Part shown: positions 1-64,000 of the stretch, one piece after another
How positions within the stretch are numbered: the first letter of the stretch is position 1
How the letters are laid out: each line of letters opens with the position of its first letter
Origin: Streptomyces pluripotens
Lineage (GTDB): Bacteria > Actinomycetota > Actinomycetes > Streptomycetales > Streptomycetaceae
DNA: 64,000 nt
Direction: 5' to 3'
Assembly (NCBI RefSeq): GCF_000802245.2
Contig: NZ_CP021080.1
Coordinates: 1,736,001 to 1,800,000, forward strand
Translations under genes and position numbers: made by a program
Notes under the pieces: model-generated
Told to the model about the DNA's origin: nothing
What the model saw: only the letters and a program-made list of their open reading frames with translations
Database searches by the model: none

Positions 1-1
1 C

Positions 2-367
2 TACGGCGGCAAGTGCGTGGACATCCAGCACGCCAAGGCGTCGAACTCCACCGCAGTGCAGCTCTACCACTGCAACGGCACGGCCGCCCAGTGGTGGACC
101 CTGGGCAATGACCACACCGTACGCGGTCTGGGGTACTGCCTGAACGTGGAGTGGGGGCGCAGAGCGAACGGCACCCACGTGGAAATCTACAAGTGCGTCC
201 CGGGCGCCACGGGCGAGCAGTGGATTCCGCAGCCCAACGGCTCCCTGAAGAACGTCCTGACCGGCAAGTGCCTGGACGACCTCGGCTTCAACACGAAGGA
301 CAGGACCCGGTTGGGCATCTGGGACTGCAACGGGCTGGCCAACCAGAAATGGACACTGACGCAGTGA
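2..367 (+). CDS. Ricin-type beta-trefoil lectin domain protein (3' fragment)
   Basis: The reading frame is open from the window edge, so this is the C-terminal part of a longer protein. The visible 121 residues form most of a beta-trefoil carbohydrate-binding domain: repeated QxW signatures occur (AAQWW, GEQW, NQKW), each following a Cys-containing strand (KCVD, YCLN, KCLDD). In Streptomyces such domains usually sit at the C-terminus of secreted glycosidases, proteases or esterases and bind galactose- or xylose-type glycans. The catalytic part, if any, lies outside the window, so substrate and activity cannot be given. Confidence 0.85.
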   Translation, partial: YGGKCVDIQHAKASNSTAVQLYHCNGTAAQWWTLGNDHTVRGLGYCLNVEWGRRANGTHVEIYKCVPGATGEQWIPQPNGSLKNVLTGKCLDDLGFNTKDRTRLGIWDCNGLANQKWTLTQ

Positions 368-391
368 TCACGGCATAGCACCCGAAGGTCC

Positions 392-406
392 CCCGCCCGG
401 AGCGGG
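392..406 (+). terminator. Weak hairpin after the lectin gene
   Basis: A five-base stem (CCCGC/GCGGG) with a five-base loop lies 25 bp past the stop codon. It is short, so it is only a possible terminator. Confidence 0.3.
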
Positions 407-523
407 CCAGGATGCGGGCGCACGGTGTGGCGGCGGTGGGGAACTCGCCGCCGCACCCTCGCCGCCGCCCGGGCCGCGCCGGGGGCCGTCGAGGTGAGGT
501 GAACCCCGGGTCCACGACCGGGA

Positions 524-567
524 TTCACGTCACATCGACGCTATGGCCATCGTCAAAGTGACGTGAA
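524..567. promoter_or_regulatory. Perfect inverted repeat upstream of nadA
   Basis: TTCACGTCAC at 524-533 and GTGACGTGAA at 558-567 are exact reverse complements separated by 24 bases. The right arm lies just upstream of a TATGAT hexamer at 573-578 that fits a -10 element, so the repeat would cover the -35 region. This is the layout expected of a repressor operator or of two half sites. Control by NAD status is an inference from the gene downstream. Confidence 0.5.
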
Positions 568-619
568 GCGGTTATGATAGATAGCGTCAGTTAGACGAAA
601 AGTAGAAAGGGTGCGTGTC

Positions 620-1804
620 GTGACCACCGCCCAGACCCCGGAGCTCGACGTGCAGCCGACTCCGCTCGCCCTGCTGTTGCTCGGCCGGGAGGCCGACCCG
701 AAGAGCGAGCGGGGCGTCGAGTGCCCCGGTGACCTGCCGTCACCGTCCGACCCCGATCTGGTCGAGCGCGCCCGCGCCGCCAAGGAGAAGCTCGGTGACA
801 GGGTCTTCGTGCTCGGCCACCACTACCAGCGCGACGAGGTCATCCAGTTCGCCGACGTCACGGGCGACTCCTTCAAGCTGGCCCGGGACGCGGCCGCGCG
901 CCCGGAAGCGGAGTACATCGTCTTCTGCGGTGTGCACTTCATGGCCGAGTCGGCGGACATCCTGACGTCGGACGACCAGAAGGTCGTCCTCCCCGACCTC
1001 GCCGCCGGCTGCTCCATGGCCGACATGGCGACGGCCGAGCAGGTCGCGGAGTGCTGGGACGTACTGACGGAGGCCGGGATAGCCGAGCAGGTGGTGCCCG
1101 TCTCCTACATGAACTCCTCCGCCGACATCAAGGCGTTCACCGGCAAGCACGGCGGCACGATCTGCACCTCGTCGAACGCGAAGCGCGCGCTCGACTGGGC
1201 CTTCGAGCAGGGCGAGAAGGTCCTGTTCCTCCCCGACCAGCACCTGGGCCGCAACACCGCCGTCCGCGACATGGGGATGTCTCTGGACGACTGCGTGGTC
1301 TACAACCCGCACAAGCCGAACGGCGGACTGACCGCCGAGGAGCTGCGCGCCGCCAAGATGATCCTCTGGCGCGGTCACTGCTCGGTGCACGGACGCTTCA
1401 ACCTGGACTCGGTCAACGACGTGCGGGCCCGCATCCCCGGCGTGAACGTCCTGGTCCACCCGGAGTGCACGCACGAGGTCGTGGCCGCGGCGGACCACGT
1501 CGGCTCGACCGAGCACATCATCAAGACCCTCGAAACCGCCCCGGCCGGTTCCAAGTGGGCCATCGGCACCGAACTGAACCTGGTCCGCCGCCTGGCGAAC
1601 CGTTTCGCTCCCGAGGGCAAGGAGATCGTCTTCCTCGACAAGACGGTCTGCTTCTGCTCGACCATGAACCGCATCGACCTGCCCCACCTGGTCTGGGCCC
1701 TGGAGTCCCTGGCCGAGGGCAACCTGGTCAACCGCATCGAGGTCGACAAGGAGACCGAGGCGTTCGCGAAGCTGGCGCTGGAGCGGATGCTGGCGCTGCC
1801 GTAG
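620..1804 (+). CDS. nadA: Quinolinate synthase NadA
   Basis: Condenses iminoaspartate with dihydroxyacetone phosphate to quinolinate in de novo NAD synthesis; cytosolic 4Fe-4S enzyme. The 394-residue product carries the conserved GHHYQRDEV segment, FCGVHFMAESADIL with one cluster-type Cys, HPECTHEV with another, and the VCFCSTMNRI block with the third. An upstream GTG at 611 is also in frame, but it abuts the AGAAAGG ribosome site at 603-609; GTG at 620 has the proper spacing and is chosen. The usual nadB and nadC partners are not seen inside the window. The gene ends in a strong hairpin and converges on the RND gene. Confidence 0.95.
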   Translation: MTTAQTPELDVQPTPLALLLLGREADPKSERGVECPGDLPSPSDPDLVERARAAKEKLGDRVFVLGHHYQRDEVIQFADVTGDSFKLARDAAARPEAEYIVFCGVHFMAESADILTSDDQKVVLPDLAAGCSMADMATAEQVAECWDVLTEAGIAEQVVPVSYMNSSADIKAFTGKHGGTICTSSNAKRALDWAFEQGEKVLFLPDQHLGRNTAVRDMGMSLDDCVVYNPHKPNGGLTAEELRAAKMILWRGHCSVHGRFNLDSVNDVRARIPGVNVLVHPECTHEVVAAADHVGSTEHIIKTLETAPAGSKWAIGTELNLVRRLANRFAPEGKEIVFLDKTVCFCSTMNRIDLPHLVWALESLAEGNLVNRIEVDKETEAFAKLALERMLALP

Positions 1805-1823
1805 CCACCACCACGAGACACGC

Positions 1824-1856
1824 GAAGGGGGCCGCACCGATGGTGCGGCCCCCTTC
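1824..1856. terminator. Terminator after nadA
   Basis: A 15-bp perfect stem (1824-1838 with 1842-1856) closes on a three-base loop 19 bp after the nadA stop codon. It contains the core GGGGGCCGCACC. Confidence 0.9.
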
Positions 1857-1857
1857 C

Positions 1858-1945
1858 CATGGAGCAGACCCGGCGCCGACGGGGCTGGAGCCGCGCCCGG
1901 CAGCGTGTGCCCGCGACGGAGCGAACGTTGCCCGTCGCGGCACTA
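1858..1945. repeat. Intergenic element, copy C (short)
   Basis: The right end reads GCGAACGTTGCCCGTCGCGG then CACTAG. On the minus strand it begins CTAG-TGCCGC, where TAG is the stop codon of the RND exporter gene. The same arm recurs at 10581-10609 and, in variant form, at 36712-36737 and 36849-36874. This copy seems to lack the internal hairpin and left arm of the other two. It lies between the convergent nadA and RND genes. Confidence 0.5.
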
Positions 1946-4900
1946 GACCTGCGCCGGCTCCGGTTCCGCCGGCCCCGGTTCCGTCGGGGCGGTCAGGCCG
2001 TTGCGATCCGTCCCCTTCCCCGCCTGGCGCTCCTTGCCGAGTTCGATCATGGCGTAGAGCGTCGGGACGAGCAGCAGGGTCAGCAGGGTCGACGTGATCA
2101 AGCCGCCGATGACCACGACCGCGAGCGGCTGGGCAATGAATCCGCCCTCACCTGTGACGCCCAAGGCCATCGGAAGCAGGGCGAAGATCGTCGCCAGTGC
2201 CGTCATGAGAATCGGGCGGAGCCGGTGCCGACCGCCCTCCACCACGGCTTCGACGACCCCGCACCCCTGCTTGCGGTACTGGTTGATCAGATCGATCAGC
2301 ACGATCGCGTTGGTCACCACGATGCCGATCAACATCAGCATGCCGATCATCGCCGGGACGCCCAGGGGGGTACCGGTGACGACCAGCAGACCGAGCGCGC
2401 CCGTCGCCGCGAACGGAATGGAGACCAGCAGGATCAACGGCTGGACGAGCGAACGGAACGTCGCGACCAGGAGCATGAAGACGATCGCGATCGCCGCCAG
2501 CATGGCCAGGCCCAGATTCTTGAACGCGTCGTCCTGGTTGGAGGTCACGCCACCGATCTCCGCCGTGGCGCCCACCGGCAGCTTCAGCGCCTTGATCTTC
2601 GACTGGAGCTCGCTGCTCACCGCTCCCGTGTTGTCGCCGGTCGGCTTCGCGGTGATCGTCGCGGCACGCTGACCGTCGATGCGGGTCAGCGAGACCGGAC
2701 CGTCCACCAGTTTCACCGTGGCGATGTCGCCCAGCTTCACCGGCCCGAGGCGCACGTTCCGCAGCTGTGCCAGGGTGGTCGCGGGCTTCGCCGACCTCAC
2801 GACGATGTCCCGCTCGGTGTCGTCGAGCGTGGCCTTCGCCACCGCCGTACCACGTACCGCCTGCGCCACCGCGGCACCCAGTTTCTGGTCGTCGAACCCG
2901 GCCGCAGCCGCCTTGGCGTCGGCCTTCACCGAGATCCGCGGCACGCTCTGCGCCAGGTTGCTGGTGACGTCCGTGACGTGGTCGAGGCCGGCCACGGTGG
3001 AACGCACCTGCGCGGCGGCCCGGCTCAGCACCTGTGGATCGGACGCCTTCACCACGACGCTGAGGTCCTGGTTGCCGAAGCCGTCACCGGCCGACACCGT
3101 GGTGGTGCCGATGCCTTTGAGCTTCCTCAGCCCGTCCTCCAGCCGCCGCTGCACCTCGTCGTAGGACGCCGAATCCTTCAGCATCACCTGGTAGGACGCC
3201 TGGTTGGTGTCCGTACCGCCGCCGAAAGCCGCCCGGAAACCAGAGGAGCCGACGGTGACCTGGTAGTCCTTGACACCCTTCGTGGAGGCGAGCAGGTTCT
3301 CGACCCGCCGGGCCTGCACGTCCGTCGCCGCGAGGCTGGTGCCGGGCTTCAGCTCCTGCTTGACGGTGAGCACCTGCTGCTCGCCCTGATCGAAGAAGTT
3401 CGTCTTCAGCAACCCGGACATGCCGAACGTGAGGACCAGGACGGCCACGGCGATCAACACGCTGGTGAGGCGGCGGCGGGTGGCGAAACGCAGGACCGGG
3501 ACGTAGGCGCGCTGGAGCCGGCTGCCCGCTTCCCGCTGCTCGGCCCTGCGGCGGGCCTCCTCGGCGTCCTCAGGAGTGCCCTTGGGGGCGCGTAGGAACC
3601 AGTACGACAGGACCGGGACGACCGTCAGCGAGACCAGGAGGGAGGCCAGCAGGGCCGCCGTGACGGTGATGCTGAACGAGCCGAACAGGGCGCCCACCAT
3701 ACCGCCGACCAGTCCGATCGGCAGGAACACGGCGACCGTGGTGAAGGTGGAGGAGGTGACCGCACCGGCCACCTCGCGCACCGCGGCGAGGATGGCCTCC
3801 TTGCGTTCCTCGCCGTAACCGAGGTGGCGTTTGATGTTCTCCAGGACCACGATCGAGTCGTCGACGACGCGGCCGATGGCGATGGTCAGCGCGCCGAGCG
3901 TGAGCATGTTGAGCGACAGACCGCGCGTCCACAGCACGATCAGCGCGAGCACCACGGACAGGGGGATGGATACCGCCGTGACCAGCGTCGAGCGGATCGA
4001 CGCCAGGAACACCAGGATGACCAGAACCGCGAAGAGCAGGCCGAGCGCGCCCTCGGTGGTCAGGCCCTTGATGGACTTGGACACGGCCGGGCCCTGGTCG
4101 CTGACGACGGTGAGCTTCGCTCCCGAGCCGAGGTCCTGGCGCAGGTCGGGCAGCTTGTCCCGGACCGCGTCGGAGATGGACACGGCGCTGCCGTCGTGGT
4201 CCATGGTGACGTTGACGGCGAGGCTCGGCCGGCCGTCGGTACGGGTGAGGGAGTCGGCCGGAGCGGGCTGTTCCTGCACGGCGGCCACGTCGCCGAGGCG
4301 CACCGGCTTCCCGGCGCCCTGGCCGGTGACCACCAGGTCCCGGATCTGCTTGAGCGAGGTGAAGCCGCCGCCGACCTGGACGGTGCGGTTGGCGCCGTCC
4401 TCGTCGAAGGAGCCGGCCGGAACGGTCGCACCGCCCGCTCTGAGGGCCTGACCGAGGGCGGCGGAGGTGAGGCCCGCGTCGGCCAGCTTCACCTCGTCCG
4501 GGGTGACGGTGACCTGCAGGTCGCGCACGCCGGTCACCTGGACGCGGCCGACGCCGTCGATGTCCTTCAGGGCCGGCACGACCGTCTTGTCGAGCCGGTC
4601 GGCCAGGGCCTGCTGGTCCTTGCCGGACGTGGCGGCGAGGACCACGGTCGGCATGTCGTCGGTCGAGCCGGAGATGACCTGCGGGTCAACGCCGTCCGGA
4701 AGCCGGTTACGGGCCCGGTTGACGGCCTGCTGGACGTCTGAAACGAGCTGCTTGGTGTCGTTGCCGTAGTCGAAGGACGCCATGATCACGGCATGGCCCT
4801 CGCTCGCGGTCGAGGTGACACCGGTGACACCGGCGACGGCCTGCAGGTTGTTCTCGATCGGCTCGACGACCTGCTTCTCGACCACGTCGGGCGAGGCACC

Positions 4901-5059
4901 CTGGTACGGCGCGATCACCGACACCATGGGCAGGTCGATGGTGGGGAGGAGTTGCTGTTTGATCTGCGGTATCGCGATCAGTCCGAAGACGAGCGCGACG
5001 AGCGACATGAGCCCGATGAGGGCACGCTGGGCGAGGCTGAATCTCGACAGCCAGGACAT
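1943..5059 (-). CDS. RND-family (SwrC/AcrB-type) efflux transporter
   Basis: A 1038-residue inner-membrane exporter of the HAE-1 type: one N-terminal membrane segment (about residues 13-30), a large porter loop, a six-segment block around residues 330-490, then a second porter loop and C-terminal membrane block. The TM4 motif RVVDDSIVVLENIKRH keeps the paired Asp residues used for proton relay. The TM10 Lys of E. coli AcrB is Thr here (GIVVTNAIVLID), as can occur in Gram-positive relatives. No periplasmic adaptor or outer channel gene is adjacent, consistent with SwrC-type pumps that work alone. A two-component system lies directly upstream on the same strand and is a plausible regulator. AGGAGAGGG upstream supports the ATG start. 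Substrate is unknown. Confidence 0.88.
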   Translation of the reverse strand: MSWLSRFSLAQRALIGLMSLVALVFGLIAIPQIKQQLLPTIDLPMVSVIAPYQGASPDVVEKQVVEPIENNLQAVAGVTGVTSTASEGHAVIMASFDYGNDTKQLVSDVQQAVNRARNRLPDGVDPQVISGSTDDMPTVVLAATSGKDQQALADRLDKTVVPALKDIDGVGRVQVTGVRDLQVTVTPDEVKLADAGLTSAALGQALRAGGATVPAGSFDEDGANRTVQVGGGFTSLKQIRDLVVTGQGAGKPVRLGDVAAVQEQPAPADSLTRTDGRPSLAVNVTMDHDGSAVSISDAVRDKLPDLRQDLGSGAKLTVVSDQGPAVSKSIKGLTTEGALGLLFAVLVILVFLASIRSTLVTAVSIPLSVVLALIVLWTRGLSLNMLTLGALTIAIGRVVDDSIVVLENIKRHLGYGEERKEAILAAVREVAGAVTSSTFTTVAVFLPIGLVGGMVGALFGSFSITVTAALLASLLVSLTVVPVLSYWFLRAPKGTPEDAEEARRRAEQREAGSRLQRAYVPVLRFATRRRLTSVLIAVAVLVLTFGMSGLLKTNFFDQGEQQVLTVKQELKPGTSLAATDVQARRVENLLASTKGVKDYQVTVGSSGFRAAFGGGTDTNQASYQVMLKDSASYDEVQRRLEDGLRKLKGIGTTTVSAGDGFGNQDLSVVVKASDPQVLSRAAAQVRSTVAGLDHVTDVTSNLAQSVPRISVKADAKAAAAGFDDQKLGAAVAQAVRGTAVAKATLDDTERDIVVRSAKPATTLAQLRNVRLGPVKLGDIATVKLVDGPVSLTRIDGQRAATITAKPTGDNTGAVSSELQSKIKALKLPVGATAEIGGVTSNQDDAFKNLGLAMLAAIAIVFMLLVATFRSLVQPLILLVSIPFAATGALGLLVVTGTPLGVPAMIGMLMLIGIVVTNAIVLIDLINQYRKQGCGVVEAVVEGGRHRLRPILMTALATIFALLPMALGVTGEGGFIAQPLAVVVIGGLITSTLLTLLLVPTLYAMIELGKERQAGKGTDRNGLTAPTEPGPAEPEPAQV

Positions 5060-5220
5060 GGGTTACGGGTCCCTCTCCTGTGGGCAGCAGAAGCGGCGGA
5101 AGGGCGCACAGGTGAGCGCCCACCCCAACACCCTCGGCCACGCCGGACGGCGATTCCGTAGGCCGCAGGTCCATTTCCTTATCGGGCCCCTACTCCGCGC
5201 GCAGTACGGGCAGGTGGAGA

Positions 5221-5901
5221 TCAGTCCATCCGCGGGCGTACCAGGCCCGACTCGTACGCGATCACGACGAGCTGGGCCCGGTCCCGCGCGCCGAGCTTGG
5301 CCATGGCCCGGTTGACGTGTGTCTTCACGGTCAGCGGACTCACTTCCAGGCGCCCGGCGATCTCGTCGTTGGAGTGACCGCCGGCCACCTGGACGAGTAC
5401 CTCCCGCTCCCGGCCGGTGAGCGCGCCGAGCCGTTCGGAGCGGTCCAGAGCACGGCCGTCGTCGACGGTGCCCTGGGCGAGGAAACGGGCGATCAGACCC
5501 CTCGTGGCCGCCGGAGAGAGCAGTGCCTCGCCGCCCGCGGCGACCCGGATGGCATGGAGTAGTTCCTCGGGCTCGCTGCCCTTGCCGAGGAAGCCGGATG
5601 CGCCCGCCCGCAGGGCCTGGACAACGTAGTCGTCGACCTCGAAGGTGGTCAGGATGACCACCCGGACATGGGCGAGGGACGGGTCGGCGCCGATCAGGCG
5701 GGTGGCGGCGAGTCCGTCAGTACCGGGCATCCGGATGTCCATGAGGACGACGTCGGCCGCCCGCTCGCCGGCCAGCCGGACCGCCTCCGCGCCGTCGGGA
5801 GCCTCCCCCACCACCTCCATGTCAGGCTCGGAGTCGACCAGCACCCGGAACGCGCTGCGCAGCAGCGCCTGATCGTCGGCGAGCAGGACACGGATCGTCA
5901 T
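5221..5901 (-). CDS. NarL/LuxR-type response regulator
   Basis: A 226-residue two-domain transcription factor. The receiver domain (about 1-120) has the DDQ acidic pocket, the phospho-acceptor Asp in DVVLMDIRMPG and the Lys in FLGKGSEP. The C-terminal LuxR helix-turn-helix spans LTGREREVL to TVKTHVNRAMAKLG. It overlaps the upstream histidine kinase gene by four bases (ATGA), so the two are translationally coupled and form a pair. The RND gene 160 bp downstream on the same strand is a likely but unproven target. Confidence 0.95.
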   Translation of the reverse strand: MTIRVLLADDQALLRSAFRVLVDSEPDMEVVGEAPDGAEAVRLAGERAADVVLMDIRMPGTDGLAATRLIGADPSLAHVRVVILTTFEVDDYVVQALRAGASGFLGKGSEPEELLHAIRVAAGGEALLSPAATRGLIARFLAQGTVDDGRALDRSERLGALTGREREVLVQVAGGHSNDEIAGRLEVSPLTVKTHVNRAMAKLGARDRAQLVVIAYESGLVRPRMD

Positions 5902-7154
5902 ACGGGCTCCCCCGGTGCCGTCGTACCGGCCCCCGTACTGGTCTCGGTACGGCTCCCGGTGCGGTTCTCGACGGGCAGGATCGCATGGACGCAGAAACCT
6001 CCGCCGTGGCGGGGTCCGGTGGTCAGGGTGCCGCCGAGGGCGGTGACGCGCTCGCGCATGCCGAGCAGCCCGTGCCCGCCGCCCGTTGCCTCGGCGGCGC
6101 CGTCCGGCGAGCCGTCGTCGACGACAGTGACCTCGATGTCCGAGCCGACGCGTACGACACTGACCTCGGCTCTGGCGCCGGTGCCGGCGTGTTTGCGCAC
6201 GTTGGTCAGAGCTTCCTGGATGATCCGGTATGCGGCCAGGTCGACGGCTGCCGGGAGCACGCCGCTCTGGCCGGCACCGGCCACTTCCACCGGAAGGCCC
6301 GCGCTACGGAAGGTGGCGGCCAGTTCCTCCAGACGGCTGAGGCCAGGGGCGGGTTCCGTGGGGGCCTCGGGGTCGCCGGACTGGCGAAGCAGGCCGACGG
6401 TGGCCCGCAGCTCGTTCAGCGCGCTGCGGCCGGCCTCGCGGACATGTGCCAGGGCTTCCCTGGCCTGGTCGGGCCGCTTGTCCATGACGTGCGCCGCGAC
6501 GCCGGCCTGCACATTGACCAGAGCAATGTGGTGGGCAACGACATCGTGCAGGTCACGGGCGATACGCAGCCGCTCCTCGGCGACCCGGCGGCGGGCCTCC
6601 TCCTCACGGGTGCGCTCGGCGCGTTCCGCGCGCTCCCGGATGGCCTGCACGACCGCCCGGCGGCTGCGTACGGCGTCCCCGGCGGTGGCGCCGATCCCGG
6701 TCCACGCGAGTACGCCCAGGTTCTCCTGGGCGTACCAGGGCAAGGGGCCGCCGAGAACCGCGGCGGCCGTCAGCACGGTCATGGTGAGCAGGCCGACCCG
6801 CCAGGTGGTGGTGCGATCGGTGGTCGAGGCGACGGTGTAGAGCGCGACGACGGCGGACATCGCGACCGGGGCACGCGGGTCGCCAGTGACGGACTCGATC
6901 ACGGAGACGGTGCCGGTGACGACGAGGACCGTCATGGAGGCTCGGCGGCGGAAGACCAGTGCGGCGGCGCCCAGCGTCATCAGCAGGAGACCGAGGGGGT
7001 CCGGGGCGCGCACACCCCAGGTGACGCCGTTGGCGCCGCGGGGCACCACGAAGGAGCCGACGACCATGCACAGCAGCACGCCCGCCGCGAGGGCCGCGTC
7101 CAGAGCGAGGGGGTGGGCCCTCAGGCCACACCACGCGCGTTCGAGAGTGCTCAC
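5898..7154 (-). CDS. Two-component sensor histidine kinase (HisKA_3 type)
   Basis: About 418 residues: several N-terminal membrane helices (from LALDAALAAGVLLCMVVGSF onward), a HisKA_3 dimerisation segment with the phospho-acceptor His in RIARDLHDVVAHH, and a HATPase domain ending in GGGHGLLGMRERV. It autophosphorylates and passes phosphate to the overlapping response regulator. The reading frame extends to a GTG at 7253, but a GTG at 7154 sits eight bases after TACTGT, a typical leaderless -10 arrangement, and gives the usual short N-terminus before the first helix. The signal is unknown. Confidence 0.9.
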   Translation of the reverse strand: MSTLERAWCGLRAHPLALDAALAAGVLLCMVVGSFVVPRGANGVTWGVRAPDPLGLLLMTLGAAALVFRRRASMTVLVVTGTVSVIESVTGDPRAPVAMSAVVALYTVASTTDRTTTWRVGLLTMTVLTAAAVLGGPLPWYAQENLGVLAWTGIGATAGDAVRSRRAVVQAIRERAERAERTREEEARRRVAEERLRIARDLHDVVAHHIALVNVQAGVAAHVMDKRPDQAREALAHVREAGRSALNELRATVGLLRQSGDPEAPTEPAPGLSRLEELAATFRSAGLPVEVAGAGQSGVLPAAVDLAAYRIIQEALTNVRKHAGTGARAEVSVVRVGSDIEVTVVDDGSPDGAAEATGGGHGLLGMRERVTALGGTLTTGPRHGGGFCVHAILPVENRTGSRTETSTGAGTTAPGEPV

Positions 7155-7340
7155 GGAGATGAACAGTACGAGGCCCGCGGCGCAGGCACTGCCGTCGCGG
7201 GACCCCCTGTCGTCACCCTGCGGGAGGCAGAGAGGTCCGCGGACGACGGCCACGACGGCGGCCAGCGTCCCGGAGCGGCGCGCAACGCGTGCCCGGCCGC
7301 CGCGGGCCGGCAGTCGCCGGGCCGCGGGCTCCGACCGGGA

Positions 7341-7619
7341 TCAGCCCGGAATCAGTCCGTCGTCGCTGAGCAGTTCCTGGACCTCCTCCAGCGTCGACTC
7401 CGGCGACGGAAGGATCAGCTCGGACGGTTCCAGGGCGTCGTCCGGCAGCGGGGTCCCGAAGCGGCGCACGGCGTCCAGGAGAGCGGTGAGCGTGGCGCGG
7501 AAGCCCGCGTCGTCGCCGTTCTCCATCTCCGCCAGCAGCTCGTCGTCGAGCTTGTTCAGCTCGGTGAGGTGGGCGTCCTCCAGCTTCACCTGGCCCTCCC
7601 CCATGATCCGTACGATCAC
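7341..7619 (-). CDS. pspAA: PspA-associated protein PspAA
   Basis: A 92-residue acidic protein beginning MIVRIMGEGQ and rich in Asp/Glu, matching the PspAA family found only next to pspA in actinobacteria. It starts at GTG with a GAGGAGG ribosome site and follows pspA by 33 bases, so it is co-transcribed. The family's biochemical role is not settled; a role as a partner of PspA in membrane-stress control is the working view. Confidence 0.85.
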   Translation of the reverse strand: MIVRIMGEGQVKLEDAHLTELNKLDDELLAEMENGDDAGFRATLTALLDAVRRFGTPLPDDALEPSELILPSPESTLEEVQELLSDDGLIPG

Positions 7620-7652
7620 GTCGGCCTCCTCGGCTCGGGTCTCGGCGCCGGA

Positions 7653-8444
7653 CTACTGCTTGTCCAAGCGCGGAGTGTCCTGCGGCTGCTGCTGGGACTG
7701 GCCCTGCCCGGTGCCGCCCTCGATGGCCTGCTGCGGGGAGCCTCCGGCCAGCTCGGCCTTCATGCGCTGCAGTTCCAGCTCTACATCCGTACCACCGGAG
7801 AGCCGGTCCAGCTCGGCCGCGATGTCGTCCTTGGCCATGCCGCTCGGGTCGTCCAGGGCACCGGAGGCGAGGAGCTCGTCGATCGCGCCGGCTCGGGCCT
7901 GCAACTGCTGCGTCTTGTCTTCGGCACGCTGGATGGCGAGACCGACGTCGCCCATCTCCTCGGAGATGCCGGAAAAGGCCTCACCGATCCGGGTCTGGGC
8001 CTGGGCAGCGGTGTAGGTGGCCTTGATCGTCTCCTTCTTCGTGCGGAAGGCGTCCACCTTGGCCTGCAGGCGCTGGGCCGCCAGAGTGAGTTTCTCCTCC
8101 TCACCCTGGAGAGTGGAATGCTGCGTCTCCAGGTCCGTGACCTGCTGCTGGAGGGCAGCGCGCCGGGACAGCGCCTCGCGGGCCAAGTCCTCGCGGCCGA
8201 GCGCGAGCGCCTTGCGGCCCTGGTCCTCCAGCTTGGAGGACTGCTGCTGCAACTGATTCAGCTGGAGTTCCAGGCGCTTGCGGCTGGTCGCCACGTCGGC
8301 GACGCCGCGGCGCACCTTCTGCAGCAGCTCCAGCTGCTTCTGGTACGAGTAATCGAGGGTCTCGCGCGGGTCCTCGGCCCGGTCAAGGGCCTTGTTCGCC
8401 TTCGCGCGGAAGATCATCCCCATACGCTTCATGACACCGCTCAT
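7653..8444 (-). CDS. pspA: PspA/IM30 family membrane-stress protein
   Basis: 263 residues, almost wholly helical coiled coil: an amphipathic N-terminal helix (RMGMIFRAKANKALDRAEDP), then long Gln/Glu/Lys-rich heptads (residues about 30-210) and a Gln/Gly/Pro-rich tail. PspA/IM30 proteins form ESCRT-III-like assemblies on the cytoplasmic face of damaged membrane. It forms an operon with pspAA. The 300 bp upstream are shared with the divergent DUF3043 gene. Confidence 0.93.
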   Translation of the reverse strand: MSGVMKRMGMIFRAKANKALDRAEDPRETLDYSYQKQLELLQKVRRGVADVATSRKRLELQLNQLQQQSSKLEDQGRKALALGREDLAREALSRRAALQQQVTDLETQHSTLQGEEEKLTLAAQRLQAKVDAFRTKKETIKATYTAAQAQTRIGEAFSGISEEMGDVGLAIQRAEDKTQQLQARAGAIDELLASGALDDPSGMAKDDIAAELDRLSGGTDVELELQRMKAELAGGSPQQAIEGGTGQGQSQQQPQDTPRLDKQ

Positions 8445-8743
8445 GGGCTTCGCGCGCCCCCTTCTGACGGACTCCAGCTCACAGATCCTGCGACAGAACC
8501 CACAGTACGGGCCCTGACTCCATTACCGCACTGTCCGGGGAGTAATGCGCTCATTCCCGAGGACGACTGCGGACGCTACCCCTCCGGCGTAGGGAGGAGG
8601 TAATCCCCTGCCGGAGCCCTTGCCGGACCCCACCGGGGCCCGGCCGGAACGTACCCCCTGTCCCTCTACAGACGCCCGGCGTTGCCGGATCGTTCCCCAC
8701 AAGGCTGGGGTCCATGCCGGTGCAGCGCTTACGCTTGGGTTTT

Positions 8744-9343
8744 GTGTTCCGTAGCCGTGCCAAGGAAGAGAAGGCCCCGAACGCCGACAAGGCGCCGGTG
8801 ACCGACTCCAAGCAGCCCCGTGACCCGCAGGCCCCCAAGGGCCGACCCACACCCAAACGCAGCGAGGCGCAGTCCCAGCGCCGCAGCGTCGCCAACACTC
8901 CAATGACCCGCAAGGATGCTGCGAAGCGTCAACGCGAGGAGCGCCGTCAGGCGATGGAGCGCCAGCGCCAGGCGCTGGCCGGCGGCGACGAGCGCTATCT
9001 GCCGGCCCGGGACAAGGGCCCGGTCCGCCGGTTCGCCCGGAACTGGGTGGACTCGCGCTTCAACGTGGCGGAGTTCTTCCTGCCCTTGGCGGTGGTGATC
9101 CTCGTGCTGAGCGTGGTGCGGGTGCCTGCCGTCCAGAGCATCGCGTTGCTGCTGTGGCTGATCGTGATCGTGCTGATCGTGCTGGACTCGGTGGTCAGCG
9201 GCTTCCGCCTGAGGAAGCGGCTCAAGGAGCGCTTCCCGGATGGGAACGCCCGCGGCGCGGTCGCATACGCCCTGATGCGTTCCCTCCAGGTGCGCCGGCT
9301 CCGGCTGCCCAAGCCGCAGGTCAAGCGCGGAGAGCGGCCCTGA
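8744..9343 (+). CDS. DUF3043 membrane protein
   Basis: A 199-residue protein of a family widespread in actinobacteria with no known function. The N-terminal 90 residues are highly charged and Pro/Gln-rich (KEEKAPNADKAP, RRSEAQSQRR), then two membrane helices span about residues 110-155 (FFLPLAVVILVLSVV and LLLWLIVIVLIVLD), with a basic C-terminus. An earlier ATG at 8714 is in frame, but GTG at 8744 follows TACGCT by eight bases, fitting a leaderless transcript. The stop overlaps the start region of the next methyltransferase. Confidence 0.85.
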   Translation: MFRSRAKEEKAPNADKAPVTDSKQPRDPQAPKGRPTPKRSEAQSQRRSVANTPMTRKDAAKRQREERRQAMERQRQALAGGDERYLPARDKGPVRRFARNWVDSRFNVAEFFLPLAVVILVLSVVRVPAVQSIALLLWLIVIVLIVLDSVVSGFRLRKRLKERFPDGNARGAVAYALMRSLQVRRLRLPKPQVKRGERP

Positions 9344-10128
9344 GCGCTGACGCTTTCACCGGGGGTGCGGCGAACGCCTGGCTGGACAAGCTGGGCGGAC
9401 TGCGTGACGTCGTACGGCAGGAGCTGGTGGCCCGGCAGCTGGACGAGCAGATAGCCGGGCGTTTCCCGGTCGGGCAGCGGCTGCGCGTGCTCGACGTGGG
9501 GATGGGCCAGGGAACGCAGGCCGTGCGACTGGCCCGGCTCGGTCACGACGTGACGGGTGTCGAGCAGGACGCGACGATGATCGCCGCCGCGCGTCAGGCA
9601 CTGGCCACCGAGCCGGACGGCATTCGTGCCCGGGTGCGGCTGGTGGAGGGCGACGGGCGGGACACCGGGGTGCACTTCCTGCCGGGCAGCTTCGACGTGG
9701 TGCTGTGCCACGGGGTGCTGATGTACGTCGACGAGCCCGACCCGCTGGTGGCCGGCCTGGCCCGGATGCTGGCGCCCGGCGGGCTGCTGTCCCTGCTGGT
9801 CCGCAACGGCGACGCGCTCGCCATGCGCCCGGGCTTGGCCGGGGACTGGGCGGGCGCCCTGACCGCCTTCGGCACCACCGCCTACCGGAACCGTCTCGGC
9901 CTGGACGTGCGAGCCGACCGGCTCGCTGCGCTCACGGCCACCCTCGACGGGATCGCCGCCCCCCTGCACACCTGGTACGGCGTACGGGTCTTCACCGACA
10001 CGGCACTGGACGACGCGGAGTTCCCGGAAGACCTGCAGACGCTACTCGCGGTCGAGGAGCGGGCCGGGCGCACGGATCCCTACCGCGGTGTGGCGGCCCT
10101 GCTGCACCTGTGCGGGGTACGGGGCTGA
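9340..10128 (+). CDS. Class I SAM-dependent methyltransferase, probable CTG start
   Basis: About 262 residues. The SAM-binding motif I is LRVLDVGMGQGTQAVRLARLG, followed by the acidic loop TGVEQD and motif IV FDVVLCHGVLMYV. The substrate cannot be named. The frame has no ATG, GTG or TTG start near the 5' end of the conserved region; the nearest is an ATG at 9154, deep inside the DUF3043 gene. A GGAGAG ribosome site at 9330-9335 is followed at good spacing by CTG at 9340, which overlaps the preceding TGA as CTGA. This implies a CTG start with translational coupling. Confidence 0.82.
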   Translation: MSADAFTGGAANAWLDKLGGLRDVVRQELVARQLDEQIAGRFPVGQRLRVLDVGMGQGTQAVRLARLGHDVTGVEQDATMIAAARQALATEPDGIRARVRLVEGDGRDTGVHFLPGSFDVVLCHGVLMYVDEPDPLVAGLARMLAPGGLLSLLVRNGDALAMRPGLAGDWAGALTAFGTTAYRNRLGLDVRADRLAALTATLDGIAAPLHTWYGVRVFTDTALDDAEFPEDLQTLLAVEERAGRTDPYRGVAALLHLCGVRG

Positions 10129-10361
10129 GGCCCTTCGGGGGACAGCGTGGACCGGTTGACCGGCGCACCACGAGACCCGGGACATGGAGTGCGGCCGGCC
10201 GGGCGGAGCCGCGGCCCGGTGACGTCATCGTGGGGCAGGGTGATCGGCCGTTTATCGCCTCATCGCCCGCACCTCGTTGTCGCATGCGCCGGCGGCGGAC
10301 GAGCCGGGCCGACGGACACCGGTGACACCTCAGCGGGACGGCATGGAGAAGAGGTCGAGGC

Positions 10362-10410
10362 GGCCCTGGGAAAGCGGTGAGAAGGGGTGGGTGCCCTCCT
10401 CACCGCAGCG
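10362..10410. other. Convergent intergenic region 10129-10606
   Basis: The 478 bp between the methyltransferase and the small minus-strand gene hold no convincing gene. The inverted repeat GCGGTGAG/CTCACCGC near 10373-10405 could act as a terminator. The right 185 bp are a copy of the intergenic element described separately. Confidence 0.4.
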
Positions 10411-10422
10411 CCGGTGCCTCTG

Positions 10423-10609
10423 GTGCCGCGGCAGACAGCGTTGCCCACCGAGGAGCGTCGTCCGGTGCGCGCTCGGGGGTCCTCCCGGCCGGAGGGAGGA
10501 GGAGTACCGACCGCAAGCCCTCGTACTGGAGGTACGTGGGTTTCCGGGTGGCGGTGAGCATCGCGTGCCGGGCCTCGTGTCGGGGCGAGCGGTGCCCGTT
10601 GCGGCACTA
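10423..10609. repeat. Intergenic element, copy A
   Basis: A ~185-bp element with outer arms GTGCCGCGGCAG (left) and GTTGCGGCAC then TAG (right). The central part, CCCTCGTACTGGAGGTACG then TGGGTTTCCGG, can fold on itself. The order of blocks matches 36712-36874. On the minus strand the right end reads CTAG-TGCCGCAACGGGC, and its TAG is the stop codon of the small gene at 10607. Confidence 0.6.
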
Positions 10610-10819
10610 GGGGGTGTCGGCGTGCAGGCTCATCGGCCCGTAGATCTCCGTGTTCTCCTCGAACAGCCGCACCTGGTCGGCCCCGCCCTCCTGCAGTGCC
10701 TTCCAGTGCTCGCCGATCCAGGACTCGGCATCGCCTTGCGTGGTGAACTCCTCGGGCTGCACTGCGGGCTGGACCTCCGTCCCGTCGGCCTTCTCGAACC
10801 GCCACGTCCATGCCGTCAT
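10607..10819 (-). CDS. Small conserved-looking hypothetical protein (70 aa)
   Basis: A 70-residue soluble, acidic protein starting MTAWTWRFEKADG. It has no membrane segment and no motif I recognise. The ATG at 10819 is preceded by AAGGAGG at seven bases, a near-perfect ribosome site that decides this start over an in-frame ATG at 10870. Length, Trp-rich N-terminus and strong ribosome site argue for a real gene. Function unknown. Confidence 0.75.
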   Translation of the reverse strand: MTAWTWRFEKADGTEVQPAVQPEEFTTQGDAESWIGEHWKALQEGGADQVRLFEENTEIYGPMSLHADTP

Positions 10820-10900
10820 GTGGGCCTCCTTGTGATCCAACACCTGCTGGCAGCCTAGCCGGAAGCGCAAGACCCGCCGGTACAGGCGAAAATCGGTCCC

Positions 10901-12103
10901 GTGAACATCACTCTGCTCGGTACCGGTGCCCCCGCGGGACTACCTCGCCCCGACTGCCTCTGCGCCGCCTGTGCGGCGGCGCTCGGGCCGGACGCGCGGG
11001 CCGCCACCGCACTGCTGGTGGCCGGGGCGCTGCTGCTCGACCTGACACCGGGCGCGGCCTTCGCGGCGGCACGGGCCGGGCAATCGCTCAGCGGGGTCAG
11101 TCAGGTGCTGCTGTCGCATCCGCACAACGGGCCCGCGGTGGAGGTGCCGGCCGGACTGCCGCAGCCCGGGCGGGTGCCGGACGGGCGGGAGTTGGCGCTG
11201 CTGACGGGGCATCGGGTGCGGGCCGTGGCGATGGACGCGGGCGGCACCGGCTACGCGGTGACCGGGCCGGACGGACAGCGGCTGCTCTACCTGCCGCCCG
11301 GCGGGGCGCCGGCCGGCCTGGAGGAGGCGACGGCAGAACCGTACGACATGGTTCTTGCGGATGTCGTGGGCCGCCCGGACGCACTCGCCCGGCTGCGGGC
11401 GGTCGGTTCCGTCGGTCCGACGACCGACGTGCTCGCCGTCCACCTCGACCACGACGTTCCGCCCGGCGCGGAGTTGCGGCGGCGACTGGCCGCGGCCGGG
11501 GCGCGTGCGGTACCGGACGGTACGACGCTGGTGGTGGGTGCCTACGAGGAGGTACCGGACGTACCGCGCCGGACGCTGGTGCTGGGCGGGGCACGCTCGG
11601 GGAAGTCGGTGGAGGCGGAACGGCGGCTGGAAGCGTTCCCGGACGTGCTGTACGTGGCCACCGGCGGAACCCGGGGCGGGGACACCGAGTGGGCGGCGCG
11701 GGTGGCCGCGCACCGGGAGCGGCGGCCGGGGTCGTGGCACACGACGGAGACGACGGACCTGACGCCACTGCTGACCGAGGACGGGCCGCCGCTGCTGATC
11801 GACTGTCTGTCGCTGTGGCTGACGGACGTCATGGACTCAGTGGGGGCGTGGGACGACGCGGAGTGGGCGGGCGGCGGCGAGAAGGCCTTGCGGAAGAGGG
11901 TGCGGGAGCTGGCCGAGGCGGTGCGGTGCACTCGGCGGACCGTCGTCGCCGTGTCCAACGAGGTGGGCTCGGGGATCGTGCCGGCCACGCCGTCCGGGCG
12001 GCGCTACCGGGACGAACTCGGGCGGCTGAACGCAGCGTTCGCCGGCGAGTGCGAACAGGTGCTGCTGGTCGTCGCCGGTCAGTCCATGGTGCTCCGCGGC
12101 TGA
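10901..12103 (+). CDS. cobU: Adenosylcobinamide kinase/guanylyltransferase with MBL-fold N-terminus
   Basis: A 400-residue fusion. The C-terminal part (about 225-400) is CobU/CobP: Walker A GGARSGKS, the YVATGG strand, the IDCLSLWLTD block and SNEVGSGIVP. It phosphorylates adenosylcobinamide and transfers GMP in late B12 assembly. The N-terminal part (1-210) resembles the PhnP-like beta-lactamase fold (ITLLGTGAPAG, Cys pair CLCAACAAAL), but the metal site reads SHPHNGP instead of SHxHxDH, so it looks inactive. The start is GTG. CobT and CobS, which use its product, are encoded close by. Convergent with the next gene. Confidence 0.88.
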   Translation: MNITLLGTGAPAGLPRPDCLCAACAAALGPDARAATALLVAGALLLDLTPGAAFAAARAGQSLSGVSQVLLSHPHNGPAVEVPAGLPQPGRVPDGRELALLTGHRVRAVAMDAGGTGYAVTGPDGQRLLYLPPGGAPAGLEEATAEPYDMVLADVVGRPDALARLRAVGSVGPTTDVLAVHLDHDVPPGAELRRRLAAAGARAVPDGTTLVVGAYEEVPDVPRRTLVLGGARSGKSVEAERRLEAFPDVLYVATGGTRGGDTEWAARVAAHRERRPGSWHTTETTDLTPLLTEDGPPLLIDCLSLWLTDVMDSVGAWDDAEWAGGGEKALRKRVRELAEAVRCTRRTVVAVSNEVGSGIVPATPSGRRYRDELGRLNAAFAGECEQVLLVVAGQSMVLRG

Positions 12104-12123
12104 CGGACGATCGGCGGCGTCAC

Positions 12124-12155
12124 CGGACCGTGGCCGTGGCCACGGCCACGGTCCG
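12124..12155. terminator. 32-bp perfect palindrome between convergent genes
   Basis: The 32 bases are their own reverse complement (left half CGGACCGTGGCCGTGG). They lie 20 bp after the cobU stop and 3 bp from the methyltransferase stop, so they can serve as a bidirectional terminator. Confidence 0.85.
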
Positions 12156-12158
12156 CCG

Positions 12159-13178
12159 CTATGTCCTGTCCTTGCGGGCCACGATCCGGTACGCGTTGGA
12201 GAACGGAGTGCGGCGGAGCAAGGGCGCCAGGGCACGGTCCGCGGCGGACGCCACGGCCGGCAGGGGCACCGCCACCGTCCTCAGGAAAGGGTGGACCCGA
12301 GCCAGCGCCAGGGAGAGGGCGGCGGACAGGTCGTCGGGGATGTGCGGGCTTCTGCGGTCCGTCGCGAGGATCGCGCAGCCCTGGACCTCCAGCTCGGTAC
12401 GGAGGTTGTCGAGGGGCATCAGGTGCAGGTGGCGGGGTTGGCTGTGCGGGAGCCACCACTTGCCCAGGAGCGTGGCGAACGCACAGCTCGGGTCGGGGAC
12501 CTCGACCACGAGATGGCCGCCGGGACGGAGGGCGGTCAGAGCGCCACGGAGTTCGGCACGCGGATCGGGGGCGTGTTGGAGATGGTGGAACATGCTGACC
12601 ACGTCGTAGCGGGCGCGCAGGCGGGCCGCCATGCCGGGGGTCGAGAGGTAGCCGCGGTGGGACTCCTCGAGCAGGCCCGCACGCCGGGCCCGCTCGGCGC
12701 GGGCGGTCGGGTCGAGGCCGTCGAAGCTGGTGTAGGGGAAGAACTCCTGGGCCACCTCGGGGAACTGGGCGTGGCCCGTGCCCACGTCCAGCCAGCTCTC
12801 CGGTTCCGGGAACCGACTGGGCACGGACAGCCAGGAGGCGGTGGCGCGGTGCCGGCGGCGGACGGCCCTGGTGGAGAGGGGGCGGGCGACGAACTGCTCC
12901 CGTTGCCTCTCGTGCAGACCCCGGTGGAAGGAGGCCAGTCCTTCCGGCGTGAGCCGCGGATTCTGGAAGGCGTGGGCGCAGTCACCGCATTGGTCCACGA
13001 CGAACGGACCTGGCCGCTGCCGCAGTGGGTCGGGGACACGCAACCGGGTACGCAGGTTGCGTGAGCCGCACCAGGGACATTCCTCGCGGCGCGGTTCCCG
13101 AAACGCGCCGGTCGCCGCCGCGGTGGCGGACGGGGTGGCGGCCGGGGCGATGTACGGCGTTGGGGGCGAGGTCGGCAT
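12159..13178 (-). CDS. Methyltransferase with N-terminal zinc ribbon
   Basis: 339 residues. An N-terminal CPWC...CGDC zinc-ribbon (about residues 35-75) is followed by a class I methyltransferase fold with motif I SWLDVGTGHAQF and a later block HLVVEVPDPSC. This domain pair is typical of small-molecule or sugar methyltransferases such as TylF/novU-like C-methyltransferases, but the substrate is not clear. ATG at 13178 is chosen because AGGGAG lies six to seven bases upstream; ATG at 13199 has a poorer site. It diverges from cobT. Confidence 0.8.
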   Translation of the reverse strand: MPTSPPTPYIAPAATPSATAAATGAFREPRREECPWCGSRNLRTRLRVPDPLRQRPGPFVVDQCGDCAHAFQNPRLTPEGLASFHRGLHERQREQFVARPLSTRAVRRRHRATASWLSVPSRFPEPESWLDVGTGHAQFPEVAQEFFPYTSFDGLDPTARAERARRAGLLEESHRGYLSTPGMAARLRARYDVVSMFHHLQHAPDPRAELRGALTALRPGGHLVVEVPDPSCAFATLLGKWWLPHSQPRHLHLMPLDNLRTELEVQGCAILATDRRSPHIPDDLSAALSLALARVHPFLRTVAVPLPAVASAADRALAPLLRRTPFSNAYRIVARKDRT

Positions 13179-13311
13179 GAGCGACTCCCTGTGCGACATT
13201 CCGCTGCAAACCGGAACGTATGGGATGCCAAGCCCCGGTGCAATGACGTGGCGGGGGTGTGGTGGCGATGTGGCGCGGAAGCGTCCGTGCGCTGGCGGTA
13301 CTGTTCGGCGA

Positions 13312-14412
13312 ATGAGCAGGCTTAATCTGGACGACTTCACCGATCTGATCGAGCGCCCGGACGGGGGCGTGCGCCGTGACGCCGAGGCCCGGCGGGAGCG
13401 CCAGATCGTGCCGCCCGGCGCCCTCGGACGCCTCGACGAACTGGGCGAGTGGCTGGCCGCCGCGCAGGGTGCCGTACCGGTGCGGCCGGTCGAACGGCCA
13501 CGGGTGGTCCTCTTCGCCGGCGATCACGGCGTCGCCGAGCTGGGTGTCTCGGCCCGGCCCGCGGGCAGCGCGGAGCACCTGGTGCGGGCGACGTTGGAGG
13601 GCGCGAGCCCGGTGGCGGTGCTGGCGCGCCGTCTCGACGCAACCGTCCGGGTCGTGGACATGGCCCTGGACTGCGCGCCGGACGCCTTCCCGGAGGACGT
13701 CGTACGGCACCGGGTGCGGCGGGGCAGCGGCCGTATCGACATCGAGGACGCGCTCCCCCAGGAAGAGGCCGAGGCGGCCCTGCGGGCTGGGATCGCGATC
13801 GCCGACGAGGAGGCCGACTCGGGTACGGACCTGGTGGTGCTCGGCGACATCAGCGTGGGCGGGACGACGGCGGCGGCGGTGCTGATCGCCGCGCTGTGCG
13901 GAACCGACGCGTCCGTGGTCACCGGCCGGGGCGGTCTCGCGATCGATGACCTGGCATGGATGCGCAAGTGCGCGGCGATCCGGGACGCGCTGCGGCGGGC
14001 GCGGCCGGTGCTCGGCGACCAACTGCACCTACTGGCGACCGTGGGCGGGGCCGACCTGGCGGCGATGACCGGCTTCCTGCTGCAGTGCGCGGTGCGCAAG
14101 CTGCCGGTGATCCTGGACGGGGTGGTGACCGCCGCCTGCGCGCTGGTCGGGCAGCGGGTCGCCTTCCGGGCGCCGGACTGGTGGCTGGCCGGACACGACA
14201 GCGGGGAGCCTGGGCAGGCGAAGGCGCTGGACCGCATGGCTCTGGAGCCGCTGCTGGAGCAGGGCGTGAAGATCGGCGAGGGGGTCGGCGCACTGCTGGC
14301 TCTCCCACTGGTGCGCAGTGCCGCCGCGCTGGCCGCCGAACTACCCGAGGAACCCGAGGCGGCAGAGGTCGCCGAACCGGCCGAGCAGCCTGGGGCGGAA
14401 GAGAAGGAGTAG
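13312..14412 (+). CDS. cobT: Nicotinate-nucleotide-dimethylbenzimidazole phosphoribosyltransferase CobT
   Basis: 366 residues. It makes alpha-ribazole phosphate for the lower ligand of cobalamin. Seen motifs: VLFAGDHGVAELGVS, VLGDISVGGTTAAAVL, and the C-terminal KIGEGVGALLALP. The tail is a Glu/Ala-rich extension (PEEPEAAEVAEP...). The ATG at 13312 is seven bases after TACTGT, a leaderless arrangement. The frame is open further upstream, but that region is the antisense of the methyltransferase gene. Confidence 0.95.
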   Translation: MSRLNLDDFTDLIERPDGGVRRDAEARRERQIVPPGALGRLDELGEWLAAAQGAVPVRPVERPRVVLFAGDHGVAELGVSARPAGSAEHLVRATLEGASPVAVLARRLDATVRVVDMALDCAPDAFPEDVVRHRVRRGSGRIDIEDALPQEEAEAALRAGIAIADEEADSGTDLVVLGDISVGGTTAAAVLIAALCGTDASVVTGRGGLAIDDLAWMRKCAAIRDALRRARPVLGDQLHLLATVGGADLAAMTGFLLQCAVRKLPVILDGVVTAACALVGQRVAFRAPDWWLAGHDSGEPGQAKALDRMALEPLLEQGVKIGEGVGALLALPLVRSAAALAAELPEEPEAAEVAEPAEQPGAEEKE

Positions 14413-14500
14413 ACGGGGAGCGGCTGTTGGGTGCCTCCTGCGCGGGAGCACGGCGGGAATAGTGCGGTTCGCCAGGGCAGCACCCATATGATCCTGCCCC

Positions 14501-16297
14501 ATGGGAGATGCCCGAATTGCCGTGCCGCAGCAAGCCGAAACGGGGCGCCCGGGCGAGGAGGGGCGGCGGTCCACCGGGGCATCCCGACGAGCCGCCGCCT
14601 TCGCCGTCTGGTACCTGCGGACCGTCGCCTTCATCAACTTCCTCAGCGCGGTGTGGGTCTCGCTCGGCCAGGACGTTCGCCGGCACAACCAGGACGACTT
14701 CTTCACGCCCTACCTGTTGACCGCCGGCTTCGCCTCCGGTGTGTTCACCGCGTTCCTGGCCATCACCATGCGGCGCAGGAAACGGGCCGCATGGATCCTC
14801 AACCTCGTGCTCAGCGGGGCCTTCCTCGCCCTGTTCTCCCTCGCCATGGCGTTCCCCGAAATCCGGCGGTACCCGCAGAACTGGACCTCCCTGGCGCTGA
14901 CGGCCACGTTCACCGGCGCGCTGCTCGTCGGCCGCCGAGAGTTCTACGCCAAGGGCGACCGGTCCAACCCCCGGCTCGCGGCCACGGTCGCCGCCGGCGG
15001 CGGGCTACTCGCCTCGCTCCTGGCCGGACTGCTGGTGACCGTCACCAACCAGGCCCCGGACGGGACCCGTGCGAGCTTTCTGGAGCGCTGGCACTACGGC
15101 ACCCTGCGTCTGGTGTCGGTGACGGCCGACGAGCACCAGTTCCCCGGTATCGCCCCGCCCAACTGGGCCAACGTCGTCGTGAACGTGCTCAGCACGGCCC
15201 TCGTCCTGGCGGTCTTCTACGCGGCCTTCCGCTCCCGGCGGGCCGTGGACCCACTCACCGAGGACGACGAGAAGCGGCTGCGGGAGCTGCTGGACCGGCA
15301 CGGCGAGCGGGACTCCCTCGGCTACTTCGCGCTGCGCCGGGAGAAGAGCGTGGTGTGGTCACCGACCGGAAAGGCCGCTGTCGCGTACCGGGTCGTCTCA
15401 GGGGTCAGTCTCGCGTCCGGCGATCCGCTCGGGGACCCCGAAGCCTGGCCGGGCGCCATCGCGCCGTGGCTCGCGCAGGCGCGGGCGCACGGGTGGATTC
15501 CCGCGGTGATGGGGGCGAGCGAGGAGGCCGGGACGGTCTACGCCCGGCATGGTCTGGACGCGCTGGAGCTCGGCGACGAAGCGATCGTGGAGGTCGCCGA
15601 TTTCACGCTGTCGGGACGGGCGATGCGGACCGTGCGCCAGGCCTACAACCGGGTACGGCGGGCCGGGTACCAGGTGCGCGTCCGGCGGCACGAGGAGGTT
15701 CCGGCGAAGGAGATGGCACAGCTCGTCGAGCGGGCCGACGACTGGCGGGACGGGGCGACCGAACGCGGCTTCAGCATGGCGCTGGGGCGGCTCGGGGATC
15801 CGGGGGACGGGCGGTGCGTGATGCTGGAGTGCACCGATGCCGAGGGCACGCTGCGCGCACTGCTGTCCTTCGTGCCGTGGGGGCCGCACGGGCTGTCCCT
15901 GGATCTGATGCGGCGCGACCGGGACTCCGACAACGGACTGATGGAGTTCATGGTCATCGAGCTGCTGCGGCGGGCCGAGGAGATCGGGATCACGCAGGTC
16001 TCACTGAACTTCGCGATGTTCAGGTCGGTCTTCGAACGTGGCGCGCGCCTCGGTGCCGGTCCGGTGCTGAGGCTGTGGCGGTCACTGCTCAGCTTCTTCT
16101 CCCGCTGGTGGCAGATCGAGTCGCTGTACCGCGCCAACGCCAAGTACCGGCCCATCTGGGAGCCGCGGTTCCTGCTCTTCGAAAAGAGCGCTGACCTGCC
16201 GCGCATCGGCCTCGCCTCGGCCCGCGCGGAGGGCTTCCTGGAGGCGCCGGGACTGCCGAAGTGGCTGCACCGAAGGCACCTGGACACACACAGATGA
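14501..16297 (+). CDS. MprF-like protein (DUF2156, phosphatidylglycerol lysyltransferase type)
   Basis: 598 residues. Membrane helices occupy the first 250 residues. The C-terminal half (about 270-580) is a DUF2156/LPG-synthase domain of tandem GNAT-like folds: GDSLGYFALRREK-like strand, SGDPLGDPEAWPGAI, LSLDLMRRD and SLNFAMFRSVFERG. MprF proteins transfer aminoacyl groups from tRNA to phosphatidylglycerol. Here the flippase part is short, so a true aminoacylation role is inferred, not shown. ATG at 14501 follows TATGAT by eight bases, so the transcript is probably leaderless. The next membrane-protein gene starts 10 bp after its stop. Confidence 0.85.
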   Translation: MGDARIAVPQQAETGRPGEEGRRSTGASRRAAAFAVWYLRTVAFINFLSAVWVSLGQDVRRHNQDDFFTPYLLTAGFASGVFTAFLAITMRRRKRAAWILNLVLSGAFLALFSLAMAFPEIRRYPQNWTSLALTATFTGALLVGRREFYAKGDRSNPRLAATVAAGGGLLASLLAGLLVTVTNQAPDGTRASFLERWHYGTLRLVSVTADEHQFPGIAPPNWANVVVNVLSTALVLAVFYAAFRSRRAVDPLTEDDEKRLRELLDRHGERDSLGYFALRREKSVVWSPTGKAAVAYRVVSGVSLASGDPLGDPEAWPGAIAPWLAQARAHGWIPAVMGASEEAGTVYARHGLDALELGDEAIVEVADFTLSGRAMRTVRQAYNRVRRAGYQVRVRRHEEVPAKEMAQLVERADDWRDGATERGFSMALGRLGDPGDGRCVMLECTDAEGTLRALLSFVPWGPHGLSLDLMRRDRDSDNGLMEFMVIELLRRAEEIGITQVSLNFAMFRSVFERGARLGAGPVLRLWRSLLSFFSRWWQIESLYRANAKYRPIWEPRFLLFEKSADLPRIGLASARAEGFLEAPGLPKWLHRRHLDTHR

Positions 16298-16307
16298 GGA
16301 ACGATCC

Positions 16308-17381
16308 ATGAACAGGCTCGCCCGCTGGGCCCGTACCGAGTGGGGGCTGCTGTACGTCACCGTGCGCGAGCCCCTGCTGAAGCGGCGACTGCGGGCGATG
16401 CCGATGAGCGTGGGGGCCGTGTGCCTGACGGCCTTCCTGCAGTACGTGCAGAACCAGCCGTGGGGCTACCAGCCGGTGCACAACATGGGTGCCGTACGGG
16501 CCGTGGACCCACTGTGGCTGGCCCTGCTGCGCACCCCGCTGTCGCTGTTCGTGCCGGCCCTGGACCTGCCGGTGTGGGGCGCACTGGCGCAGATCCTGTT
16601 CGTGATCGGGATCGCAGAAGTGTGCCTGGGCTGGTGGCGGACGCTGGCCATCGCCTACATCGCAACACTCGCCGGAACGCTGTACGCCCGCGCGGGCATC
16701 ACGCTCGGACCGCACGCCCCGTTCGGGCTGCCCGCCTCGGACGCGCTGGTGGTGGACACCGGCCCGTCGGCCGCCGTGGTGGGGCTCGCCGTGTTCGTCA
16801 GTTGGCGGTACGGGGCGTACCTCACGGCAAGCACGGTCACCCTGGCGATGGTGGCGGAGGTGCTGATCAAGGAGAACCTGGCCGGAAAGGAGCACCTGGC
16901 CGCGCTGATGGCCGTGGGGACGCTGTGCCTGGCGGCGGCGCTGCGGCACCGGTTCGGACGCGGGCTGCACGGCTGCACCCGTCGGCTGCGCCCGTCGGCT
17001 GCGGCACGATCAGCGCCGGTCGGGCAGGCGTACCGGGCGGGGGTCGGGCTTGCCGCCGATCCAGTCCTGGAAGACCCTGCGGGGCCGGGCCCAGCGGCGG
17101 TCGTGGCGGTAGGCGCGCAGGGCCGCCTTCGCGCGGGCACGGGGGCGATGGCCGTAGAAGCGGCGGGCCCACGGGGAACCGGGGCGGGCGAGGCGGACCG
17201 CGCCGAAGAGGGCGACCAAGGGCACGATCACCCCGAAGACCGCGACACGGGCCTTGCCCTTGCTCAAGGCGATCAGCGAGAAGAGGAAGTTCACGGCGAT
17301 GGTGGTGATGGCCCCGCCGCGGTCCTGGAGTTCCTGCTGGGTCATGCCGTTGACGCCGAACGGCGAGAAGCCGGCCAGTAG
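16308..17381 (+). CDS. Rhomboid-like membrane protein, 3' end runs into convergent gene
   Basis: The first ~230 residues are a polytopic membrane protein (hydrophobic blocks near residues 35-50, 65-90, 95-115, 145-165, 170-200) containing HNMGAVRAVDPLWLALL and a HLAALMAV segment, resembling rhomboid-like proteins next to MprF-like genes. No Ser-His dyad in a GxSx context is obvious. After about residue 230 the sequence becomes Gly/Arg/Asp-rich and reads antisense through 370 bp of the opposite gene. That tail is probably not conserved; a lost stop codon or a small frameshift near 16960-17010 is possible. GAGGAACG precedes the ATG. Confidence 0.7.
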   Translation: MNRLARWARTEWGLLYVTVREPLLKRRLRAMPMSVGAVCLTAFLQYVQNQPWGYQPVHNMGAVRAVDPLWLALLRTPLSLFVPALDLPVWGALAQILFVIGIAEVCLGWWRTLAIAYIATLAGTLYARAGITLGPHAPFGLPASDALVVDTGPSAAVVGLAVFVSWRYGAYLTASTVTLAMVAEVLIKENLAGKEHLAALMAVGTLCLAAALRHRFGRGLHGCTRRLRPSAAARSAPVGQAYRAGVGLAADPVLEDPAGPGPAAVVAVGAQGRLRAGTGAMAVEAAGPRGTGAGEADRAEEGDQGHDHPEDRDTGLALAQGDQREEEVHGDGGDGPAAVLEFLLGHAVDAERREAGQ

Positions 17382-17774
17382 CAGGCCGACCAGCGCGGCG
17401 GTGAGGACGACGACCTCGACGCTCTTGCGGCCCTCCTCGCTCCAGTAGACGTCGTCCAGATGCAGGATCAGCGCGAACTCGTCCAGGACCAGACCCGCGC
17501 CCATGCCGAACAGGACGGCCGAGATGCCGGCGCCGTAGCCGTGCCGGTCGCTGGCGACCGCCCCGAAGCCGCCGACGACGGTGAGGAGGACCCCGGGGAC
17601 GACGTGGTGGATGTGCAGCCCGCCCGCCTTGACGTTGCCGAACGGGCCCTTCCCGGCCCGGATGAGGCGGGTGATCGTCCGGGTGGCCAGGAAGGTCAGC
17701 ACGAACGCGCCGAGGGCCAGCAGCAGCGGGAACTTGCCCGGCTCGATGATGTTCCGCACCCACCAGTGCCCCAT
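17010..17774 (-). CDS. Conserved integral membrane protein
   Basis: 254 residues with about six membrane helices (FPLLLALGAFVLTFLA, VVPGVLLTVVGGFGAVAS, VLFGMGAGLVLDEFALIL, VVVLTAALVGLLLAGF, ITTIAVNFLFSLIALS, VAVFGVIVPLVALFG). A conserved-looking HIHH motif lies at the start of helix two. The C-terminus is very basic. Function unknown. The ATG lies six bases after TAAAGT, a leaderless arrangement, in a 60-bp divergent gap shared with cobS. Its last 370 bp overlap the open frame of the convergent rhomboid-like gene. Confidence 0.85.
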   Translation of the reverse strand: MGHWWVRNIIEPGKFPLLLALGAFVLTFLATRTITRLIRAGKGPFGNVKAGGLHIHHVVPGVLLTVVGGFGAVASDRHGYGAGISAVLFGMGAGLVLDEFALILHLDDVYWSEEGRKSVEVVVLTAALVGLLLAGFSPFGVNGMTQQELQDRGGAITTIAVNFLFSLIALSKGKARVAVFGVIVPLVALFGAVRLARPGSPWARRFYGHRPRARAKAALRAYRHDRRWARPRRVFQDWIGGKPDPRPVRLPDRR

Positions 17775-17834
17775 GTGCGCACTTTATCCCGCACTCCTGG
17801 AGGGAGCCCGGCAACCGCCGGGTAACCTGCGCCG

Positions 17835-18620
17835 GTGCTCAAGTCCTCCCCGCTCGACGGCCTCCGCTTCGCCTTCGGCACGCTCACCGTGCTGCCCGTT
17901 CGAGTGCACCGCTGGGATCGGGAGGCCGCCCGCGCGGGGATGCTGAACGCCCCGGTGGCCGGCCTGGCCGTCGGCGGCTGCGCGGCCGGGCTGGGGCTGG
18001 GGCTGCTCCTCCTCGGTGCCGGGCCGCTGCTCGCCGCGGTCGGCTCCGCCGCCGTGCCCGCGGCGTTGACCCGGGGACTGCACCTCGACGGGCTCGCCGA
18101 CACCGCCGACGGGCTGGGCAGCGGCAAGCCGGCCGGGGAAGCGCTCAGGATCATGAAGCAGTCGGACATCGGACCGTTCGGGGTGCTCACCCTGGTCCTG
18201 GTGCTGCTGGCCCAGGTGGCCGCACTGGCGCAGGCGTTCGGCGACTCGTGGGCGCGGGGCGCGCTGGCCGCCGTCATCTCCGCGGTCACCGCCCGGCTCG
18301 CGCTCACCCTGGCCGCACGCGCCGGGGTGCCAGCCGCCCGTCCCGAGGGCCTGGGCGCGGCGGTGGCAGGAGTGGTACCGGTGCCGGGTGTGCTGGCCGT
18401 CACGGCCGCCTTCACACTCAGCGCTGCCGCCTGGGGACCACTGTTCGATCCGTACGGCAGCCTGCGGGTGACGGCCGCGGTCCTGCTGTCCTTGGCCACC
18501 TCCGAACTCCTGCTGCGCCGCTGCGTCAGCCGCTTCGGCGGGGTCACCGGGGACGTGTTCGGTGCCCTCGCGGAGACGGCGGCGACGACCGCCCTCGTGG
18601 TGCTGTCCCTGGGGCACTAG
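17835..18620 (+). CDS. cobS: Adenosylcobinamide-GDP ribazoletransferase CobS
   Basis: 261-residue polytopic membrane enzyme that joins adenosylcobinamide-GDP to alpha-ribazole, the last step of cobalamin assembly. Seen: FGTLTVLPVRVHRWD, the active-site-like LTRGLHLDGLADTADGLGSGK with its Asp cluster, and MKQSDIGPFGVL. Size is normal for CobS. The GTG start is six bases after TAACCT, so it is probably leaderless. It works with cobU and cobT in this window. Confidence 0.95.
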   Translation: MLKSSPLDGLRFAFGTLTVLPVRVHRWDREAARAGMLNAPVAGLAVGGCAAGLGLGLLLLGAGPLLAAVGSAAVPAALTRGLHLDGLADTADGLGSGKPAGEALRIMKQSDIGPFGVLTLVLVLLAQVAALAQAFGDSWARGALAAVISAVTARLALTLAARAGVPAARPEGLGAAVAGVVPVPGVLAVTAAFTLSAAAWGPLFDPYGSLRVTAAVLLSLATSELLLRRCVSRFGGVTGDVFGALAETAATTALVVLSLGH

Positions 18621-18678
18621 GTGGACCTGTCAGTCACCGCGGTGGCGGACGCTCGTACGTACGGGACCAGCGGGGTGC

Positions 18679-20226
18679 TCATCGGTGGGCGGTCCCCCTG
18701 CCGAGCAGGCCGCAGACCAGCACGGACTGGGCCAGGGCCGCCGCCGTGTACACCGTGAGGGCGACCGTGTGCGGTTGGCCCGCCCGGGTCAGCAGGGCCA
18801 GGCTCTGGGCGAGGGCCGCGGCGCCGCAGACGGCGGCTGCGCCGATGACGGCGCCGAAGGACTGCAGCAGCAGTCCGGTCCACAGCACCACGCCGAGCGC
18901 GAGCAGCCCGGCAAGGCGCAGGCCGGTGGGTGTGAAAGCGCCCGGCCAGGGCGCGGTGACGGCCAAGGTGAGGACGAGGAGGACGACCAAGTATCCGGTG
19001 AGGCAGCCGGCCAGGGTACGGACGGTGGCCCGGCGGAACGCCCGCGGTGTGCCGCTGGCGCGCAGGGCGGCCAGGCCGCCGCTGCGAAAGCGGTACAGCA
19101 CCCATTCGGCCGGGCCCATGCTGAGCGTGAGGGCCACGGCGGCCGGCGCCGCCAGAGCGTTGGTTCCCGCCCCGCCGAGAACGTCGCCGAGACCTGCGCA
19201 CAGCACCAGGACCCCGGTACCGAGCCCAAACACGGCGTAGGGCAGAGAAGACCGGAGCCGGGGGCCGAGGGCCGGTCGTCGCCGGACCCGAGGACGGGTG
19301 AGGGGGAAGGGCAGCAGGGTGGTCAGGCCGACCGTCCAGACCCGCAGGGGTGGGGCGGCCGAGGCGACCTCGCACAGGCCGAGGACGGCGACCGCGGCGA
19401 GCGATCCCAGCAGCAGGGCCAGGCGGGCCGGTTCGGGGACGGGGCGGGCCAGGGCGAGGAGGGCTCCGCCGGTCATCGGCAGCAGGGCCGCGAGCAGCAC
19501 GCGTTCCCGGCCCAGTACCAGCAGTACGCCGGCGGCGCCCAGGTAGCAGGACTGGCCGGCGGCGAAGGCGGCCGTCACCGGATGCCCGGGTCCGGCGACG
19601 GCGAGCGCGGCCAGGGTGCCGAGGAGCATGCCGACCGGGGTGCCGGTCAGCAGGCAGCGCCGTGCCGCCAGACGGTCCCCGAGGCCCAGCCAGGAGTAGG
19701 CACGATGGGCGAGCCCCTGGTTCCAGGCCCAGCCGCACAGGGCGCCCGCCAGCAGTGCCCGGGTGCCTGCCGGGAGGCCGGGGCCGTGGTGGGGGCCGAC
19801 GAGCAGCGGGGCACCGAGGACGTAGCCGAAGCCGGGCAGCGCGAAAACCAGCCCGCGCAGCAGACAACCGAGGAGTCCGATCCGCCAGGGGTCGGGGGGC
19901 GGGCCGTCCGGCTCTGGGTGGCGACGGGGAGTACGGTCGTAGAGCTGCTCGGCTAGTGCGAAGGAGTCCCCGACGCCGTAGCGCTCGCGTATCTGGTCGT
20001 CGGAGAGGCCGTCGGACTCCAGCAGGGCAGCTACCTCGTCCGGGTGCACGGCAGCGGCCACGAACACCTCCAGTTCGCGGGCCAGTTCGTCGATCGGGTC
20101 CGGCCGGGACCAGCCGGGACGACGGCTACGGGGGATGCCGGACGGGCCCCGGGCGGGGACACGGTCGTGCTCCCGGCCTCGGTTGCGGATGTCGTTCTCC
20201 AGCAGGTCGCGGGTGTCGTCGTTCAC
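18679..20226 (-). CDS. Polytopic membrane protein of a putative exopolysaccharide operon
   Basis: About 515 residues. The N-terminal 110 residues are soluble and Arg/Asp/Glu-rich (DDTRDLLENDIRNRGREHD, LARELEVFVAAAVHPDEVAALL). The rest holds about 11-13 hydrophobic helices separated by short Arg-rich loops, a layout like polysaccharide exporters of the PelG/MATE type. I did not see a diagnostic motif. The GTG start at 20226 overlaps the TGA stop of the PelF-like gene (GTGA), so the two are coupled and the product probably acts with it, perhaps in moving the polymer across the membrane. Assignment to PelG rests on context only. Confidence 0.7.
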   Translation of the reverse strand: MNDDTRDLLENDIRNRGREHDRVPARGPSGIPRSRRPGWSRPDPIDELARELEVFVAAAVHPDEVAALLESDGLSDDQIRERYGVGDSFALAEQLYDRTPRRHPEPDGPPPDPWRIGLLGCLLRGLVFALPGFGYVLGAPLLVGPHHGPGLPAGTRALLAGALCGWAWNQGLAHRAYSWLGLGDRLAARRCLLTGTPVGMLLGTLAALAVAGPGHPVTAAFAAGQSCYLGAAGVLLVLGRERVLLAALLPMTGGALLALARPVPEPARLALLLGSLAAVAVLGLCEVASAAPPLRVWTVGLTTLLPFPLTRPRVRRRPALGPRLRSSLPYAVFGLGTGVLVLCAGLGDVLGGAGTNALAAPAAVALTLSMGPAEWVLYRFRSGGLAALRASGTPRAFRRATVRTLAGCLTGYLVVLLVLTLAVTAPWPGAFTPTGLRLAGLLALGVVLWTGLLLQSFGAVIGAAAVCGAAALAQSLALLTRAGQPHTVALTVYTAAALAQSVLVCGLLGRGTAHR

Positions 20227-21743
20227 CGGGTGGCCCCGTCCTTCGCGATCGCCGCGTACCAAGGGTCGTGCAGTTCGGCGGTCCAGTCGCCGACCGTCTC
20301 GACGGCGGGTTCGTAGCGCTCGGTCAGTCCGGCGAGTTCCTGGTAGATGGTGCGGAAGTTGTCGACCGAGCGGCGCAGGGTGAACCGGTCGATGACGCGT
20401 TGCCGGGCCGACTCACCGAGCTCCAGGCGCCGTTCGTCGTCGCGGAGGAGAGTGAGCGCGGCTGCGGCCATCTTCTCCGGTTCGCGGGGTGGGACGACCA
20501 GACCGGTGTCGCCGACGGCCTCGCGGACCCCGCCGACGTCCGTCGAGACCGTCGTACGGCCGCAGGACATCGCCTCGATGATCGAGAACGGGAAGCCTTC
20601 GGAGATGGAGGAGAGCATGACGAGGTGGCCCGCCGCATAGGCGCGCCAGACCTCGGTGACACGGCCCTCGAAGGTGAGGCCGTCGGTGACGCCGAGTTCG
20701 GCGGCGAGCTTCTCCAGACGGGTGCGGTAGTCCGCGCCGCCGGGCGGGACCGGGCCGAAGAGCCGGAGCCTGGTCTCGGGGAGTTCTGCCCGGACGAGGG
20801 CGTAGGCACGCAGCAGGGTCTCCAGGTCCTTGATGGGGTCGACGCGGCCGCACCAGGTGAGGGTGGGGATCTCGGGTTCGGGTCCGGCGTGCGGAAAGGC
20901 ATGCGGGTCGACGCCGTTGTAGACGGTGCGGATGCGGTCCCCGTCGGCGCCGCCGCGCTCCTCCCAGCGGCGGTTGTACTGGTTGCACGGCGTGATCAGG
21001 TCGGCCGCGCGGTAGCCGTGCGAATTGAGTTCGCGGTAGAAGCCCAGCAGAAACGCCTTCACCGGCCAGCGGTGCCGCTGCCCCCGGTGTCCGAGGTAGC
21101 GCTCGCGTAGATAGATGCCGTGCTCGGTGAGCAGGAACGGCACCCCGTCGAGGTGGTGCGCGGCGAGCGCGGGAAGAGTCGCCAGGCCGCTGCTGACCGC
21201 GTGCGCCACCGAGTCCTCGGGGATCCGCGTCCCGAGGGGGCGCAGGGCGTGTTCCAGCAGGTCGATGGCGGTCAGCGCATCGTGCACGGTGGGCCTGGCA
21301 GCCGCCGTCGGCAGGTGCGGCATCGTCCAGATCCACTGCAGCGACCGCAACGCGGACTCGGTCCGCAGGGCCGCCGCGAGCCACCCGTCCCGGGCGATGA
21401 CGGCCAGTTCGTGCAGCGCCTCGCCGAAGTCGCAGTGCGCCTGCGGGTCCAGGACGGACAGCAGCAGGCGCTCATAAGCGTCGGCGAATCGGCGCCGTGC
21501 TCTGGCACGAGGTGCCCGGGCACGGCCGGGGCACGGACCCCAGGTCGGCACGGTGGTGTGCCGATACACGTTCGGCGGCAGCTCCCACGTGACGGGTTCG
21601 CGGCCGTTGCCGGTGAGCGAGACGAGGTGGAAGGCGACCTCCGGCATGCCCTTGACCAGTTGGTCGCACCAGGTGCTGACCCCGCCGTGGACATGCGGAT
21701 AGGTACCTTCGGTGAGCATGGTGACATGACGACCGGTGCGCAT
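20223..21743 (-). CDS. PelF-like GT4 family glycosyltransferase
   Basis: 506 residues. The N-terminal half begins MLTEGTYPHVHGGVSTWCDQ, the hallmark of the DUF3492/PelF family. The C-terminal half is a GT-B GT4 domain with LTWCGRVDPIKDLETLL, the donor-site block EGFPFSIIEAMSCGRTTVS (the E-x7-E motif) and DVGGVREAVGD. PelF uses UDP-activated hexosamine to build the Pel polysaccharide; here the sugar is not known. It lies 87 bp after the secreted deacetylase gene and overlaps the membrane-protein gene. Start ATG at 21743 keeps the full N-terminal motif; the ribosome site is modest (GGGGGGA). Confidence 0.88.
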   Translation of the reverse strand: MRTGRHVTMLTEGTYPHVHGGVSTWCDQLVKGMPEVAFHLVSLTGNGREPVTWELPPNVYRHTTVPTWGPCPGRARAPRARARRRFADAYERLLLSVLDPQAHCDFGEALHELAVIARDGWLAAALRTESALRSLQWIWTMPHLPTAAARPTVHDALTAIDLLEHALRPLGTRIPEDSVAHAVSSGLATLPALAAHHLDGVPFLLTEHGIYLRERYLGHRGQRHRWPVKAFLLGFYRELNSHGYRAADLITPCNQYNRRWEERGGADGDRIRTVYNGVDPHAFPHAGPEPEIPTLTWCGRVDPIKDLETLLRAYALVRAELPETRLRLFGPVPPGGADYRTRLEKLAAELGVTDGLTFEGRVTEVWRAYAAGHLVMLSSISEGFPFSIIEAMSCGRTTVSTDVGGVREAVGDTGLVVPPREPEKMAAAALTLLRDDERRLELGESARQRVIDRFTLRRSVDNFRTIYQELAGLTERYEPAVETVGDWTAELHDPWYAAIAKDGATR

Positions 21744-21830
21744 GGTGCGCGGTTCCCCCCAGTGGTGCCGGGCGCTCCGGGGCACGCGCGTACGTGTGCC
21801 CCGGGCCCGTGGTGTTGAACTCGCCGTGAG

Positions 21831-23870
21831 TTACGGCAGCTTGAGCGTGAGCGCGGACTGCAGGAGGCCCGGTGTGGCCCAGGCCTGGCGGTCCCCCGCG
21901 TATGCCGTACCGAAGGTGACCGTGGACAGCACCAACTGCTGCCTGGTCCCCTCTGGTGCGGTCACCGGGATCTTCGTGCCCGACGGCGCGGTGACGGTCA
22001 CGGTGTTGCCGATCCGGTACGCCGTGACCTGGCCGGCATCGAGCGCGGTCTGCCACTTCGCCCGGTTCTGCAACTCGGCCCCGATCGCGCTCTCGCGGAG
22101 GTTCACGATGGGGGTGTCGTCCGCGAACAGCGCCCGGTAGTCGCCGAGGACCCGGTCCAGGACCGGGTAGAGGATGCGGTCCTCGGCCAGATTGGTCTGG
22201 TGGGCGTAGTGCGGGCGCGGGTCGTTGCTGAGCACGTGCCCGAGGTCGGTGTGCGCCTCGGCGGGCACGATGTGGTCGAGGTAGCCGGTGGCCGTGTCCA
22301 GCGGCTTGTCCAGGCAGGTGGACGTCGGGTTGTTCTCGCACAGCCCGCTGCCGCCGTCCGCCTTGGACGTGTAGATCCAGTTGTACTCGTCGGCCATCTC
22401 CGTTGTGGTGCCGGCGTTGTAGTACACGTTCATCGGGTAGCGCGGCACGGTGAGCGTGCTGCCTCCGGTGACCGCCCGCTGCTCGGGCTCACGGGAGTTG
22501 TCGGAGCCGGTCCACTGCACGCCGTTGGCGGTGAGGGCGGGCGCGAGGTTGGGATTGTCCTGCGGCTGCTGCGGCAGGGTCTTCAGCCCCGAGTGCTCGC
22601 CGGTGACCAGTTCGCTGCGGTCTACGGGGAGGCCGTGCTGCACGGCCCAGTCGTAGTTGTTCGCGATCTCGGCGGAGATGTCGGAGCGGCTCACCCACTG
22701 CGTGGAGCCGTCGGCGTTCTTCGCGCACGACCACGGCACGGTGGAGGTGTCCTGGACGCAGCCGAGGAACAGATGTGTGTAGGTGTGGTTCACCCAGCGG
22801 TAGTCGGCCTTGTCCGCGAGCAGTTGGTCGGTCAGCGGGTCCTTGCCGCCGTTGTCGCTCTTCCACTGCTCGCCGGCGCCCGCGTTGAACAGCAGGTCGA
22901 GGGTGAAGTCGTGGCTCTGCTCCCAGGCGGCCGCGTACTGGGCATCGGCCGCGGTCATCCGGATCGGCGTGGTGGTGTCCGGAACGCCGCTGCCGCAGTC
23001 GAGGTCGCCGGGCGTGCAGTTGTACTCGGTGTCCCAGCGGGCGTCCGAGGCGAAGACGTCGTCCACGTGCACGGCGAAGTAGTTGCGGGCCTGACCCAGG
23101 TGCACGCCCTGGGTCAGCCACTCGACCATGCCGCGGGCCAGCACCCGGAACTGCTGCTGGTACTGGTTGTAGGCGAAGGTCACCACCAGCTCCCGGCGGC
23201 CGTCGTGCGCGTACTCGCCGAGCAGGCTGCCGGTGCCGGTGCCGCCGGGTACGGGGGTGTCGACATAGCTGGTGAAGCCAGTGCGGGGCTGGGCGACGAA
23301 GCCGTAACTCTCGTCCACGGTGGGCGAGTTGTCCTCGAAGGAGAAAGAGCCCTTCAAATAGCCGAACGGGCCCGCCCGGCCGGCCGTGGTCACGGTGGCC
23401 GTGCGCCCGTCGAGGGGTCCGGCGTAGCCGTCGTCATCGGTGTAGTCGAGGCCGACCTCGGGGTGGGCCCAGGTGTAGGCGTCGAGCTGCGGGATGCCGT
23501 ACGTCTTCTCGTACGCCTCCAGGGCCGTCTGTTCGGCCGAGTCCGCCCCGAACGGAGCCTCGTTCGGCAGGACCACGCCTTGGAACTTGGCCCGGGGCCG
23601 ACCATCGACGGTGTCGCTCAGGAAGGCGGCGGTGACGGTGGGGCGCCCGGAGTCGTCCAGGTTCACGGTGGTGTACGGGATGCCCTCGCTCTTCAGCTGC
23701 GCGGTGATCGCGCCGACGGAGCTGCTGCCGTCGTCGACCACGAGCACCTTCAGGTCGATGCGCGGATCGGTCGCCGCCGATGCGGCCGGTGCGGCCAGCC
23801 CCAGGGTGATCATCCCCGCGACCGTCACGGTGACGGTGGCCGCTCTCCAGCGGTGCGCGCGGTGGGTCAT
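21831..23870 (-). CDS. Secreted CE18/Agd3-like polysaccharide deacetylase
   Basis: 679 residues with a Sec signal peptide (MTHRAHRWRAATVTV..., cleavage near APAASAA/TDP). An N-terminal Rossmann-like module (VLVVDDGSSS to GVVLPNEAP) precedes a deacetylase-type barrel with HVDDVF (about 266-272), NHTYTH (about 361-366, H-x3-H metal pair) and TGEHSG (about 426). This order resembles fungal Agd3 (family CE18), which de-N-acetylates galactosaminogalactan. Activity and substrate are inferred. Cys pairs (CTPGDLDC, CVQDTSTVPWSC) fit an extracellular protein. ATG at 23870 has a GGGGAGGT site. First gene of the operon; it diverges from pepA. Confidence 0.75.
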   Translation of the reverse strand: MTHRAHRWRAATVTVTVAGMITLGLAAPAASAATDPRIDLKVLVVDDGSSSVGAITAQLKSEGIPYTTVNLDDSGRPTVTAAFLSDTVDGRPRAKFQGVVLPNEAPFGADSAEQTALEAYEKTYGIPQLDAYTWAHPEVGLDYTDDDGYAGPLDGRTATVTTAGRAGPFGYLKGSFSFEDNSPTVDESYGFVAQPRTGFTSYVDTPVPGGTGTGSLLGEYAHDGRRELVVTFAYNQYQQQFRVLARGMVEWLTQGVHLGQARNYFAVHVDDVFASDARWDTEYNCTPGDLDCGSGVPDTTTPIRMTAADAQYAAAWEQSHDFTLDLLFNAGAGEQWKSDNGGKDPLTDQLLADKADYRWVNHTYTHLFLGCVQDTSTVPWSCAKNADGSTQWVSRSDISAEIANNYDWAVQHGLPVDRSELVTGEHSGLKTLPQQPQDNPNLAPALTANGVQWTGSDNSREPEQRAVTGGSTLTVPRYPMNVYYNAGTTTEMADEYNWIYTSKADGGSGLCENNPTSTCLDKPLDTATGYLDHIVPAEAHTDLGHVLSNDPRPHYAHQTNLAEDRILYPVLDRVLGDYRALFADDTPIVNLRESAIGAELQNRAKWQTALDAGQVTAYRIGNTVTVTAPSGTKIPVTAPEGTRQQLVLSTVTFGTAYAGDRQAWATPGLLQSALTLKLP

Positions 23871-24222
23871 GGCAAGTACCTCCCCCCAGAAGACCCTCCA
23901 CGGCGAGCCGTTTCGGCTCGGCAGAGGGTCAGCGGAAATGATGCGAACGGCAGGCAGACTGCCCACCGGAACTCGATGAGTGTGGCTCAAATCACCGGTC
24001 TGCAAGGGGGAGAACCGGCCACGACGCCACGCACGGGTGAACGTCCGTAGAAATGAGCGAACGCGCGCACACGCGTAGTCTCGTCCCGGGTGTTTGCCGG
24101 CAGGGTGAAGGACCCGGTTGCCACATGCCTCCGGGCCTGGGCCTAGGGTCGGCTCTCGGGCCCGGTCGACCCACCCCACTTCGGCCACAGCAATTTCACA
24201 TCGGAAGCGAGAATTCACCACC
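23871..24222. other. Divergent promoter region, deacetylase operon / pepA
   Basis: 352 bp without a gene. It must hold the promoters for the minus-strand exopolysaccharide operon and for pepA. I see no clear palindromic operator or riboswitch in it. Confidence 0.5.
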
Positions 24223-25764
24223 GTGACTGCTCTGACTCTCAGCACCGCCGCAGCGCCCGGCCTGCGGGCCGACGCGATTGTGATCGGTGTCGCCAAGGGC
24301 GCCCAGGGGCCCGTCGTCGCGCCCGGCGCCGAGGCCGTGGACAAGGCGTACGACGGCAAGCTGGCCGGCGTCCTGGAGACCCTCGGCGCCTCGGGTGCCG
24401 AGGGCGAGCTGACGAAGCTGCCCGCTCCGGCCGGCTTCAAGGCACCGCTCGTCGTGGCAGTGGGCCTGGGCGAGGAGCCCGGCGCCGAGGACGCCGGCTA
24501 CGACGACGAGGCCCTGCGCAAGGCCGCCGGCGTGGCCGCCCGGGCGCTCACCGGCTCGAAGAAGGCCGCCTTCGCGCTGCCCGTCGACGGCCCCGGCGCC
24601 ATCGGCGCGATCAGCGAGGGCATCCTGCTCGGCGCCTACTCCTTCGACGCCTACAAGGAGAACGGCCGCCCGGCTCGGAGCGCCGCCAAGGCCAAGAACG
24701 GCAACGCGCCGCTGGCCGAGGCTGCGCTGCTCGGCGGCAAGCCGCGCGACGCCGTCCACAAGGACGCGGTCGCACGGGCCGTCGCGGTTGCCGAGGAACT
24801 GAACCGCTCCCGCGACCTGATCAACACCCCGCCGAACGACCTCACCCCCGCGGCCTTCGCCGGTATCGCGCAGGCCGCGGGCAAGGAGCACGGCATCAAG
24901 GTGCAGGTGCTCGACGACAAGGCTCTGGTCAAGGGCGGCTACGGCGGCATCCTCGGCGTCGGCGGAGGCTCGGCTGCGACCCCGCGCCTGGTGAAGCTGT
25001 CGTACACGCACCCCAAGGCGGAGAAGCACCTGGCTTTCGTCGGCAAGGGCATCACCTACGACTCGGGCGGCATCTCCCTGAAGCCGGCCGGCCACAACGA
25101 GACGATGAAGTGCGACATGAGCGGTGCCGCCGCCGTGTTCGCGGCCGTGGTCGCCGCCGCCAGGCTCGGCCTGCGGGTCAACGTCACCGGCTGGCTGGCG
25201 CTGGCGGAGAACATGCCGTCCGGCTCCGCCGTCCGCCCGGGTGATGTCCTGCGCATGTACAGCGGCAAGACCGTCGAGGTCCTCAACACCGATGCCGAGG
25301 GCCGGCTGGTCCTCGCCGACGCGCTGTGGGCGGCCTCGCAGGAGAAGCCGGACGCGATCGTGGACGTTGCCACCCTGACCGGCGCGATGGTGCTGGCACT
25401 GGGCAGCCGGACCTTCGGCGTCATGGCCAACGACGACGCGTTCCGCTCGGCAGTGCAGGAGGCCGCCGAGGAGGTCGGCGAGCCGGCGTGGCCGATGCCG
25501 CTGCCGGAGCACCTGTGCAAGAGCATGGAGTCGCCGGTGGCCGACATGGCGAACATGGGTGAGCGGATGGGCGGCGGCCTGGTCGCCGGTCTGTTCCTGC
25601 GCGAGTTCGTGGGCGAGGGGATCACCTGGGCCCACCTCGACATCGCCGGCCCGGCGTTCAACGAGGGTGGGCCGTTCGGATACACGCCGAAGGGTGGTAC
25701 GGGGTCGGCCGTGCGGACCCTGGTGCGGCTGGCGGAGCTCACCGCCGCGGGTGACCTGGGCTGA
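24223..25764 (+). CDS. pepA: Leucyl aminopeptidase PepA (M17)
   Basis: 513-residue cytosolic di-metal exopeptidase. The catalytic C-terminal domain shows GKGITYDSGGISLKPAG (metal-binding Lys and Asp), MKCDMSGAAAV, and NTDAEGRLVLADAL with the DAEGR signature. The N-terminal macro-like domain is normal in length. GTG at 24223 starts the conserved VTALTLSTAAAPGL sequence. A long hairpin follows the stop codon. Confidence 0.95.
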   Translation: MTALTLSTAAAPGLRADAIVIGVAKGAQGPVVAPGAEAVDKAYDGKLAGVLETLGASGAEGELTKLPAPAGFKAPLVVAVGLGEEPGAEDAGYDDEALRKAAGVAARALTGSKKAAFALPVDGPGAIGAISEGILLGAYSFDAYKENGRPARSAAKAKNGNAPLAEAALLGGKPRDAVHKDAVARAVAVAEELNRSRDLINTPPNDLTPAAFAGIAQAAGKEHGIKVQVLDDKALVKGGYGGILGVGGGSAATPRLVKLSYTHPKAEKHLAFVGKGITYDSGGISLKPAGHNETMKCDMSGAAAVFAAVVAAARLGLRVNVTGWLALAENMPSGSAVRPGDVLRMYSGKTVEVLNTDAEGRLVLADALWAASQEKPDAIVDVATLTGAMVLALGSRTFGVMANDDAFRSAVQEAAEEVGEPAWPMPLPEHLCKSMESPVADMANMGERMGGGLVAGLFLREFVGEGITWAHLDIAGPAFNEGGPFGYTPKGGTGSAVRTLVRLAELTAAGDLG

Positions 25765-25805
25765 CGTTCGCCCGCCAGCTCGTTCCGTCCGCTCTGCGGC
25801 GGCTT

Positions 25806-25845
25806 GAGGGGCGTGGGGGCTGGTTGCGCAGCCCCCACGCCCCTC
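25806..25845 (+). terminator. Terminator after pepA
   Basis: A 17-bp perfect stem (25806-25822 with 25829-25845) with a six-base loop, GGGGCGTGGGGGCTG in the left arm, lies 42 bp past the pepA stop. Confidence 0.9.
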
Positions 25846-25873
25846 CCGGCGTACCTTCCGTTCCGGTGCACGT

Positions 25874-25890
25874 GGGGTGTCTCACACCCC
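25874..25890. promoter_or_regulatory. Short inverted repeat upstream of lpd
   Basis: GGGGTGT-CTC-ACACCCC is a perfect 7-bp inverted repeat 170 bp before the lpd start. It could be an operator or a small hairpin in the leader. Confidence 0.3.
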
Positions 25891-26058
25891 GGCCCGGCGT
25901 CTCGTCCGCCTCGAACAAGTGCAAAGATGGAGCCCGGCAGGACAGGGCCCCACCGAAGGGCCGAAGCATCAAGCGGCCGGACACCAGCCGACCGGCCGGA
26001 CACCTCCCACAGGGACGAGGGTGCCCGGCGTGCGGCGCACATGCATGGAGGACGTGAC

Positions 26059-27447
26059 GTGGCGAACGACGCCAGCACCGTTTTCGACCTAGTGATCCTC
26101 GGCGGTGGTAGCGGTGGTTACGCCGCAGCCCTGCGCGGGGCGCAGCTGGGCCTGGACGTCGCCCTGATCGAGAAGGACAAGGTCGGCGGTACCTGCCTGC
26201 ACCGGGGCTGCATCCCCACCAAGGCCCTGCTGCACGCCGGCGAGATCGCCGACCAGGCCCGCGAGAGCGAGCAATTCGGCGTGAAGGCCACCTTCGAGGG
26301 AATCGACGTCCCGGCCGTCCACAAGTACAAGGACGATGTGATCTCGGGCCTGTACAAGGGCCTGCAGGGTCTGATCGCCTCCCGCAAGGTGACCTACATC
26401 GAGGGTGAGGGCCGTCTGTCCTCCCCGACCTCCGTCGACGTGAACGGCCAGCGTGTCCAGGGCCGCCACGTGCTGCTGGCGACCGGCTCCGTGCCGAAGT
26501 CGCTGCCGGGCCTGGAGATCGACGGCAACCGGATCATCTCCTCCGACCACGCCCTCGTCCTGGACCGTGTGCCCAAGTCCGCGATCATCCTGGGCGGCGG
26601 TGTCATCGGCGTCGAGTTCGCCTCGGCGTGGAAGTCCTTCGGCGCCGACGTCACCGTCATCGAGGGTCTGAAGCACCTCGTCCCGGTCGAGGACGAGAAC
26701 AGCTCGAAGCTTCTTGAGCGCGCGTTCCGCAAGCGCGGCATCAAGTTCAACCTCGGCACCTTCTTCCAGAAGGCCGAGTACACCCAGGACGGCGTGAAGG
26801 TCACCCTGGCGGATGGCAAGGAGTTCGAGGCCGAGGTCCTCCTCGTCGCGGTCGGCCGCGGGCCGGTCTCGCAGGGCCTGGGCTACGAGGAGGCCGGGGT
26901 CGCCATGGACCGCGGCTACGTCCTCGTCGATGAGTACATGCGCACCAACGTTCCGACCATCTCCGCCGTCGGTGACCTCGTGCCCACGCTCCAGCTCGCG
27001 CACGTCGGCTTCGCCGAGGGCATCCTGGTGGCGGAGCGTCTGGCCGGTCTGAAGGTCGTTCCGATCGACTACGACGGTGTTCCGCGGGTGACGTACTGCC
27101 ACCCGGAGGTCGCCTCCGTCGGTATCACCGAGGCCAAGGCCAAGGAGATCTACGGCGCGGACAAGGTCGTCGCTCTGAAGTACAGCCTGGCGGGCAACGG
27201 CAAGAGCAAGATCCTCAAGACCGCGGGCGAGATCAAGCTCGTTCAGGTCAAGGACGGTGCCGTGGTCGGCGTCCACATGGTCGGCGACCGCATGGGTGAG
27301 CAGGTCGGCGAGGCCCAGCTGGTCTACAACTGGGAGGCGCTGCCGTCTGAGGTCGCCCAGCTCATCCACGCCCACCCGACGCAGAACGAGGCGCTCGGCG
27401 AGGCCCACCTGGCCCTGGCCGGCAAGCCGCTGCACTCCCACGACTGA
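26059..27447 (+). CDS. lpdA: Dihydrolipoyl dehydrogenase (E3)
   Basis: 462-residue FAD flavoprotein that reoxidises dihydrolipoamide of 2-oxoacid dehydrogenase complexes using NAD+. Seen: N-terminal FAD motif [12 protein letters not shown], redox disulfide [16 protein letters not shown]-binding [11 protein letters not shown], and C-terminal [13 protein letters not shown] with the catalytic His. GTG at 26059 has GGAGG eight bases upstream. The E2 gene follows after 61 bp, so the two form an operon. Confidence 0.96.
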
Positions 27448-27508
27448 GCCTTCGGTCCATGGGCGCGACGACACAGACTTCCGCAATTCGTTAGGAGCAA
27501 CCGAAACC

Positions 27509-29245
27509 ATGGCGGTTTCCGTAACCCTTCCGGCGCTCGGTGAGAGCGTCACCGAGGGCACTGTCACCCGCTGGCTGAAGGCCGAGGGCGAGCGCATCGA
27601 GGCCGACGAGCCGCTGCTGGAGGTCTCGACCGACAAGGTCGACACCGAGATCCCCTCACCCGCGTCCGGCGTGCTGGCCTCCATCAAGGTCGCCGAGGAC
27701 GAGACCGTCGAGGTCGGCGCCGAACTGGCCGTCATCGACGACGGCTCCGGGGCTCCCGCAGCCACTGCGGCCCCCGCCGCGGCCGAAGCTCCGGCCGCCG
27801 AGCCCGCCCCGGTCGCCCCGGCCCCGGTCGCACCGGCTGGTGGCGCCGCGGGCACGGACGTGGTCCTGCCCGCGCTCGGTGAGTCCGTCACCGAGGGCAC
27901 CGTGACCCGCTGGCTGAAGTCGGTGGGCGACTCCGTCGACGCCGACGAGCCGCTGCTGGAGGTCTCGACCGACAAGGTCGACACCGAGATCCCCTCACCC
28001 GTCTCGGGCGTGCTGCTGGAGATCGTGGTCGGCGAGGACGAGACCGCCGAGATCGGCGCCAAGCTCGCCGTCGTCGGCGTCCCCGGAGCCGCTCCGGCCC
28101 CGGCAGCTCCCGCCCCGACCCCGGCTCCGGCAGCTCCCGCCCCGACCCCGGCTCCGGCAGCTCCCGCCCCGACCCCGGCTCCGGCAGCTCCCGCCGCTCC
28201 GGCAGCTCCTGCCCCGACTCCTGCCCCGGCTCCGGCTCCGGCTCCGCAGGTGGCGCCCCCGGCTCCGGTCGCCCCGGCCCCGGTCACACCGGCTCCCGCC
28301 GCGCAGGCGACGGATGAGGGCGCCTACGTGACCCCGCTGGTGCGCAAGCTCGCCGCCGAGAACGGTGTCGACCTGGCCACCGTGAAGGGCACCGGCGTCG
28401 GCGGCCGCATCCGCAAGCAGGACGTCATCGCTGCGGCCGAGGCCGCGAAGGCCGCTGCGGCTCCGACCGCGGCTCCCGCTGCGGCTCCGGCCGCGGCGAA
28501 GGCGCCGGCGCTGGAGGTCTCCCCGCTGCGCGGCCAGACCGTCAAGATGACCCGGATCCGCAAGGTCATCGGCGACAACATGGTCAAGGCGCTGCACGAG
28601 CAGGCCCAGCTGTCGTCGGTCGTCGAGGTCGACGTCACCCGGCTGATGAAGCTGCGCGCCAAGGCGAAGGACACCTTCGCGGCCCGTGAGGGCGTCAAGC
28701 TCTCCCCGATGCCGTTCTTCGTCAAGGCCGCCGCGCAGGCGCTGAAGGCCCACCCGGTCATCAACGCCAGGATCAACGAGGCCGAGGGCACGATCACCTA
28801 CTTCGACACCGAGAACATCGGTATCGCGGTGGACTCCGAGAAGGGCCTGATGACCCCGGTCATCAAGCACGCCGGCGACCTCAACATCGCGGGCATCGCC
28901 AAGGCCACGGCGGAGCTGGCCGGCAAGGTGCGCGCCAACAAGATCACCCCGGACGAGCTGTCCGGCGCGACCTTCACCATCTCCAACACCGGTTCGCGCG
29001 GCGCACTGTTCGACACGATTATCGTGCCGCCGGGCCAGGTCGCGATCCTCGGCATCGGTGCCACGGTCAAGCGTCCGGCCGTCATCGAGACCGAGGAGGG
29101 CACGGTCATCGGCGTCCGCGACATGACCTATCTGACCCTCTCCTACGATCACCGCCTGGTGGACGGCGCCGACGCGGCCCGCTACCTGTCGGCGGTCAAG
29201 GCGATCCTGGAGGCGGGCGAGTTCGAGGTCGAGCTGGGCCTGTAA
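27509..29245 (+). CDS. sucB: Dihydrolipoamide acyltransferase (E2) with two lipoyl domains
   Basis: 578 residues. Two nearly identical lipoyl domains (about 3-76 and 115-188), each with lipoylation Lys in [14 protein letters not shown], are joined by Ala/Pro linkers. The second linker contains a perfect 27-bp tandem repeat (28101-28181) coding AAPAPTPAP units. A peripheral-subunit-binding domain ([17 protein letters not shown]...) and a catalytic domain ending [14 protein letters not shown] follow. In Streptomyces and relatives this E2 is annotated SucB but is shared between pyruvate and 2-oxoglutarate complexes; the nearby aceE supports pyruvate use. TTAGGAG precedes the ATG. Confidence 0.94.
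28101..28194 (+). repeat. 27-bp tandem repeat in the E2 linker
   Basis: Three perfect copies (28101-28127, 28128-28154, 28155-28181) and a partial fourth, unit beginning CGGCAGCTCCCGCCCCGACC. It encodes a flexible Ala-Pro hinge; copy number is likely to vary between strains. Confidence 0.9.
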
Positions 29246-29312
29246 CGAGGTCGAGGATCTCCCGGCGAGGCAGTGTCCGGCCGGTGGTCGCACACTCGGC
29301 CGCGCTCCCCTT

Positions 29313-29347
29313 GGTGCCCCTGCCCGGAACTTCCGGGCAGGGGCACC
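29313..29347 (+). terminator. Terminator after the E2 gene
   Basis: A 16-bp perfect stem (29313-29328 with 29332-29347) around a three-base loop, left arm GGTGCCCCTGCCCGGA, 67 bp past the stop. The remaining 218 bp up to the GntR gene hold its promoter region and nothing else recognisable. Confidence 0.9.
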
Positions 29348-29565
29348 TGGCTGTGGAGGCGGGCGGGTCGGCCCGGCGCGCGGCGCCACCGCGCCGAGGC
29401 GGAGGCCTCAGGGCGGCCGACTTCGGAGCCCACCGGGCTCCGAAGGGTCGCGGACCAGGTGTGTAAGTCTCGTCTCACCTGCGCGGAAGCATCCCCGTGC
29501 ACCCTCCCCGCGGAGCGAACCCGCCGTATTGTCTAAACGTCAAAGCCCTCCCTGAAGGAGCCCCC

Positions 29566-30189
29566 ATGACCGCGCCCGTCGTCCACTCGCTGCGCGAACA
29601 GATCCGCGAGCACATCGTGGAGGGAATCGTCAGCGGGCGCTGGCAGCCGGGCGAGCGGATCGTGGAGCGCCGGATCGCGACCGAGTTGGAGGTCAGCCAG
29701 ACCCCGGTCCGCGAAGCCTTGCGCGAACTGGAGTCGCTGCGGCTGATCGAGTCCGCACCGAACAAGGGCGTCCGGGTACGGAACCTGACCGCCGCCGACC
29801 TGGAGGAGAGCTACCCCGTCCGGGCCGGCCTGGAGGCCATAGCGGCGGAGCTGGCGGCGGAGCGGCTGGCGCAGGACTGCTCGGCGCTGGAACCGCACGT
29901 ACTGGCCCTGTACGAGGCCGACGGCAACGCCGACGGCACCGCCCAGGTGCGCCACACGGTGGGCTTCCACCGCGAGCTGGTCCGTGCGGCGGACAACTCG
30001 GTGCTGCTGCACACCTGGGAGGGCCTGGGCATCGAGGTGTTCACGGCCCTGTCCATCCGCTGGCTGGGCACGGTGCAGCAGTCGTACGCGGAGGAGCACG
30101 AGGAGTTGGTGCAGGCGTTCAGGCGCCGGGATCCCGCGATCGCGGAGCTGGTCAAGGCACACGTCCTGGGCTGCGCTCCGAGGGCTTGA
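29566..30189 (+). CDS. GntR family (FadR/FCD) transcriptional regulator
   Basis: 207 residues. A winged helix-turn-helix (about 8-70: [37 protein letters not shown]) and an all-helical FCD effector domain (about 80-200) with acidic/His residues ([15 protein letters not shown]) that bind metal and a carboxylate ligand in this family. It sits between the E2 and aceE genes, so control of pyruvate dehydrogenase genes in response to an organic acid is a reasonable guess. ATG at 29566 has GAAGGAG upstream. Confidence 0.92.
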
Positions 30190-30238
30190 TGCAGCCGAGC
30201 ACACCCATGCTCACCTGCACAAATGCTCCTGTTTGTAC

Positions 30239-30273
30239 GGCACCGGGTGCCCAACCAATAGGCACCCGGTGCC
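30239..30273 (+). terminator. Terminator after the GntR gene
   Basis: A perfect 13-bp stem GGCACCGGGTGCC / GGCACCCGGTGCC with a nine-base loop is followed by TATTTTC, a T-rich tail that is rare at this GC content. It isolates aceE transcriptionally from the regulator. Confidence 0.92.
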
Positions 30274-30312
30274 TATTTTCTCCAAATCAAGAGGTTTTCC
30301 CGCTCAACCCTT

Positions 30313-30329
30313 TGATCGATCATCGATCA
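30313..30329. promoter_or_regulatory. Palindromic operator upstream of aceE
   Basis: TGATCGAT-C-ATCGATCA is an 8-bp perfect inverted repeat around one base, 121 bp before the aceE start and in unusually AT-rich context. Such a site suits a dimeric regulator; the FCD-type GntR encoded just upstream is the first candidate. Confidence 0.6.
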
Positions 30330-30449
30330 GGGAGTTACAGTCGCCGACGGACTTCTACCGAAGTCCGCTGCCCTGTCCTGCCAAAGACCAAGGGCACCCC
30401 CGAACCCTTACCGATGAGGGAACCCCCTTCGACTGAGGAAGGCGGCGAC

Positions 30450-33161
30450 ATGACCGACCCCCACGCCATCCAGCCGAGCGAGCTCGACCAGCTCCCGGAC
30501 CGCGACCCCGAGGAGACCGCCGAATGGCAGGCCTCCCTGGACGCCGTGGCCAGGGAGGCCGGGCCGCACCGCGCCGCATACCTGATGCGCCGCACGCTGG
30601 AGCGCGCCGAGGCGGGCGGCATCGCGCTGCCGAAGCTCCTCGAAACGGACTACGTCAACACCATCCCCACCTCCGCCGAGCCGGCCGTTCCCGGCGACCC
30701 GGAGATGGAGGCCCGGATCACCGCCTGGAACCGCTGGAACGCGGCCGCGATGGTGACCCGCGGCTCCAAGCACGGCGTCGGCGGCCACATCGCCACCTTC
30801 GCCTCCGCGGCCTGGCTGTACGAGACCGGCTTCAACCACTTCTTCAAGGGCAAGGAGTCCCCGGATGCCGCCGGCTCCGGCGACCAGCTGTACATCCAGG
30901 GCCACGCCTCCCCCGGCATCTACGCCCGCGCCTTCCTCGACGGCCGACTGACCGAACAGCACCTGGACAACTTCCGTCAGGAGGCCGGCGGCAACGGCCT
31001 GCCGTCCTATCCGCACCCGCGGCGCCTGCCCTGGCTGTGGGAGTTCCCCACCGTCTCCATGGGCCTCGGCCCGCTGTCGGCGATCTACCAGGCCCGGTTC
31101 AACCGCTACCTGACCAACCGCGGCATCAAGGACGTCTCCGCCTCCCACGTCTGGGCCTTCCTCGGCGACGGCGAGATGGACGAGCCGGAGTCGACGGCGG
31201 CCCTCGCGCTCGCCGCCCGGGAGCAGTTGGACAACCTCACCTTCGTCATCAACTGCAACCTGCAGCGCCTCGACGGCCCGGTCCGCGCCAACTTCAAGAT
31301 CGTGCAGGAGCTGGAGGCCCAGTTCCGCGGTGCCGGCTGGAACGTCGTCAAGACCCTGTGGGGCTCCGCCTGGGACGAGCTCTTCCAGCTCGACACCACC
31401 GGCGCACTGGTACGCCGGCTGCGCGACGTACCGGACGCACAGATCCAGACGTACCAGACCCGCGACGCGGCTTACATCCGCCAGGACTTCTTCGGCGCCG
31501 ATCCGGCGCTCGCCCAGATGGCGAAGCTGCTGAGCGACGACAAGATCATCGAGTGCTTCCACCTCTCGCGTGGCGGCCACGAAGTCCGCAAGGTCCACGC
31601 CGCGTACCGGGCCGCCGTCGAGCACAAGGGCGCGCCGACCGTGATCCTGGCCCAGACGGTCAAGGGCCACACCCTCGGTGAGGGCTTCGCGTCGAAGAAC
31701 GCCAACCACCAGATGAAGAAGCTGACGGTGGACGAGTTCACGACCATGCGCGACCTGCTCGACCTGCCGATCAAGGACAGCGACTTCGCCGACGGCACGG
31801 TCCCCTACGGCCACCCGGGCGCCGACTCCCCCGAGGTCCGCTACCTCCAGGAACGCCGCGCGGCCCTCGGCGGCCCGGCCCCGGCCCGTCGTGTCCACCC
31901 GGTGGCCCCGCTCCCCGCCCCCGCTGAGAGGGCCTTCGCCTCCTTCGACAAGGGCTCCGGCTCCCAGAACGTGGCCACCACCATGGCCTTCGTCCGCCTG
32001 GTCAAGGACCTGGTCCGGGACAAGGAGACCGGCAGGCGCTGGGTGCCGATCGTCCCGGACGAGGCACGCACCTTCGGCATGGAGTCCCTGTTCCCGTCGC
32101 TCGGGATCTACTCCCCCAAGGGCCAGACGTACGAACCGGTCGACCGCGACCAGTTGATGTACTACAAGGAGGCCAAGAACGGCCAGATCCTCAACGAGGG
32201 GATCACCGAGGCCGGTTCCATGGCCGACTTCATCGCCGCTTCGACGTCGTACGCGACGCACGGCGAGGCGATGATCCCCTTCTACATCTTCTACTCGATG
32301 TTCGGCTGGCAACGCACGGCCGACCAGATGTGGCAGCTCGGCGACCAGCTCGGCCGCGGCTTCCTGATCGGCGCCACGGCCGGCCGTACGACCCTGACCG
32401 GCGAAGGCCTGCAGCACGCCGACGGCCACTCCCCCGTCATCGCGGCCACCAACCCGGCCGCCCTCACCTACGACCCCGCCTTCGCCTACGAGATCGCGGT
32501 GATCGTCCGTGAGGGCCTGCGCCGGATGTACGGCGAGGCCAAACCGGGCGAGGACCAGAACGTCTTCTACTACCTCACCGTCTACAACGAGCCGCTGCCG
32601 CAGCCCGCGAAGCCGCAGGGTCTCGGCGTCGACGAGGGCATCGTCAAGGGCCTCTACCGGTTCAACACGGCGGAGTCGGCGGGCGTGTCCCCGGTCGCCA
32701 ACGCCCCGCGCATCCAGTTGCTGGGCTCCGGCACGGCGATCCACTGGGCGCTGGAGGCACAGCAACTGCTGGCCGAGGAGTGGGGTGTGGCCGCCGACGT
32801 GTGGTCCGCTACCTCCTGGTCCGAGCTGCGCCGGGACGCCATGGACGCCGACGCGGCCCTGTTGCGCGGCGAGGAGCGGGTGCCGTACATCCGGCAGGCG
32901 CTGCAAGGTGCCGAGGGTCCGGTCCTCGCGGTCTCCGACTACATGCGCCAGACGCCGGACCAGATCGCACAGTGGGTCGAGCAGGACTACTCCTCGCTGG
33001 GCGCCGACGGCTTCGGCCTTTCGGACACGCGTGAAGCTGCCCGCCGCCACTTCGGCGTGGACGCCCGGTCGATCGTCGTGGCGGCCCTGGCCCAGCTCGC
33101 CAAGCGCGGCGAGGTGAAGGCTGCGGCGGTGAAGGAGGCCCGGGAGAAGTACGGGCTGTAG
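30450..33161 (+). CDS. aceE: Pyruvate dehydrogenase E1, homodimeric AceE
   Basis: 903 residues, the normal length for AceE. It decarboxylates pyruvate with thiamine diphosphate and acylates the lipoyl E2. The ThDP motif runs from [16 protein letters not shown] to [13 protein letters not shown]. Other conserved blocks are [26 protein letters not shown] and [18 protein letters not shown] at 30450 follows GAGGAAGG. The lpd and E2 genes lie just upstream and the lipoate genes lipB-lipA 8 kb downstream. A hairpin closes the unit. Confidence 0.96.
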
Positions 33162-33197
33162 GGCCTGCGGCTCGTCCGCCGGTGGGGCCGTGTCCTT

Positions 33198-33224
33198 GGG
33201 ATGCTGTTGGACCGACAGCATCCC
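33198..33224 (+). terminator. Terminator after aceE
   Basis: GGGATGCTGT and ACAGCATCCC form a perfect 10-bp stem with a seven-base loop, 36 bp past the aceE stop. Confidence 0.88.
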
Positions 33225-33281
33225 TTCTGGGCACAGCCCCGGTGGCCCGGCTGAAGGTGGCGGCGGCGCTGCTGCCCGCAT

Positions 33282-33542
33282 GTGTCCCGGGAGGGTGTGC
33301 GCAGACTTCCGTACGCGGTTGGTCCCCCGGCCGCGCGGGAGGCACTGGGCGGTGTGGGTGAGCCGGATGTCGAAGGCTGGGTGACCGCGACCCTGGCGGT
33401 GGAGTCGGAGGAGGTCGCGCACTCCCAGCTGACCGCGCTGGGGCCAAAGGCCGGGGTACGGGTGGCGACGGGCCTGCGAGAGTGGTTCGCCGGCGAGGCG
33501 GCCCGGACCGCGGCGCTGTACCGCCGCGCGGACACCGGGTGA
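33282..33542 (+). pseudogene. Remnant of a WYL-domain transcriptional regulator (C-terminal end)
   Basis: The frame encodes a stretch like the C-terminal WCX part of WYL/YafY regulators: DVEGWVTATLAVESEEVAHS, then QLTALGPKAGVRV and REWFAGEAARTAALYRR. In intact proteins this follows an HTH and a WYL domain, about 240 residues not found here. The aceE terminator lies only about 60 bp upstream, so there is no room for them. I read it as a decayed gene fragment, not a working regulator. Confidence 0.6.
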
Positions 33543-33598
33543 CGTTCCTCGGTACTCCGCGTGCGGCCCACCCGCCGAAGCCCGATGCTGGTGCAGTG

Positions 33599-34117
33599 AT
33601 GGACGAGACGGAGTTCTGGGAACTGATCGACGCCACGCGCGAGGCTGCCGGCGGCGATCCCGAGGAGCAGGCCGACGTGCTCGTGGAGCGGCTCCTGCGG
33701 ATGGACCCAGAGCTGGTCCTGGACTTCGCCCGGCATTTCGAGGCCCGCTACAACCGCGCCTACCTCTGGGAGCTGTGGGGCGCAGCCTGGGTATTGCTGG
33801 ACGGCTGCAGCGACGACGCATTCGACTTCTTCCGGTGCTGGCTGATCGGCCAGGGGCGGGAGGTCTTCGAGGGCGCCCTGCACGACCCCGACTCGCTGGC
33901 CGGGCTGCTGGGCGAGTTCGACGAGGAGGTCGACGGCGACGGGGAGGAACTGGGCTACGCGGCGGACGAGGCCTACGAGCGGCTGACCGGTACCGTCGCG
34001 CCGGACCTGGGCATCGCACCCGCGCCCGCCGAGCCGGAGGGCAAACCCTTGGATTTCGAGAACGAGCGGGCGCTCGCCGAGCGGTATCCCCGGCTCTGGG
34101 ACCGTTTCAGGGAGTGA
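33599..34117 (+). CDS. DUF4240 domain protein
   Basis: 172 residues, acidic and soluble. The N-terminal pattern DETEFWELIDATREAAGGDPEEQADVLVERL and the central YLWELWGAAWVLLDGCSDDAFDFFRCWLIGQGR match the DUF4240 family, which has no known biochemical role. The last 11 bp overlap the convergent small gene. No clear ribosome site was seen. Confidence 0.85.
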   Translation: MDETEFWELIDATREAAGGDPEEQADVLVERLLRMDPELVLDFARHFEARYNRAYLWELWGAAWVLLDGCSDDAFDFFRCWLIGQGREVFEGALHDPDSLAGLLGEFDEEVDGDGEELGYAADEAYERLTGTVAPDLGIAPAPAEPEGKPLDFENERALAERYPRLWDRFRE

Positions 34118-34352
34118 CGCGGTGCGTCGCCGGGTCGCCCCCCGTCCGGTCGGTCTTCCCCCCGTGGTGCATCGGGGCCGCATTGGCCCGGTCGAGGGCG
34201 GACGCGGTGGCCGCTGCCGGGCCGAAGAGAACGGTCGCGACCGCGCCGACGACCGCCCAGGGGGTGCGTGCGGGCCGGGGCCGGCCGGTCCGCACCGTGG
34301 AGTCCGCAGGTTCTGTCCCCGCCTCCGCGGACGTCGTACGGCTGCTGCTCAT
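34107..34352 (-). CDS. Small putative membrane or exported protein (81 aa)
   Basis: 81 residues from MSSSRTTSAEAG, with one hydrophobic stretch (PWAVVGAVATVLFGPAAATASA, about residues 32-53) followed by a hydrophilic His/Gly-rich tail. ATG at 34352 is preceded by GGGAGGCGGAG. It overlaps the end of the DUF4240 gene. No family recognised; it could be a lipid-anchored-like or single-pass protein. Confidence 0.5.
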   Translation of the reverse strand: MSSSRTTSAEAGTEPADSTVRTGRPRPARTPWAVVGAVATVLFGPAAATASALDRANAAPMHHGGKTDRTGGDPATHRVTP

Positions 34353-34424
34353 GGTCTCCGCCTCCCGTCGCCCCGTGCCGTGCATGACCGTAGGACCCCG
34401 GGCTGGGAGTGGGCTGCGTGGCGC

Positions 34425-35333
34425 CTAGGACGTCCCTGTGGGGGACGCCCCTGTGGAAGCCGCGGAGGGGGTGGCGGGTACGGAGGGCGTGGAGTGCCTG
34501 GCGGGTACGGAGGGCGTGACCCGTACGGCGACCGCCCGGCCCTGCAGCCGGGCCGCCGCCTGTCGGATGTCGGGCAGGCGGGCGGTGAGCGCCGCTCCGG
34601 GACAGCTGGTCATGTACGCGTCGTTGTGGCCGGCCACGGCGGGCAGGGTGGCGGTGCTACCTGCCCGGTAGCGGCTGAGGCTGTTACTGGAGACGAGACG
34701 GGCTCGGCCGCGCGGGTCGACGTCGGCCAGACCGAGCTTCCAGGCGGCCAGGGCGGCGATCGCGTCGGTCATGGCCCGGGGCACACGGACACCGGCGGTG
34801 AAGGTGCCGATGGCAGCGATACCGGTGGTGCGGTGGTTGAAGCCCTGGGTGTGGGCACCGGTGACCGACCGGTCGACGCCTCCGGCGCGGCCCTCGTAGA
34901 TGGTGCCGCAGCGGTCGACGAGGAAGTTGTAGCCGATGTCGTCCCAGTGGCGGGTACGGGTCTGGCCCGCGTACAGGTCGCGAATGATGCGGGGCACCTC
35001 GGCGCAGTCGTACCCGTTGGGCGAGTCGGTGTGGTGGAGGAAGACGGCGACCACCTCGTCGTCGTAGCGCGGTGGCGGCTGGCTGCGCCCGGTGGCGCGG
35101 TCCAGCCAGGCGGAGCGGGGCACGATGGGCGGCCGGGGGGCACGGTGGACGGCTGCGTGCCTGGCGGCGGGGTGACCGTTGCCGAGCGCTACGGAGTGCT
35201 CGATTCCGCGGGCGCACAGGGCCAGCGCGAGGACGGCCAGCAGGCCGGGCAGCCAGCCGAGTACCAGCAGTCCGCGGGATGTCACCACGGCACGTGGTTT
35301 CCGCGCCTCCGGGGCTGTTCGGTCGACACGCAT
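34425..35333 (-). CDS. PGRP-type N-acetylmuramoyl-L-alanine amidase, membrane anchored
   Basis: 302 residues. An N-terminal membrane anchor (GLLVLGWLPGLLAVLALALC) is followed by a peptidoglycan-recognition/amidase_2 domain (about 65-245): AVFLHHTDSPN with the first Zn ligand, DIGYNFLVDRCGTIYEGRAGG, GAHTQGFNHRTTGIA, and VAGHNDAYMTSCPG with the other Zn ligands. These hydrolyse or bind muramyl peptides at the cell surface. The tail has repeated PSVPA units encoded by a 27-bp direct repeat (34473-34518). ATG at 35333 is the start that gives a normal anchor; the ribosome site is weak. Confidence 0.87.
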   Translation of the reverse strand: MRVDRTAPEARKPRAVVTSRGLLVLGWLPGLLAVLALALCARGIEHSVALGNGHPAARHAAVHRAPRPPIVPRSAWLDRATGRSQPPPRYDDEVVAVFLHHTDSPNGYDCAEVPRIIRDLYAGQTRTRHWDDIGYNFLVDRCGTIYEGRAGGVDRSVTGAHTQGFNHRTTGIAAIGTFTAGVRVPRAMTDAIAALAAWKLGLADVDPRGRARLVSSNSLSRYRAGSTATLPAVAGHNDAYMTSCPGAALTARLPDIRQAAARLQGRAVAVRVTPSVPARHSTPSVPATPSAASTGASPTGTS

Positions 35334-35530
35334 GGTCCCACTCTCGGGGCGAGGAGCCGTGCCCGCGATGTGTGCTGTGCCACCCGGTGGAACCATCGTC
35401 CTGGTCCGGGACGTTTCTGTGGATACACGCACACGAGGCCGGTCCCTGCTGTGCCGTCCGCCCGCGTGCGCGTGGTTGATCAGCCGGCCCGCCCCGTCCG
35501 TACTGAGGGATCCGAGAGAAAGGCGGCTCC

Positions 35531-36715
35531 GTGGACCTGCTCGACCTGGCGCTCGTGCTGGTGATCGTCCTCTACTCGGCGTCCGGTTACCGGCGCGGTC
35601 TGGTGGCCGGCTGCGTCTCCCTGGCCGGATTCGTCGGCGGCGCGGCCGTCGGGGTGTGGGCGCTGCCGTGGGTGACGGGTCAGGTGACGCGCGGGTCGAC
35701 GGCGGCGACGGTGCTCGCGGTGGTGACGGTGCTGGTCCCGGCGGCGGTGGGACACGAGCTGGCCGGCCGGCTCGCCCTGCGGCTGCGCGGGGAGTTGGAC
35801 CGGGGTCCGTTGCGGGTGGCGGACGGGGTGGGAGGCGCGGCGGCGAACGCGGTCGCGGTGCTGATCGTGGCCTGGGTGGCGGCGAGCGTGCTGAGCGCGG
35901 CCCCGTCACAGACCCTGACCACGGCCATACGGAACTCCACGCTGCTGGGGGCGGTCCAGCGGGCGATGCCGGACACCACGCCCGCGTGGTTCTCGCGGGC
36001 CACGTCCGCGCTGACCGAGGCAGGCTTCCCGCAGGTCTTCAACCCGTTCGAGAACGAGTCGGTGGCCGGGGTGGCCCGGCCGTCCGGTGACAGCGTCACG
36101 CCCGCCGCGACGAGGGCCGCCAGGGTGAGCACGGTGAAGATCGAGGGCACTGCGGGAGCCGAGGGCCGGGAGGGCAGCGGTTTCGCCTACGCCCCGCGGC
36201 ACGTGATGACCAACGCACACGTGGTGGCGGGTATCAGCCATCCGAGCGTTCGGGTGGGCGGGGTCGGGCCGTCGTACCCGGCCCGGGTGGTGTTGTTCGA
36301 CCCCGACCGGGACGTGGCGGTGCTGTATGTGCCGCAGTTGCGTGCCCCGCTCCTGCACTTTGACACGAACGCCGGGCGCGGTGACCGTGCGGTGGTGGCG
36401 GGCTACCCGCAGAACGGGGGCCTGGACCTACAGGCGGCGACGGTCGCGAACCGGATACGGGCGACCGGCCAGAACATCTACAACGACCGGACGGTCACCC
36501 GGGAGATCTACTCGATCCGTTCCACGGTCCGGCCGGGCAATTCCGGCGGCCCACTGTTGACCACGGATGGCCGGGTGTTCGGAGTGGTCTTCGCCCGCTC
36601 CACCTCGGACGCCGAGACGGGGTACGCCCTGACGGCGGCCGAGGTGGCCGGGGACGCCCGGCGCGCGGCCACGGCCACGACGCCGGTGGACACGGGCAAG
36701 CTGATCGACTCCTAG
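35531..36715 (+). CDS. MarP-like membrane serine protease (CvpA + trypsin-like)
   Basis: 394 residues. An N-terminal CvpA-like region of about four helices (residues 1-125) precedes a periplasm-side chymotrypsin-fold protease: catalytic His in MTNAHVVAG, Asp in DPDRDVAVLYV, Ser in RPGNSGGPLL. The architecture matches mycobacterial MarP, which protects against acid and oxidative stress by processing peptidoglycan hydrolases. The divergent amidase gene upstream is in keeping with a wall role. GTG start with GAGAGAAAGG upstream. The stop TAG is also the start of intergenic element copy B. Confidence 0.9.
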   Translation: MDLLDLALVLVIVLYSASGYRRGLVAGCVSLAGFVGGAAVGVWALPWVTGQVTRGSTAATVLAVVTVLVPAAVGHELAGRLALRLRGELDRGPLRVADGVGGAAANAVAVLIVAWVAASVLSAAPSQTLTTAIRNSTLLGAVQRAMPDTTPAWFSRATSALTEAGFPQVFNPFENESVAGVARPSGDSVTPAATRAARVSTVKIEGTAGAEGREGSGFAYAPRHVMTNAHVVAGISHPSVRVGGVGPSYPARVVLFDPDRDVAVLYVPQLRAPLLHFDTNAGRGDRAVVAGYPQNGGLDLQAATVANRIRATGQNIYNDRTVTREIYSIRSTVRPGNSGGPLLTTDGRVFGVVFARSTSDAETGYALTAAEVAGDARRAATATTPVDTGKLIDS

Positions 36716-36874
36716 CCGCGGCAAGCGACGTTTGCCCGTCACGGAGCGGTCTCCGGTGCGTGCTCTCGGCGTGCCTGCCGGACGTCCTCGTACGGGCTGT
36801 ACGTGGGCTTTCGGTCGGTGCGGCGAGCGTGCGTGCCGGGCGTCACGACGGGGCGAACGTTGCCTGGTGCGGCA
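36712..36874. repeat. Intergenic element, copy B
   Basis: Begins CTAGCCGCGGCAAGCGACG, where TAG is the protease stop, and ends GGGCGAACGTTGCCTGGTGC then GGCAC. The middle (CCTCGTACGGGCTGTACG then TGGGCTTTCGGTCGG) aligns block for block with copy A. The arms are imperfect inverted repeats of each other, so the whole could fold into a long hairpin between the convergent protease and GNAT genes. Confidence 0.6.
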
Positions 36875-36942
36875 CGGGAAGAACAGGAGATCCAGCCGGC
36901 CTCTCACCAGCCCGGTTCACCGGCGACGACCGTGAACCAGGT

Positions 36943-37431
36943 TCACAGGCCACGGCCCATGAACACGTCGTCGACGTACTTGCCGTCCAGGTGGAACTCC
37001 TCCGGCAGCACGCCCTCGACGAGGAACCCCTCGGACTCGTAGAGCGCACGGGCGGGCGTGTTGTGTCCGAGCACGCGCAGGGTGAGGCGCCGCGCACCTC
37101 GCCCCCGCGCCTCCTCGACCGCGGCCCGGATCAGGATCCGCCCGATGCCCTGCCCGCGCGCGTCCTCGGCGACGGCAAAGCCCCGGATCGCCAAGACGTG
37201 CGCGTTCGAGGCGAGCGGGGTCGGACGGACCAGCCGGACGTAGCCGACGATGCGCCCGTCGAGTTCGGCGACCAGACAGCCGTCCGGGCCGTAGCGTTCG
37301 TCGAAGAACGGCCCGTATGGCGGCTGCGGCTCGGACACCACGGCATGCAGCGTGGACCAGGTGGCCCGGTCGAGGACGGCCAGCTGTCCGTCGTCGTCGA
37401 GTCGGGCACTGCGTAGGGAGGGCTCCGGCAT
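36943..37431 (-). CDS. GNAT family N-acetyltransferase
   Basis: 162 residues with the GNAT acetyl-CoA site: AIRGFAVAEDARGQGIGRILI (Q/RxxGxG/A) and the later NTPARALYESEGFLVEG. Substrate unknown. ATG at 37431 begins MPEPSLRSARLDDDGQ; AGGGTG precedes it. It converges on the MarP-like gene. Confidence 0.9.
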   Translation of the reverse strand: MPEPSLRSARLDDDGQLAVLDRATWSTLHAVVSEPQPPYGPFFDERYGPDGCLVAELDGRIVGYVRLVRPTPLASNAHVLAIRGFAVAEDARGQGIGRILIRAAVEEARGRGARRLTLRVLGHNTPARALYESEGFLVEGVLPEEFHLDGKYVDDVFMGRGL

Positions 37432-37702
37432 GACGATCACCCTACGCCGGGCGCCCCTCGGCATCCCATCGGTTTCCCTATCGGTCGTGCGGCCGGTCGG
37501 GCTCTGGAAGGCGGGCACACCGCAGCGGCCGACGCGTTCGGTCCGGGCTGCGCTCCGGTGGGGTCCCGGCCAGGGCCGGTCCGGCGAACAGCGCCGGGGA
37601 CGCACGGATCACCCGGCGCTCCCGTCACTGGCGGACCGTCAGCCCACCGCGTGCGGCGGCCAGGTGCCGCACCGGGTGGCCGGACGTACGCCACGCGTGT
37701 GC

Positions 37703-37750
37703 TGCGACCTGGTGAAACCTCGTGTGACCGCATGCGACCTCCATGCGACC
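37703..37750 (+). promoter_or_regulatory. Heptameric direct repeats upstream of the amine-oxidoreductase gene
   Basis: TGCGACC occurs at 37703, 37733 and 37744, with the variant TGTGACC at 37723. Spacing is 20, 10 and 11 bp, so all copies face the same side of the helix. This resembles the phased heptamers bound by SARP-type activators. TAACCT at about 37793 may be the -10. The rest of the 446-bp gap (37432-37877) shows nothing else. Confidence 0.45.
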
Positions 37751-37877
37751 GTGCCCTGGTGATGCGCGACTGACCCTGACCGATCACGGTTCTAACCTCG
37801 ACCTGAACTCGGCTATCCCTGGGGCCTGTTGGGGGCATGACGTCTCCACCCGGCCGCGCAACCACAGGAGGGGCCTC

Positions 37878-39242
37878 GTGCTTGAGCCCGCGTACCAGGT
37901 GGACGTCGTCATCGTGGGAGCCGGCGTCGCCGGTCTCTCGGCGGCTCATCGGCTGACCAGCGCAGGAGTCACGACCGCAGTCCTGGAGGCCGCCCCGTAC
38001 GTCGGCGGCCGCATGTCGACGGAGAAGGTCGACGGCTTCCGGCTCGACCGCATCGGACAACTGCTGTCCACGTCCTACCCCGAACTGCGGCCAACCCCGG
38101 GCCTGGGCCCCCTGGCCCTGCGCCGCTTCGCCCCCGGGGTCCTGCTGCACCGCGACGGACACACCCAGCGCGCGGGCGCACAGGCGGCCGGAGGTAGCGC
38201 GAGGGGCGCACTCCACGTAGTGCGCGCCCTTGCAAGCGCCCCCAGGGGAGCGGCGGCCCCGCCCGGCCGGGTGGGCACGCCCGTGGGCGGCGCGGTCGAC
38301 CAGGCGCGGTTGGGCGCCGCCCTCGGCCGGATCGCCACGACCCCGGTCGAGCGCATCCTGGCCCGCCCCGAGATGCCGGCCGGTCAGGCCCTTACCCGGC
38401 GCGGAGTGTCGGCGCGCACCATCGACGGCTTCCTGCGTCCGCTGCTCGCCGCACTGTTGTGCGATCCGGAGCTGACCACCTCCAGCCGCTGCGCCGACCT
38501 GGCCCTGCGCGCATTCGCAGGCGGTCGGCTCTGCGTTCCGGAGGGGGGCGCAGAGACTCTCCCGGAGCTACTGGCCCAGGCACTGCCGCCGGGCACGGTG
38601 CACACAGGGGTTCGGGTCACGTCCGTGTCCACGACCTCGGTGACCACCGCCGAGCACGGAGCGATCCGCTGCCGTGCAGTACTGCTCGCGACGGACGCGC
38701 GGGCCGCGGCGGACTTGCTGCCGGGCCTCAGAGTGCCGGCCTTCCACCCGGTGACCGTGATCCACCACACCACCGACGAGCCCGCGGCGACCTTCTCCAC
38801 CGGCACCTCGCTGCTGCTGGACGCCGACCGTGGCGGACCAGTGGCGCATACGGCGGTCATCAGCAACGTGGACCCGTGCCGGGCACCGGCCGGCCGAGTG
38901 CTGATCTCCTCGACGGTGCTGGGCACGCCGCCCGAGGGGGTCGATACCGCCGTCCGCATCCACCTGACCCGGCTCTACGGCACCTCCACGCGCCGCTGGG
39001 AGACGCTGGCCGTGCACCACACACCGGAGGCGCTTCCGGCGATGCGTCCGCCGCACGACCTGCGCCGGCCGGTACGGCTGCTGGCCGGTCTGTACGTCTG
39101 CGGCGACCACCGGGACACCAGCACGGTCCAGGGCGCCCTGCGCTCGGCTCACCGAGCCGCAGCAGCGGTCCTCGCCGACCTGGGCGCGGCGGGCCCGATG
39201 CACACGGCCGACCCGGCGCCGACGCTGCCCCGAGCTGCCTAG
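37878..39242 (+). CDS. FAD-dependent amine oxidoreductase family protein
   Basis: 454 residues with the Rossmann FAD motif VIVGAGVAGLSAAHRL, the following VLEAAPYVGGRMSTEKVDGF (GG-doublet motif) and a C-terminal LYVCGDHRDTSTVQGALRSA that binds FAD. It belongs to the amine oxidase/protoporphyrinogen oxidase/phytoene desaturase-like group; the substrate is not evident. GTG at 37878 is preceded by AGGAGGGG, which decides this start over earlier in-frame codons. Confidence 0.85.
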   Translation: MLEPAYQVDVVIVGAGVAGLSAAHRLTSAGVTTAVLEAAPYVGGRMSTEKVDGFRLDRIGQLLSTSYPELRPTPGLGPLALRRFAPGVLLHRDGHTQRAGAQAAGGSARGALHVVRALASAPRGAAAPPGRVGTPVGGAVDQARLGAALGRIATTPVERILARPEMPAGQALTRRGVSARTIDGFLRPLLAALLCDPELTTSSRCADLALRAFAGGRLCVPEGGAETLPELLAQALPPGTVHTGVRVTSVSTTSVTTAEHGAIRCRAVLLATDARAAADLLPGLRVPAFHPVTVIHHTTDEPAATFSTGTSLLLDADRGGPVAHTAVISNVDPCRAPAGRVLISSTVLGTPPEGVDTAVRIHLTRLYGTSTRRWETLAVHHTPEALPAMRPPHDLRRPVRLLAGLYVCGDHRDTSTVQGALRSAHRAAAAVLADLGAAGPMHTADPAPTLPRAA

Positions 39243-39290
39243 CCGGTCTGGCCGGACTGCGCCGGCCAGCGCGCCGGGCCGGCACCACCG

Positions 39291-39326
39291 GCGAGGTGCC
39301 CCGGGTCGCGGCCCGGGGCACCTCGC
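39291..39326. terminator. Bidirectional terminator
   Basis: A perfect 15-bp stem (39291-39305 with 39312-39326) around a six-base loop lies between the convergent oxidoreductase and HTH/TPR genes, left arm GCGAGGTGCCCCGGG. Confidence 0.92.
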
Positions 39327-39329
39327 GGC

Positions 39330-40796
39330 TCACCCCAGGGCCGCGGTCTTCTCCCGGTACCCCCGTGCTGGTGCCGCGTCCTTGTACGGCTCCAGGCGGC
39401 GCTCGAAGTCCCTGATGTACTCGACCGCACGGACACTACGCATCTCGGCCGCTTGCCCGGCGGCCTCCGCGGCCAGCGCGCACGCCTGGTCGAGTTCCCC
39501 GAGGCCGAGCCGAGCGGTGGCGAGGACAACACGGCAGAAGAGGCGGCTGCGGGCGTAGGCGGGGGCGCGCAGTTGGAGGGAACGCTCGGCATGCTGCGCG
39601 GCGAGGCGGAACTGCTGCAGGTCGCGGTGGCAATGGCCGAACTCGTCGGCCAGTTGGGCCTCGTCGAAGAAGCGTGCCCAGTAGGGCACCTCGTCTCCGG
39701 GCCGGGCCGCGTCCAGAGCGCGCTCGGCCCGGACGAGCGCGGCGGTGCACGCCCGGACTTCCCCGAGTACCGCGTGTGCGCGGGCCTCGGAGACGTGCAG
39801 CAGCGCCTGCACCACCGGCGGCGCGCCGCTCGCGACCCCCTGCTGGGCCACCCGCGCCAGTTGCACCGCCTCCCTGCCGTGGCCCAGGTAGACCGCCTGA
39901 CGGCTCATGGTGACCAAGACGAAGGAACCGTAGGCCCGGTCGCCGGCCCCCTGGGTGAGGCGCAGCGCCTGCACGAAGTAGCGCTGGGCCAGTCCGTGCG
40001 CGGCGATGTCGTACGAGGTCCACCCCGCGAGCCGGGTCAGGTCGGCGGCGGCCGCGAACAGCCGGCGGCCGGTCTGCTCGTCGTAGGTGCCGCGGAGCAT
40101 CGGCTCGCACTCGTGCTCCAGGTAGCGCACCAGTGCCTGCCGGGCATGGCCGCCGCCGAAGCGCTCGTCGAGGGCGCGGAACAACTCACCGACCGAGCGC
40201 AGCGCCGCGATGTCGCCGCCGGTGACCCGGTGCCCGGGGGCACGCTCGGCGTGTCCGCGCGCCCGGGGCGGGGCCTGCGCGGCCGGCGGCCGGTCCTTGG
40301 CGGCTGCGGGGCGGCCCTGCTGGGGCACCCGGGGCAGCGGTTCACGAGCCACCCTGTCGTCGGGCTTGCCGATCAACCAGTCCCGGCTGGGCACGACCAG
40401 GCCGGCCGGGGTGAAGGCGATCTTGCGTAGCTCGGCGTGGCTCCCGGAGTCCTTGCGCCAGAGCCCGCTGACGATATCGATGGCCTCGTCCGGGGTCGCC
40501 GCGAACTCCAGCCCGGCGTAGACCGGCGCACAGGCGTCCAGGCCGAGGTCCTGGGCCGTGAGCCGACGCCCGAGCCGGCGGGTGAACACCTCGGCGATCA
40601 GAGCCGGGGTCGTACCACGCGGCTGCTGGCCGCGCAGCCAGCGGGTGACCGACGTCTTGTCGTATCTGAGGTCCAGTCCGTGCTCCAGGCCGAGCTGGTC
40701 GACGCGACGGGCCAGACCCGCGTTGGAGAACCCCGCCTCTGCGATGAGCGCGGCGAGCTGGCGGTTGGGGGTGCGCTGCGCGGGTCGGTCCGTCAT
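39330..40796 (-). CDS. HTH and TPR-type regulator (NsdA-like architecture)
   Basis: 488 residues. The first ~80 are a helix-turn-helix (NRQLAALIAEAGFSNAGLARRVDQLG ... KTSVTRWLRGQQPRGTTPALIAEVF), followed by a Pro/Arg-rich linker and a long all-helical C-terminal half with TPR-like alternation (for example LRLTQGAGDRAYGSFVLVTM). Streptomyces has several such proteins, including the differentiation regulator NsdA; which one this is cannot be decided by eye. GGAG precedes the ATG. It diverges from lipB across a 239-bp promoter gap with no obvious operator. Confidence 0.8.
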   Translation of the reverse strand: MTDRPAQRTPNRQLAALIAEAGFSNAGLARRVDQLGLEHGLDLRYDKTSVTRWLRGQQPRGTTPALIAEVFTRRLGRRLTAQDLGLDACAPVYAGLEFAATPDEAIDIVSGLWRKDSGSHAELRKIAFTPAGLVVPSRDWLIGKPDDRVAREPLPRVPQQGRPAAAKDRPPAAQAPPRARGHAERAPGHRVTGGDIAALRSVGELFRALDERFGGGHARQALVRYLEHECEPMLRGTYDEQTGRRLFAAAADLTRLAGWTSYDIAAHGLAQRYFVQALRLTQGAGDRAYGSFVLVTMSRQAVYLGHGREAVQLARVAQQGVASGAPPVVQALLHVSEARAHAVLGEVRACTAALVRAERALDAARPGDEVPYWARFFDEAQLADEFGHCHRDLQQFRLAAQHAERSLQLRAPAYARSRLFCRVVLATARLGLGELDQACALAAEAAGQAAEMRSVRAVEYIRDFERRLEPYKDAAPARGYREKTAALG

Positions 40797-41035
40797 CTGT
40801 GGTGCGGTCTCCTGCCTTCCGGGCCCCTGAAGTGCCCCGATCGCCTTTGAGCAGCCCTTATGGCCTCACGAACGGCGCGAATGTAGCGGAGAGTAAGCAC
40901 ATGACCGCACACGTTGACGCACATTCATCCGATCGTGTGAGGATTGCCCACAGAGCTGACGCGAGTCGGTCGGACGTACAGTGGCGTGGGCGCATGACGC
41001 GCCTGGCACACCCGTAGCCGAGGGAGGCGCTTGCC

Positions 41036-41833
41036 GTGAGTGAGTTGCGGTTCGTCCGCATGGGGTTCGGCGAGGACGCCGTCGACTACCAGGAGGCCTG
41101 GGACGAGCAGCGCCGGGTGCATGCGGCCCGGTTCGCCGACGAGGTCCCGGACACCGTACTGCTCCTGGAACACCCTCCGGTGTACACGGCCGGCCGCCGG
41201 ACCGAGGACAGCGAGCGCCCGTTGGACGGCACCCCGGTCATCGACGTGGACCGCGGCGGCAAGATCACCTGGCACGGCCCGGGCCAGCTGGTGGGCTACC
41301 CGATCCAGAAGCTTCCGCGCCCGGTGGACGTGGTCGCGCACGTGCGGCGCCTCGAAGAGGCCCTCATCCGCACCTGCGCCGAGTACGGCCTGCAGACCAC
41401 CCGGGTCGAGGGGCGCAGCGGGGTGTGGGTGCTCGGCGATCCGGTCGAGCAGCGGCCCGCGCTCGGCGGGCTCTCCCTCGACCTCGACCCGCGACTGCAT
41501 GACGAGGAGTTCGACCCGCGCCTGAACGGCCCCGAGTACGCCCCTTCCAACGCGGGCCAGCGCCGCGAGGACCGCAAGATCGCCCAGATCGGGATCCGCG
41601 TCGCCAAGGGCGTCACGATGCACGGCTTCTCCTTCAACGTGAACCCGGACAACGTCTGGTTCGACCGGATCATCCCGTGCGGCATCCGGGACGCGGGCGT
41701 CACCTCCCTGGCCGGCGAACTGGGCCGGGACATCACCGTCGAGGAGGTTCTACCAGTGGTCGAGAAGCACCTGAGGGACATCCTGGAGAACGCGGACCTC
41801 AGGCCCCGGGTGATTGAGAGGGCGACCGCCTGA
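41036..41833 (+). CDS. lipB: Lipoyl(octanoyl) transferase LipB
   Basis: 265 residues. It moves octanoyl groups from ACP to the lipoyl Lys of E2 and GcvH. Seen: [19 protein letters not shown], and the catalytic block [19 protein letters not shown] with the acyl-thioester Cys and the nearby Lys ([14 protein letters not shown]). GTG at 41036 with GAGGGAGG upstream. lipA follows after 143 bp on the same strand. Confidence 0.96.
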
Positions 41834-41976
41834 ACCGGAACCGGACCGGGGCCGAACCGGCAAGGACCCTGCACCCCGGGGCCTCTCCCGTCGACAGGAC
41901 CGAATAAAGCACGGGCGTACCCTGGTGTACGCCGAGGAATCGAAGACTACTCACAGCAATCAGCAGGGAGCCGGCC

Positions 41977-42942
41977 GTGTCCGCAGTCACCCCCGACGGA
42001 CGCAAGATGCTGCGCCTGGAGGTCCGCAACAGTCAGACCCCCATCGAGCGCAAGCCCGAGTGGATCAAGACCCGGGCGAAGATGGGTCCCGAGTACACGA
42101 AGATGCAGAAACTCGTGAAGAGCGAGGACCTGCACACGGTCTGCCAAGAAGCCGGCTGCCCGAACATCTACGAGTGCTGGGAGGACCGCGAGGCGACCTT
42201 CCTCATCGGCGGCGACCAGTGCACCCGGCGCTGCGACTTCTGCCAGATCGACACCGGCAAGCCCGAGGCCCTGGACCGCGACGAGCCGCGCCGAGTCGGT
42301 GAGTCCGTGGTCACCATGGACCTGAACTACGCCACCATCACCGGTGTCGCACGCGACGATCTGGAGGACGGCGGCGCCTGGCTGTACGCCGAGACCGTGC
42401 GCCAGATCCACCAGCAGACGGCTGCCCGCGAGGGTGGCCGGACGAAGGTGGAACTGCTCGCACCGGACTTCAACGCGATCCCGGAGCAGCTCGCGGAGGT
42501 CTTCTCGGCCCGGCCCGAGGTGTTCGCGCACAACGTCGAGACGGTGCCGCGGATCTTCAAGCGGATCCGTCCCGGTTTCCGCTACGAGCGCTCGTTGAAG
42601 GTCATCACCGAGGCCCGCGACCATGATCTGGTCACCAAGTCCAACCTGATCCTCGGTATGGGTGAGACCCGCGAAGAGGTCAGCGAAGCGCTGCGGCACC
42701 TACACGAGGCCGGCTGCGAACTGATCACCATCACCCAGTACCTGCGCCCGTCCGTCCGCCACCACCCGGTGGAACGCTGGGTGAAGCCGCAGGAGTTCGT
42801 GGAGTTGAAGGAGGAGGCCGAACAGATCGGCTTCTCCGGTGTGATGTCCGGCCCGCTGGTGCGGTCCTCGTACCGTGCGGGACGCCTGTACCAGATGGCC
42901 GTCGAGAAGCGCGGCACCTACATCGCCGTGCAGGCCCTCTGA
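41977..42942 (+). CDS. lipA: Lipoyl synthase LipA
   Basis: 321-residue radical-SAM enzyme that inserts two sulfurs into protein-bound octanoate. The auxiliary cluster motif is [12 protein letters not shown], the radical-SAM motif is CTRRCDFC, and the C-terminal RSSYRAG supplies the Ser ligand. GTG at 41977 follows AGGGAG. Products serve the E2 protein encoded in this window. Confidence 0.97.
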
Positions 42943-42950
42943 GTAAACGT

Positions 42951-42985
42951 GTGAATTCACGCACAAGAAATTACTGGCCAGTAAT
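42951..42985. promoter_or_regulatory. Two palindromes after lipA
   Basis: GTGAATTCAC (42951-42960) and ATTACTGGCCAGTAAT (42970-42985) are perfect palindromes just past the lipA stop. They are AT-rich for this genome and lack terminator form, so they look like protein-binding sites, perhaps for the regulator of the small gene downstream. Confidence 0.4.
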
Positions 42986-43082
42986 GGCCGAGTCACCGCG
43001 GTCCTGAACATCCTCGCTGATGAGGGTGCCCATCAGGGCCGCGTCGGCGTTTCCGACCCGCCTGCCAGGGCTTCATGGGCGT

Positions 43083-43128
43083 TTGACCGGTCGGACACGC
43101 CCTGGTAACACCAATCAGTGACACTGAT
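43083..43128 (+). promoter_or_regulatory. Promoter with overlapping operator for the 65-aa gene
   Basis: TTGACC (43083-43088), a 17-bp spacer, and TAACAC (43106-43111) form a good housekeeping promoter. Directly at the expected start site lies ATCAGTG-A-CACTGAT (43114-43128), a perfect 7-bp inverted repeat, positioned as a repressor operator would be. Confidence 0.6.
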
Positions 43129-43167
43129 ATCACGCCCCGTAGACCAGACCGAGGGGGGACCTCGCAC

Positions 43168-43365
43168 ATGCAGGCCGCGCCCGTACGCGCAACCGCCATC
43201 CCGTCCTTCGCCGACGCCCTCCGCGCCGTCGAGTCCCTGCTCATGAGCGGCGGTCAGCGCACCGCCCGCCGCAACGCCTGGACCTCCGTTCTGGAGGACC
43301 GCCGCCGCGCCAAGGACCGCGTCGAGGCCCAGCGCGTCCTGGAGCAGGCCGCCACCCGCCCCTGA
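43168..43365 (+). CDS. Small basic hypothetical protein (65 aa)
   Basis: 65 residues, starting MQAAPVRATAIPSFADALRAVES and ending in an Arg/Glu-rich amphipathic helix (RRRAKDRVEAQRVLEQAATRP). No membrane segment. A gene of this kind lies between lipA and the DUF4191 gene in Streptomyces genomes I know; function unknown. GAGGGGGGA precedes the ATG. A strong promoter with a palindromic operator lies upstream. Confidence 0.75.
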   Translation: MQAAPVRATAIPSFADALRAVESLLMSGGQRTARRNAWTSVLEDRRRAKDRVEAQRVLEQAATRP

Positions 43366-43429
43366 CGTCCGCGGCCACTACCGGGCACTGCCGTCGTCGG
43401 CACTCCCGGGGCCACGTAGACTTCGTAGC

Positions 43430-44134
43430 ATGGCGAGGAAGGAAACCGCGGCGGATGCCGCGAATGCCGGGCGACTGAAGCAGATCGCCCTTACGTACAA
43501 GATGACCCGAAAGGCCGACACGAAGATCGGTCTTATTCTCGCGGCCGTCGGCATCGGCACCCTCGTTGTCTTCCTCGCGATCGGTTTCTTGGTCGGACAC
43601 CCGGTCTATCTGGGGATCTTCGGCGCGCTGGTCGGGCTGCTCGCGGCGGCGATCGTCTTCGGCCGCCGGGCCGAGCGAGCCGCCTTCGGCCAGATGGAAG
43701 GCCAGCCCGGCGCCGCGGCGGCCGTGCTGGACAACGTCGGCCGGGGTTGGACGACGACTCCGGCGGTGGCGATGAACCGCAGCCAGGACGTCGTGCACCG
43801 GGCGGTCGGCAAGGCCGGCATCGTCCTGGTCGCCGAGGGCAACCCGAACCGGGTGAAGAGCCTGCTGGCCGCCGAGAAGAAGAAGATGAACCGTATCGTC
43901 GCGGACGTACCCGTGCACGACGTGATCGTCGGCAACGGCGAGGGTCAGGTCCAGCTCAAGAAGCTGCGCACGACCATGCTGAAGTTCCCGCGCGTGCTGA
44001 CCGGTGCCCAGGTGACGGCCACCAACGACCGGCTGCGGGCCATGGGCGACCTGATGAGCAATATGCCGCTCCCGAAGGGTCCGATTCCTGGACGTGGCGC
44101 TGGCGGTCGCTCCCCCCGGATGCCCCGGGGATGA
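43430..44134 (+). CDS. DUF4191 membrane protein
   Basis: 234 residues. A charged N-terminus (MARKETAADAANAGRLKQIA) is followed by two helices (IGLILAAVGIGTLVVFLAIGFLVG and YLGIFGALVGLLAAAIVFG) and a soluble C-terminal domain with KKLRTTMLKFPRVLTGAQV. The family is confined to actinobacteria and is uncharacterised. The ATG is seven bases after TAGACT, so the mRNA is probably leaderless. In related genomes the RDD-glnA pair follows; here an 11-kb block intervenes. Confidence 0.9.
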   Translation: MARKETAADAANAGRLKQIALTYKMTRKADTKIGLILAAVGIGTLVVFLAIGFLVGHPVYLGIFGALVGLLAAAIVFGRRAERAAFGQMEGQPGAAAAVLDNVGRGWTTTPAVAMNRSQDVVHRAVGKAGIVLVAEGNPNRVKSLLAAEKKKMNRIVADVPVHDVIVGNGEGQVQLKKLRTTMLKFPRVLTGAQVTATNDRLRAMGDLMSNMPLPKGPIPGRGAGGRSPRMPRG

Positions 44135-44361
44135 CGCCCGGCCTCACTTTCCCCCCTCTCCATGGGCGGGAAGGTGAGGATCGGCGAAGAGCACCTGTCA
44201 CAAGGTCTGATGATCCGGCCCCGGGAGCGAGTACACGCCTTCGGGAACTGCGGCGGCACGAGCGACGTGGAAGTGGCCCGACGGAGTTCGGCGACCTCTT
44301 CCGGGGGTGACCAAGGGGCCCACGCCGAAGGACCACTGCGGCCACCGCGTGTGTCACGCCG

Positions 44362-44397
44362 GGGACCTCGTGGATCATCCAGGGACCTCGTGGATCA
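44362..44397. repeat. Direct repeat at the edge of the polyketide block
   Basis: GGGACCTCGTGGATCA occurs twice with a 20-bp period (44362-44377, 44382-44397); the second copy contains the stop codon of the ferritin-like gene. The other 227 bp of the gap from 44135 show no gene. A small duplication at the junction of the inserted block is possible. Confidence 0.5.
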
Positions 44398-45534
44398 GGG
44401 ACGGCGGAACTGCGGGCCGTAGTTGCCCGGAGCGTCGGGCATGGCGATCTCCATGAGCTCCACGGCCGGTTCCTCCAGCCCGCGCATGGCGCGGACGGCC
44501 GAGCCCAGGGCGCTCTGGCCGCCGCCGGACCAGGCACCTTCGAGCGCGTCCAGGATGGCGTCGTAGGTGCTGTCGAACTGGTCCGACAGCCGCCGCACCG
44601 GCGGGGGCAGGCGGCGCCAGCCACCGACCGGAACCCGGGCCATGGGGCGTGCGTCGGGGAAGGGCACGGGCGCGCCGGTGAAGTGCCAGCCACGGCCGGT
44701 GTTGCACAGTTGCCGTCCGTGGTAGATCTCCGCGAAGGCGTAGTAGTGCGCCGGGTGGTCATCTTGGAAGGCGTCGGCCGGGCAGCTGGCGGTGCCCTCG
44801 CCCTGCTCCTTGATGATCTCGATCGAACGCTCGACGTCGTCGAGGGTCCGGACCGGTTCGAGTACGTCGGGCCCGATCCGGCTGGAGAGCTGTCCCTCCA
44901 CCGACAGGTACGGTGCCGTGTCACGCATCGCGATCATCAGGTGGCTGTAGAAGTCGCCGATGCTGGGCGAGAGGTTCGCCCTGCGGGCGAGCGGTTCGTC
45001 GGGAGCCTCGATCGCCATCATCACGTCCCGTACGAAGGGCCTGGTCAGCCCCGACAGGTAGACGGTCACCCCGGCGCGCACACCGCCGGGGAGCGGTCCG
45101 GGATAGCGAGGTGCCAGGTCCTTGAACCGCGGCCGCCCGCCCACGGCCACGAGCAGGTTGCAGACGACACCCAGGTGGTACATCTCGTCGTCGATGACCC
45201 GCCTGATCAGCTGCGCGGCGTCGCCGCGGCGGTCCTTCACGGACCACCAGCCGCACAGGTAGGGCGGAATCGTGGCGAGCTCGAGTTGGACGGCGATCTG
45301 CAGGGCCTCACGGAGCCAGCCGACCCCCCGCCCGGCCTCGGGTACGCCGAGCAGGCGTGCCACGGACCCGACCGGCGGGCCGGCCGCGGGCTCCGCCGCC
45401 CGCGCGGGACCGGCGACCGCCACCGGTGCAGTGGCGGCCACGGCGGCCGACGCCAGGAAACTCCTGCGCCGGATCGGGCCCGTCAGCTCGTCTGGATGTT
45501 CCCTGCCCGTCACCGTGGTCTCGCTTCCCGTCAC
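44395..45534 (-). CDS. Tat-exported ferritin-like protein (VioB/imine-dimer-synthase-like domain)
   Basis: 379 residues. A twin-Arg signal (RRRSFLASAAVAATAP) leads to a ferritin-like helical domain with Glu/His pairs suited to a di-metal site (QLELATIPPYL, IDDEMYHLGVVCNLLVAVGG). Related domains occur in VioB/RebD, which couple imines of oxidised amino acids in violacein and rebeccamycin synthesis, but those are cytosolic and far longer. Function here is unknown; position beside a pigment cluster hints at pigment modification outside the membrane. Two GTG starts (45534, 45513) are possible. Confidence 0.75.
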   Translation of the reverse strand: MTGSETTVTGREHPDELTGPIRRRSFLASAAVAATAPVAVAGPARAAEPAAGPPVGSVARLLGVPEAGRGVGWLREALQIAVQLELATIPPYLCGWWSVKDRRGDAAQLIRRVIDDEMYHLGVVCNLLVAVGGRPRFKDLAPRYPGPLPGGVRAGVTVYLSGLTRPFVRDVMMAIEAPDEPLARRANLSPSIGDFYSHLMIAMRDTAPYLSVEGQLSSRIGPDVLEPVRTLDDVERSIEIIKEQGEGTASCPADAFQDDHPAHYYAFAEIYHGRQLCNTGRGWHFTGAPVPFPDARPMARVPVGGWRRLPPPVRRLSDQFDSTYDAILDALEGAWSGGGQSALGSAVRAMRGLEEPAVELMEIAMPDAPGNYGPQFRRP

Positions 45535-45707
45535 GTCCCCCGCCTCGGTCCGAGGCGTCCCGGACCCTCCCGACAGCTCGCGAAGCTAGCAGCCCTCGCC
45601 GCCGTTCCCGGGCAGCCGGGCACCCGACGGCACGTACTCGCTCCTGACACGCCGCCATACGGAGCATCCGGCCGGTGATCGGCTCATGCGCTCTTAACCT
45701 GCCTCAT

Positions 45708-46811
45708 GTGACAAAACGCCATATCACTTACCTCGCTTGCAGCTCGGCGCTCGTCGGTGCCCTCCTCGGCGCCACACCGGCGGCGGCCGTCCACCGTGTC
45801 CATGTGGTGCATCCGGGCGAATCGATCCAGAAGGCGGTGAACGCCGCCCGACCCGGCGACACGGTGCTCGTGCTGCCCGGCACGTACCACGAGAGCGTCA
45901 CGGTGAAGACGCCCGGACTGACCCTGCGCGGAGTCGGTCGCCGCACAGTGATCGAGCCGACGGCGCAGCAGACCGTGCCGAGCGTGCCTGCGTCCAAAAC
46001 GAGCTCCCGCAGGGCGTCCGTCAGTTGCAGCGACGGCGGCAACGGGATCTGTGTCGTCGGCTCGAAGGACGTCCCGCTCGGGGACGTCACCGTCTCCCAC
46101 CTGACCGTGCGCGGCTTCCCGCGGATCGGCCTGTTCTCCATGGGCACCGACCATCTGACCGTGGAGCGGGTGACCGCCGAGGACACCGGGCAGTGGGGCA
46201 TCGCCCAGGAGCATTCCACCCGAGGGGTGTTCCGGGAGAACACCATCCGGGGCAGCGGTGATGCGGGCCTGTTCCTCGCCAACAACGTGAAGGCCGAGGA
46301 GGGAGCCAGCGATACCGGGGGGACAGTGATCGAGCGGAACCGCCTGCAGGACAACCGGATCGGCATCACCGTCCGCAGGCTGCGCAACCTCACCGTCGCG
46401 CGGAACGCCATCACCGGAAACTGCGCGGGGATGTTCGTCGTCGGCGATGAGAACGAGCCGAAGGCCGGCGCCCTGACCATCAGCGACAACAGGGTCGAGA
46501 AGAACAACAAGTACTGCGAGAAGACCGCACGGCTGCCCTTCCTCCAGGGCTCCGGCATCGTCCTGACCGGCGCCGAGCAGACCCTCGTGACGCGGAACCT
46601 GGTCACCGGCAACTCCGGCACGTCCCCGCTGTCCGGCGGTGTCGTGCTGTTCAAGAGCCTCGTGGGCGTCACCAGCGAGCGGAACCGGATCACCGGAAAC
46701 CAGTTGCAGGACAACACTCCGGCGGACCTCGTCAACCAGGAGGCCGCCACGAGCGGCAACGTCTTCGACGGCAACACCTGCCGGGCCTCCAAGCCTGCGG
46801 GCCTGTGCTGA
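45708..46811 (+). CDS. Secreted right-handed parallel beta-helix protein
   Basis: 367 residues with a Sec signal (YLACSSALVGALLGATPAAA) and then rungs of parallel beta-helix: SIQKAVNAARPGDTVLVLPG, VTVKTPGLTLRGVG, LTVERVTAEDTG, NRLQDNRIGITV, NAITGNCAGMFV. Such folds are seen in polysaccharide lyases, epimerases and spore-coat or surface proteins; no catalytic set is clear. GTG at 45708 sits seven bases after TAACCT, so it may be leaderless. The O-methyltransferase gene follows after 43 bp. Confidence 0.82.
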   Translation: MTKRHITYLACSSALVGALLGATPAAAVHRVHVVHPGESIQKAVNAARPGDTVLVLPGTYHESVTVKTPGLTLRGVGRRTVIEPTAQQTVPSVPASKTSSRRASVSCSDGGNGICVVGSKDVPLGDVTVSHLTVRGFPRIGLFSMGTDHLTVERVTAEDTGQWGIAQEHSTRGVFRENTIRGSGDAGLFLANNVKAEEGASDTGGTVIERNRLQDNRIGITVRRLRNLTVARNAITGNCAGMFVVGDENEPKAGALTISDNRVEKNNKYCEKTARLPFLQGSGIVLTGAEQTLVTRNLVTGNSGTSPLSGGVVLFKSLVGVTSERNRITGNQLQDNTPADLVNQEAATSGNVFDGNTCRASKPAGLC

Positions 46812-46854
46812 CCGGCCGGGCGTACCCCACCCACGCAAGGAAGGAAGGCGGCAC

Positions 46855-47955
46855 ATGACCGCACCATCCCCCGAGGTTTCGGCCCCTGCCCCGCTCTCGG
46901 CCTCGCCGGCGCCGGGGGACCCCGGTGACCGGGGAGCGTCCGCCACTCCGCCGCCGTCGATGCGTCTCAGGGAGCTCGTGTTCGGAGCGGCCTGTGCCGC
47001 TGCCGTCCGCGCGGCCGCCCGGCTGGGCGTCGCCGACGCGCTCGGGGAGGTCCCCCTGTCCGCGGCGGATCTCGCCACTTCGGTGCGGACCGAGCCGAAA
47101 CCCCTGCACCGGCTGCTGCGCGCCCTGTCGTGCTACGGCGTCTTCGACGAGCGGCCCGACGGGACGTTCGCCCACACCGAGATGTCGCGGCTGCTGCGCG
47201 AGGACGACCCGAACAGCCTGAAGGCCATCGCCCTGTGGTGCACCGAGGCGTGGACCTGGGACGCCTGGCCCAGGTTGGACGAGGCGGTGCGCACCGGCCG
47301 GAACGTGGTCGAGGACCTGTACGGCAAGGAGTTCTTCCAGTACCTCAACGAGGACGCCCCGGAATCAGCAGACGTCTTCAACCGCGCGATGACCCGCTCC
47401 AGCGAGCAGTCGGCGCGCGACGTCGCCGGGCTGCTGGACCTGTCCGGTGCCACCTCCGTCGCCGACCTCGGCGGCGGGCAGGGGCACGTGGTGGCGAGCC
47501 TGCTGGACAAGTACCCGTCGATGCGGGGCTTCCTACTCGATCTGCCCCGGGTGGTGGAGCACGCCCTGCCGCGGCTGCGCGAGGGCGGGGACCTCGCGGA
47601 CCGGGTGCACATCGTGCCCGGCGACGTGCGGGAGTCCGTCCCCGTCCAGGCCGACGTCTACATCATCAAGAACATCCTGGAGTGGGACGACGAGTCCACG
47701 GCGAGGCTGCTGCGCAACGTGATCAGGGCGGGCGGGCCCGGCGCCCGTGTCGTGGTCATCGAGAACCTCGTCGACGACACCCCGTCGATGCGGTTCAGCA
47801 CCGCCATGGACCTGTTGCTGCTGCTGAACGTCGGCGGGGCCAAGCACACCACCGACAGCATGGTGGGTCGACTGACAGCCGCTGGCCTCACGGTCGGCGT
47901 CATCTGCCCGGTCAACCCCTACCTGCACGCGTTCGACTGCACGGTCCCGGCCTGA
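46855..47955 (+). CDS. O-methyltransferase (polyketide tailoring type)
   Basis: 366 residues. A winged-helix dimerisation domain (about 40-150) precedes the SAM fold with motif I VADLGGGQGHVVASLLDKYP and motif II LPRVVEHA, as in carminomycin/TcmN-type O-methyltransferases. A Pro/Ala-rich leader of ~35 residues is unusual but has a good AAGGAAGG site. Faces the two cyclase genes end to end. Likely methylates a phenol of the local pigment. Confidence 0.9.
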   Translation: MTAPSPEVSAPAPLSASPAPGDPGDRGASATPPPSMRLRELVFGAACAAAVRAAARLGVADALGEVPLSAADLATSVRTEPKPLHRLLRALSCYGVFDERPDGTFAHTEMSRLLREDDPNSLKAIALWCTEAWTWDAWPRLDEAVRTGRNVVEDLYGKEFFQYLNEDAPESADVFNRAMTRSSEQSARDVAGLLDLSGATSVADLGGGQGHVVASLLDKYPSMRGFLLDLPRVVEHALPRLREGGDLADRVHIVPGDVRESVPVQADVYIIKNILEWDDESTARLLRNVIRAGGPGARVVVIENLVDDTPSMRFSTAMDLLLLLNVGGAKHTTDSMVGRLTAAGLTVGVICPVNPYLHAFDCTVPA

Positions 47956-47966
47956 GCCGATTCCCT

Positions 47967-48023
47967 GACCTGAGACCGGTGCCGGGCCCGCGTGGAACGC
48001 GGGCCCGGCACCGGTCTCAGGTC
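47967..48023. terminator. 26-bp perfect bidirectional terminator
   Basis: Arms 47967-47992 and 47998-48023 pair perfectly over 26 bases around the loop TGGAA; left arm begins GACCTGAGACCGGTGCCGGG. It closes both the methyltransferase unit and the minus-strand polyketide operon. Confidence 0.97.
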
Positions 48024-48027
48024 GGGT

Positions 48028-48360
48028 TCAGCGGCCGGCGTCGCGCTCCCAGAGGTAGAAGCGCTGCGCCATCGCGTCCTTCGGCGACCGCCAGGTCTCC
48101 GGGTCGTACGCGCTGACGTACGCCGAGAGGCGCTCGCTGATGTCCCTGAACTCGGGGTGCGAGGCGACCCGGGCGATGGCCGGTCCCGGGTCGCGCTCGG
48201 ACTCGACGAGGTGCATGTACACATCGCCGAACTGGAAGAGGCTGCGCCGGGTGACCCCGACGAGGTGCGGCAGCTCTCCCCGGTCGGACTCCGCGAAGAC
48301 CTTGGCGATGTCCGGTGCGGAGTCCGGGGCCATCCGGGCGACGATCAGGGCCTGGTGCAC
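48028..48360 (-). CDS. TcmI-family polyketide cyclase (WhiE ORFVII-like)
   Basis: 110 residues, starting MHQALIVARMAPDSAPDIAKVFAES and containing DVYMHLVES and HPEFRDISERLSAYV, characteristic of the ferredoxin-fold TcmI cyclases. These close later rings of aromatic polyketides. GTG start with GGAGGAG upstream. Last gene of the minus-strand operon, as whiE ORFVII is in S. coelicolor. Confidence 0.92.
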   Translation of the reverse strand: MHQALIVARMAPDSAPDIAKVFAESDRGELPHLVGVTRRSLFQFGDVYMHLVESERDPGPAIARVASHPEFRDISERLSAYVSAYDPETWRSPKDAMAQRFYLWERDAGR

Positions 48361-48379
48361 GGTCTCTCCTCCCGCCGGT

Positions 48380-49130
<751 letters not shown>

Positions 49131-49175
49131 GAGAACTTCCTCTCCTTTCGCTGGTGAACGGCCGGTGGGCCCGGC

Positions 49176-50420
49176 TCAATCGGCGGCGCCGTGCCGCAGC
49201 ACGAGCGCCGCGTTCGACCCCATGAGTCCGCGGCTGAGGATCAGTGCCGTGCGCGGCTCGCCGGCGCGTGCGCGGCCGGTCACGAGATCGAGGTCGTGGC
49301 AGATGTCGAAGATCCCCGGCGTGGGCGGGATCAGGCCGTGCTCCATGGCGAGCACCGCCGCTGCGACGTCCAGCACCGGGGCCGCGCAGTACCCACGGCC
49401 GATCCCGGTCTTGGGCGCCGTGACGGGCACGCGCCGGCCGTGCGCACCGAGGGCGTCCGTGATGGCCAGCGCCTCCGCGTGGTCGGCCGCCCGCACCCCG
49501 AGGGCGTCGGCGAAGACCACGTCGACCTCCTCCGGTGCGCAGCCGGCCTCGTCGAGGGCGCCGCGGATCGCGTGGGCGAGCCCGGCCCGCGACTCGGCCC
49601 AGCGGGAGGCGCCGGTGAAGGTCGCCGCGTGCCCGGCGATGGTGGCCCGCACCGCCAGTCCCCGCTCCGTCGCCGAGGCCATCTCCTCCACGACGAGCAT
49701 GGCGCCGCCCTCGGCAGGTACGAAACCGCAGGCGCCGTCGGTGAACGGGAGGTAGGCGCGTGCCGGGTCGGCCTCGCGGCTCAGCTCCTCGTAGCCGAGC
49801 TGGCACACGGCCGAGTAGGGGGCGAGCGGCGCCTCGGTCGAACCGGCCACGATGACGTCGGTGCCGCGCCGCACGGCGCGGGCGGCGTGCGCGAGGGCGT
49901 CCAGGCCGCCCGCCTCGTCGGCGGCGACCACCGAGCAGGGTCCCCTGAAGCCACGCCGGATGGAGATCTGGCCGGTGCTGGCGGCGTAGAACCACGCGAT
50001 GGACTGGTAGGGGCCGACGAACCGGCTTCCCCTGCTCCACAGTTGCTGCAGTTCCCGCTGGCCGAACTCGCCACCGCCGGAGCCTGCTGCCGTGACCACG
50101 CCCACGGAGAACGGTGCGCCCTCCGTATCGGCCCGGCCGAGCCGGGCGTCCTCCAGCGCGAGGTCGGCCGCGGCCATCGCGAAGTGGGTGAAGCGGTCGG
50201 TCTGGACGAGGAAGCGCTCCTCGATCGCAGCGACCGGATCGAAGCCGCGGACCTCGCCGGCCACGCGCAGGGGCAGGTGCGCGCAGCCCTCGCGGGTCAC
50301 TCGGTCGAGGGTGCTGATGCCTTCCTGGACCGACTTCCAGAAGGTCTCCGTGCTCGTTCCGTTGGGCGCGACGACACCGATTCCGGTGACGGCCGCCTGC
50401 CGAGGAGAGGGTTCGCTCAT
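49176..50420 (-). CDS. Chain-length factor, KS-beta (WhiE ORFIV-like)
   Basis: 414 residues of ketosynthase fold without the nucleophile. The position equal to the KS Cys is Glu169 ([16 protein letters not shown]); most antibiotic-type CLFs have Gln there. The KS-type His motifs are degraded. With KS-alpha it decides chain length. The ATG overlaps the KS stop by four bases (ATGA). Confidence 0.95.
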
Positions 50421-51685
50421 CGTGTCCTTCCTCTCGGCCGGGTCAACACCACGGCGGACTGGAAGCCTCCGAAGCCGCTGCCCACGGACAGGACGCTGGT
50501 CAGCGTCCGCTCGCGGGCGGTGCGCGGTACGTAGTCGAGGTCGCACTCGGGGTCGGGTGTCTCGTAGTTCGCGGTGGGCGGTACGACCTGGTGGGCCAGG
50601 GCCAGCACACAGGCCACGACCTCGATCGCCCCGATCGCCCCGAGGGAGTGGCCCACCATGGATTTGATGGAGCTCATGGGCGTGGTGTAGGCGTGTTGCC
50701 CCAGGGCCCGCTTCACCGCGGCGGTCTCGTGGCGGTCGTTCTGCCGGGTGCCGGATCCATGGGCGTTGACGTAGTCGATCGCGGTGGGGTCGAGGCGGGC
50801 GTGGTCGAGGGCCGTCTCGATCGCCCGGGCCATCTCCAGACCCTCGCTGGTCAGACCGGTCATGTGGTAGGCGTTGCCGAAGGTGGCGTAGCCGCCCAGT
50901 TCGCAGTACACGCGGGCGCCACGGGCCCTGGCGTGCTCCAGTTCCTCAAGGACGAGCACCGCCCCTCCCTCGCCCATGACGAACCCGTCACGGTCGTTGT
51001 CGAAGGGCCTGGAGGCGTGTGCGGGATCGTCGTTGTTGGGAGACGTGGCCTTGATCGCGTCGAAGCAGGCCATGGTGATGGGGGATATCGGCGAGTCCGA
51101 GGCGCCGGCGATGCAGACGTCGGCCCGGCCTTCCTGGACGGTGTGGAAGGCGTATCCGACGGCGTCCAGGCCCGAGGTGCACCCGGTGGAGACGGTCTGC
51201 ACCGGGCCCTGGGCGCCAAATCGTTCCGCCACCGCCGAGGCCAGTGTGCTGGGGGAGAACGCCCGGTGCAGTTGGGGACCCGCCTTGCGGTGGTCCACGT
51301 CCCAGTGCTGCCCGCTGTCGCTCACCAGGACGTAGTCGTGCTCCAGGCGGGTCGTGCCGCCGACGGCAGTGCCCAGGGACACCCCCACCCGCCAGGTGTC
51401 CTCCTGGGCCAGGTCGAGACCGGAGTCCCGTATCGCTTCCTCCCCGGCGACCAGGGCGAACTGTATGTATCGGTCCGCCCGCTCGATCTGCTCGGCGTCC
51501 AGGCCGTACGCCGCCGGATCGAAGTCGCACTCGGCGGCGATCCTTGACCGCAGGCCGCTCGGGTCGAAGAAGGTGATGCCCCGCGTCGCGGTACGGCCCG
51601 CAGCGAGCAGGTCCCAGAACGCCGGTATGCCTGTCCCGCCCGGTGCCACGATGCCTATGCCGGTGACCGCCACGCGCCGGCTCAT
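50417..51685 (-). CDS. Ketosynthase KS-alpha (WhiE ORFIII-like)
   Basis: 422 residues. The active site is Cys169 in [15 protein letters not shown], with His in [14 protein letters not shown] and [14 protein letters not shown]. It condenses malonyl-ACP units into an aromatic-polyketide precursor. Start ATG overlaps the cupin stop (ATGA). The active-site surroundings and operon order match spore-pigment KS genes. Confidence 0.97.
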
Positions 51686-52125
51686 GAACGGACCTGCCCC
51701 CGGACGGCCGGCTCGGCCGGGACAGTGGCGGAGAGGGGCTCCGTCTCCTCCGTGTCGACGTGGCCGAGATTCGGGCGCGGCGCCAACGGGCCCAGGTGGA
51801 AGACGATCCGCGCCTCGACGTCCCCCACGTTGCGGAAGCGGTGCCGCATGTTGATCGGGATCATCAGTCCCTGTTCGGGCCGCAGCGGGTGCGGTTCGCC
51901 GTCCAGGTCCACCTCCAGTTGCCCGCAGGCCACGTACACGAACTCCTCGGAGTACGGGTGGTAGTGCTCAGCGATGCGGTCACCGGGCTGCACGATGGCC
52001 ACACCCATGAATCCGCTGGTGGAGCCCACTGTGGCCGGGGAGAGCATGGCGCGCAGATCGCCACCACGCCGGGTGTTGGGCTCGATCTCGCTGAGGTCGA
52101 CGATCTTCGGAAGGGGCTTGATCAC
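51682..52125 (-). CDS. Cupin protein (WhiE ORFII-like)
   Basis: 147 residues with a single cupin barrel: [21 protein letters not shown] with the His/His/Glu metal set, and [13 protein letters not shown] with the third His. In whiE clusters this gene is conserved between ORFI and KS; its exact role is unsettled. GTG start overlaps the previous stop (GTGA). Confidence 0.92.
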
Positions 52126-53228
52126 GACGTTCCTCCGTGGGGGTGCTGGCCTGCGGGGTCAGGCGCCGGTGAGTGACGGTCGGTGATGAGGTCCATACGG
52201 ACGGCGTCGCCGTTCAGCAGGGCGGTTGCCGCGGCCACCGGGGTCACGTCCAGGTCCGCGCCGGCGCGCAGGTCGATCAGCCGTACGGTGATGTCGTCGC
52301 GCTGGAAGATCGTGCTGCTCACCACCGGGCTGGCCGGGTCCTCCGCCGCCGCCTCGTCCGCTTGGGCGAGCAGCTCGGCCAGCCGCATCCCGCTGCCCGG
52401 CCGGGCCGGGTAGTACAGCGCGTACCGCTCGCCCTCGGACCGTTCGTCCGCGGCGACGTGGTGCACGGCGGGCAGCGCCGCCCGCGTGAAGAACACCCGG
52501 GCGGACTCCGGGTCGTTGAGGTCCCGGTCGTGCTCCAGGTACGGGTTGAGGGCCTCCTCGACCTGCCGCACCTCCGGCTGCCGGGCGACGTGGCGCAGCG
52601 CCGCGAGCAGGTCACCGCGCACCTCGATGGCCCGGACGACCCGGTTGCCGTGCATGAACAGGGAGGTGCGGCACAGACGGGTGGTCTCGTCGACCCGCGC
52701 CTCGGGCGAGGCGTAGTTCGCGAGGATCTCGGCGACCCGCTTCTCGCTGCCCGGCTTGACCGTGAAGGTGAGCGCGTGCCGGATCACGCCGTCGCCGATG
52801 CGGGGCGACGTCTGGAGGCGGCGCTGGGCCGCGGAGTCCGCGGGCGTCTCGCTATGAGTCTCACGGACGATGTGGAAGCGCAGCGACCGGGTGTCGCGGA
52901 CACAGCTGTGCAGCGGCTCCACCATCCGCACATGCTCCTCGCTGTTCACCCAAGCGAGGAACGGCGGGGCGCTCTCCCACTCACTGGTGATGAGCCACTG
53001 GGAGGGGTTCTCGATCGACTGGCACAACTGGTCACTGACGTGCCCGGGCACCGACGCTACCTGGTTGCACAGTTGCTCGTACGCCTCCAGGAACTGCTGC
53101 TGGGCGCCGTCGTGCACATCCACCAGCAGGACGACACGGAGACGGGAGCCGTCGAAGACGGACTGGGATACGCGTCTCGACACCTTCCGCGTCAGCTGTT
53201 CCGAGACCTGTTCCGATGTCGTGGTCAT
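52122..53228 (-). CDS. SchA/CurD-like domain protein (WhiE ORFI-like)
   Basis: 368 residues. The N-terminal third ([40 protein letters not shown]) is an antibiotic-biosynthesis-monooxygenase-like ferredoxin fold; the central part ([23 protein letters not shown] to [19 protein letters not shown]) is the SchA/CurD-like domain named after spore-pigment genes of S. halstedii and S. curacoi. First gene of the minus-strand operon; ATG at 53228 has AAGGAGA seven bases upstream. Function within pigment synthesis is not established. Confidence 0.92.
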
Positions 53229-53429
53229 ACCGCACGTCTCCTTAGCGGGGGCAGGGAGTTGACGTCGCCACCGATGACGCGACGCCAGCACTTTTTGATC
53301 CTGTTCCGCTCCCCCGGAGCGCGCGACTCGCGTGAACCAAGCGGGTGATTGAGCACGCGGACCCCCTCCAGCGGGGGCATGGAAACTCCGACGCGCCCCA
53401 CACCCTGCCCCCTGTCTCTGGAGTCCTTG
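53229..53429. promoter_or_regulatory. Divergent promoter region of the pigment genes
   Basis: 201 bp separate the PKS operon from the divergent hydroxylase gene, as in whiE, where this gap is developmentally controlled by late sporulation sigma factors. I see no confident -10/-35 pair or palindrome. Confidence 0.5.
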
Positions 53430-55079
53430 ATGCAGCAGAAAGCCGATCACCAGGTCCCCGTCCTCATCGTGGGCGGCTCGCTGGTGGGCCTGTCCCTGTC
53501 CCTGTTCCTGGGCCGTCTCGGCGTGCGGCACATGCTCGTCGAACGGCACTCGGGAACCTCGATCCATCCCCGCGGACGCGGCAACAACGTGCGGACGATG
53601 GAGCTGTTCCGGGTGGCTGGCATCGAGCCGGACATCAAGGCGGCAGCCTCACTCCTCGCGGACAACCACGGCATCCTGCAGACACCGACCTTGGCCGGTG
53701 ACGCCGGCGAATGGCTGTTCCGGGAGATCGACCCCGGGGGCGGGCTCGCCCGGTTCAGCCCCACGGGTTGGTGCCTGTGCAGCCAGAACGACCTGGAACC
53801 GGTGCTCCTGGACAGGGCCCGGGCACTCGGTGGCGACCTCAGGTACTCACACGAGTTGGAGTCCTTCACCCAGGACGCCGAGGGGGCGACGGGGTCCGTC
53901 GTCGACCGCGGCACCGGCGAGCGATACACGGTCCGCGCGGACTACCTGGTCGCCGCCGACGGCCCGCGCAGCCCCGTCCGGAGCCGGCTCGGCATCGAGC
54001 AAACCGGCCCCGGCGACCTGTTCGCCAACGTGAGTGTCACCTTCCGCTCCCAGCTGCTCGCCGACGCCGTCGGCGACCGGCGTTTCATCTGCTGTTACCT
54101 CACCGACCCCGAGGCCGACGGCGCCCTGCTCCCCGTCGACAACAAGGAACAGTGGGTCTTCCACGCGCCCTGGCACCCGGAGCGCGGAGAGACGCTGGAG
54201 GAGTTCACCGAAGAACGGCTCAGGCGCCACATCCGCCGGGCCGTCGGCGTCCCCGACCTGGACGTGGAGGTCACCGGAATGGCGTCCTGGCGGGCCGCCG
54301 AACGCGTCGCCGAGCAGTACGCGGCCGGCCGGGTCTTCCTCGCCGGCGACTCGGCGCACGAGATGTCGCCGACCGGCGCGTTCGGCTCCAACACCGGCAT
54401 CCAGGACGCCCACAACCTGGCCTGGAAACTGGCCGCCGTCCTCGGCGGCTGGGCCGGACCAGGACTACTGGAGACCTACGGGACCGAACGGCGCCCCGTC
54501 GCCCTGGCCACCAGCGCCCGCGCCTCGGCCCGCTCCGTGGAACACAGCCACCCCGGCTTCGCCCCCGCCCCCGGCGTCGGAGTCGGTGGGAAGCGCGGCG
54601 GCATCCTCAACATCGTCCTCGGGTACCGCTACCCGCAGGGCGCCGTGGCGGGGGGCGACCCGTCCCAGCCGGTCGTACCCGAACGGGTGCACCTGAGCGG
54701 GGAGCCGGGCACCCGGGCACCCCACCTGTGGCTGCGCCGCACGGGCGAACGGCTCTCCACCCTCGACCTGTACGAGCGCTCACTGGTACTGCTCAGCGAC
54801 GCCGACACGGCGGCGGGCGCGGCCTGGCAGGCCGCCGCCCGTCGCATCGCCGACACGGACGGCCTGCCGCTGCGGGCATACCGGATCGGTACCGGCCCCG
54901 AGGCGGAGCTGACGTACGACGCGGAGGACGAGGACTGGGCGGCAACGCACGGCACGACGGGCGACGGGGCGGTGCTAGTGCGGCCCGACGGTTTCGTCGC
55001 CTGGCGTTCCCCCGGGGCCACGACGGATCCGGAGGCAGAGCTGCGGGACGTACTGGCGGCGATTCTGCGGACCCGCTGA
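53430..55079 (+). CDS. FAD-dependent aromatic hydroxylase (WhiE ORFVIII-like)
   Basis: 549 residues of the PHBH/PheA-type monooxygenases. FAD motifs: VLIVGGSLVGLSLSLFLGRLG at the N-terminus, LVAADGPRSPVRSRLGI, and VFLAGDSAHEMSPTGAFG. It hydroxylates the polyketide ring. ATG at 53430 is seven bases after GGAG and gives a normal N-terminus; earlier in-frame ATGs lack a site. Divergent from the PKS operon as in whiE. An ABM-type thioredoxin-like tail follows residue 430. Confidence 0.94.
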   Translation: MQQKADHQVPVLIVGGSLVGLSLSLFLGRLGVRHMLVERHSGTSIHPRGRGNNVRTMELFRVAGIEPDIKAAASLLADNHGILQTPTLAGDAGEWLFREIDPGGGLARFSPTGWCLCSQNDLEPVLLDRARALGGDLRYSHELESFTQDAEGATGSVVDRGTGERYTVRADYLVAADGPRSPVRSRLGIEQTGPGDLFANVSVTFRSQLLADAVGDRRFICCYLTDPEADGALLPVDNKEQWVFHAPWHPERGETLEEFTEERLRRHIRRAVGVPDLDVEVTGMASWRAAERVAEQYAAGRVFLAGDSAHEMSPTGAFGSNTGIQDAHNLAWKLAAVLGGWAGPGLLETYGTERRPVALATSARASARSVEHSHPGFAPAPGVGVGGKRGGILNIVLGYRYPQGAVAGGDPSQPVVPERVHLSGEPGTRAPHLWLRRTGERLSTLDLYERSLVLLSDADTAAGAAWQAAARRIADTDGLPLRAYRIGTGPEAELTYDAEDEDWAATHGTTGDGAVLVRPDGFVAWRSPGATTDPEAELRDVLAAILRTR

Positions 55080-55084
55080 GCCGG

Positions 55085-55116
55085 GCCCGGCCCGCCGGGG
55101 CCCCGGCGGGCCGGGC
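55085..55116. terminator. 32-bp palindromic terminator
   Basis: A perfect 32-base palindrome (left half GCCCGGCCCGCCGGGG) lies 5 bp past the hydroxylase stop and before the convergent RDD gene. Confidence 0.9.
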
Positions 55117-55162
55117 GGCCTCCGTCTCGGCCGTGACCTTCGACCGACTGGTGCCGCCGGCC

Positions 55163-55633
55163 TCAGACCCTCACCTCGATCGTCTTCGCGATCCGGTCGT
55201 GCAGGCCTCGGCCGTCCCGGTCCCACACCAGCGCGGGGACGGCCAGGCACAGCAGCACGGTACGCAGCAGCGCGCGCAGCGGGTTGACCGTGCCGGTCTC
55301 CAGAGCAACGACCCGGACGCCGAAGAGACGCTTACCCGGGGTGAAGCCGATCGTGCCGACGGTCAGAACACTCATGACGAAGAAGACGCCGAGCGCCCAG
55401 TTGCTCGTGGCGGGGACCTGGTAGCCGTCGGTGATCAGGCCGTATGCGATCAGGACGCACAGCGCCCAGTCCACGGTGAGTGCGCCGAGCCGCCGTCCCG
55501 GCCGTGCGATCGAGTTCGGCCCCTCCTCCGGGAGCCCGAGTCGTTCACCCCGGTATCCGAAGTCGGCACCGGCCTCTTCCATGGCCGCGCGGGGCCCGGA
55601 GAGCCACGATCCGATTGCCTGCCTGTTGTCCAC
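55163..55633 (-). CDS. RDD family membrane protein
   Basis: 156 residues. A soluble N-terminus (VDNRQAIGSWLSGPRAAMEE) is followed by RDD helices: GRRLGALTVDWALCVLIAYGL, ALGVFFVMSVLTVGTIGFTPGKRLFGVRVV, and the closing WDRDGRGLHDRIAKT with the Arg-Asp-Asp-like pattern. GTG start six bases after TACCGT, probably leaderless. It diverges from glnA, its usual neighbour in Streptomyces. Confidence 0.92.
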   Translation of the reverse strand: MDNRQAIGSWLSGPRAAMEEAGADFGYRGERLGLPEEGPNSIARPGRRLGALTVDWALCVLIAYGLITDGYQVPATSNWALGVFFVMSVLTVGTIGFTPGKRLFGVRVVALETGTVNPLRALLRTVLLCLAVPALVWDRDGRGLHDRIAKTIEVRV

Positions 55634-55708
55634 CCGTCCACGGTACTGTGCCCGGCTCCGGGCACTGCACCGAGGGGTGTGCCGGGGCTACGGTGGACAC
55701 GTGCCCGG

Positions 55709-55746
55709 TTAACTTCTGCGAAACAAACGGGTCACGCCCGAGAAAT
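55709..55746 (+). promoter_or_regulatory. GlnR box upstream of glnA
   Basis: TTAAC-n6-GAAAC-n6-GTCAC-n6-GAAAT fits the known GlnR consensus gTnAc-n6-GaAAc in two tandem halves with exact spacing. GlnR is the OmpR-type nitrogen regulator that acts on glnA in Streptomyces. The box lies 98-135 bp before the start codon. Confidence 0.88.
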
Positions 55747-55843
55747 CACCCGTCCCTAGGGTCATGACCAGCGTGTGCCACCGCACTGGCCGCACGAACG
55801 ATCTACCACCCCGGCGAGGACGGTCGGGAGTAGGAGGAGCTGG

Positions 55844-57253
55844 ATGTTCCAGAACGCCGACGAGGCCAAGAAGTTCATCGCTGACGAGGACGTCAAGTTC
55901 GTCGACGTCCGGTTCTGCGACCTGCCGGGCGTCATGCAGCACTTCACGGTGCCCGTTGAGGCGTTCGACCCGGACGAGGAGCTGGCCTTCGACGGATCGT
56001 CGATCCGCGGTTTCCAGGCCATTCACGAGTCCGACATGGCTCTGCGCGCCGACCTGTCCACCGCTCGTGTGGACCCGTTCCGCCGCGACAAGACCCTCAA
56101 CATCAACTTCTTCATCCACGACCCGATCACGGGTGAGCAGTACTCCCGTGACCCGCGCAACGTGGCGAAGAAGGCCGAGGCCTACCTCGCCTCGACCGGT
56201 ATCGCGGACACCGCGTACTTCGGTCCCGAGGCGGAGTTCTACGTCTTCGACTCCGTCCGCTTCGCGACCACCGCGAACGAGTCCTTCTACCACATCGACT
56301 CTGAGGCGGGTGCCTGGAACACCGGTGCCCTCGAGGACAACCGTGGTTACAAGGTCCGCTACAAGGGCGGCTACTTCCCGGTCCCGCCGGTCGACCACTT
56401 CGCCGACCTGCGCGCCGAGATTTCCCTGGAGCTGGAGCGCAACGGCCTGAAGGTCGAGCGCCAGCACCACGAGGTGGGCACCGCCGGCCAGGCGGAGATC
56501 AACTACAAGTTCAACACCCTGCTCGCCGCCGCTGACGACCTGCAGCTCTTCAAGTACATCGTGAAGAACGTCGCCTGGCGCAACGGCAAGACCGCGACCT
56601 TCATGCCGAAGCCGATCTTCGGTGACAACGGCTCGGGCATGCACGTGCACCAGTCGCTGTGGAGCGGCGGCGCCCCGCTGTTCTACGACGAGGCCGGCTA
56701 CGCGGGCCTGTCGGACACCGCCCGCTACTACATCGGCGGCATCCTCAAGCACGCCCCGTCGCTGCTGGCCTTCACCAACCCGACGGTGAACTCCTACCAC
56801 CGCCTGGTGCCGGGCTTCGAGGCGCCGATCAACCTGGTGTACTCGCAGCGCAACCGCTCCGCGGCCATGCGCATCCCGATCACCGGCTCCAACCCGAAGG
56901 CCAAGCGCGTCGAGTTCCGCGCCCCGGACTCCTCCGGCAACCCGTACCTGGCCTTCTCCGCGCTGCTCCTCGCCGGCCTGGACGGCATCAAGAACAAGAT
57001 CGAGCCGGCCGAGCCGATCGACAAGGACCTGTACGAGCTGGCTCCCGAGGAGCACGCGAACGTCGCCCAGGTCCCGACCTCCCTCCCGGCCGTACTCGAC
57101 TCGCTCGAGGCCGACCACGAGTTCCTCCTGCAGGGCGACGTCTTCACGCCGGACCTGATCGAGACGTGGATCGACTTCAAGCGCACCAACGAGATCGCCC
57201 CGCTGCAGCTGCGTCCGCACCCGCACGAGTTCGAGCTGTACTTCGACGTGTGA
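55844..57253 (+). CDS. glnA: Glutamine synthetase type I GlnA
   Basis: 469 residues. It makes glutamine from glutamate, ammonia and ATP; dodecameric, cytosolic. Seen: [16 protein letters not shown], the catalytic [22 protein letters not shown], and the adenylylation Tyr in [11 protein letters not shown], so it is subject to GlnE control. ATG at 55844 has GGAGGAGC upstream. Controlled by the GlnR box at 55709-55746. Confidence 0.98.
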
Positions 57254-57276
57254 CAGACGAATCCCTCGGGATCAGC

Positions 57277-57301
57277 AGGCCCCTCGGCTTCCGGGGGGCC
57301 T
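57277..57301 (+). terminator. Terminator after glnA
   Basis: An 11-bp stem with one G-U pair (57277-57287 with 57291-57301), AGGCCCCTCGG in the left arm, is followed by TTCGTCGTGT. The next 327 bp to the small gene hold nothing I recognise. Confidence 0.85.
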
Positions 57302-57628
57302 TCGTCGTGTCCGGTCGGCGCTTCTGAAAGCGGCCGGTGCAGCCGGGCGGCCGGGGCGGCCCGTACAGCCGTGGGCCTTTCCGGGTGACTCGGTGGCGCA
57401 GGTCGTCCATGCGCCGGACGATCGGCGTATGGGGTGCGCCGGCCGGGCGGCTCCCACTCGGCGCGCTCGCGGCGGTCGGGGCTGAACCGTGCCGTCGTCC
57501 CGTCCACCGCGTGGCCCGTCCGAATCTGCCCGCCCGGACCGCCGGGGCGGCCCTTCCCGCTTCTCAGACTTCCTCGTGTCGGGCCATCATTCCCTCTGGA
57601 CCTGCCGGACGAGAGAGGCTGAACGGGG

Positions 57629-57883
57629 ATGACGGAACAGGACGGCTGGGAGCGGAAGTTCGATCACCGCTGGGCGAATTCCGCCGAGCACAAGGAACCC
57701 TCGGCCCGGGCCCGGATGCTCGCCGCGCGCTGGAAGGAGAACCCGCCGGGACCGGTGCCCTTCCGCGCCGATCCCGGTCCGGTGCCGCGCCGGTCGTCGT
57801 GGGCGTCCACGGCCGTGGTCCTCGGCTGCGTGATCGTGGTCATGGTGCTGATCGGAATCGTGGAGCTGGGCTCCTCCCGGTAG
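57629..57883 (+). CDS. Small single-pass membrane protein (84 aa)
   Basis: 84 residues: a charged, Arg/Trp-containing cytosolic part (WERKFDHRWANSAEHKEPSARARMLAARW), a Pro-rich linker and one C-terminal helix (SSWASTAVVLGCVIVVMVLIGIV) ending in LGSSR. Probably a tail-anchored protein. GAGAGAGG precedes the ATG. No family recognised. Confidence 0.7.
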   Translation: MTEQDGWERKFDHRWANSAEHKEPSARARMLAARWKENPPGPVPFRADPGPVPRRSSWASTAVVLGCVIVVMVLIGIVELGSSR

Positions 57884-57893
57884 GGAGGACGGA

Positions 57894-57931
57894 CCACGCG
57901 GGACCCGACGGGGGATGCGGGTCCCGCGTGG
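57894..57931. terminator. Bidirectional terminator
   Basis: CCACGCGGGACCCG (57894-57907) and CGGGTCCCGCGTGG (57918-57931) pair perfectly over 14 bp around a ten-base loop between two convergent genes. Confidence 0.92.
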
Positions 57932-57944
57932 CGTTCTCGGGGTG

Positions 57945-58973
57945 TCACCTCGCCGCCGCGACCTCCAGCAGGGACTGCGGAGGCGTCACCGGGGTGACGG
58001 ACACCAGCCGCAGGCCCGCGGAGTCGAACAGCGCGGTCCACTCGTCGAGGCGGCGTTCCCGGCCTCCGTTGTTCACCATGACCTCGATGTCGATGAACTT
58101 GCTCCAGTGGTAGGAAGCGTCGTCGGGGACGATCGTGTCCAGCACCAGGACCCGTGCGTCCGACCGTCCGCGCAGCGCCTCGGCGAGCGGCCGCAGCATG
58201 GCGCGGGCGTCCGTGTCGGCGAAGCAGTGCAGGGTGTTCTTGAGCAGGTAGGCATCCGCCTCGGGGGGTGTGCTCTCGGGCAGGGTGCCTGGGAAGAAGG
58301 TGATGCGTTCGTACGCCGGGGTGCCGGCCAGGGCGGCTCGGGCCGCCTCCAGTACCTCCGGGCGGTCCATCAGCACGCCTCGCGCGGCGGGGGCCGCGCC
58401 GAGCAGGTGGTACAGCATCCGCCCGTGGCCACCGCCGATGTCCGCGATCACCGGGTACCGGCCGAAGTCATAGGCTTCGGCCGCTTCCGGGGCCAGTTCG
58501 TCGGTGAGACTGGCCCACGCGCCCTGGTATGCGCGGGCGAGGTCCGGGTGGTCGGCCAGGTAGGTGAAGAGATCGGTTCCGTGCACCTGCGGGAAGGACG
58601 GCGCACCGGTGCGCACGGTGTGCATGATCGCGCCGAACGAAGCCCAGGTCGGCTCCGATCCGAGCAGGATGGTGAAGTCCCGGATGCTGCACGGCACGTC
58701 GGAACGGAGCGCTTCCCCCATGGGGCGCAGCGAGAAACGGCCTCCCGGTTCCTCGGCCAGGACGCCGAGCGCGGCCGCGACACGCATGCAGCGGCCCAGT
58801 GCGTCCGGGTGCACTTCCAGGACCACGGCGAGCTCGGCGGCCGTTCGGGGCTTGTCGGCGAGCAGGTCGGCGACGCCGAGTTCGGCCAGGACGTAGAGGG
58901 GCTGGGACATCCACTTGCCGGCGACCAAACCCATCAGCTGTACGTGCGGCGGCAGTTGCGGTGCGGCGGCCAT
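57945..58973 (-). CDS. O-methyltransferase
   Basis: 342 residues: winged-helix dimerisation domain (about 15-100) then a SAM fold with VIADIGGGHGRMLYHLLGA and the acidic VLMDRPEVLEAA, and the LLKNTLHCFADTDARAML block. Same family as the one at 46855, but only distantly similar by eye. ATG at 58973 is preceded by AAGGAGGG; a GTG nine bases earlier is too close to that site. Its -10 (TAGAGT) lies between two palindromic operators. Substrate unknown. Confidence 0.9.
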   Translation of the reverse strand: MAAAPQLPPHVQLMGLVAGKWMSQPLYVLAELGVADLLADKPRTAAELAVVLEVHPDALGRCMRVAAALGVLAEEPGGRFSLRPMGEALRSDVPCSIRDFTILLGSEPTWASFGAIMHTVRTGAPSFPQVHGTDLFTYLADHPDLARAYQGAWASLTDELAPEAAEAYDFGRYPVIADIGGGHGRMLYHLLGAAPAARGVLMDRPEVLEAARAALAGTPAYERITFFPGTLPESTPPEADAYLLKNTLHCFADTDARAMLRPLAEALRGRSDARVLVLDTIVPDDASYHWSKFIDIEVMVNNGGRERRLDEWTALFDSAGLRLVSVTPVTPPQSLLEVAAAR

Positions 58974-58990
58974 CGACCCCACTCCCTCCT

Positions 58991-59022
58991 TAACGGCGTT
59001 AGGTGTACTCTAACGGTGTTAG
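58991..59022. promoter_or_regulatory. Tandem TetR-type operators
   Basis: TAACGGCGTTA (58991-59001) and CTAACGGTGTTAG (59010-59022) are two versions of one palindrome with centres 20 bp apart, exactly two helical turns. They flank TAGAGT, the probable -10 of the methyltransferase promoter on the minus strand, and precede the divergent small gene. The TetR protein encoded at 59345 is the obvious candidate. Confidence 0.7.
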
Positions 59023-59117
59023 GGAAACGGTGCAGGCGGAATCTCGCCAAAAGGCGGGCACTCCGCGGCGCGAGGCACGAGGCGTCCGCAGCGGACGCCG
59101 AAGGAGGTGTCCGGGCA

Positions 59118-59303
59118 ATGCGAGCTCCATGGAAGGGCGATCCCGCCGAACGGGCGCGCCAGCGCGCTGCGCAGGTCGAAAAGCAGCGCGAACAGGCCCG
59201 CAGGCAGGAGGACCAACGGCTCGCGCAGGAACTGCGCGAGCAACAGCGCGCGGCGGAAGAACGCGAGCGCGAGGCACGGCGAGCCGAACGGGACGGTCGG
59301 TGA
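59118..59303 (+). CDS. Highly charged helical small protein (61 aa)
   Basis: 61 residues, almost all Arg, Glu, Gln, Ala (MRAPWKGDPAERARQRAAQ, then VEKQREQARRQEDQRL...). It is predicted by eye to be one continuous amphipathic helix or coiled coil. AAGGAGGTG at eight bases from the ATG is the strongest ribosome site in the area and argues for a real gene. It shares its promoter region and the tandem operators with the divergent methyltransferase. No family recognised. Confidence 0.65.
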   Translation: MRAPWKGDPAERARQRAAQVEKQREQARRQEDQRLAQELREQQRAAEEREREARRAERDGR

Positions 59304-59304
59304 C

Positions 59305-59336
59305 GCTCCTCCCGCCGCATCCGGTGCGGGAGGAGC
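59305..59336. terminator. Bidirectional terminator
   Basis: GCTCCTCCCGC (59305-59315) and GCGGGAGGAGC (59326-59336) form a perfect 11-bp stem between the convergent small gene and TetR gene. Confidence 0.88.
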
Positions 59337-59344
59337 GGGCCGGC

Positions 59345-60061
59345 TCAGCGCACGTAGGCCGTCAGCCCGTCGATGAGCCGGTCCAGACCGAACCGGAACC
59401 GCTCGTCGAGGTTGGCCTCGGTGAGCGCGTCGACGGACTCCGCGAGGTACGGGAACTCATCGTGCGGCAGCGCCCCGATCGCCGCCTTCACCCCGCGCAG
59501 CGCGTCGGAGCGCTCCATGCCCTCGGCGTTGGAGGCGGACAGCGGGGAACTCTCGTGCAGGACGAAGCCCTGCACGTAGACGATGATCGTGTAGACGGCG
59601 TAGGCGGCGTCGTGGGACGACAGGCCGCCCGCGCGGAGCACGCCGAGGATCGGCTCCAGCAGCCGGGCCAGCGAGACGCCACCGACGAACCGGCCGGCGA
59701 TGATGCGCGCCGCGTCACGGCGACACCGCAGGAAGGCGCGGTAGTTCACGGCGGTCTCGCGCAGGGCGTCCGTCCAGGCCTTCTCACCGGTGGCCACACG
59801 GTCCAGGTCGGCCGGCAGGGCCTCGGTCAGGACCCGGGTCAGCAGCTCGTCCGCCAGCAGATCGAGCACCTGCTCCTTGCTCTGCACGTGCCAGTACAGC
59901 GACGCGGCCTGTACACCGAGCTGCTCGGCCAGCCGCCGCATCGACAGGGCGTCCAACCCCTCGCTCTCCACCACGTCGAGGGCCGCGGCCACGAGGGCCG
60001 ACCTGGTCACAGAGGGGCGGCGCCCGGCCGGAGCTGCCGCCCTGGGCCGACGCACCGTCAT
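59345..60061 (-). CDS. TetR family regulator with TetR-type C-terminal domain
   Basis: 238 residues. The helix-turn-helix is ALDVVESEGLDALSMRRLAEQLGVQAASLYWHVQSKEQVL (about 25-65). The C-terminal domain resembles tetracycline-repressor ligand domains (YRAFLRCRRDAARIIAGRF). ATG at 60061 follows GGAGGTG. It diverges from the DHA2 exporter gene, so it probably senses that pump's substrate and represses both it and the divergent methyltransferase. The 98-bp gap to the exporter does not contain the CTAAC palindrome. Confidence 0.92.
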   Translation of the reverse strand: MTVRRPRAAAPAGRRPSVTRSALVAAALDVVESEGLDALSMRRLAEQLGVQAASLYWHVQSKEQVLDLLADELLTRVLTEALPADLDRVATGEKAWTDALRETAVNYRAFLRCRRDAARIIAGRFVGGVSLARLLEPILGVLRAGGLSSHDAAYAVYTIIVYVQGFVLHESSPLSASNAEGMERSDALRGVKAAIGALPHDEFPYLAESVDALTEANLDERFRFGLDRLIDGLTAYVR

Positions 60062-60159
60062 TCGTCCACCTCCGTCAGCGGCTTGAAACATAGCACGCCC
60101 CTCACCGACCACCTGTAACGGGCGGTGCCCGTCCCGCCCGACCGATGAGGAGTCCCGCC

Positions 60160-61770
60160 ATGAGTTCACTGCCGAGCCCCGCGCCGTCAGCTGTGCGCCG
60201 CCGGCTCATTCTGCTCACCCTGTGCGTGTCCTTGTTCATGGCCATGCTGGACAACACGGTGGTGAACACCGCGCTGCCGACCATCGAACGGAAGCTCGGA
60301 GCGGGCATCAGCGATCTGCAGTGGATCGTCGACGGCTACAGCCTCGCACTCTCCGCTCTCATGCTGACCGCCAGCACGGTCGGGGACATGTTCGGTCGAC
60401 GCCGGGCGTTCGTGGCGGGGCTCGCCCTCTTCGCGGTCGGGTCGACGGTGTGTGCGCTGTCACGGGACGTGAACGTCCTGATCAGCGGACGGGTGCTGCA
60501 GGGCGCCGGTGCCGCGGCCTTCATGCCCGGCACGCTGTCGATCATCCGGCAGGTGTATGCCGACGAACGGGAACGGAGTACGGCCATCGGGATCTGGGCG
60601 GGCGTGTCGGGGCTCGGCCTGGGGCTCGGCCCGCTGGTCGGCGGGCCCCTGGTGGACCACTTCGGCTGGCCGAGCGTGTTCTGGATCAACGTACCGGTGG
60701 GCATGGCCGGGCTGATCGCCGGGATGCTGCTCATCCCGGAGTCCAAGGACCGGGCGGGCCGCGGCCTGGACATCACGGGCCAGCTGCTGGCGGTGGCCGG
60801 CATCGGCGCCGGGGTGTATGCCACGATCGAGGGCCCGGTACGCGGCTGGTCGGACCCGGCGGTCACCGGCCTGTACATCGGCGCGGGTGTGGTGCTGCTG
60901 CTCTTCGTGCTGGTCGAGCGCCGCAGCCGGACACCGATGCTGGACCTCGGCTTCTTCCGGGACCGGATCTTCGCGGGCTCGGTGCTCGCCGGGCTCTTCC
61001 TCTACCTCGGCATGTTCTCGGTGCTGTACTTCCTCAGCCTGTGGCTCCAGGTGGTGCTCGGCTGGTCGCCCACCGGAGCGGGACTCGTGATCATGCCGGC
61101 CATGGTGGTGGTCGCCTGCGTGACCCCCCTGGCGGGCTGGCTGACCGGGCGGATCGGCGGCGGCTGGCCCATGGCGGCCGGCCTGGTCTGCTCGGCCTTC
61201 GCGCTCTACGGCCTGACCCGGTACGGCACCGGTGCCTCCTACCGGCACTTCTGGTGGCTGCTGCCGGTGATCGGCATGGGCATGGGGCTCACCATCACTC
61301 CGATCACGGCCACCGTCCTGGACCGGGTCCCGGCGGCCCGGGCCGGCATGGCCTCGGCAGTCAGCAACACCGCCCGGGAACTGGGCGGGGTGCTCGGCGT
61401 GGCGGTGCTCGGCTCGGTGCTGAGCAGCCGGATGGCGGAGCGGCTCCGGGAGCGGCTCACGGCCGCGGGCGTGCCGGCGTCCGAACGGGACCGGCTGGTC
61501 GCGGCCACGACCGGCGGCACCGGACGACCGCAGGCCGGGCTCGGCGCGGGAGCCCGGCTGTCGCACGCGGTGAACGGCGCCTTCGTGGACGGGTTGCACC
61601 TGGCCGAACTGTCGGGTTGCGCGATCCTGCTGGCCGGCGCCCTGCTGGCGGTGGCCCTGGTGCGCGGCGGCCGGGGCCCGGCTCCGGGGTCCCGCGGTGG
61701 CAAGTCGGGAGAGCTCGACACCTCCGACGCGCACGACGACACCGACGGCCGCGCCACGGTGGCCACCTGA
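60160..61770 (+). CDS. DHA2-type MFS multidrug exporter (EmrB/QacA family)
   Basis: 536 residues with about 14 membrane helices. Motif C-like and DHA2 signatures: AMLDNTVVNTALPTIE at the first helix, VGDMFGRRRAFVAGL (motif A), and SGRVLQGAGAAAFMPGTLSI. Proton-driven drug or secondary-metabolite export. ATG at 60160 has TGAGGAG upstream. The C-terminal tail is Gly/Arg/Asp-rich. Convergent with the monooxygenase gene. Confidence 0.94.
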   Translation: MSSLPSPAPSAVRRRLILLTLCVSLFMAMLDNTVVNTALPTIERKLGAGISDLQWIVDGYSLALSALMLTASTVGDMFGRRRAFVAGLALFAVGSTVCALSRDVNVLISGRVLQGAGAAAFMPGTLSIIRQVYADERERSTAIGIWAGVSGLGLGLGPLVGGPLVDHFGWPSVFWINVPVGMAGLIAGMLLIPESKDRAGRGLDITGQLLAVAGIGAGVYATIEGPVRGWSDPAVTGLYIGAGVVLLLFVLVERRSRTPMLDLGFFRDRIFAGSVLAGLFLYLGMFSVLYFLSLWLQVVLGWSPTGAGLVIMPAMVVVACVTPLAGWLTGRIGGGWPMAAGLVCSAFALYGLTRYGTGASYRHFWWLLPVIGMGMGLTITPITATVLDRVPAARAGMASAVSNTARELGGVLGVAVLGSVLSSRMAERLRERLTAAGVPASERDRLVAATTGGTGRPQAGLGAGARLSHAVNGAFVDGLHLAELSGCAILLAGALLAVALVRGGRGPAPGSRGGKSGELDTSDAHDDTDGRATVAT

Positions 61771-61800
61771 GTGGGCCCCGGCCGTGCCCACCGTGGGCGG

Positions 61801-62865
61801 TCACGGCAACTTGGGCAGCACCCGGTCGACGAAGAGGCGCAGGCTGGACTCCATGCTTGCGTAGTCCTGACCGCCGTAGTCGACCTGCCACAGGAAGGTG
61901 TCGGCGCTCAGGTACTCGCCCAGTTCGAGGATCCGGTCGACCACCCGCTGCGGGGAGCCGACGATCGCGGTGCCCACGCTGCGGAAGTCGTCGATGCGCA
62001 GGTTCCGCAGGGAGAGCGCCATCTGACTGTAGGCCGGATAGTCCGACGAGGACACCCCCGTCCAGTCCTCGGCGGACTCGGCCCACACGTTGAGGTACTC
62101 GCGCAGGAACGGGTCGGCCGTGGCGAATGCCTGTTCGTCCGTCTCGGCCACGTACAGCGGGATGCTGACCGCCACCTTGGGCTGGCGGTCCGTGCCCGCG
62201 TGTTCCTCGCGGAAGGTGTCCAGGTACACCTCCACCATGTCCTTGGTGCGGGCGAGTTCCTCGCGGCGCGGCGGCGGAGTGACGAAGAGCCCGTGTCCGG
62301 CCTCACCGATCCAGGCGAAGCTCTGCCGGGAGCGCACCGCGGCGCACCACACCGGAGGATGCGGCGCCTGGGTCGGGCGGGGCAGGGAGGTGGCGTCGCG
62401 GTAGGAGAAGAAGGGGGTGTCCTCGGCGACCTTCTCCTCCGTCCACAGGCGCAGCACGGCCTCGATGGTGGCCTGGAACCGGGCCCGACTCTCGTCCAGC
62501 GGGACGCCGAAGGCCGCGAACTCGTACGGCAGCCAGGCGCGGGCGAAGCCGACCTCGAGACGGCCGCCGCTGAGCGCGTCCACCATCGCCGTGTGTGCGG
62601 CGAGTTGCACGGGGTGGTGGAAGGCAGCCTGGAGACAGCCGGTCATGAGCCGGATCCGGGACGTACTCGCCGCGACCGCGGACAGGAAGGACAGCGGGTC
62701 GGGGCAGTAGCCGCCGTAGTCGCGCAGGTAGTGCTCGGTCATCTTGACGTAGTCGATGCCGGCCGCGTCGGCGAACCGGCTCAGGGCGAGTACGTCGCGG
62801 AAGTAGGCGTTGGCGGACCGGCGGGCGGGCCGGCAGTCCGGCAGCAGCGAGATTCCGTGCTTCAT
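61801..62865 (-). CDS. Luciferase-like monooxygenase (LLM class)
   Basis: 354 residues of TIM-barrel LLM fold: FADAAGIDYVKMTEHYLRDYGG, SRIRLMTGCLQAAFHHPVQLA, GRLEVGFARAWLPYEF and GSPQRVVDRILELGEYL. It could use FMNH2 or F420; the type linked to natural-product clusters usually uses flavin. ATG at 62865 follows GTGAGGTG. With the nearby methyltransferase and exporter it looks like a tailoring enzyme of an unidentified small molecule. Confidence 0.9.
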   Translation of the reverse strand: MKHGISLLPDCRPARRSANAYFRDVLALSRFADAAGIDYVKMTEHYLRDYGGYCPDPLSFLSAVAASTSRIRLMTGCLQAAFHHPVQLAAHTAMVDALSGGRLEVGFARAWLPYEFAAFGVPLDESRARFQATIEAVLRLWTEEKVAEDTPFFSYRDATSLPRPTQAPHPPVWCAAVRSRQSFAWIGEAGHGLFVTPPPRREELARTKDMVEVYLDTFREEHAGTDRQPKVAVSIPLYVAETDEQAFATADPFLREYLNVWAESAEDWTGVSSSDYPAYSQMALSLRNLRIDDFRSVGTAIVGSPQRVVDRILELGEYLSADTFLWQVDYGGQDYASMESSLRLFVDRVLPKLP

Positions 62866-62896
62866 GCGCACCTCACGGGTTGGAGAGGGGGTTCGG

Positions 62897-63952
62897 TCAG
62901 GCACCGGCAAGGAGGAAGAAGGACCACTGCGCGGCGGCGGACGCGAGGACGTCCGGCGTGTGCAGGAACAGCAGGGAGTTGACGGTGGCGATCACGGCGA
63001 CGCCGGTGACCGCCGCGGGACCGGACCGGCGGACGGCCGGCAGCGAGCCGACGAGCAGCGTTGCCACGGCCGCGGCCAGCAAGCCGGCCACGGCACCAAG
63101 TGGCTTCAGGGCGAGGACCAGTCCGCCGCGCAGAGCCAGTTCCTCGACAAGCGGCTGGGCGGCCAGCACGGCCACCAGAGCTGGCCAGGGCAGGGTCCCG
63201 GCCAGCCCCCGCACCCGACCGGCCCACGAGGTGCGAGCCAGTCCTAGCCAGTTGCTGCCCCCGGAACTGGCGGAAGCCATGACGCGTCCCGCGGACGGGC
63301 TCCGGCCGCGGCCCTCGGCACCGCCCCCGGCAGCAAGAGCTCCGGACCCCGGAGCGGGCCCGAGGGGCGCGCGACCCTCGGCACCGGCTCGGAAGGGGCG
63401 TCGGACGCCGGGACCGACACCGGAGCCGGAGGGGCGTCCGGAGCCGGGACCGGCGCCGTCGTCGCCCGCGGATCCGGGCGGGGAGGCGGCCCCGGAACGG
63501 GGTCCCAGGCGCCCGGACCAAGACGGTGCACGGGTGCCGCTGCCCGATCGAGGCCCGCCGCGCGCGGTCCCGGCTCGCCCCGGCATGCGTGGGCGCCTCC
63601 GCACACGCGCGCGCAGCAGGGCCACAGCGTCCGCGGTGACCACTGCGAGGAGACAGGCGGCAGCGAACTCGCCGGTGCCGAGCAGCAGTCCGGCGGGGAC
63701 GAGAAGCAGGTCGGCCCGGGAGCAGGCCAGGGTGTGGAGCAACCGTCCGGGTCCCGGGGCCACGAAGCCAAGGGCGCCGGCACCGAGGAGCATCAGGACC
63801 GCAGCGCCGGCCGTGCACGTGGCCCACAGCGCGTCCACGACCTCCCGGCCGGTGCGCGGGGCGCGGATCCGGCAGCGCAGACGGCCGGCCAGCAGATACC
63901 CGGCGGTGACCGTCGCGACGCCGATGAGCCCGCCGGTCACGCCGCCGGTCAC
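62897..63952 (-). CDS. CPBP-like membrane protein with low-complexity insert (start uncertain)
   Basis: About 351 residues. N-terminal helices (residues 1-110) and C-terminal helices (about 245-350) are split by a ~110-residue Gly/Arg/Pro/Ser-rich stretch. The C-terminal part has VEELALRGGLVLAL, like the EExxxR motif of CPBP (Abi/CAAX-protease-like) membrane proteins, and LFLHTPDVLAS, where the second motif His would fall; other catalytic residues are not clear. The frame is open to the window edge, so the true start may lie outside. 31 bp separate it from the LLM gene on the same strand. Confidence 0.6.
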   Translation of the reverse strand: MTGGVTGGLIGVATVTAGYLLAGRLRCRIRAPRTGREVVDALWATCTAGAAVLMLLGAGALGFVAPGPGRLLHTLACSRADLLLVPAGLLLGTGEFAAACLLAVVTADAVALLRARVRRRPRMPGRAGTARGGPRSGSGTRAPSWSGRLGPRSGAASPPGSAGDDGAGPGSGRPSGSGVGPGVRRPFRAGAEGRAPLGPAPGSGALAAGGGAEGRGRSPSAGRVMASASSGGSNWLGLARTSWAGRVRGLAGTLPWPALVAVLAAQPLVEELALRGGLVLALKPLGAVAGLLAAAVATLLVGSLPAVRRSGPAAVTGVAVIATVNSLLFLHTPDVLASAAAQWSFFLLAGA

Positions 63953-64000
63953 CGCGGGCCCCCTGGCTCGGCCGCCGGGCTCGTCACCGGCGCGAGAGAC

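Follow-up and report, generated by a model that had tools for sequence, protein, structure and literature searches.

The window analysed here is a stretch of 64,000 nt from Streptomyces pluripotens (GCF_000802245.2, contig NZ_CP021080.1, positions 1,736,001–1,800,000, forward strand). It carries a three-gene set, agd3-pelF-mem, which lies entirely on the minus strand and spans positions 18679–23870 of the window. The site is laid out as follows:

17835..18620, plus strand: cobS (adenosylcobinamide-GDP ribazoletransferase), convergent with the trio; best NCBIfam E 7.5e-45, under curated cut-offs
18621..18678, no strand: 58-bp gap between the stops of mem and cobS, filled in most relatives by Spherulin-4 and/or GH114
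18679..20226, minus strand: mem, MOP-fold membrane protein, 515 aa, 12 membrane helices
20223..21743, minus strand: pelF-like GT4 glycosyltransferase, 506 aa; NCBIfam PelF equivalog, Pfam DUF3492
21831..23870, minus strand: agd3-like gene, predicted CE18/CBM87-like secreted polysaccharide deacetylase, 679 aa
24196..25764, plus strand: pepA (leucyl aminopeptidase), divergent from agd3, start codon provisional; NCBIfam NF002073, 655.8 bits, cut-off 432

An earlier, sequence-only reading of this DNA had placed three open reading frames at these coordinates, and had taken them as one operon between cobS and pepA. All of this stands: agd3 and pelF are 87 bp apart, the GTG start of mem overlaps the pelF stop as GTGA, and both neighbours match NCBIfam models, cobS below the curated cut-offs. 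The pelF start is ATG 21743, with GGGGGAA just 5′ of it, and the frame is open up to GTG 21785. Since 2142 deacetylase and 1293 mem homologues were found at E ≤ 0.001 (about 8000 candidates scored each), these genes are not chance ORFs. An Rfam scan of positions 17500–26000 gave no match at E ≤ 1, and hence no c-di-GMP riboswitch was seen; a scan with a sigma-70 pattern, which is ill suited to Streptomyces, returned 0 promoter-like sites, and a terminator scan returned 1 terminator-like site vs. 1.1 expected.

The 679-aa protein begins with a Sec-type signal ending ASA-A, as judged by eye and hydropathy, and contains the HVDD, NHTYTH and TGEHSG motifs reported for it earlier. Among 58 aligned family proteins, H268, D270, D271, N361, H362, T363, H366 and T423–S427 are invariant and Y364 and G428 nearly so, whereas V269 and T365 vary. 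The candidate catalytic residues are D270/D271 (CM1), H362/H366 (CM2), R477 (CM3) and H557 (CM4), the last two placed by alignment to an Agd3_CE member rather than from inspected coordinates; CM1–CM4 (DD; HxxxH; base-coordinating R; catalytic H) are all conserved in the window protein. Agd3 is by far its top structural match, and the three-domain architecture of Agd3 (CBM87, CE barrel and beta-rich C-terminus) is present. In the profile comparison that had been proposed against CE18/Agd3, Pfam Agd3_CE and CBM87 score only 21.2 and 13 bits on the window protein, under the curated cut-off of 27.6, whereas a profile-linked protein, an Agd3_CE member, scores 85.8 and 45.1 bits and provides a bridge. 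PF25115 is precomputed in 4 of the 120 homologues listed. Searches of PDB sequences with the deacetylase, as a single sequence and as profile A2, gave no Agd3 match, so that it is structure and the profile bridge that tie the protein to Agd3. With a CE18 structure matching, and with motifs and profile in agreement, the CE18/Agd3-like identity first suggested from the sequence is upheld as a prediction, and metal-dependent de-N-acetylation of a GalNAc polymer would be the expected activity. The rival in which a conventional CE4-type deacetylase of peptidoglycan or chitin simply sits next to an unrelated glycosyltransferase is disfavoured, to the point of being hardly credible.

The middle gene had been called PelF, and here the assignment is firm: its product contains TEGTYPHVHGG, scores 169.6 bits on the NCBIfam PelF equivalog NF038011 (cut-off 100) over positions 2–489 of 489, and matches Pfam DUF3492 with E 1.7e-55. 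Its substrate is probably a UDP-hexosamine, likeliest UDP-GalNAc.

The third protein had been described as having some 11–13 membrane helices, and the model shows 12 long ones and, at the N-terminus, a conserved helical domain (about residues 44–100). Its fold is that of the MOP superfamily, of which PelG is a member. The proposed membership in PelG itself has to be given up, as the likeness stops at the fold: PelG (PF16933) has no match to mem at E ≤ 1, the sole PF16933 match in the window's genome lies elsewhere with 24.2 bits (cut-off 29), and a PDB search with mem gave no match at E ≤ 10. Alignment of the mem profile with a PelG alignment by hhalign gave a probability of 0.1, a weak test with a PelG alignment of only two rows.

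It is possible, if rather unlikely, that the same machinery makes another polymer, such as an amino-sugar polymer that is rich in GlcNAc, mixed or attached to the wall, instead of a galactosaminogalactan (GAG)/Pel-like GalNAc chain, given that the substrate of PelF is not readable from sequence, that no nucleotide-sugar epimerase occurs in the locus, and that mem is not a PelG by sequence. However, the fungal Agd3, Spherulin4/GH135 and GH114 members described in PMC7229062 and PMC12054363 act on GalNAc/GalN polymers.

Comparison with relatives places the trio in a larger cluster. Gene content was scored by tblastn in 185 loci, with Pfam on examples; absences were scored in this way because the GC3 gene caller missed real genes. 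The usual additions at the site are Spherulin-4 (GH135, Sph3-like) and GH114 (Ega3-like), and all five genes (agd3, pelF, mem, Spherulin-4 and GH114) are found in 37 of 62 cobS-bounded loci. The window-type trio stands alone in 2 of the 62, agd3 alone in 5, and agd3 with GH114 in 1. As pelF and mem follow agd3 in the remaining majority (56/62), the trio is co-conserved, even though mem falls outside PelG by sequence; of an unrelated membrane family together with genes not conserved as a set, which would have spoken against the earlier reading, only the first part has some basis. That reading had also noted that PelD-like and hydrolase parts are absent. This is correct for the locus, as cobS and pepA directly bound the trio and neither Spherulin-4 nor GH114 has a match anywhere in the 64 kb. 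Its suggestion of a minimal, undescribed variant is not supported, with both hydrolase genes at the site in those 37 relatives. The trio looks like an eroded or reduced copy of the five-gene cluster, probably through loss rather than gain of genes; in relatives the site appears to have lost genes serially, with agd3 often the last kept. Solo agd3 as a different paralogue was rejected, since the solo copies occupy the same pepA/cobS site. That most relatives have hydrolase genes at the site where the window has none lay outside the earlier reading, which rested on one genome.

Paralogous loci occur elsewhere in the window's genome. A type B locus at 7.06 Mb is a fuller paralogue, with an Agd3 62% and a mem 48% identical to those of the window, and also carries two SDR epimerases, a nucleotidyltransferase and Spherulin4. 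A type C locus at 4.90 Mb consists of pelF-mem-SDR-Spherulin4, with no agd3, and an unlinked GH114 gene is present as well. In the genus sample, 88 of 199 genomes have an Agd3-like gene or a fragment of one, and at least 91 of 101 encode a PelF at least 52% identical to that of type C (counted on PelF alone). Type B was scored from PelF searches because the Agd3 search, with 5 candidates scored per genome, appears to under-report. For example, G264 showed no type B in the Agd3 search and did yield a type B PelF, although an agd3-less type B would look alike. Type B is present in all 13 genomes in which Spherulin-4 is missing from the site and in 15 of the other 50 (63 genomes, Fisher p 3.6e-6); on 5 phylogenetically independent pairs (starred branches) this link is not significant (median p 0.5). 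Between absence of GH114 and type B no clear association emerges (13/21 vs. 15/42, p 0.06). One exception, G306 (locus L187), has neither Spherulin-4 nor type B and was left out of the 63; its completeness is 95 and contamination 6, and its mem and cobS matches are both short. L139 (G195: Spherulin-4 present, type B absent) was likewise not entered.

The absent genes may be a sign that the locus is disappearing, and the trio might, though this is quite improbable, be a decaying remnant of little function in which only agd3 is useful, acting in trans on the type B or C polymer. Five changes on the best tree account for the six loci that lack pelF and mem (5/62 with agd3 alone, 1/62 with agd3 and GH114), and type B PelF is present in 6/6 of these genomes; over 4 independent pairs, missing pelF shows no significant link with type B (p 1). 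All 6 orphan copies examined and the type B paralogue retain D270, D271, H362, H366, R477 and H557. Median dN/dS is 0.361 between orphans (15 pairs), where most of the time spanned may precede gene loss, vs. 0.379 between synthase-bearing copies (2211 pairs), and it is 0.263 for the sister pair L002/L003, both orphan agd3. Orphan agd3 shows purifying selection and has intact catalytic residues. Degeneration of solo agd3 found no support in dN/dS, though most pairs span time before the loss. Against the remnant reading, the frames of pelF and mem in the window are unbroken, and the match of pelF to the PelF model spans its full length. The window agd3 has a dN/dS of 0.22 with its nearest relative.

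We therefore favour, with a probability of roughly 0.66, the reading that there is an actinobacterial GAG/Pel-like exopolysaccharide cluster of which the trio is an eroded copy that still works; a partly deacetylated amino-sugar polymer is the natural product to infer for it. In the cytoplasm, PelF would polymerise a UDP-activated N-acetylhexosamine, likeliest UDP-GalNAc; the MOP-fold protein would take the chain over the membrane in PelG's stead, its N-terminal helical domain perhaps docking PelF; and the secreted Agd3-like enzyme would remove some of the chain's N-acetyl groups by CE4-like, metal-dependent catalysis, leaving a cationic polymer that may serve in adhesion or pellet formation. 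The missing Sph3-like and Ega3-like trimming might be supplied by the Spherulin4 of types B and C and by the unlinked GH114. An Agd3_CE score under cut-off, no PelG sequence link and no epimerase in the locus speak against this reading.

Gene sets of this kind have been known in bacteria since 2020. Bamford et al. (2020; PMC7229062) describe Agd3 homologues in 45 bacterial species, with agd3 in or near carbohydrate operons in 30 of the 35 species of their tree; in every operon identified there, a cytoplasmic glycosyltransferase is accompanied by a multi-spanning membrane protein, often by GH114 and, in some Actinobacteria, by Spherulin-4. The window locus joins these operons. In the main text of that paper, "Streptomyces" occurs 4 times, in the Discussion and references and for no operon, and paralogous loci and serial gene loss are not known to be described there. 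The Aspergillus fumigatus GAG cluster (uge3, gtb3, agd3, sph3 and ega3; PMC7229062) likewise combines an Agd3-like three-domain deacetylase with a glycosyltransferase and a membrane part, which by the description of Gtb3 form one predicted integral-membrane glycosyltransferase, whereas the window has two genes. Relatives of the window locus share the Sph3-like and Ega3-like hydrolases with it, and hold homologues of the fungal set minus the epimerase; the window copy, in contrast, lacks both hydrolases as well as the epimerase. Like the Pel operons described in PMC7112168 (P. aeruginosa pelABCDEFG; Gram-positive pelDEADAFG), the window has PelF, a deacetylase and a predicted membrane exporter, but it has no PelD/PelE in the operon and no PelG by sequence, and its deacetylase is CE18-like rather than CE21 or CE26. 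The B. cereus PelADA (CE26/CBM114), given its own family by its authors (PMC13254593), shares the N-terminal alpha/beta/alpha binding domain and an Agd3-like layout. The window protein is nearer to Agd3, with no PelADA chain among the structural matches listed.

A wider proposal, to which we give rather less than even odds as a whole, is that the GAG-like system of streptomycetes is modular and spread over several loci. A type C-like PelF would be nearly universal, while deacetylase-bearing loci A (pepA/cobS) and B (elsewhere) come and go; agd3 would be kept while synthase and hydrolase genes go because Agd3 acts in trans; and the exporter would form a separate MOP-fold family whose N-terminal docking domain takes the place of the PelD/PelE scaffold. 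If the reading favoured above is right, a sizeable fraction of streptomycetes may be able to produce a cationic GalN polymer of the fungal type. This would matter for how hyphae aggregate and attach, for the galactosaminidase reported long ago from S. griseus and for the proposed bacterial origin of the fungal GAG cluster (the last two as told in PMC7229062). As a natural experiment, the gene-content series could show which genes the system can do without, and whether one locus can rely on a deacetylase secreted from another.

To our knowledge, the MatAB genes of Streptomyces are unrelated to the window trio. The MatAB PNAG locus, as described in PMC5972031, likewise makes an amino-sugar polymer and is involved in hyphal aggregation; its product is poly-beta-1,6-GlcNAc, unlike the polymer proposed here.

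The genes pepA (leucyl aminopeptidase) and cobS (adenosylcobinamide-GDP ribazoletransferase) enclose three minus-strand genes in the window, encoding an Agd3/CE18-like secreted deacetylase (agd3), a PelF-type GT4 enzyme (pelF) and a MOP-fold membrane protein (mem):

21831-23870, minus strand: agd3, 679-aa product
ATG at 21743 to 20223, minus strand: pelF, with GGGGGAA just ahead of the start
GTG start to 18679, minus strand: mem, its start overlapping the pelF stop as GTGA

The gap from agd3 to pelF is 87 bp, and 58 bp separate the ends of mem and cobS. On re-reading of the window, the coordinates, lengths, gap and overlap in the sequence-only reading all proved correct, and its assignment of the middle gene to PelF was borne out by the NCBIfam PelF equivalog, which was covered over the whole model at 169.6 bits (cut-off 100); the product also matched DUF3492 (E = 1.7e-55). 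The Agd3-like protein carries a Sec-type N-terminal signal, and the rest of its chain has no equally hydrophobic stretch. An element GTGA-N2-TG-N3-CACA at 23981-23995, some 110 bp ahead of agd3, is conserved in 11 of 12 aligned loci (the exception being L007, an agd3-only locus) and may resemble a BldD-type site. Such a putative element could place the genes under c-di-GMP control without PelD.

The locus is real and had been seen correctly. It had been suggested to be an undescribed variant; this kind of locus is already known, because passages of PMC7229062 report bacterial agd3 operons with a glycosyltransferase and a membrane protein. According to these passages, Agd3 homologues occur in 45 bacterial species, agd3 lies in or near carbohydrate operons in 30 of the 35 species of the tree, and every agd3 operon identified encodes both a cytoplasmic GT and a membrane protein with several spans, with GH114 frequent and Spherulin-4 present in some Actinobacteria; Streptomyces galactosamine polymers are discussed as well (PMC7229062). 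Work on the present locus was not found in the titles, abstract openings and text passages of open-access papers, including passages of PMC7229062, PMC7112168, PMC13254593, PMC7112194 and PMC12054363. Within these sources, we likewise found neither the five-gene pepA/cobS locus, its paralogues and its repeated erosion, nor the putative exporter family, which has an N-terminal domain peculiar to it. The evolutionary side of the locus is a good twist on a known kind. We put at roughly two in three the probability that the window holds a working galactosaminogalactan (GAG)/Pel-like synthase locus, or one that worked until recently.

Among the best 80 of 236 Streptomyces loci from a genome collection, searched by tblastn, 62 extend to cobS and can be scored for all genes from agd3 to cobS. 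A second set, from a genus sample, gave 36 cobS-bounded loci and has genomes in common with the first.

Table. Gene content of cobS-bounded loci (first set, n = 62; second set, n = 36)
agd3-pelF-mem-Spherulin4-GH114: 37; 19
five genes minus GH114: 13; 12
five genes minus Spherulin4: 4; 2
agd3-pelF-mem only, the state of the window: 2 (L001, L050); 1
agd3 and GH114 only: 1 (L014); 0
agd3 only: 5 (L002, L003, L004, L007, L046); 2

Of the 18 first-set loci without cobS, nine have the five genes complete and most others stop early. Pfam confirmed the identities of Spherulin4 (GH135, Sph3-like hydrolase) and GH114 (Ega3-like hydrolase) in example loci. Since both hydrolase genes stand at this locus in most relatives, the trio in the window appears to be a five-gene cluster that has been reduced, rather than the minimal variant initially suggested.

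A quick-method agd3 tree was built from 74 proteins, comprising the window, 72 relatives from the pepA/cobS locus (type A) that reach cobS or have more than 8 kb downstream, and one outgroup from the paralogous type B locus. The window falls in a seven-member set (SH-aLRT 91), in which GH114 is present in 0/7 and Spherulin4 in 1/7. On the best tree, absence of pelF and mem needs five changes, absence of Spherulin4 seven and absence of GH114 ten, while the agd3-only state needs four, three of them forced by supported branches. These counts alone do not distinguish gain from loss; because the five-gene order is common to the loci, loss is the simpler reading.

The window's own genome (7.35 Mb, single contig) contains three DUF3492 genes and two Agd3 genes. 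Type B, at 7.06 Mb (L085:6279-14878), is fuller than the window copy, reading agd3-pelF-mem-SDR-nucleotidyltransferase-SDR-Spherulin4 with both SDR genes being epimerases, and is 62% (Agd3) and 48% (mem) identical to it. Type C, at 4.90 Mb (L086:5615-12759), has pelF, mem, SDR and Spherulin4 and lacks agd3; a DUF3152 protein gene precedes it. One GH114 gene is unlinked, at 0.27 Mb.

Six genomes carry a type A agd3 without pelF and mem (five agd3 only, one with GH114), and in a seventh, L047, the contig ends after agd3. All seven have two PelF matches, one of type B at 80-88% identity and one resembling type C at 46-49%, and the 63-64% type A PelF match seen in synthase-bearing genomes was found in none of the seven. 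Across 63 rows, type B is present in the genome for 13/13 loci without Spherulin4, the window included, and for 15/50 with it (Fisher p = 3.6e-6, uncorrected for descent); an independent-pairs test, with five supported pairs, was not significant, and G306, a genome outside these rows, lacks both Spherulin4 and type B. The simplest reading is that the products of A and B are interchangeable, so that a genome with B can do without genes of A. The secreted deacetylase would then be lost last, because it may act on polymer from another locus. Catalytic residues are intact in all six orphan agd3 genes, and median dN/dS is 0.361 for orphan pairs (15 pairs) and 0.379 for synthase-bearing pairs (2211 pairs), with 0.263 for the orphan sisters L002/L003, although most of the divergence in such pairs may be older than the gene loss.

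Agd3-like matches occur in 88/199 genomes of the genus sample, fragments among them, and class-wide in 11/148 genomes, some partial, six of the 11 being Streptomyces. PelF matches to the type C copy at E<=1e-60 were found in 96/101 Streptomyces, and matches at least 52% identical in at least 91/101; these figures count PelF matches only, the type C neighbourhood being known from the window's own genome alone. Three Streptomyces loci (L130, L131, L132) have Agd3-like genes about 44% identical, with no PelF match found within 17-19 kb; in L130 and L131 an upstream gene appears aldehyde-dehydrogenase-like by eye. In a distant actinobacterium (L119:3993-13139), genes for a GAF-GGDEF protein (PelD-like by eye), PelF and a true PelG are followed by one for a CE18/CBM87 deacetylase and by Spherulin4 on the opposite strand. 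This locus mixes the gene set of Pel with that of GAG, and L120 shows the same order, pelF-pelG-agd3-Spherulin4, by tblastn.

Elsewhere in the window, 49176-55079 encodes two adjacent ketosynthase-type (FabF-like) proteins and an aklavinone-hydroxylase-like FAD enzyme, with small neighbouring genes that are cyclase-like by eye. Together these indicate a type II polyketide cluster, perhaps for spore pigment.
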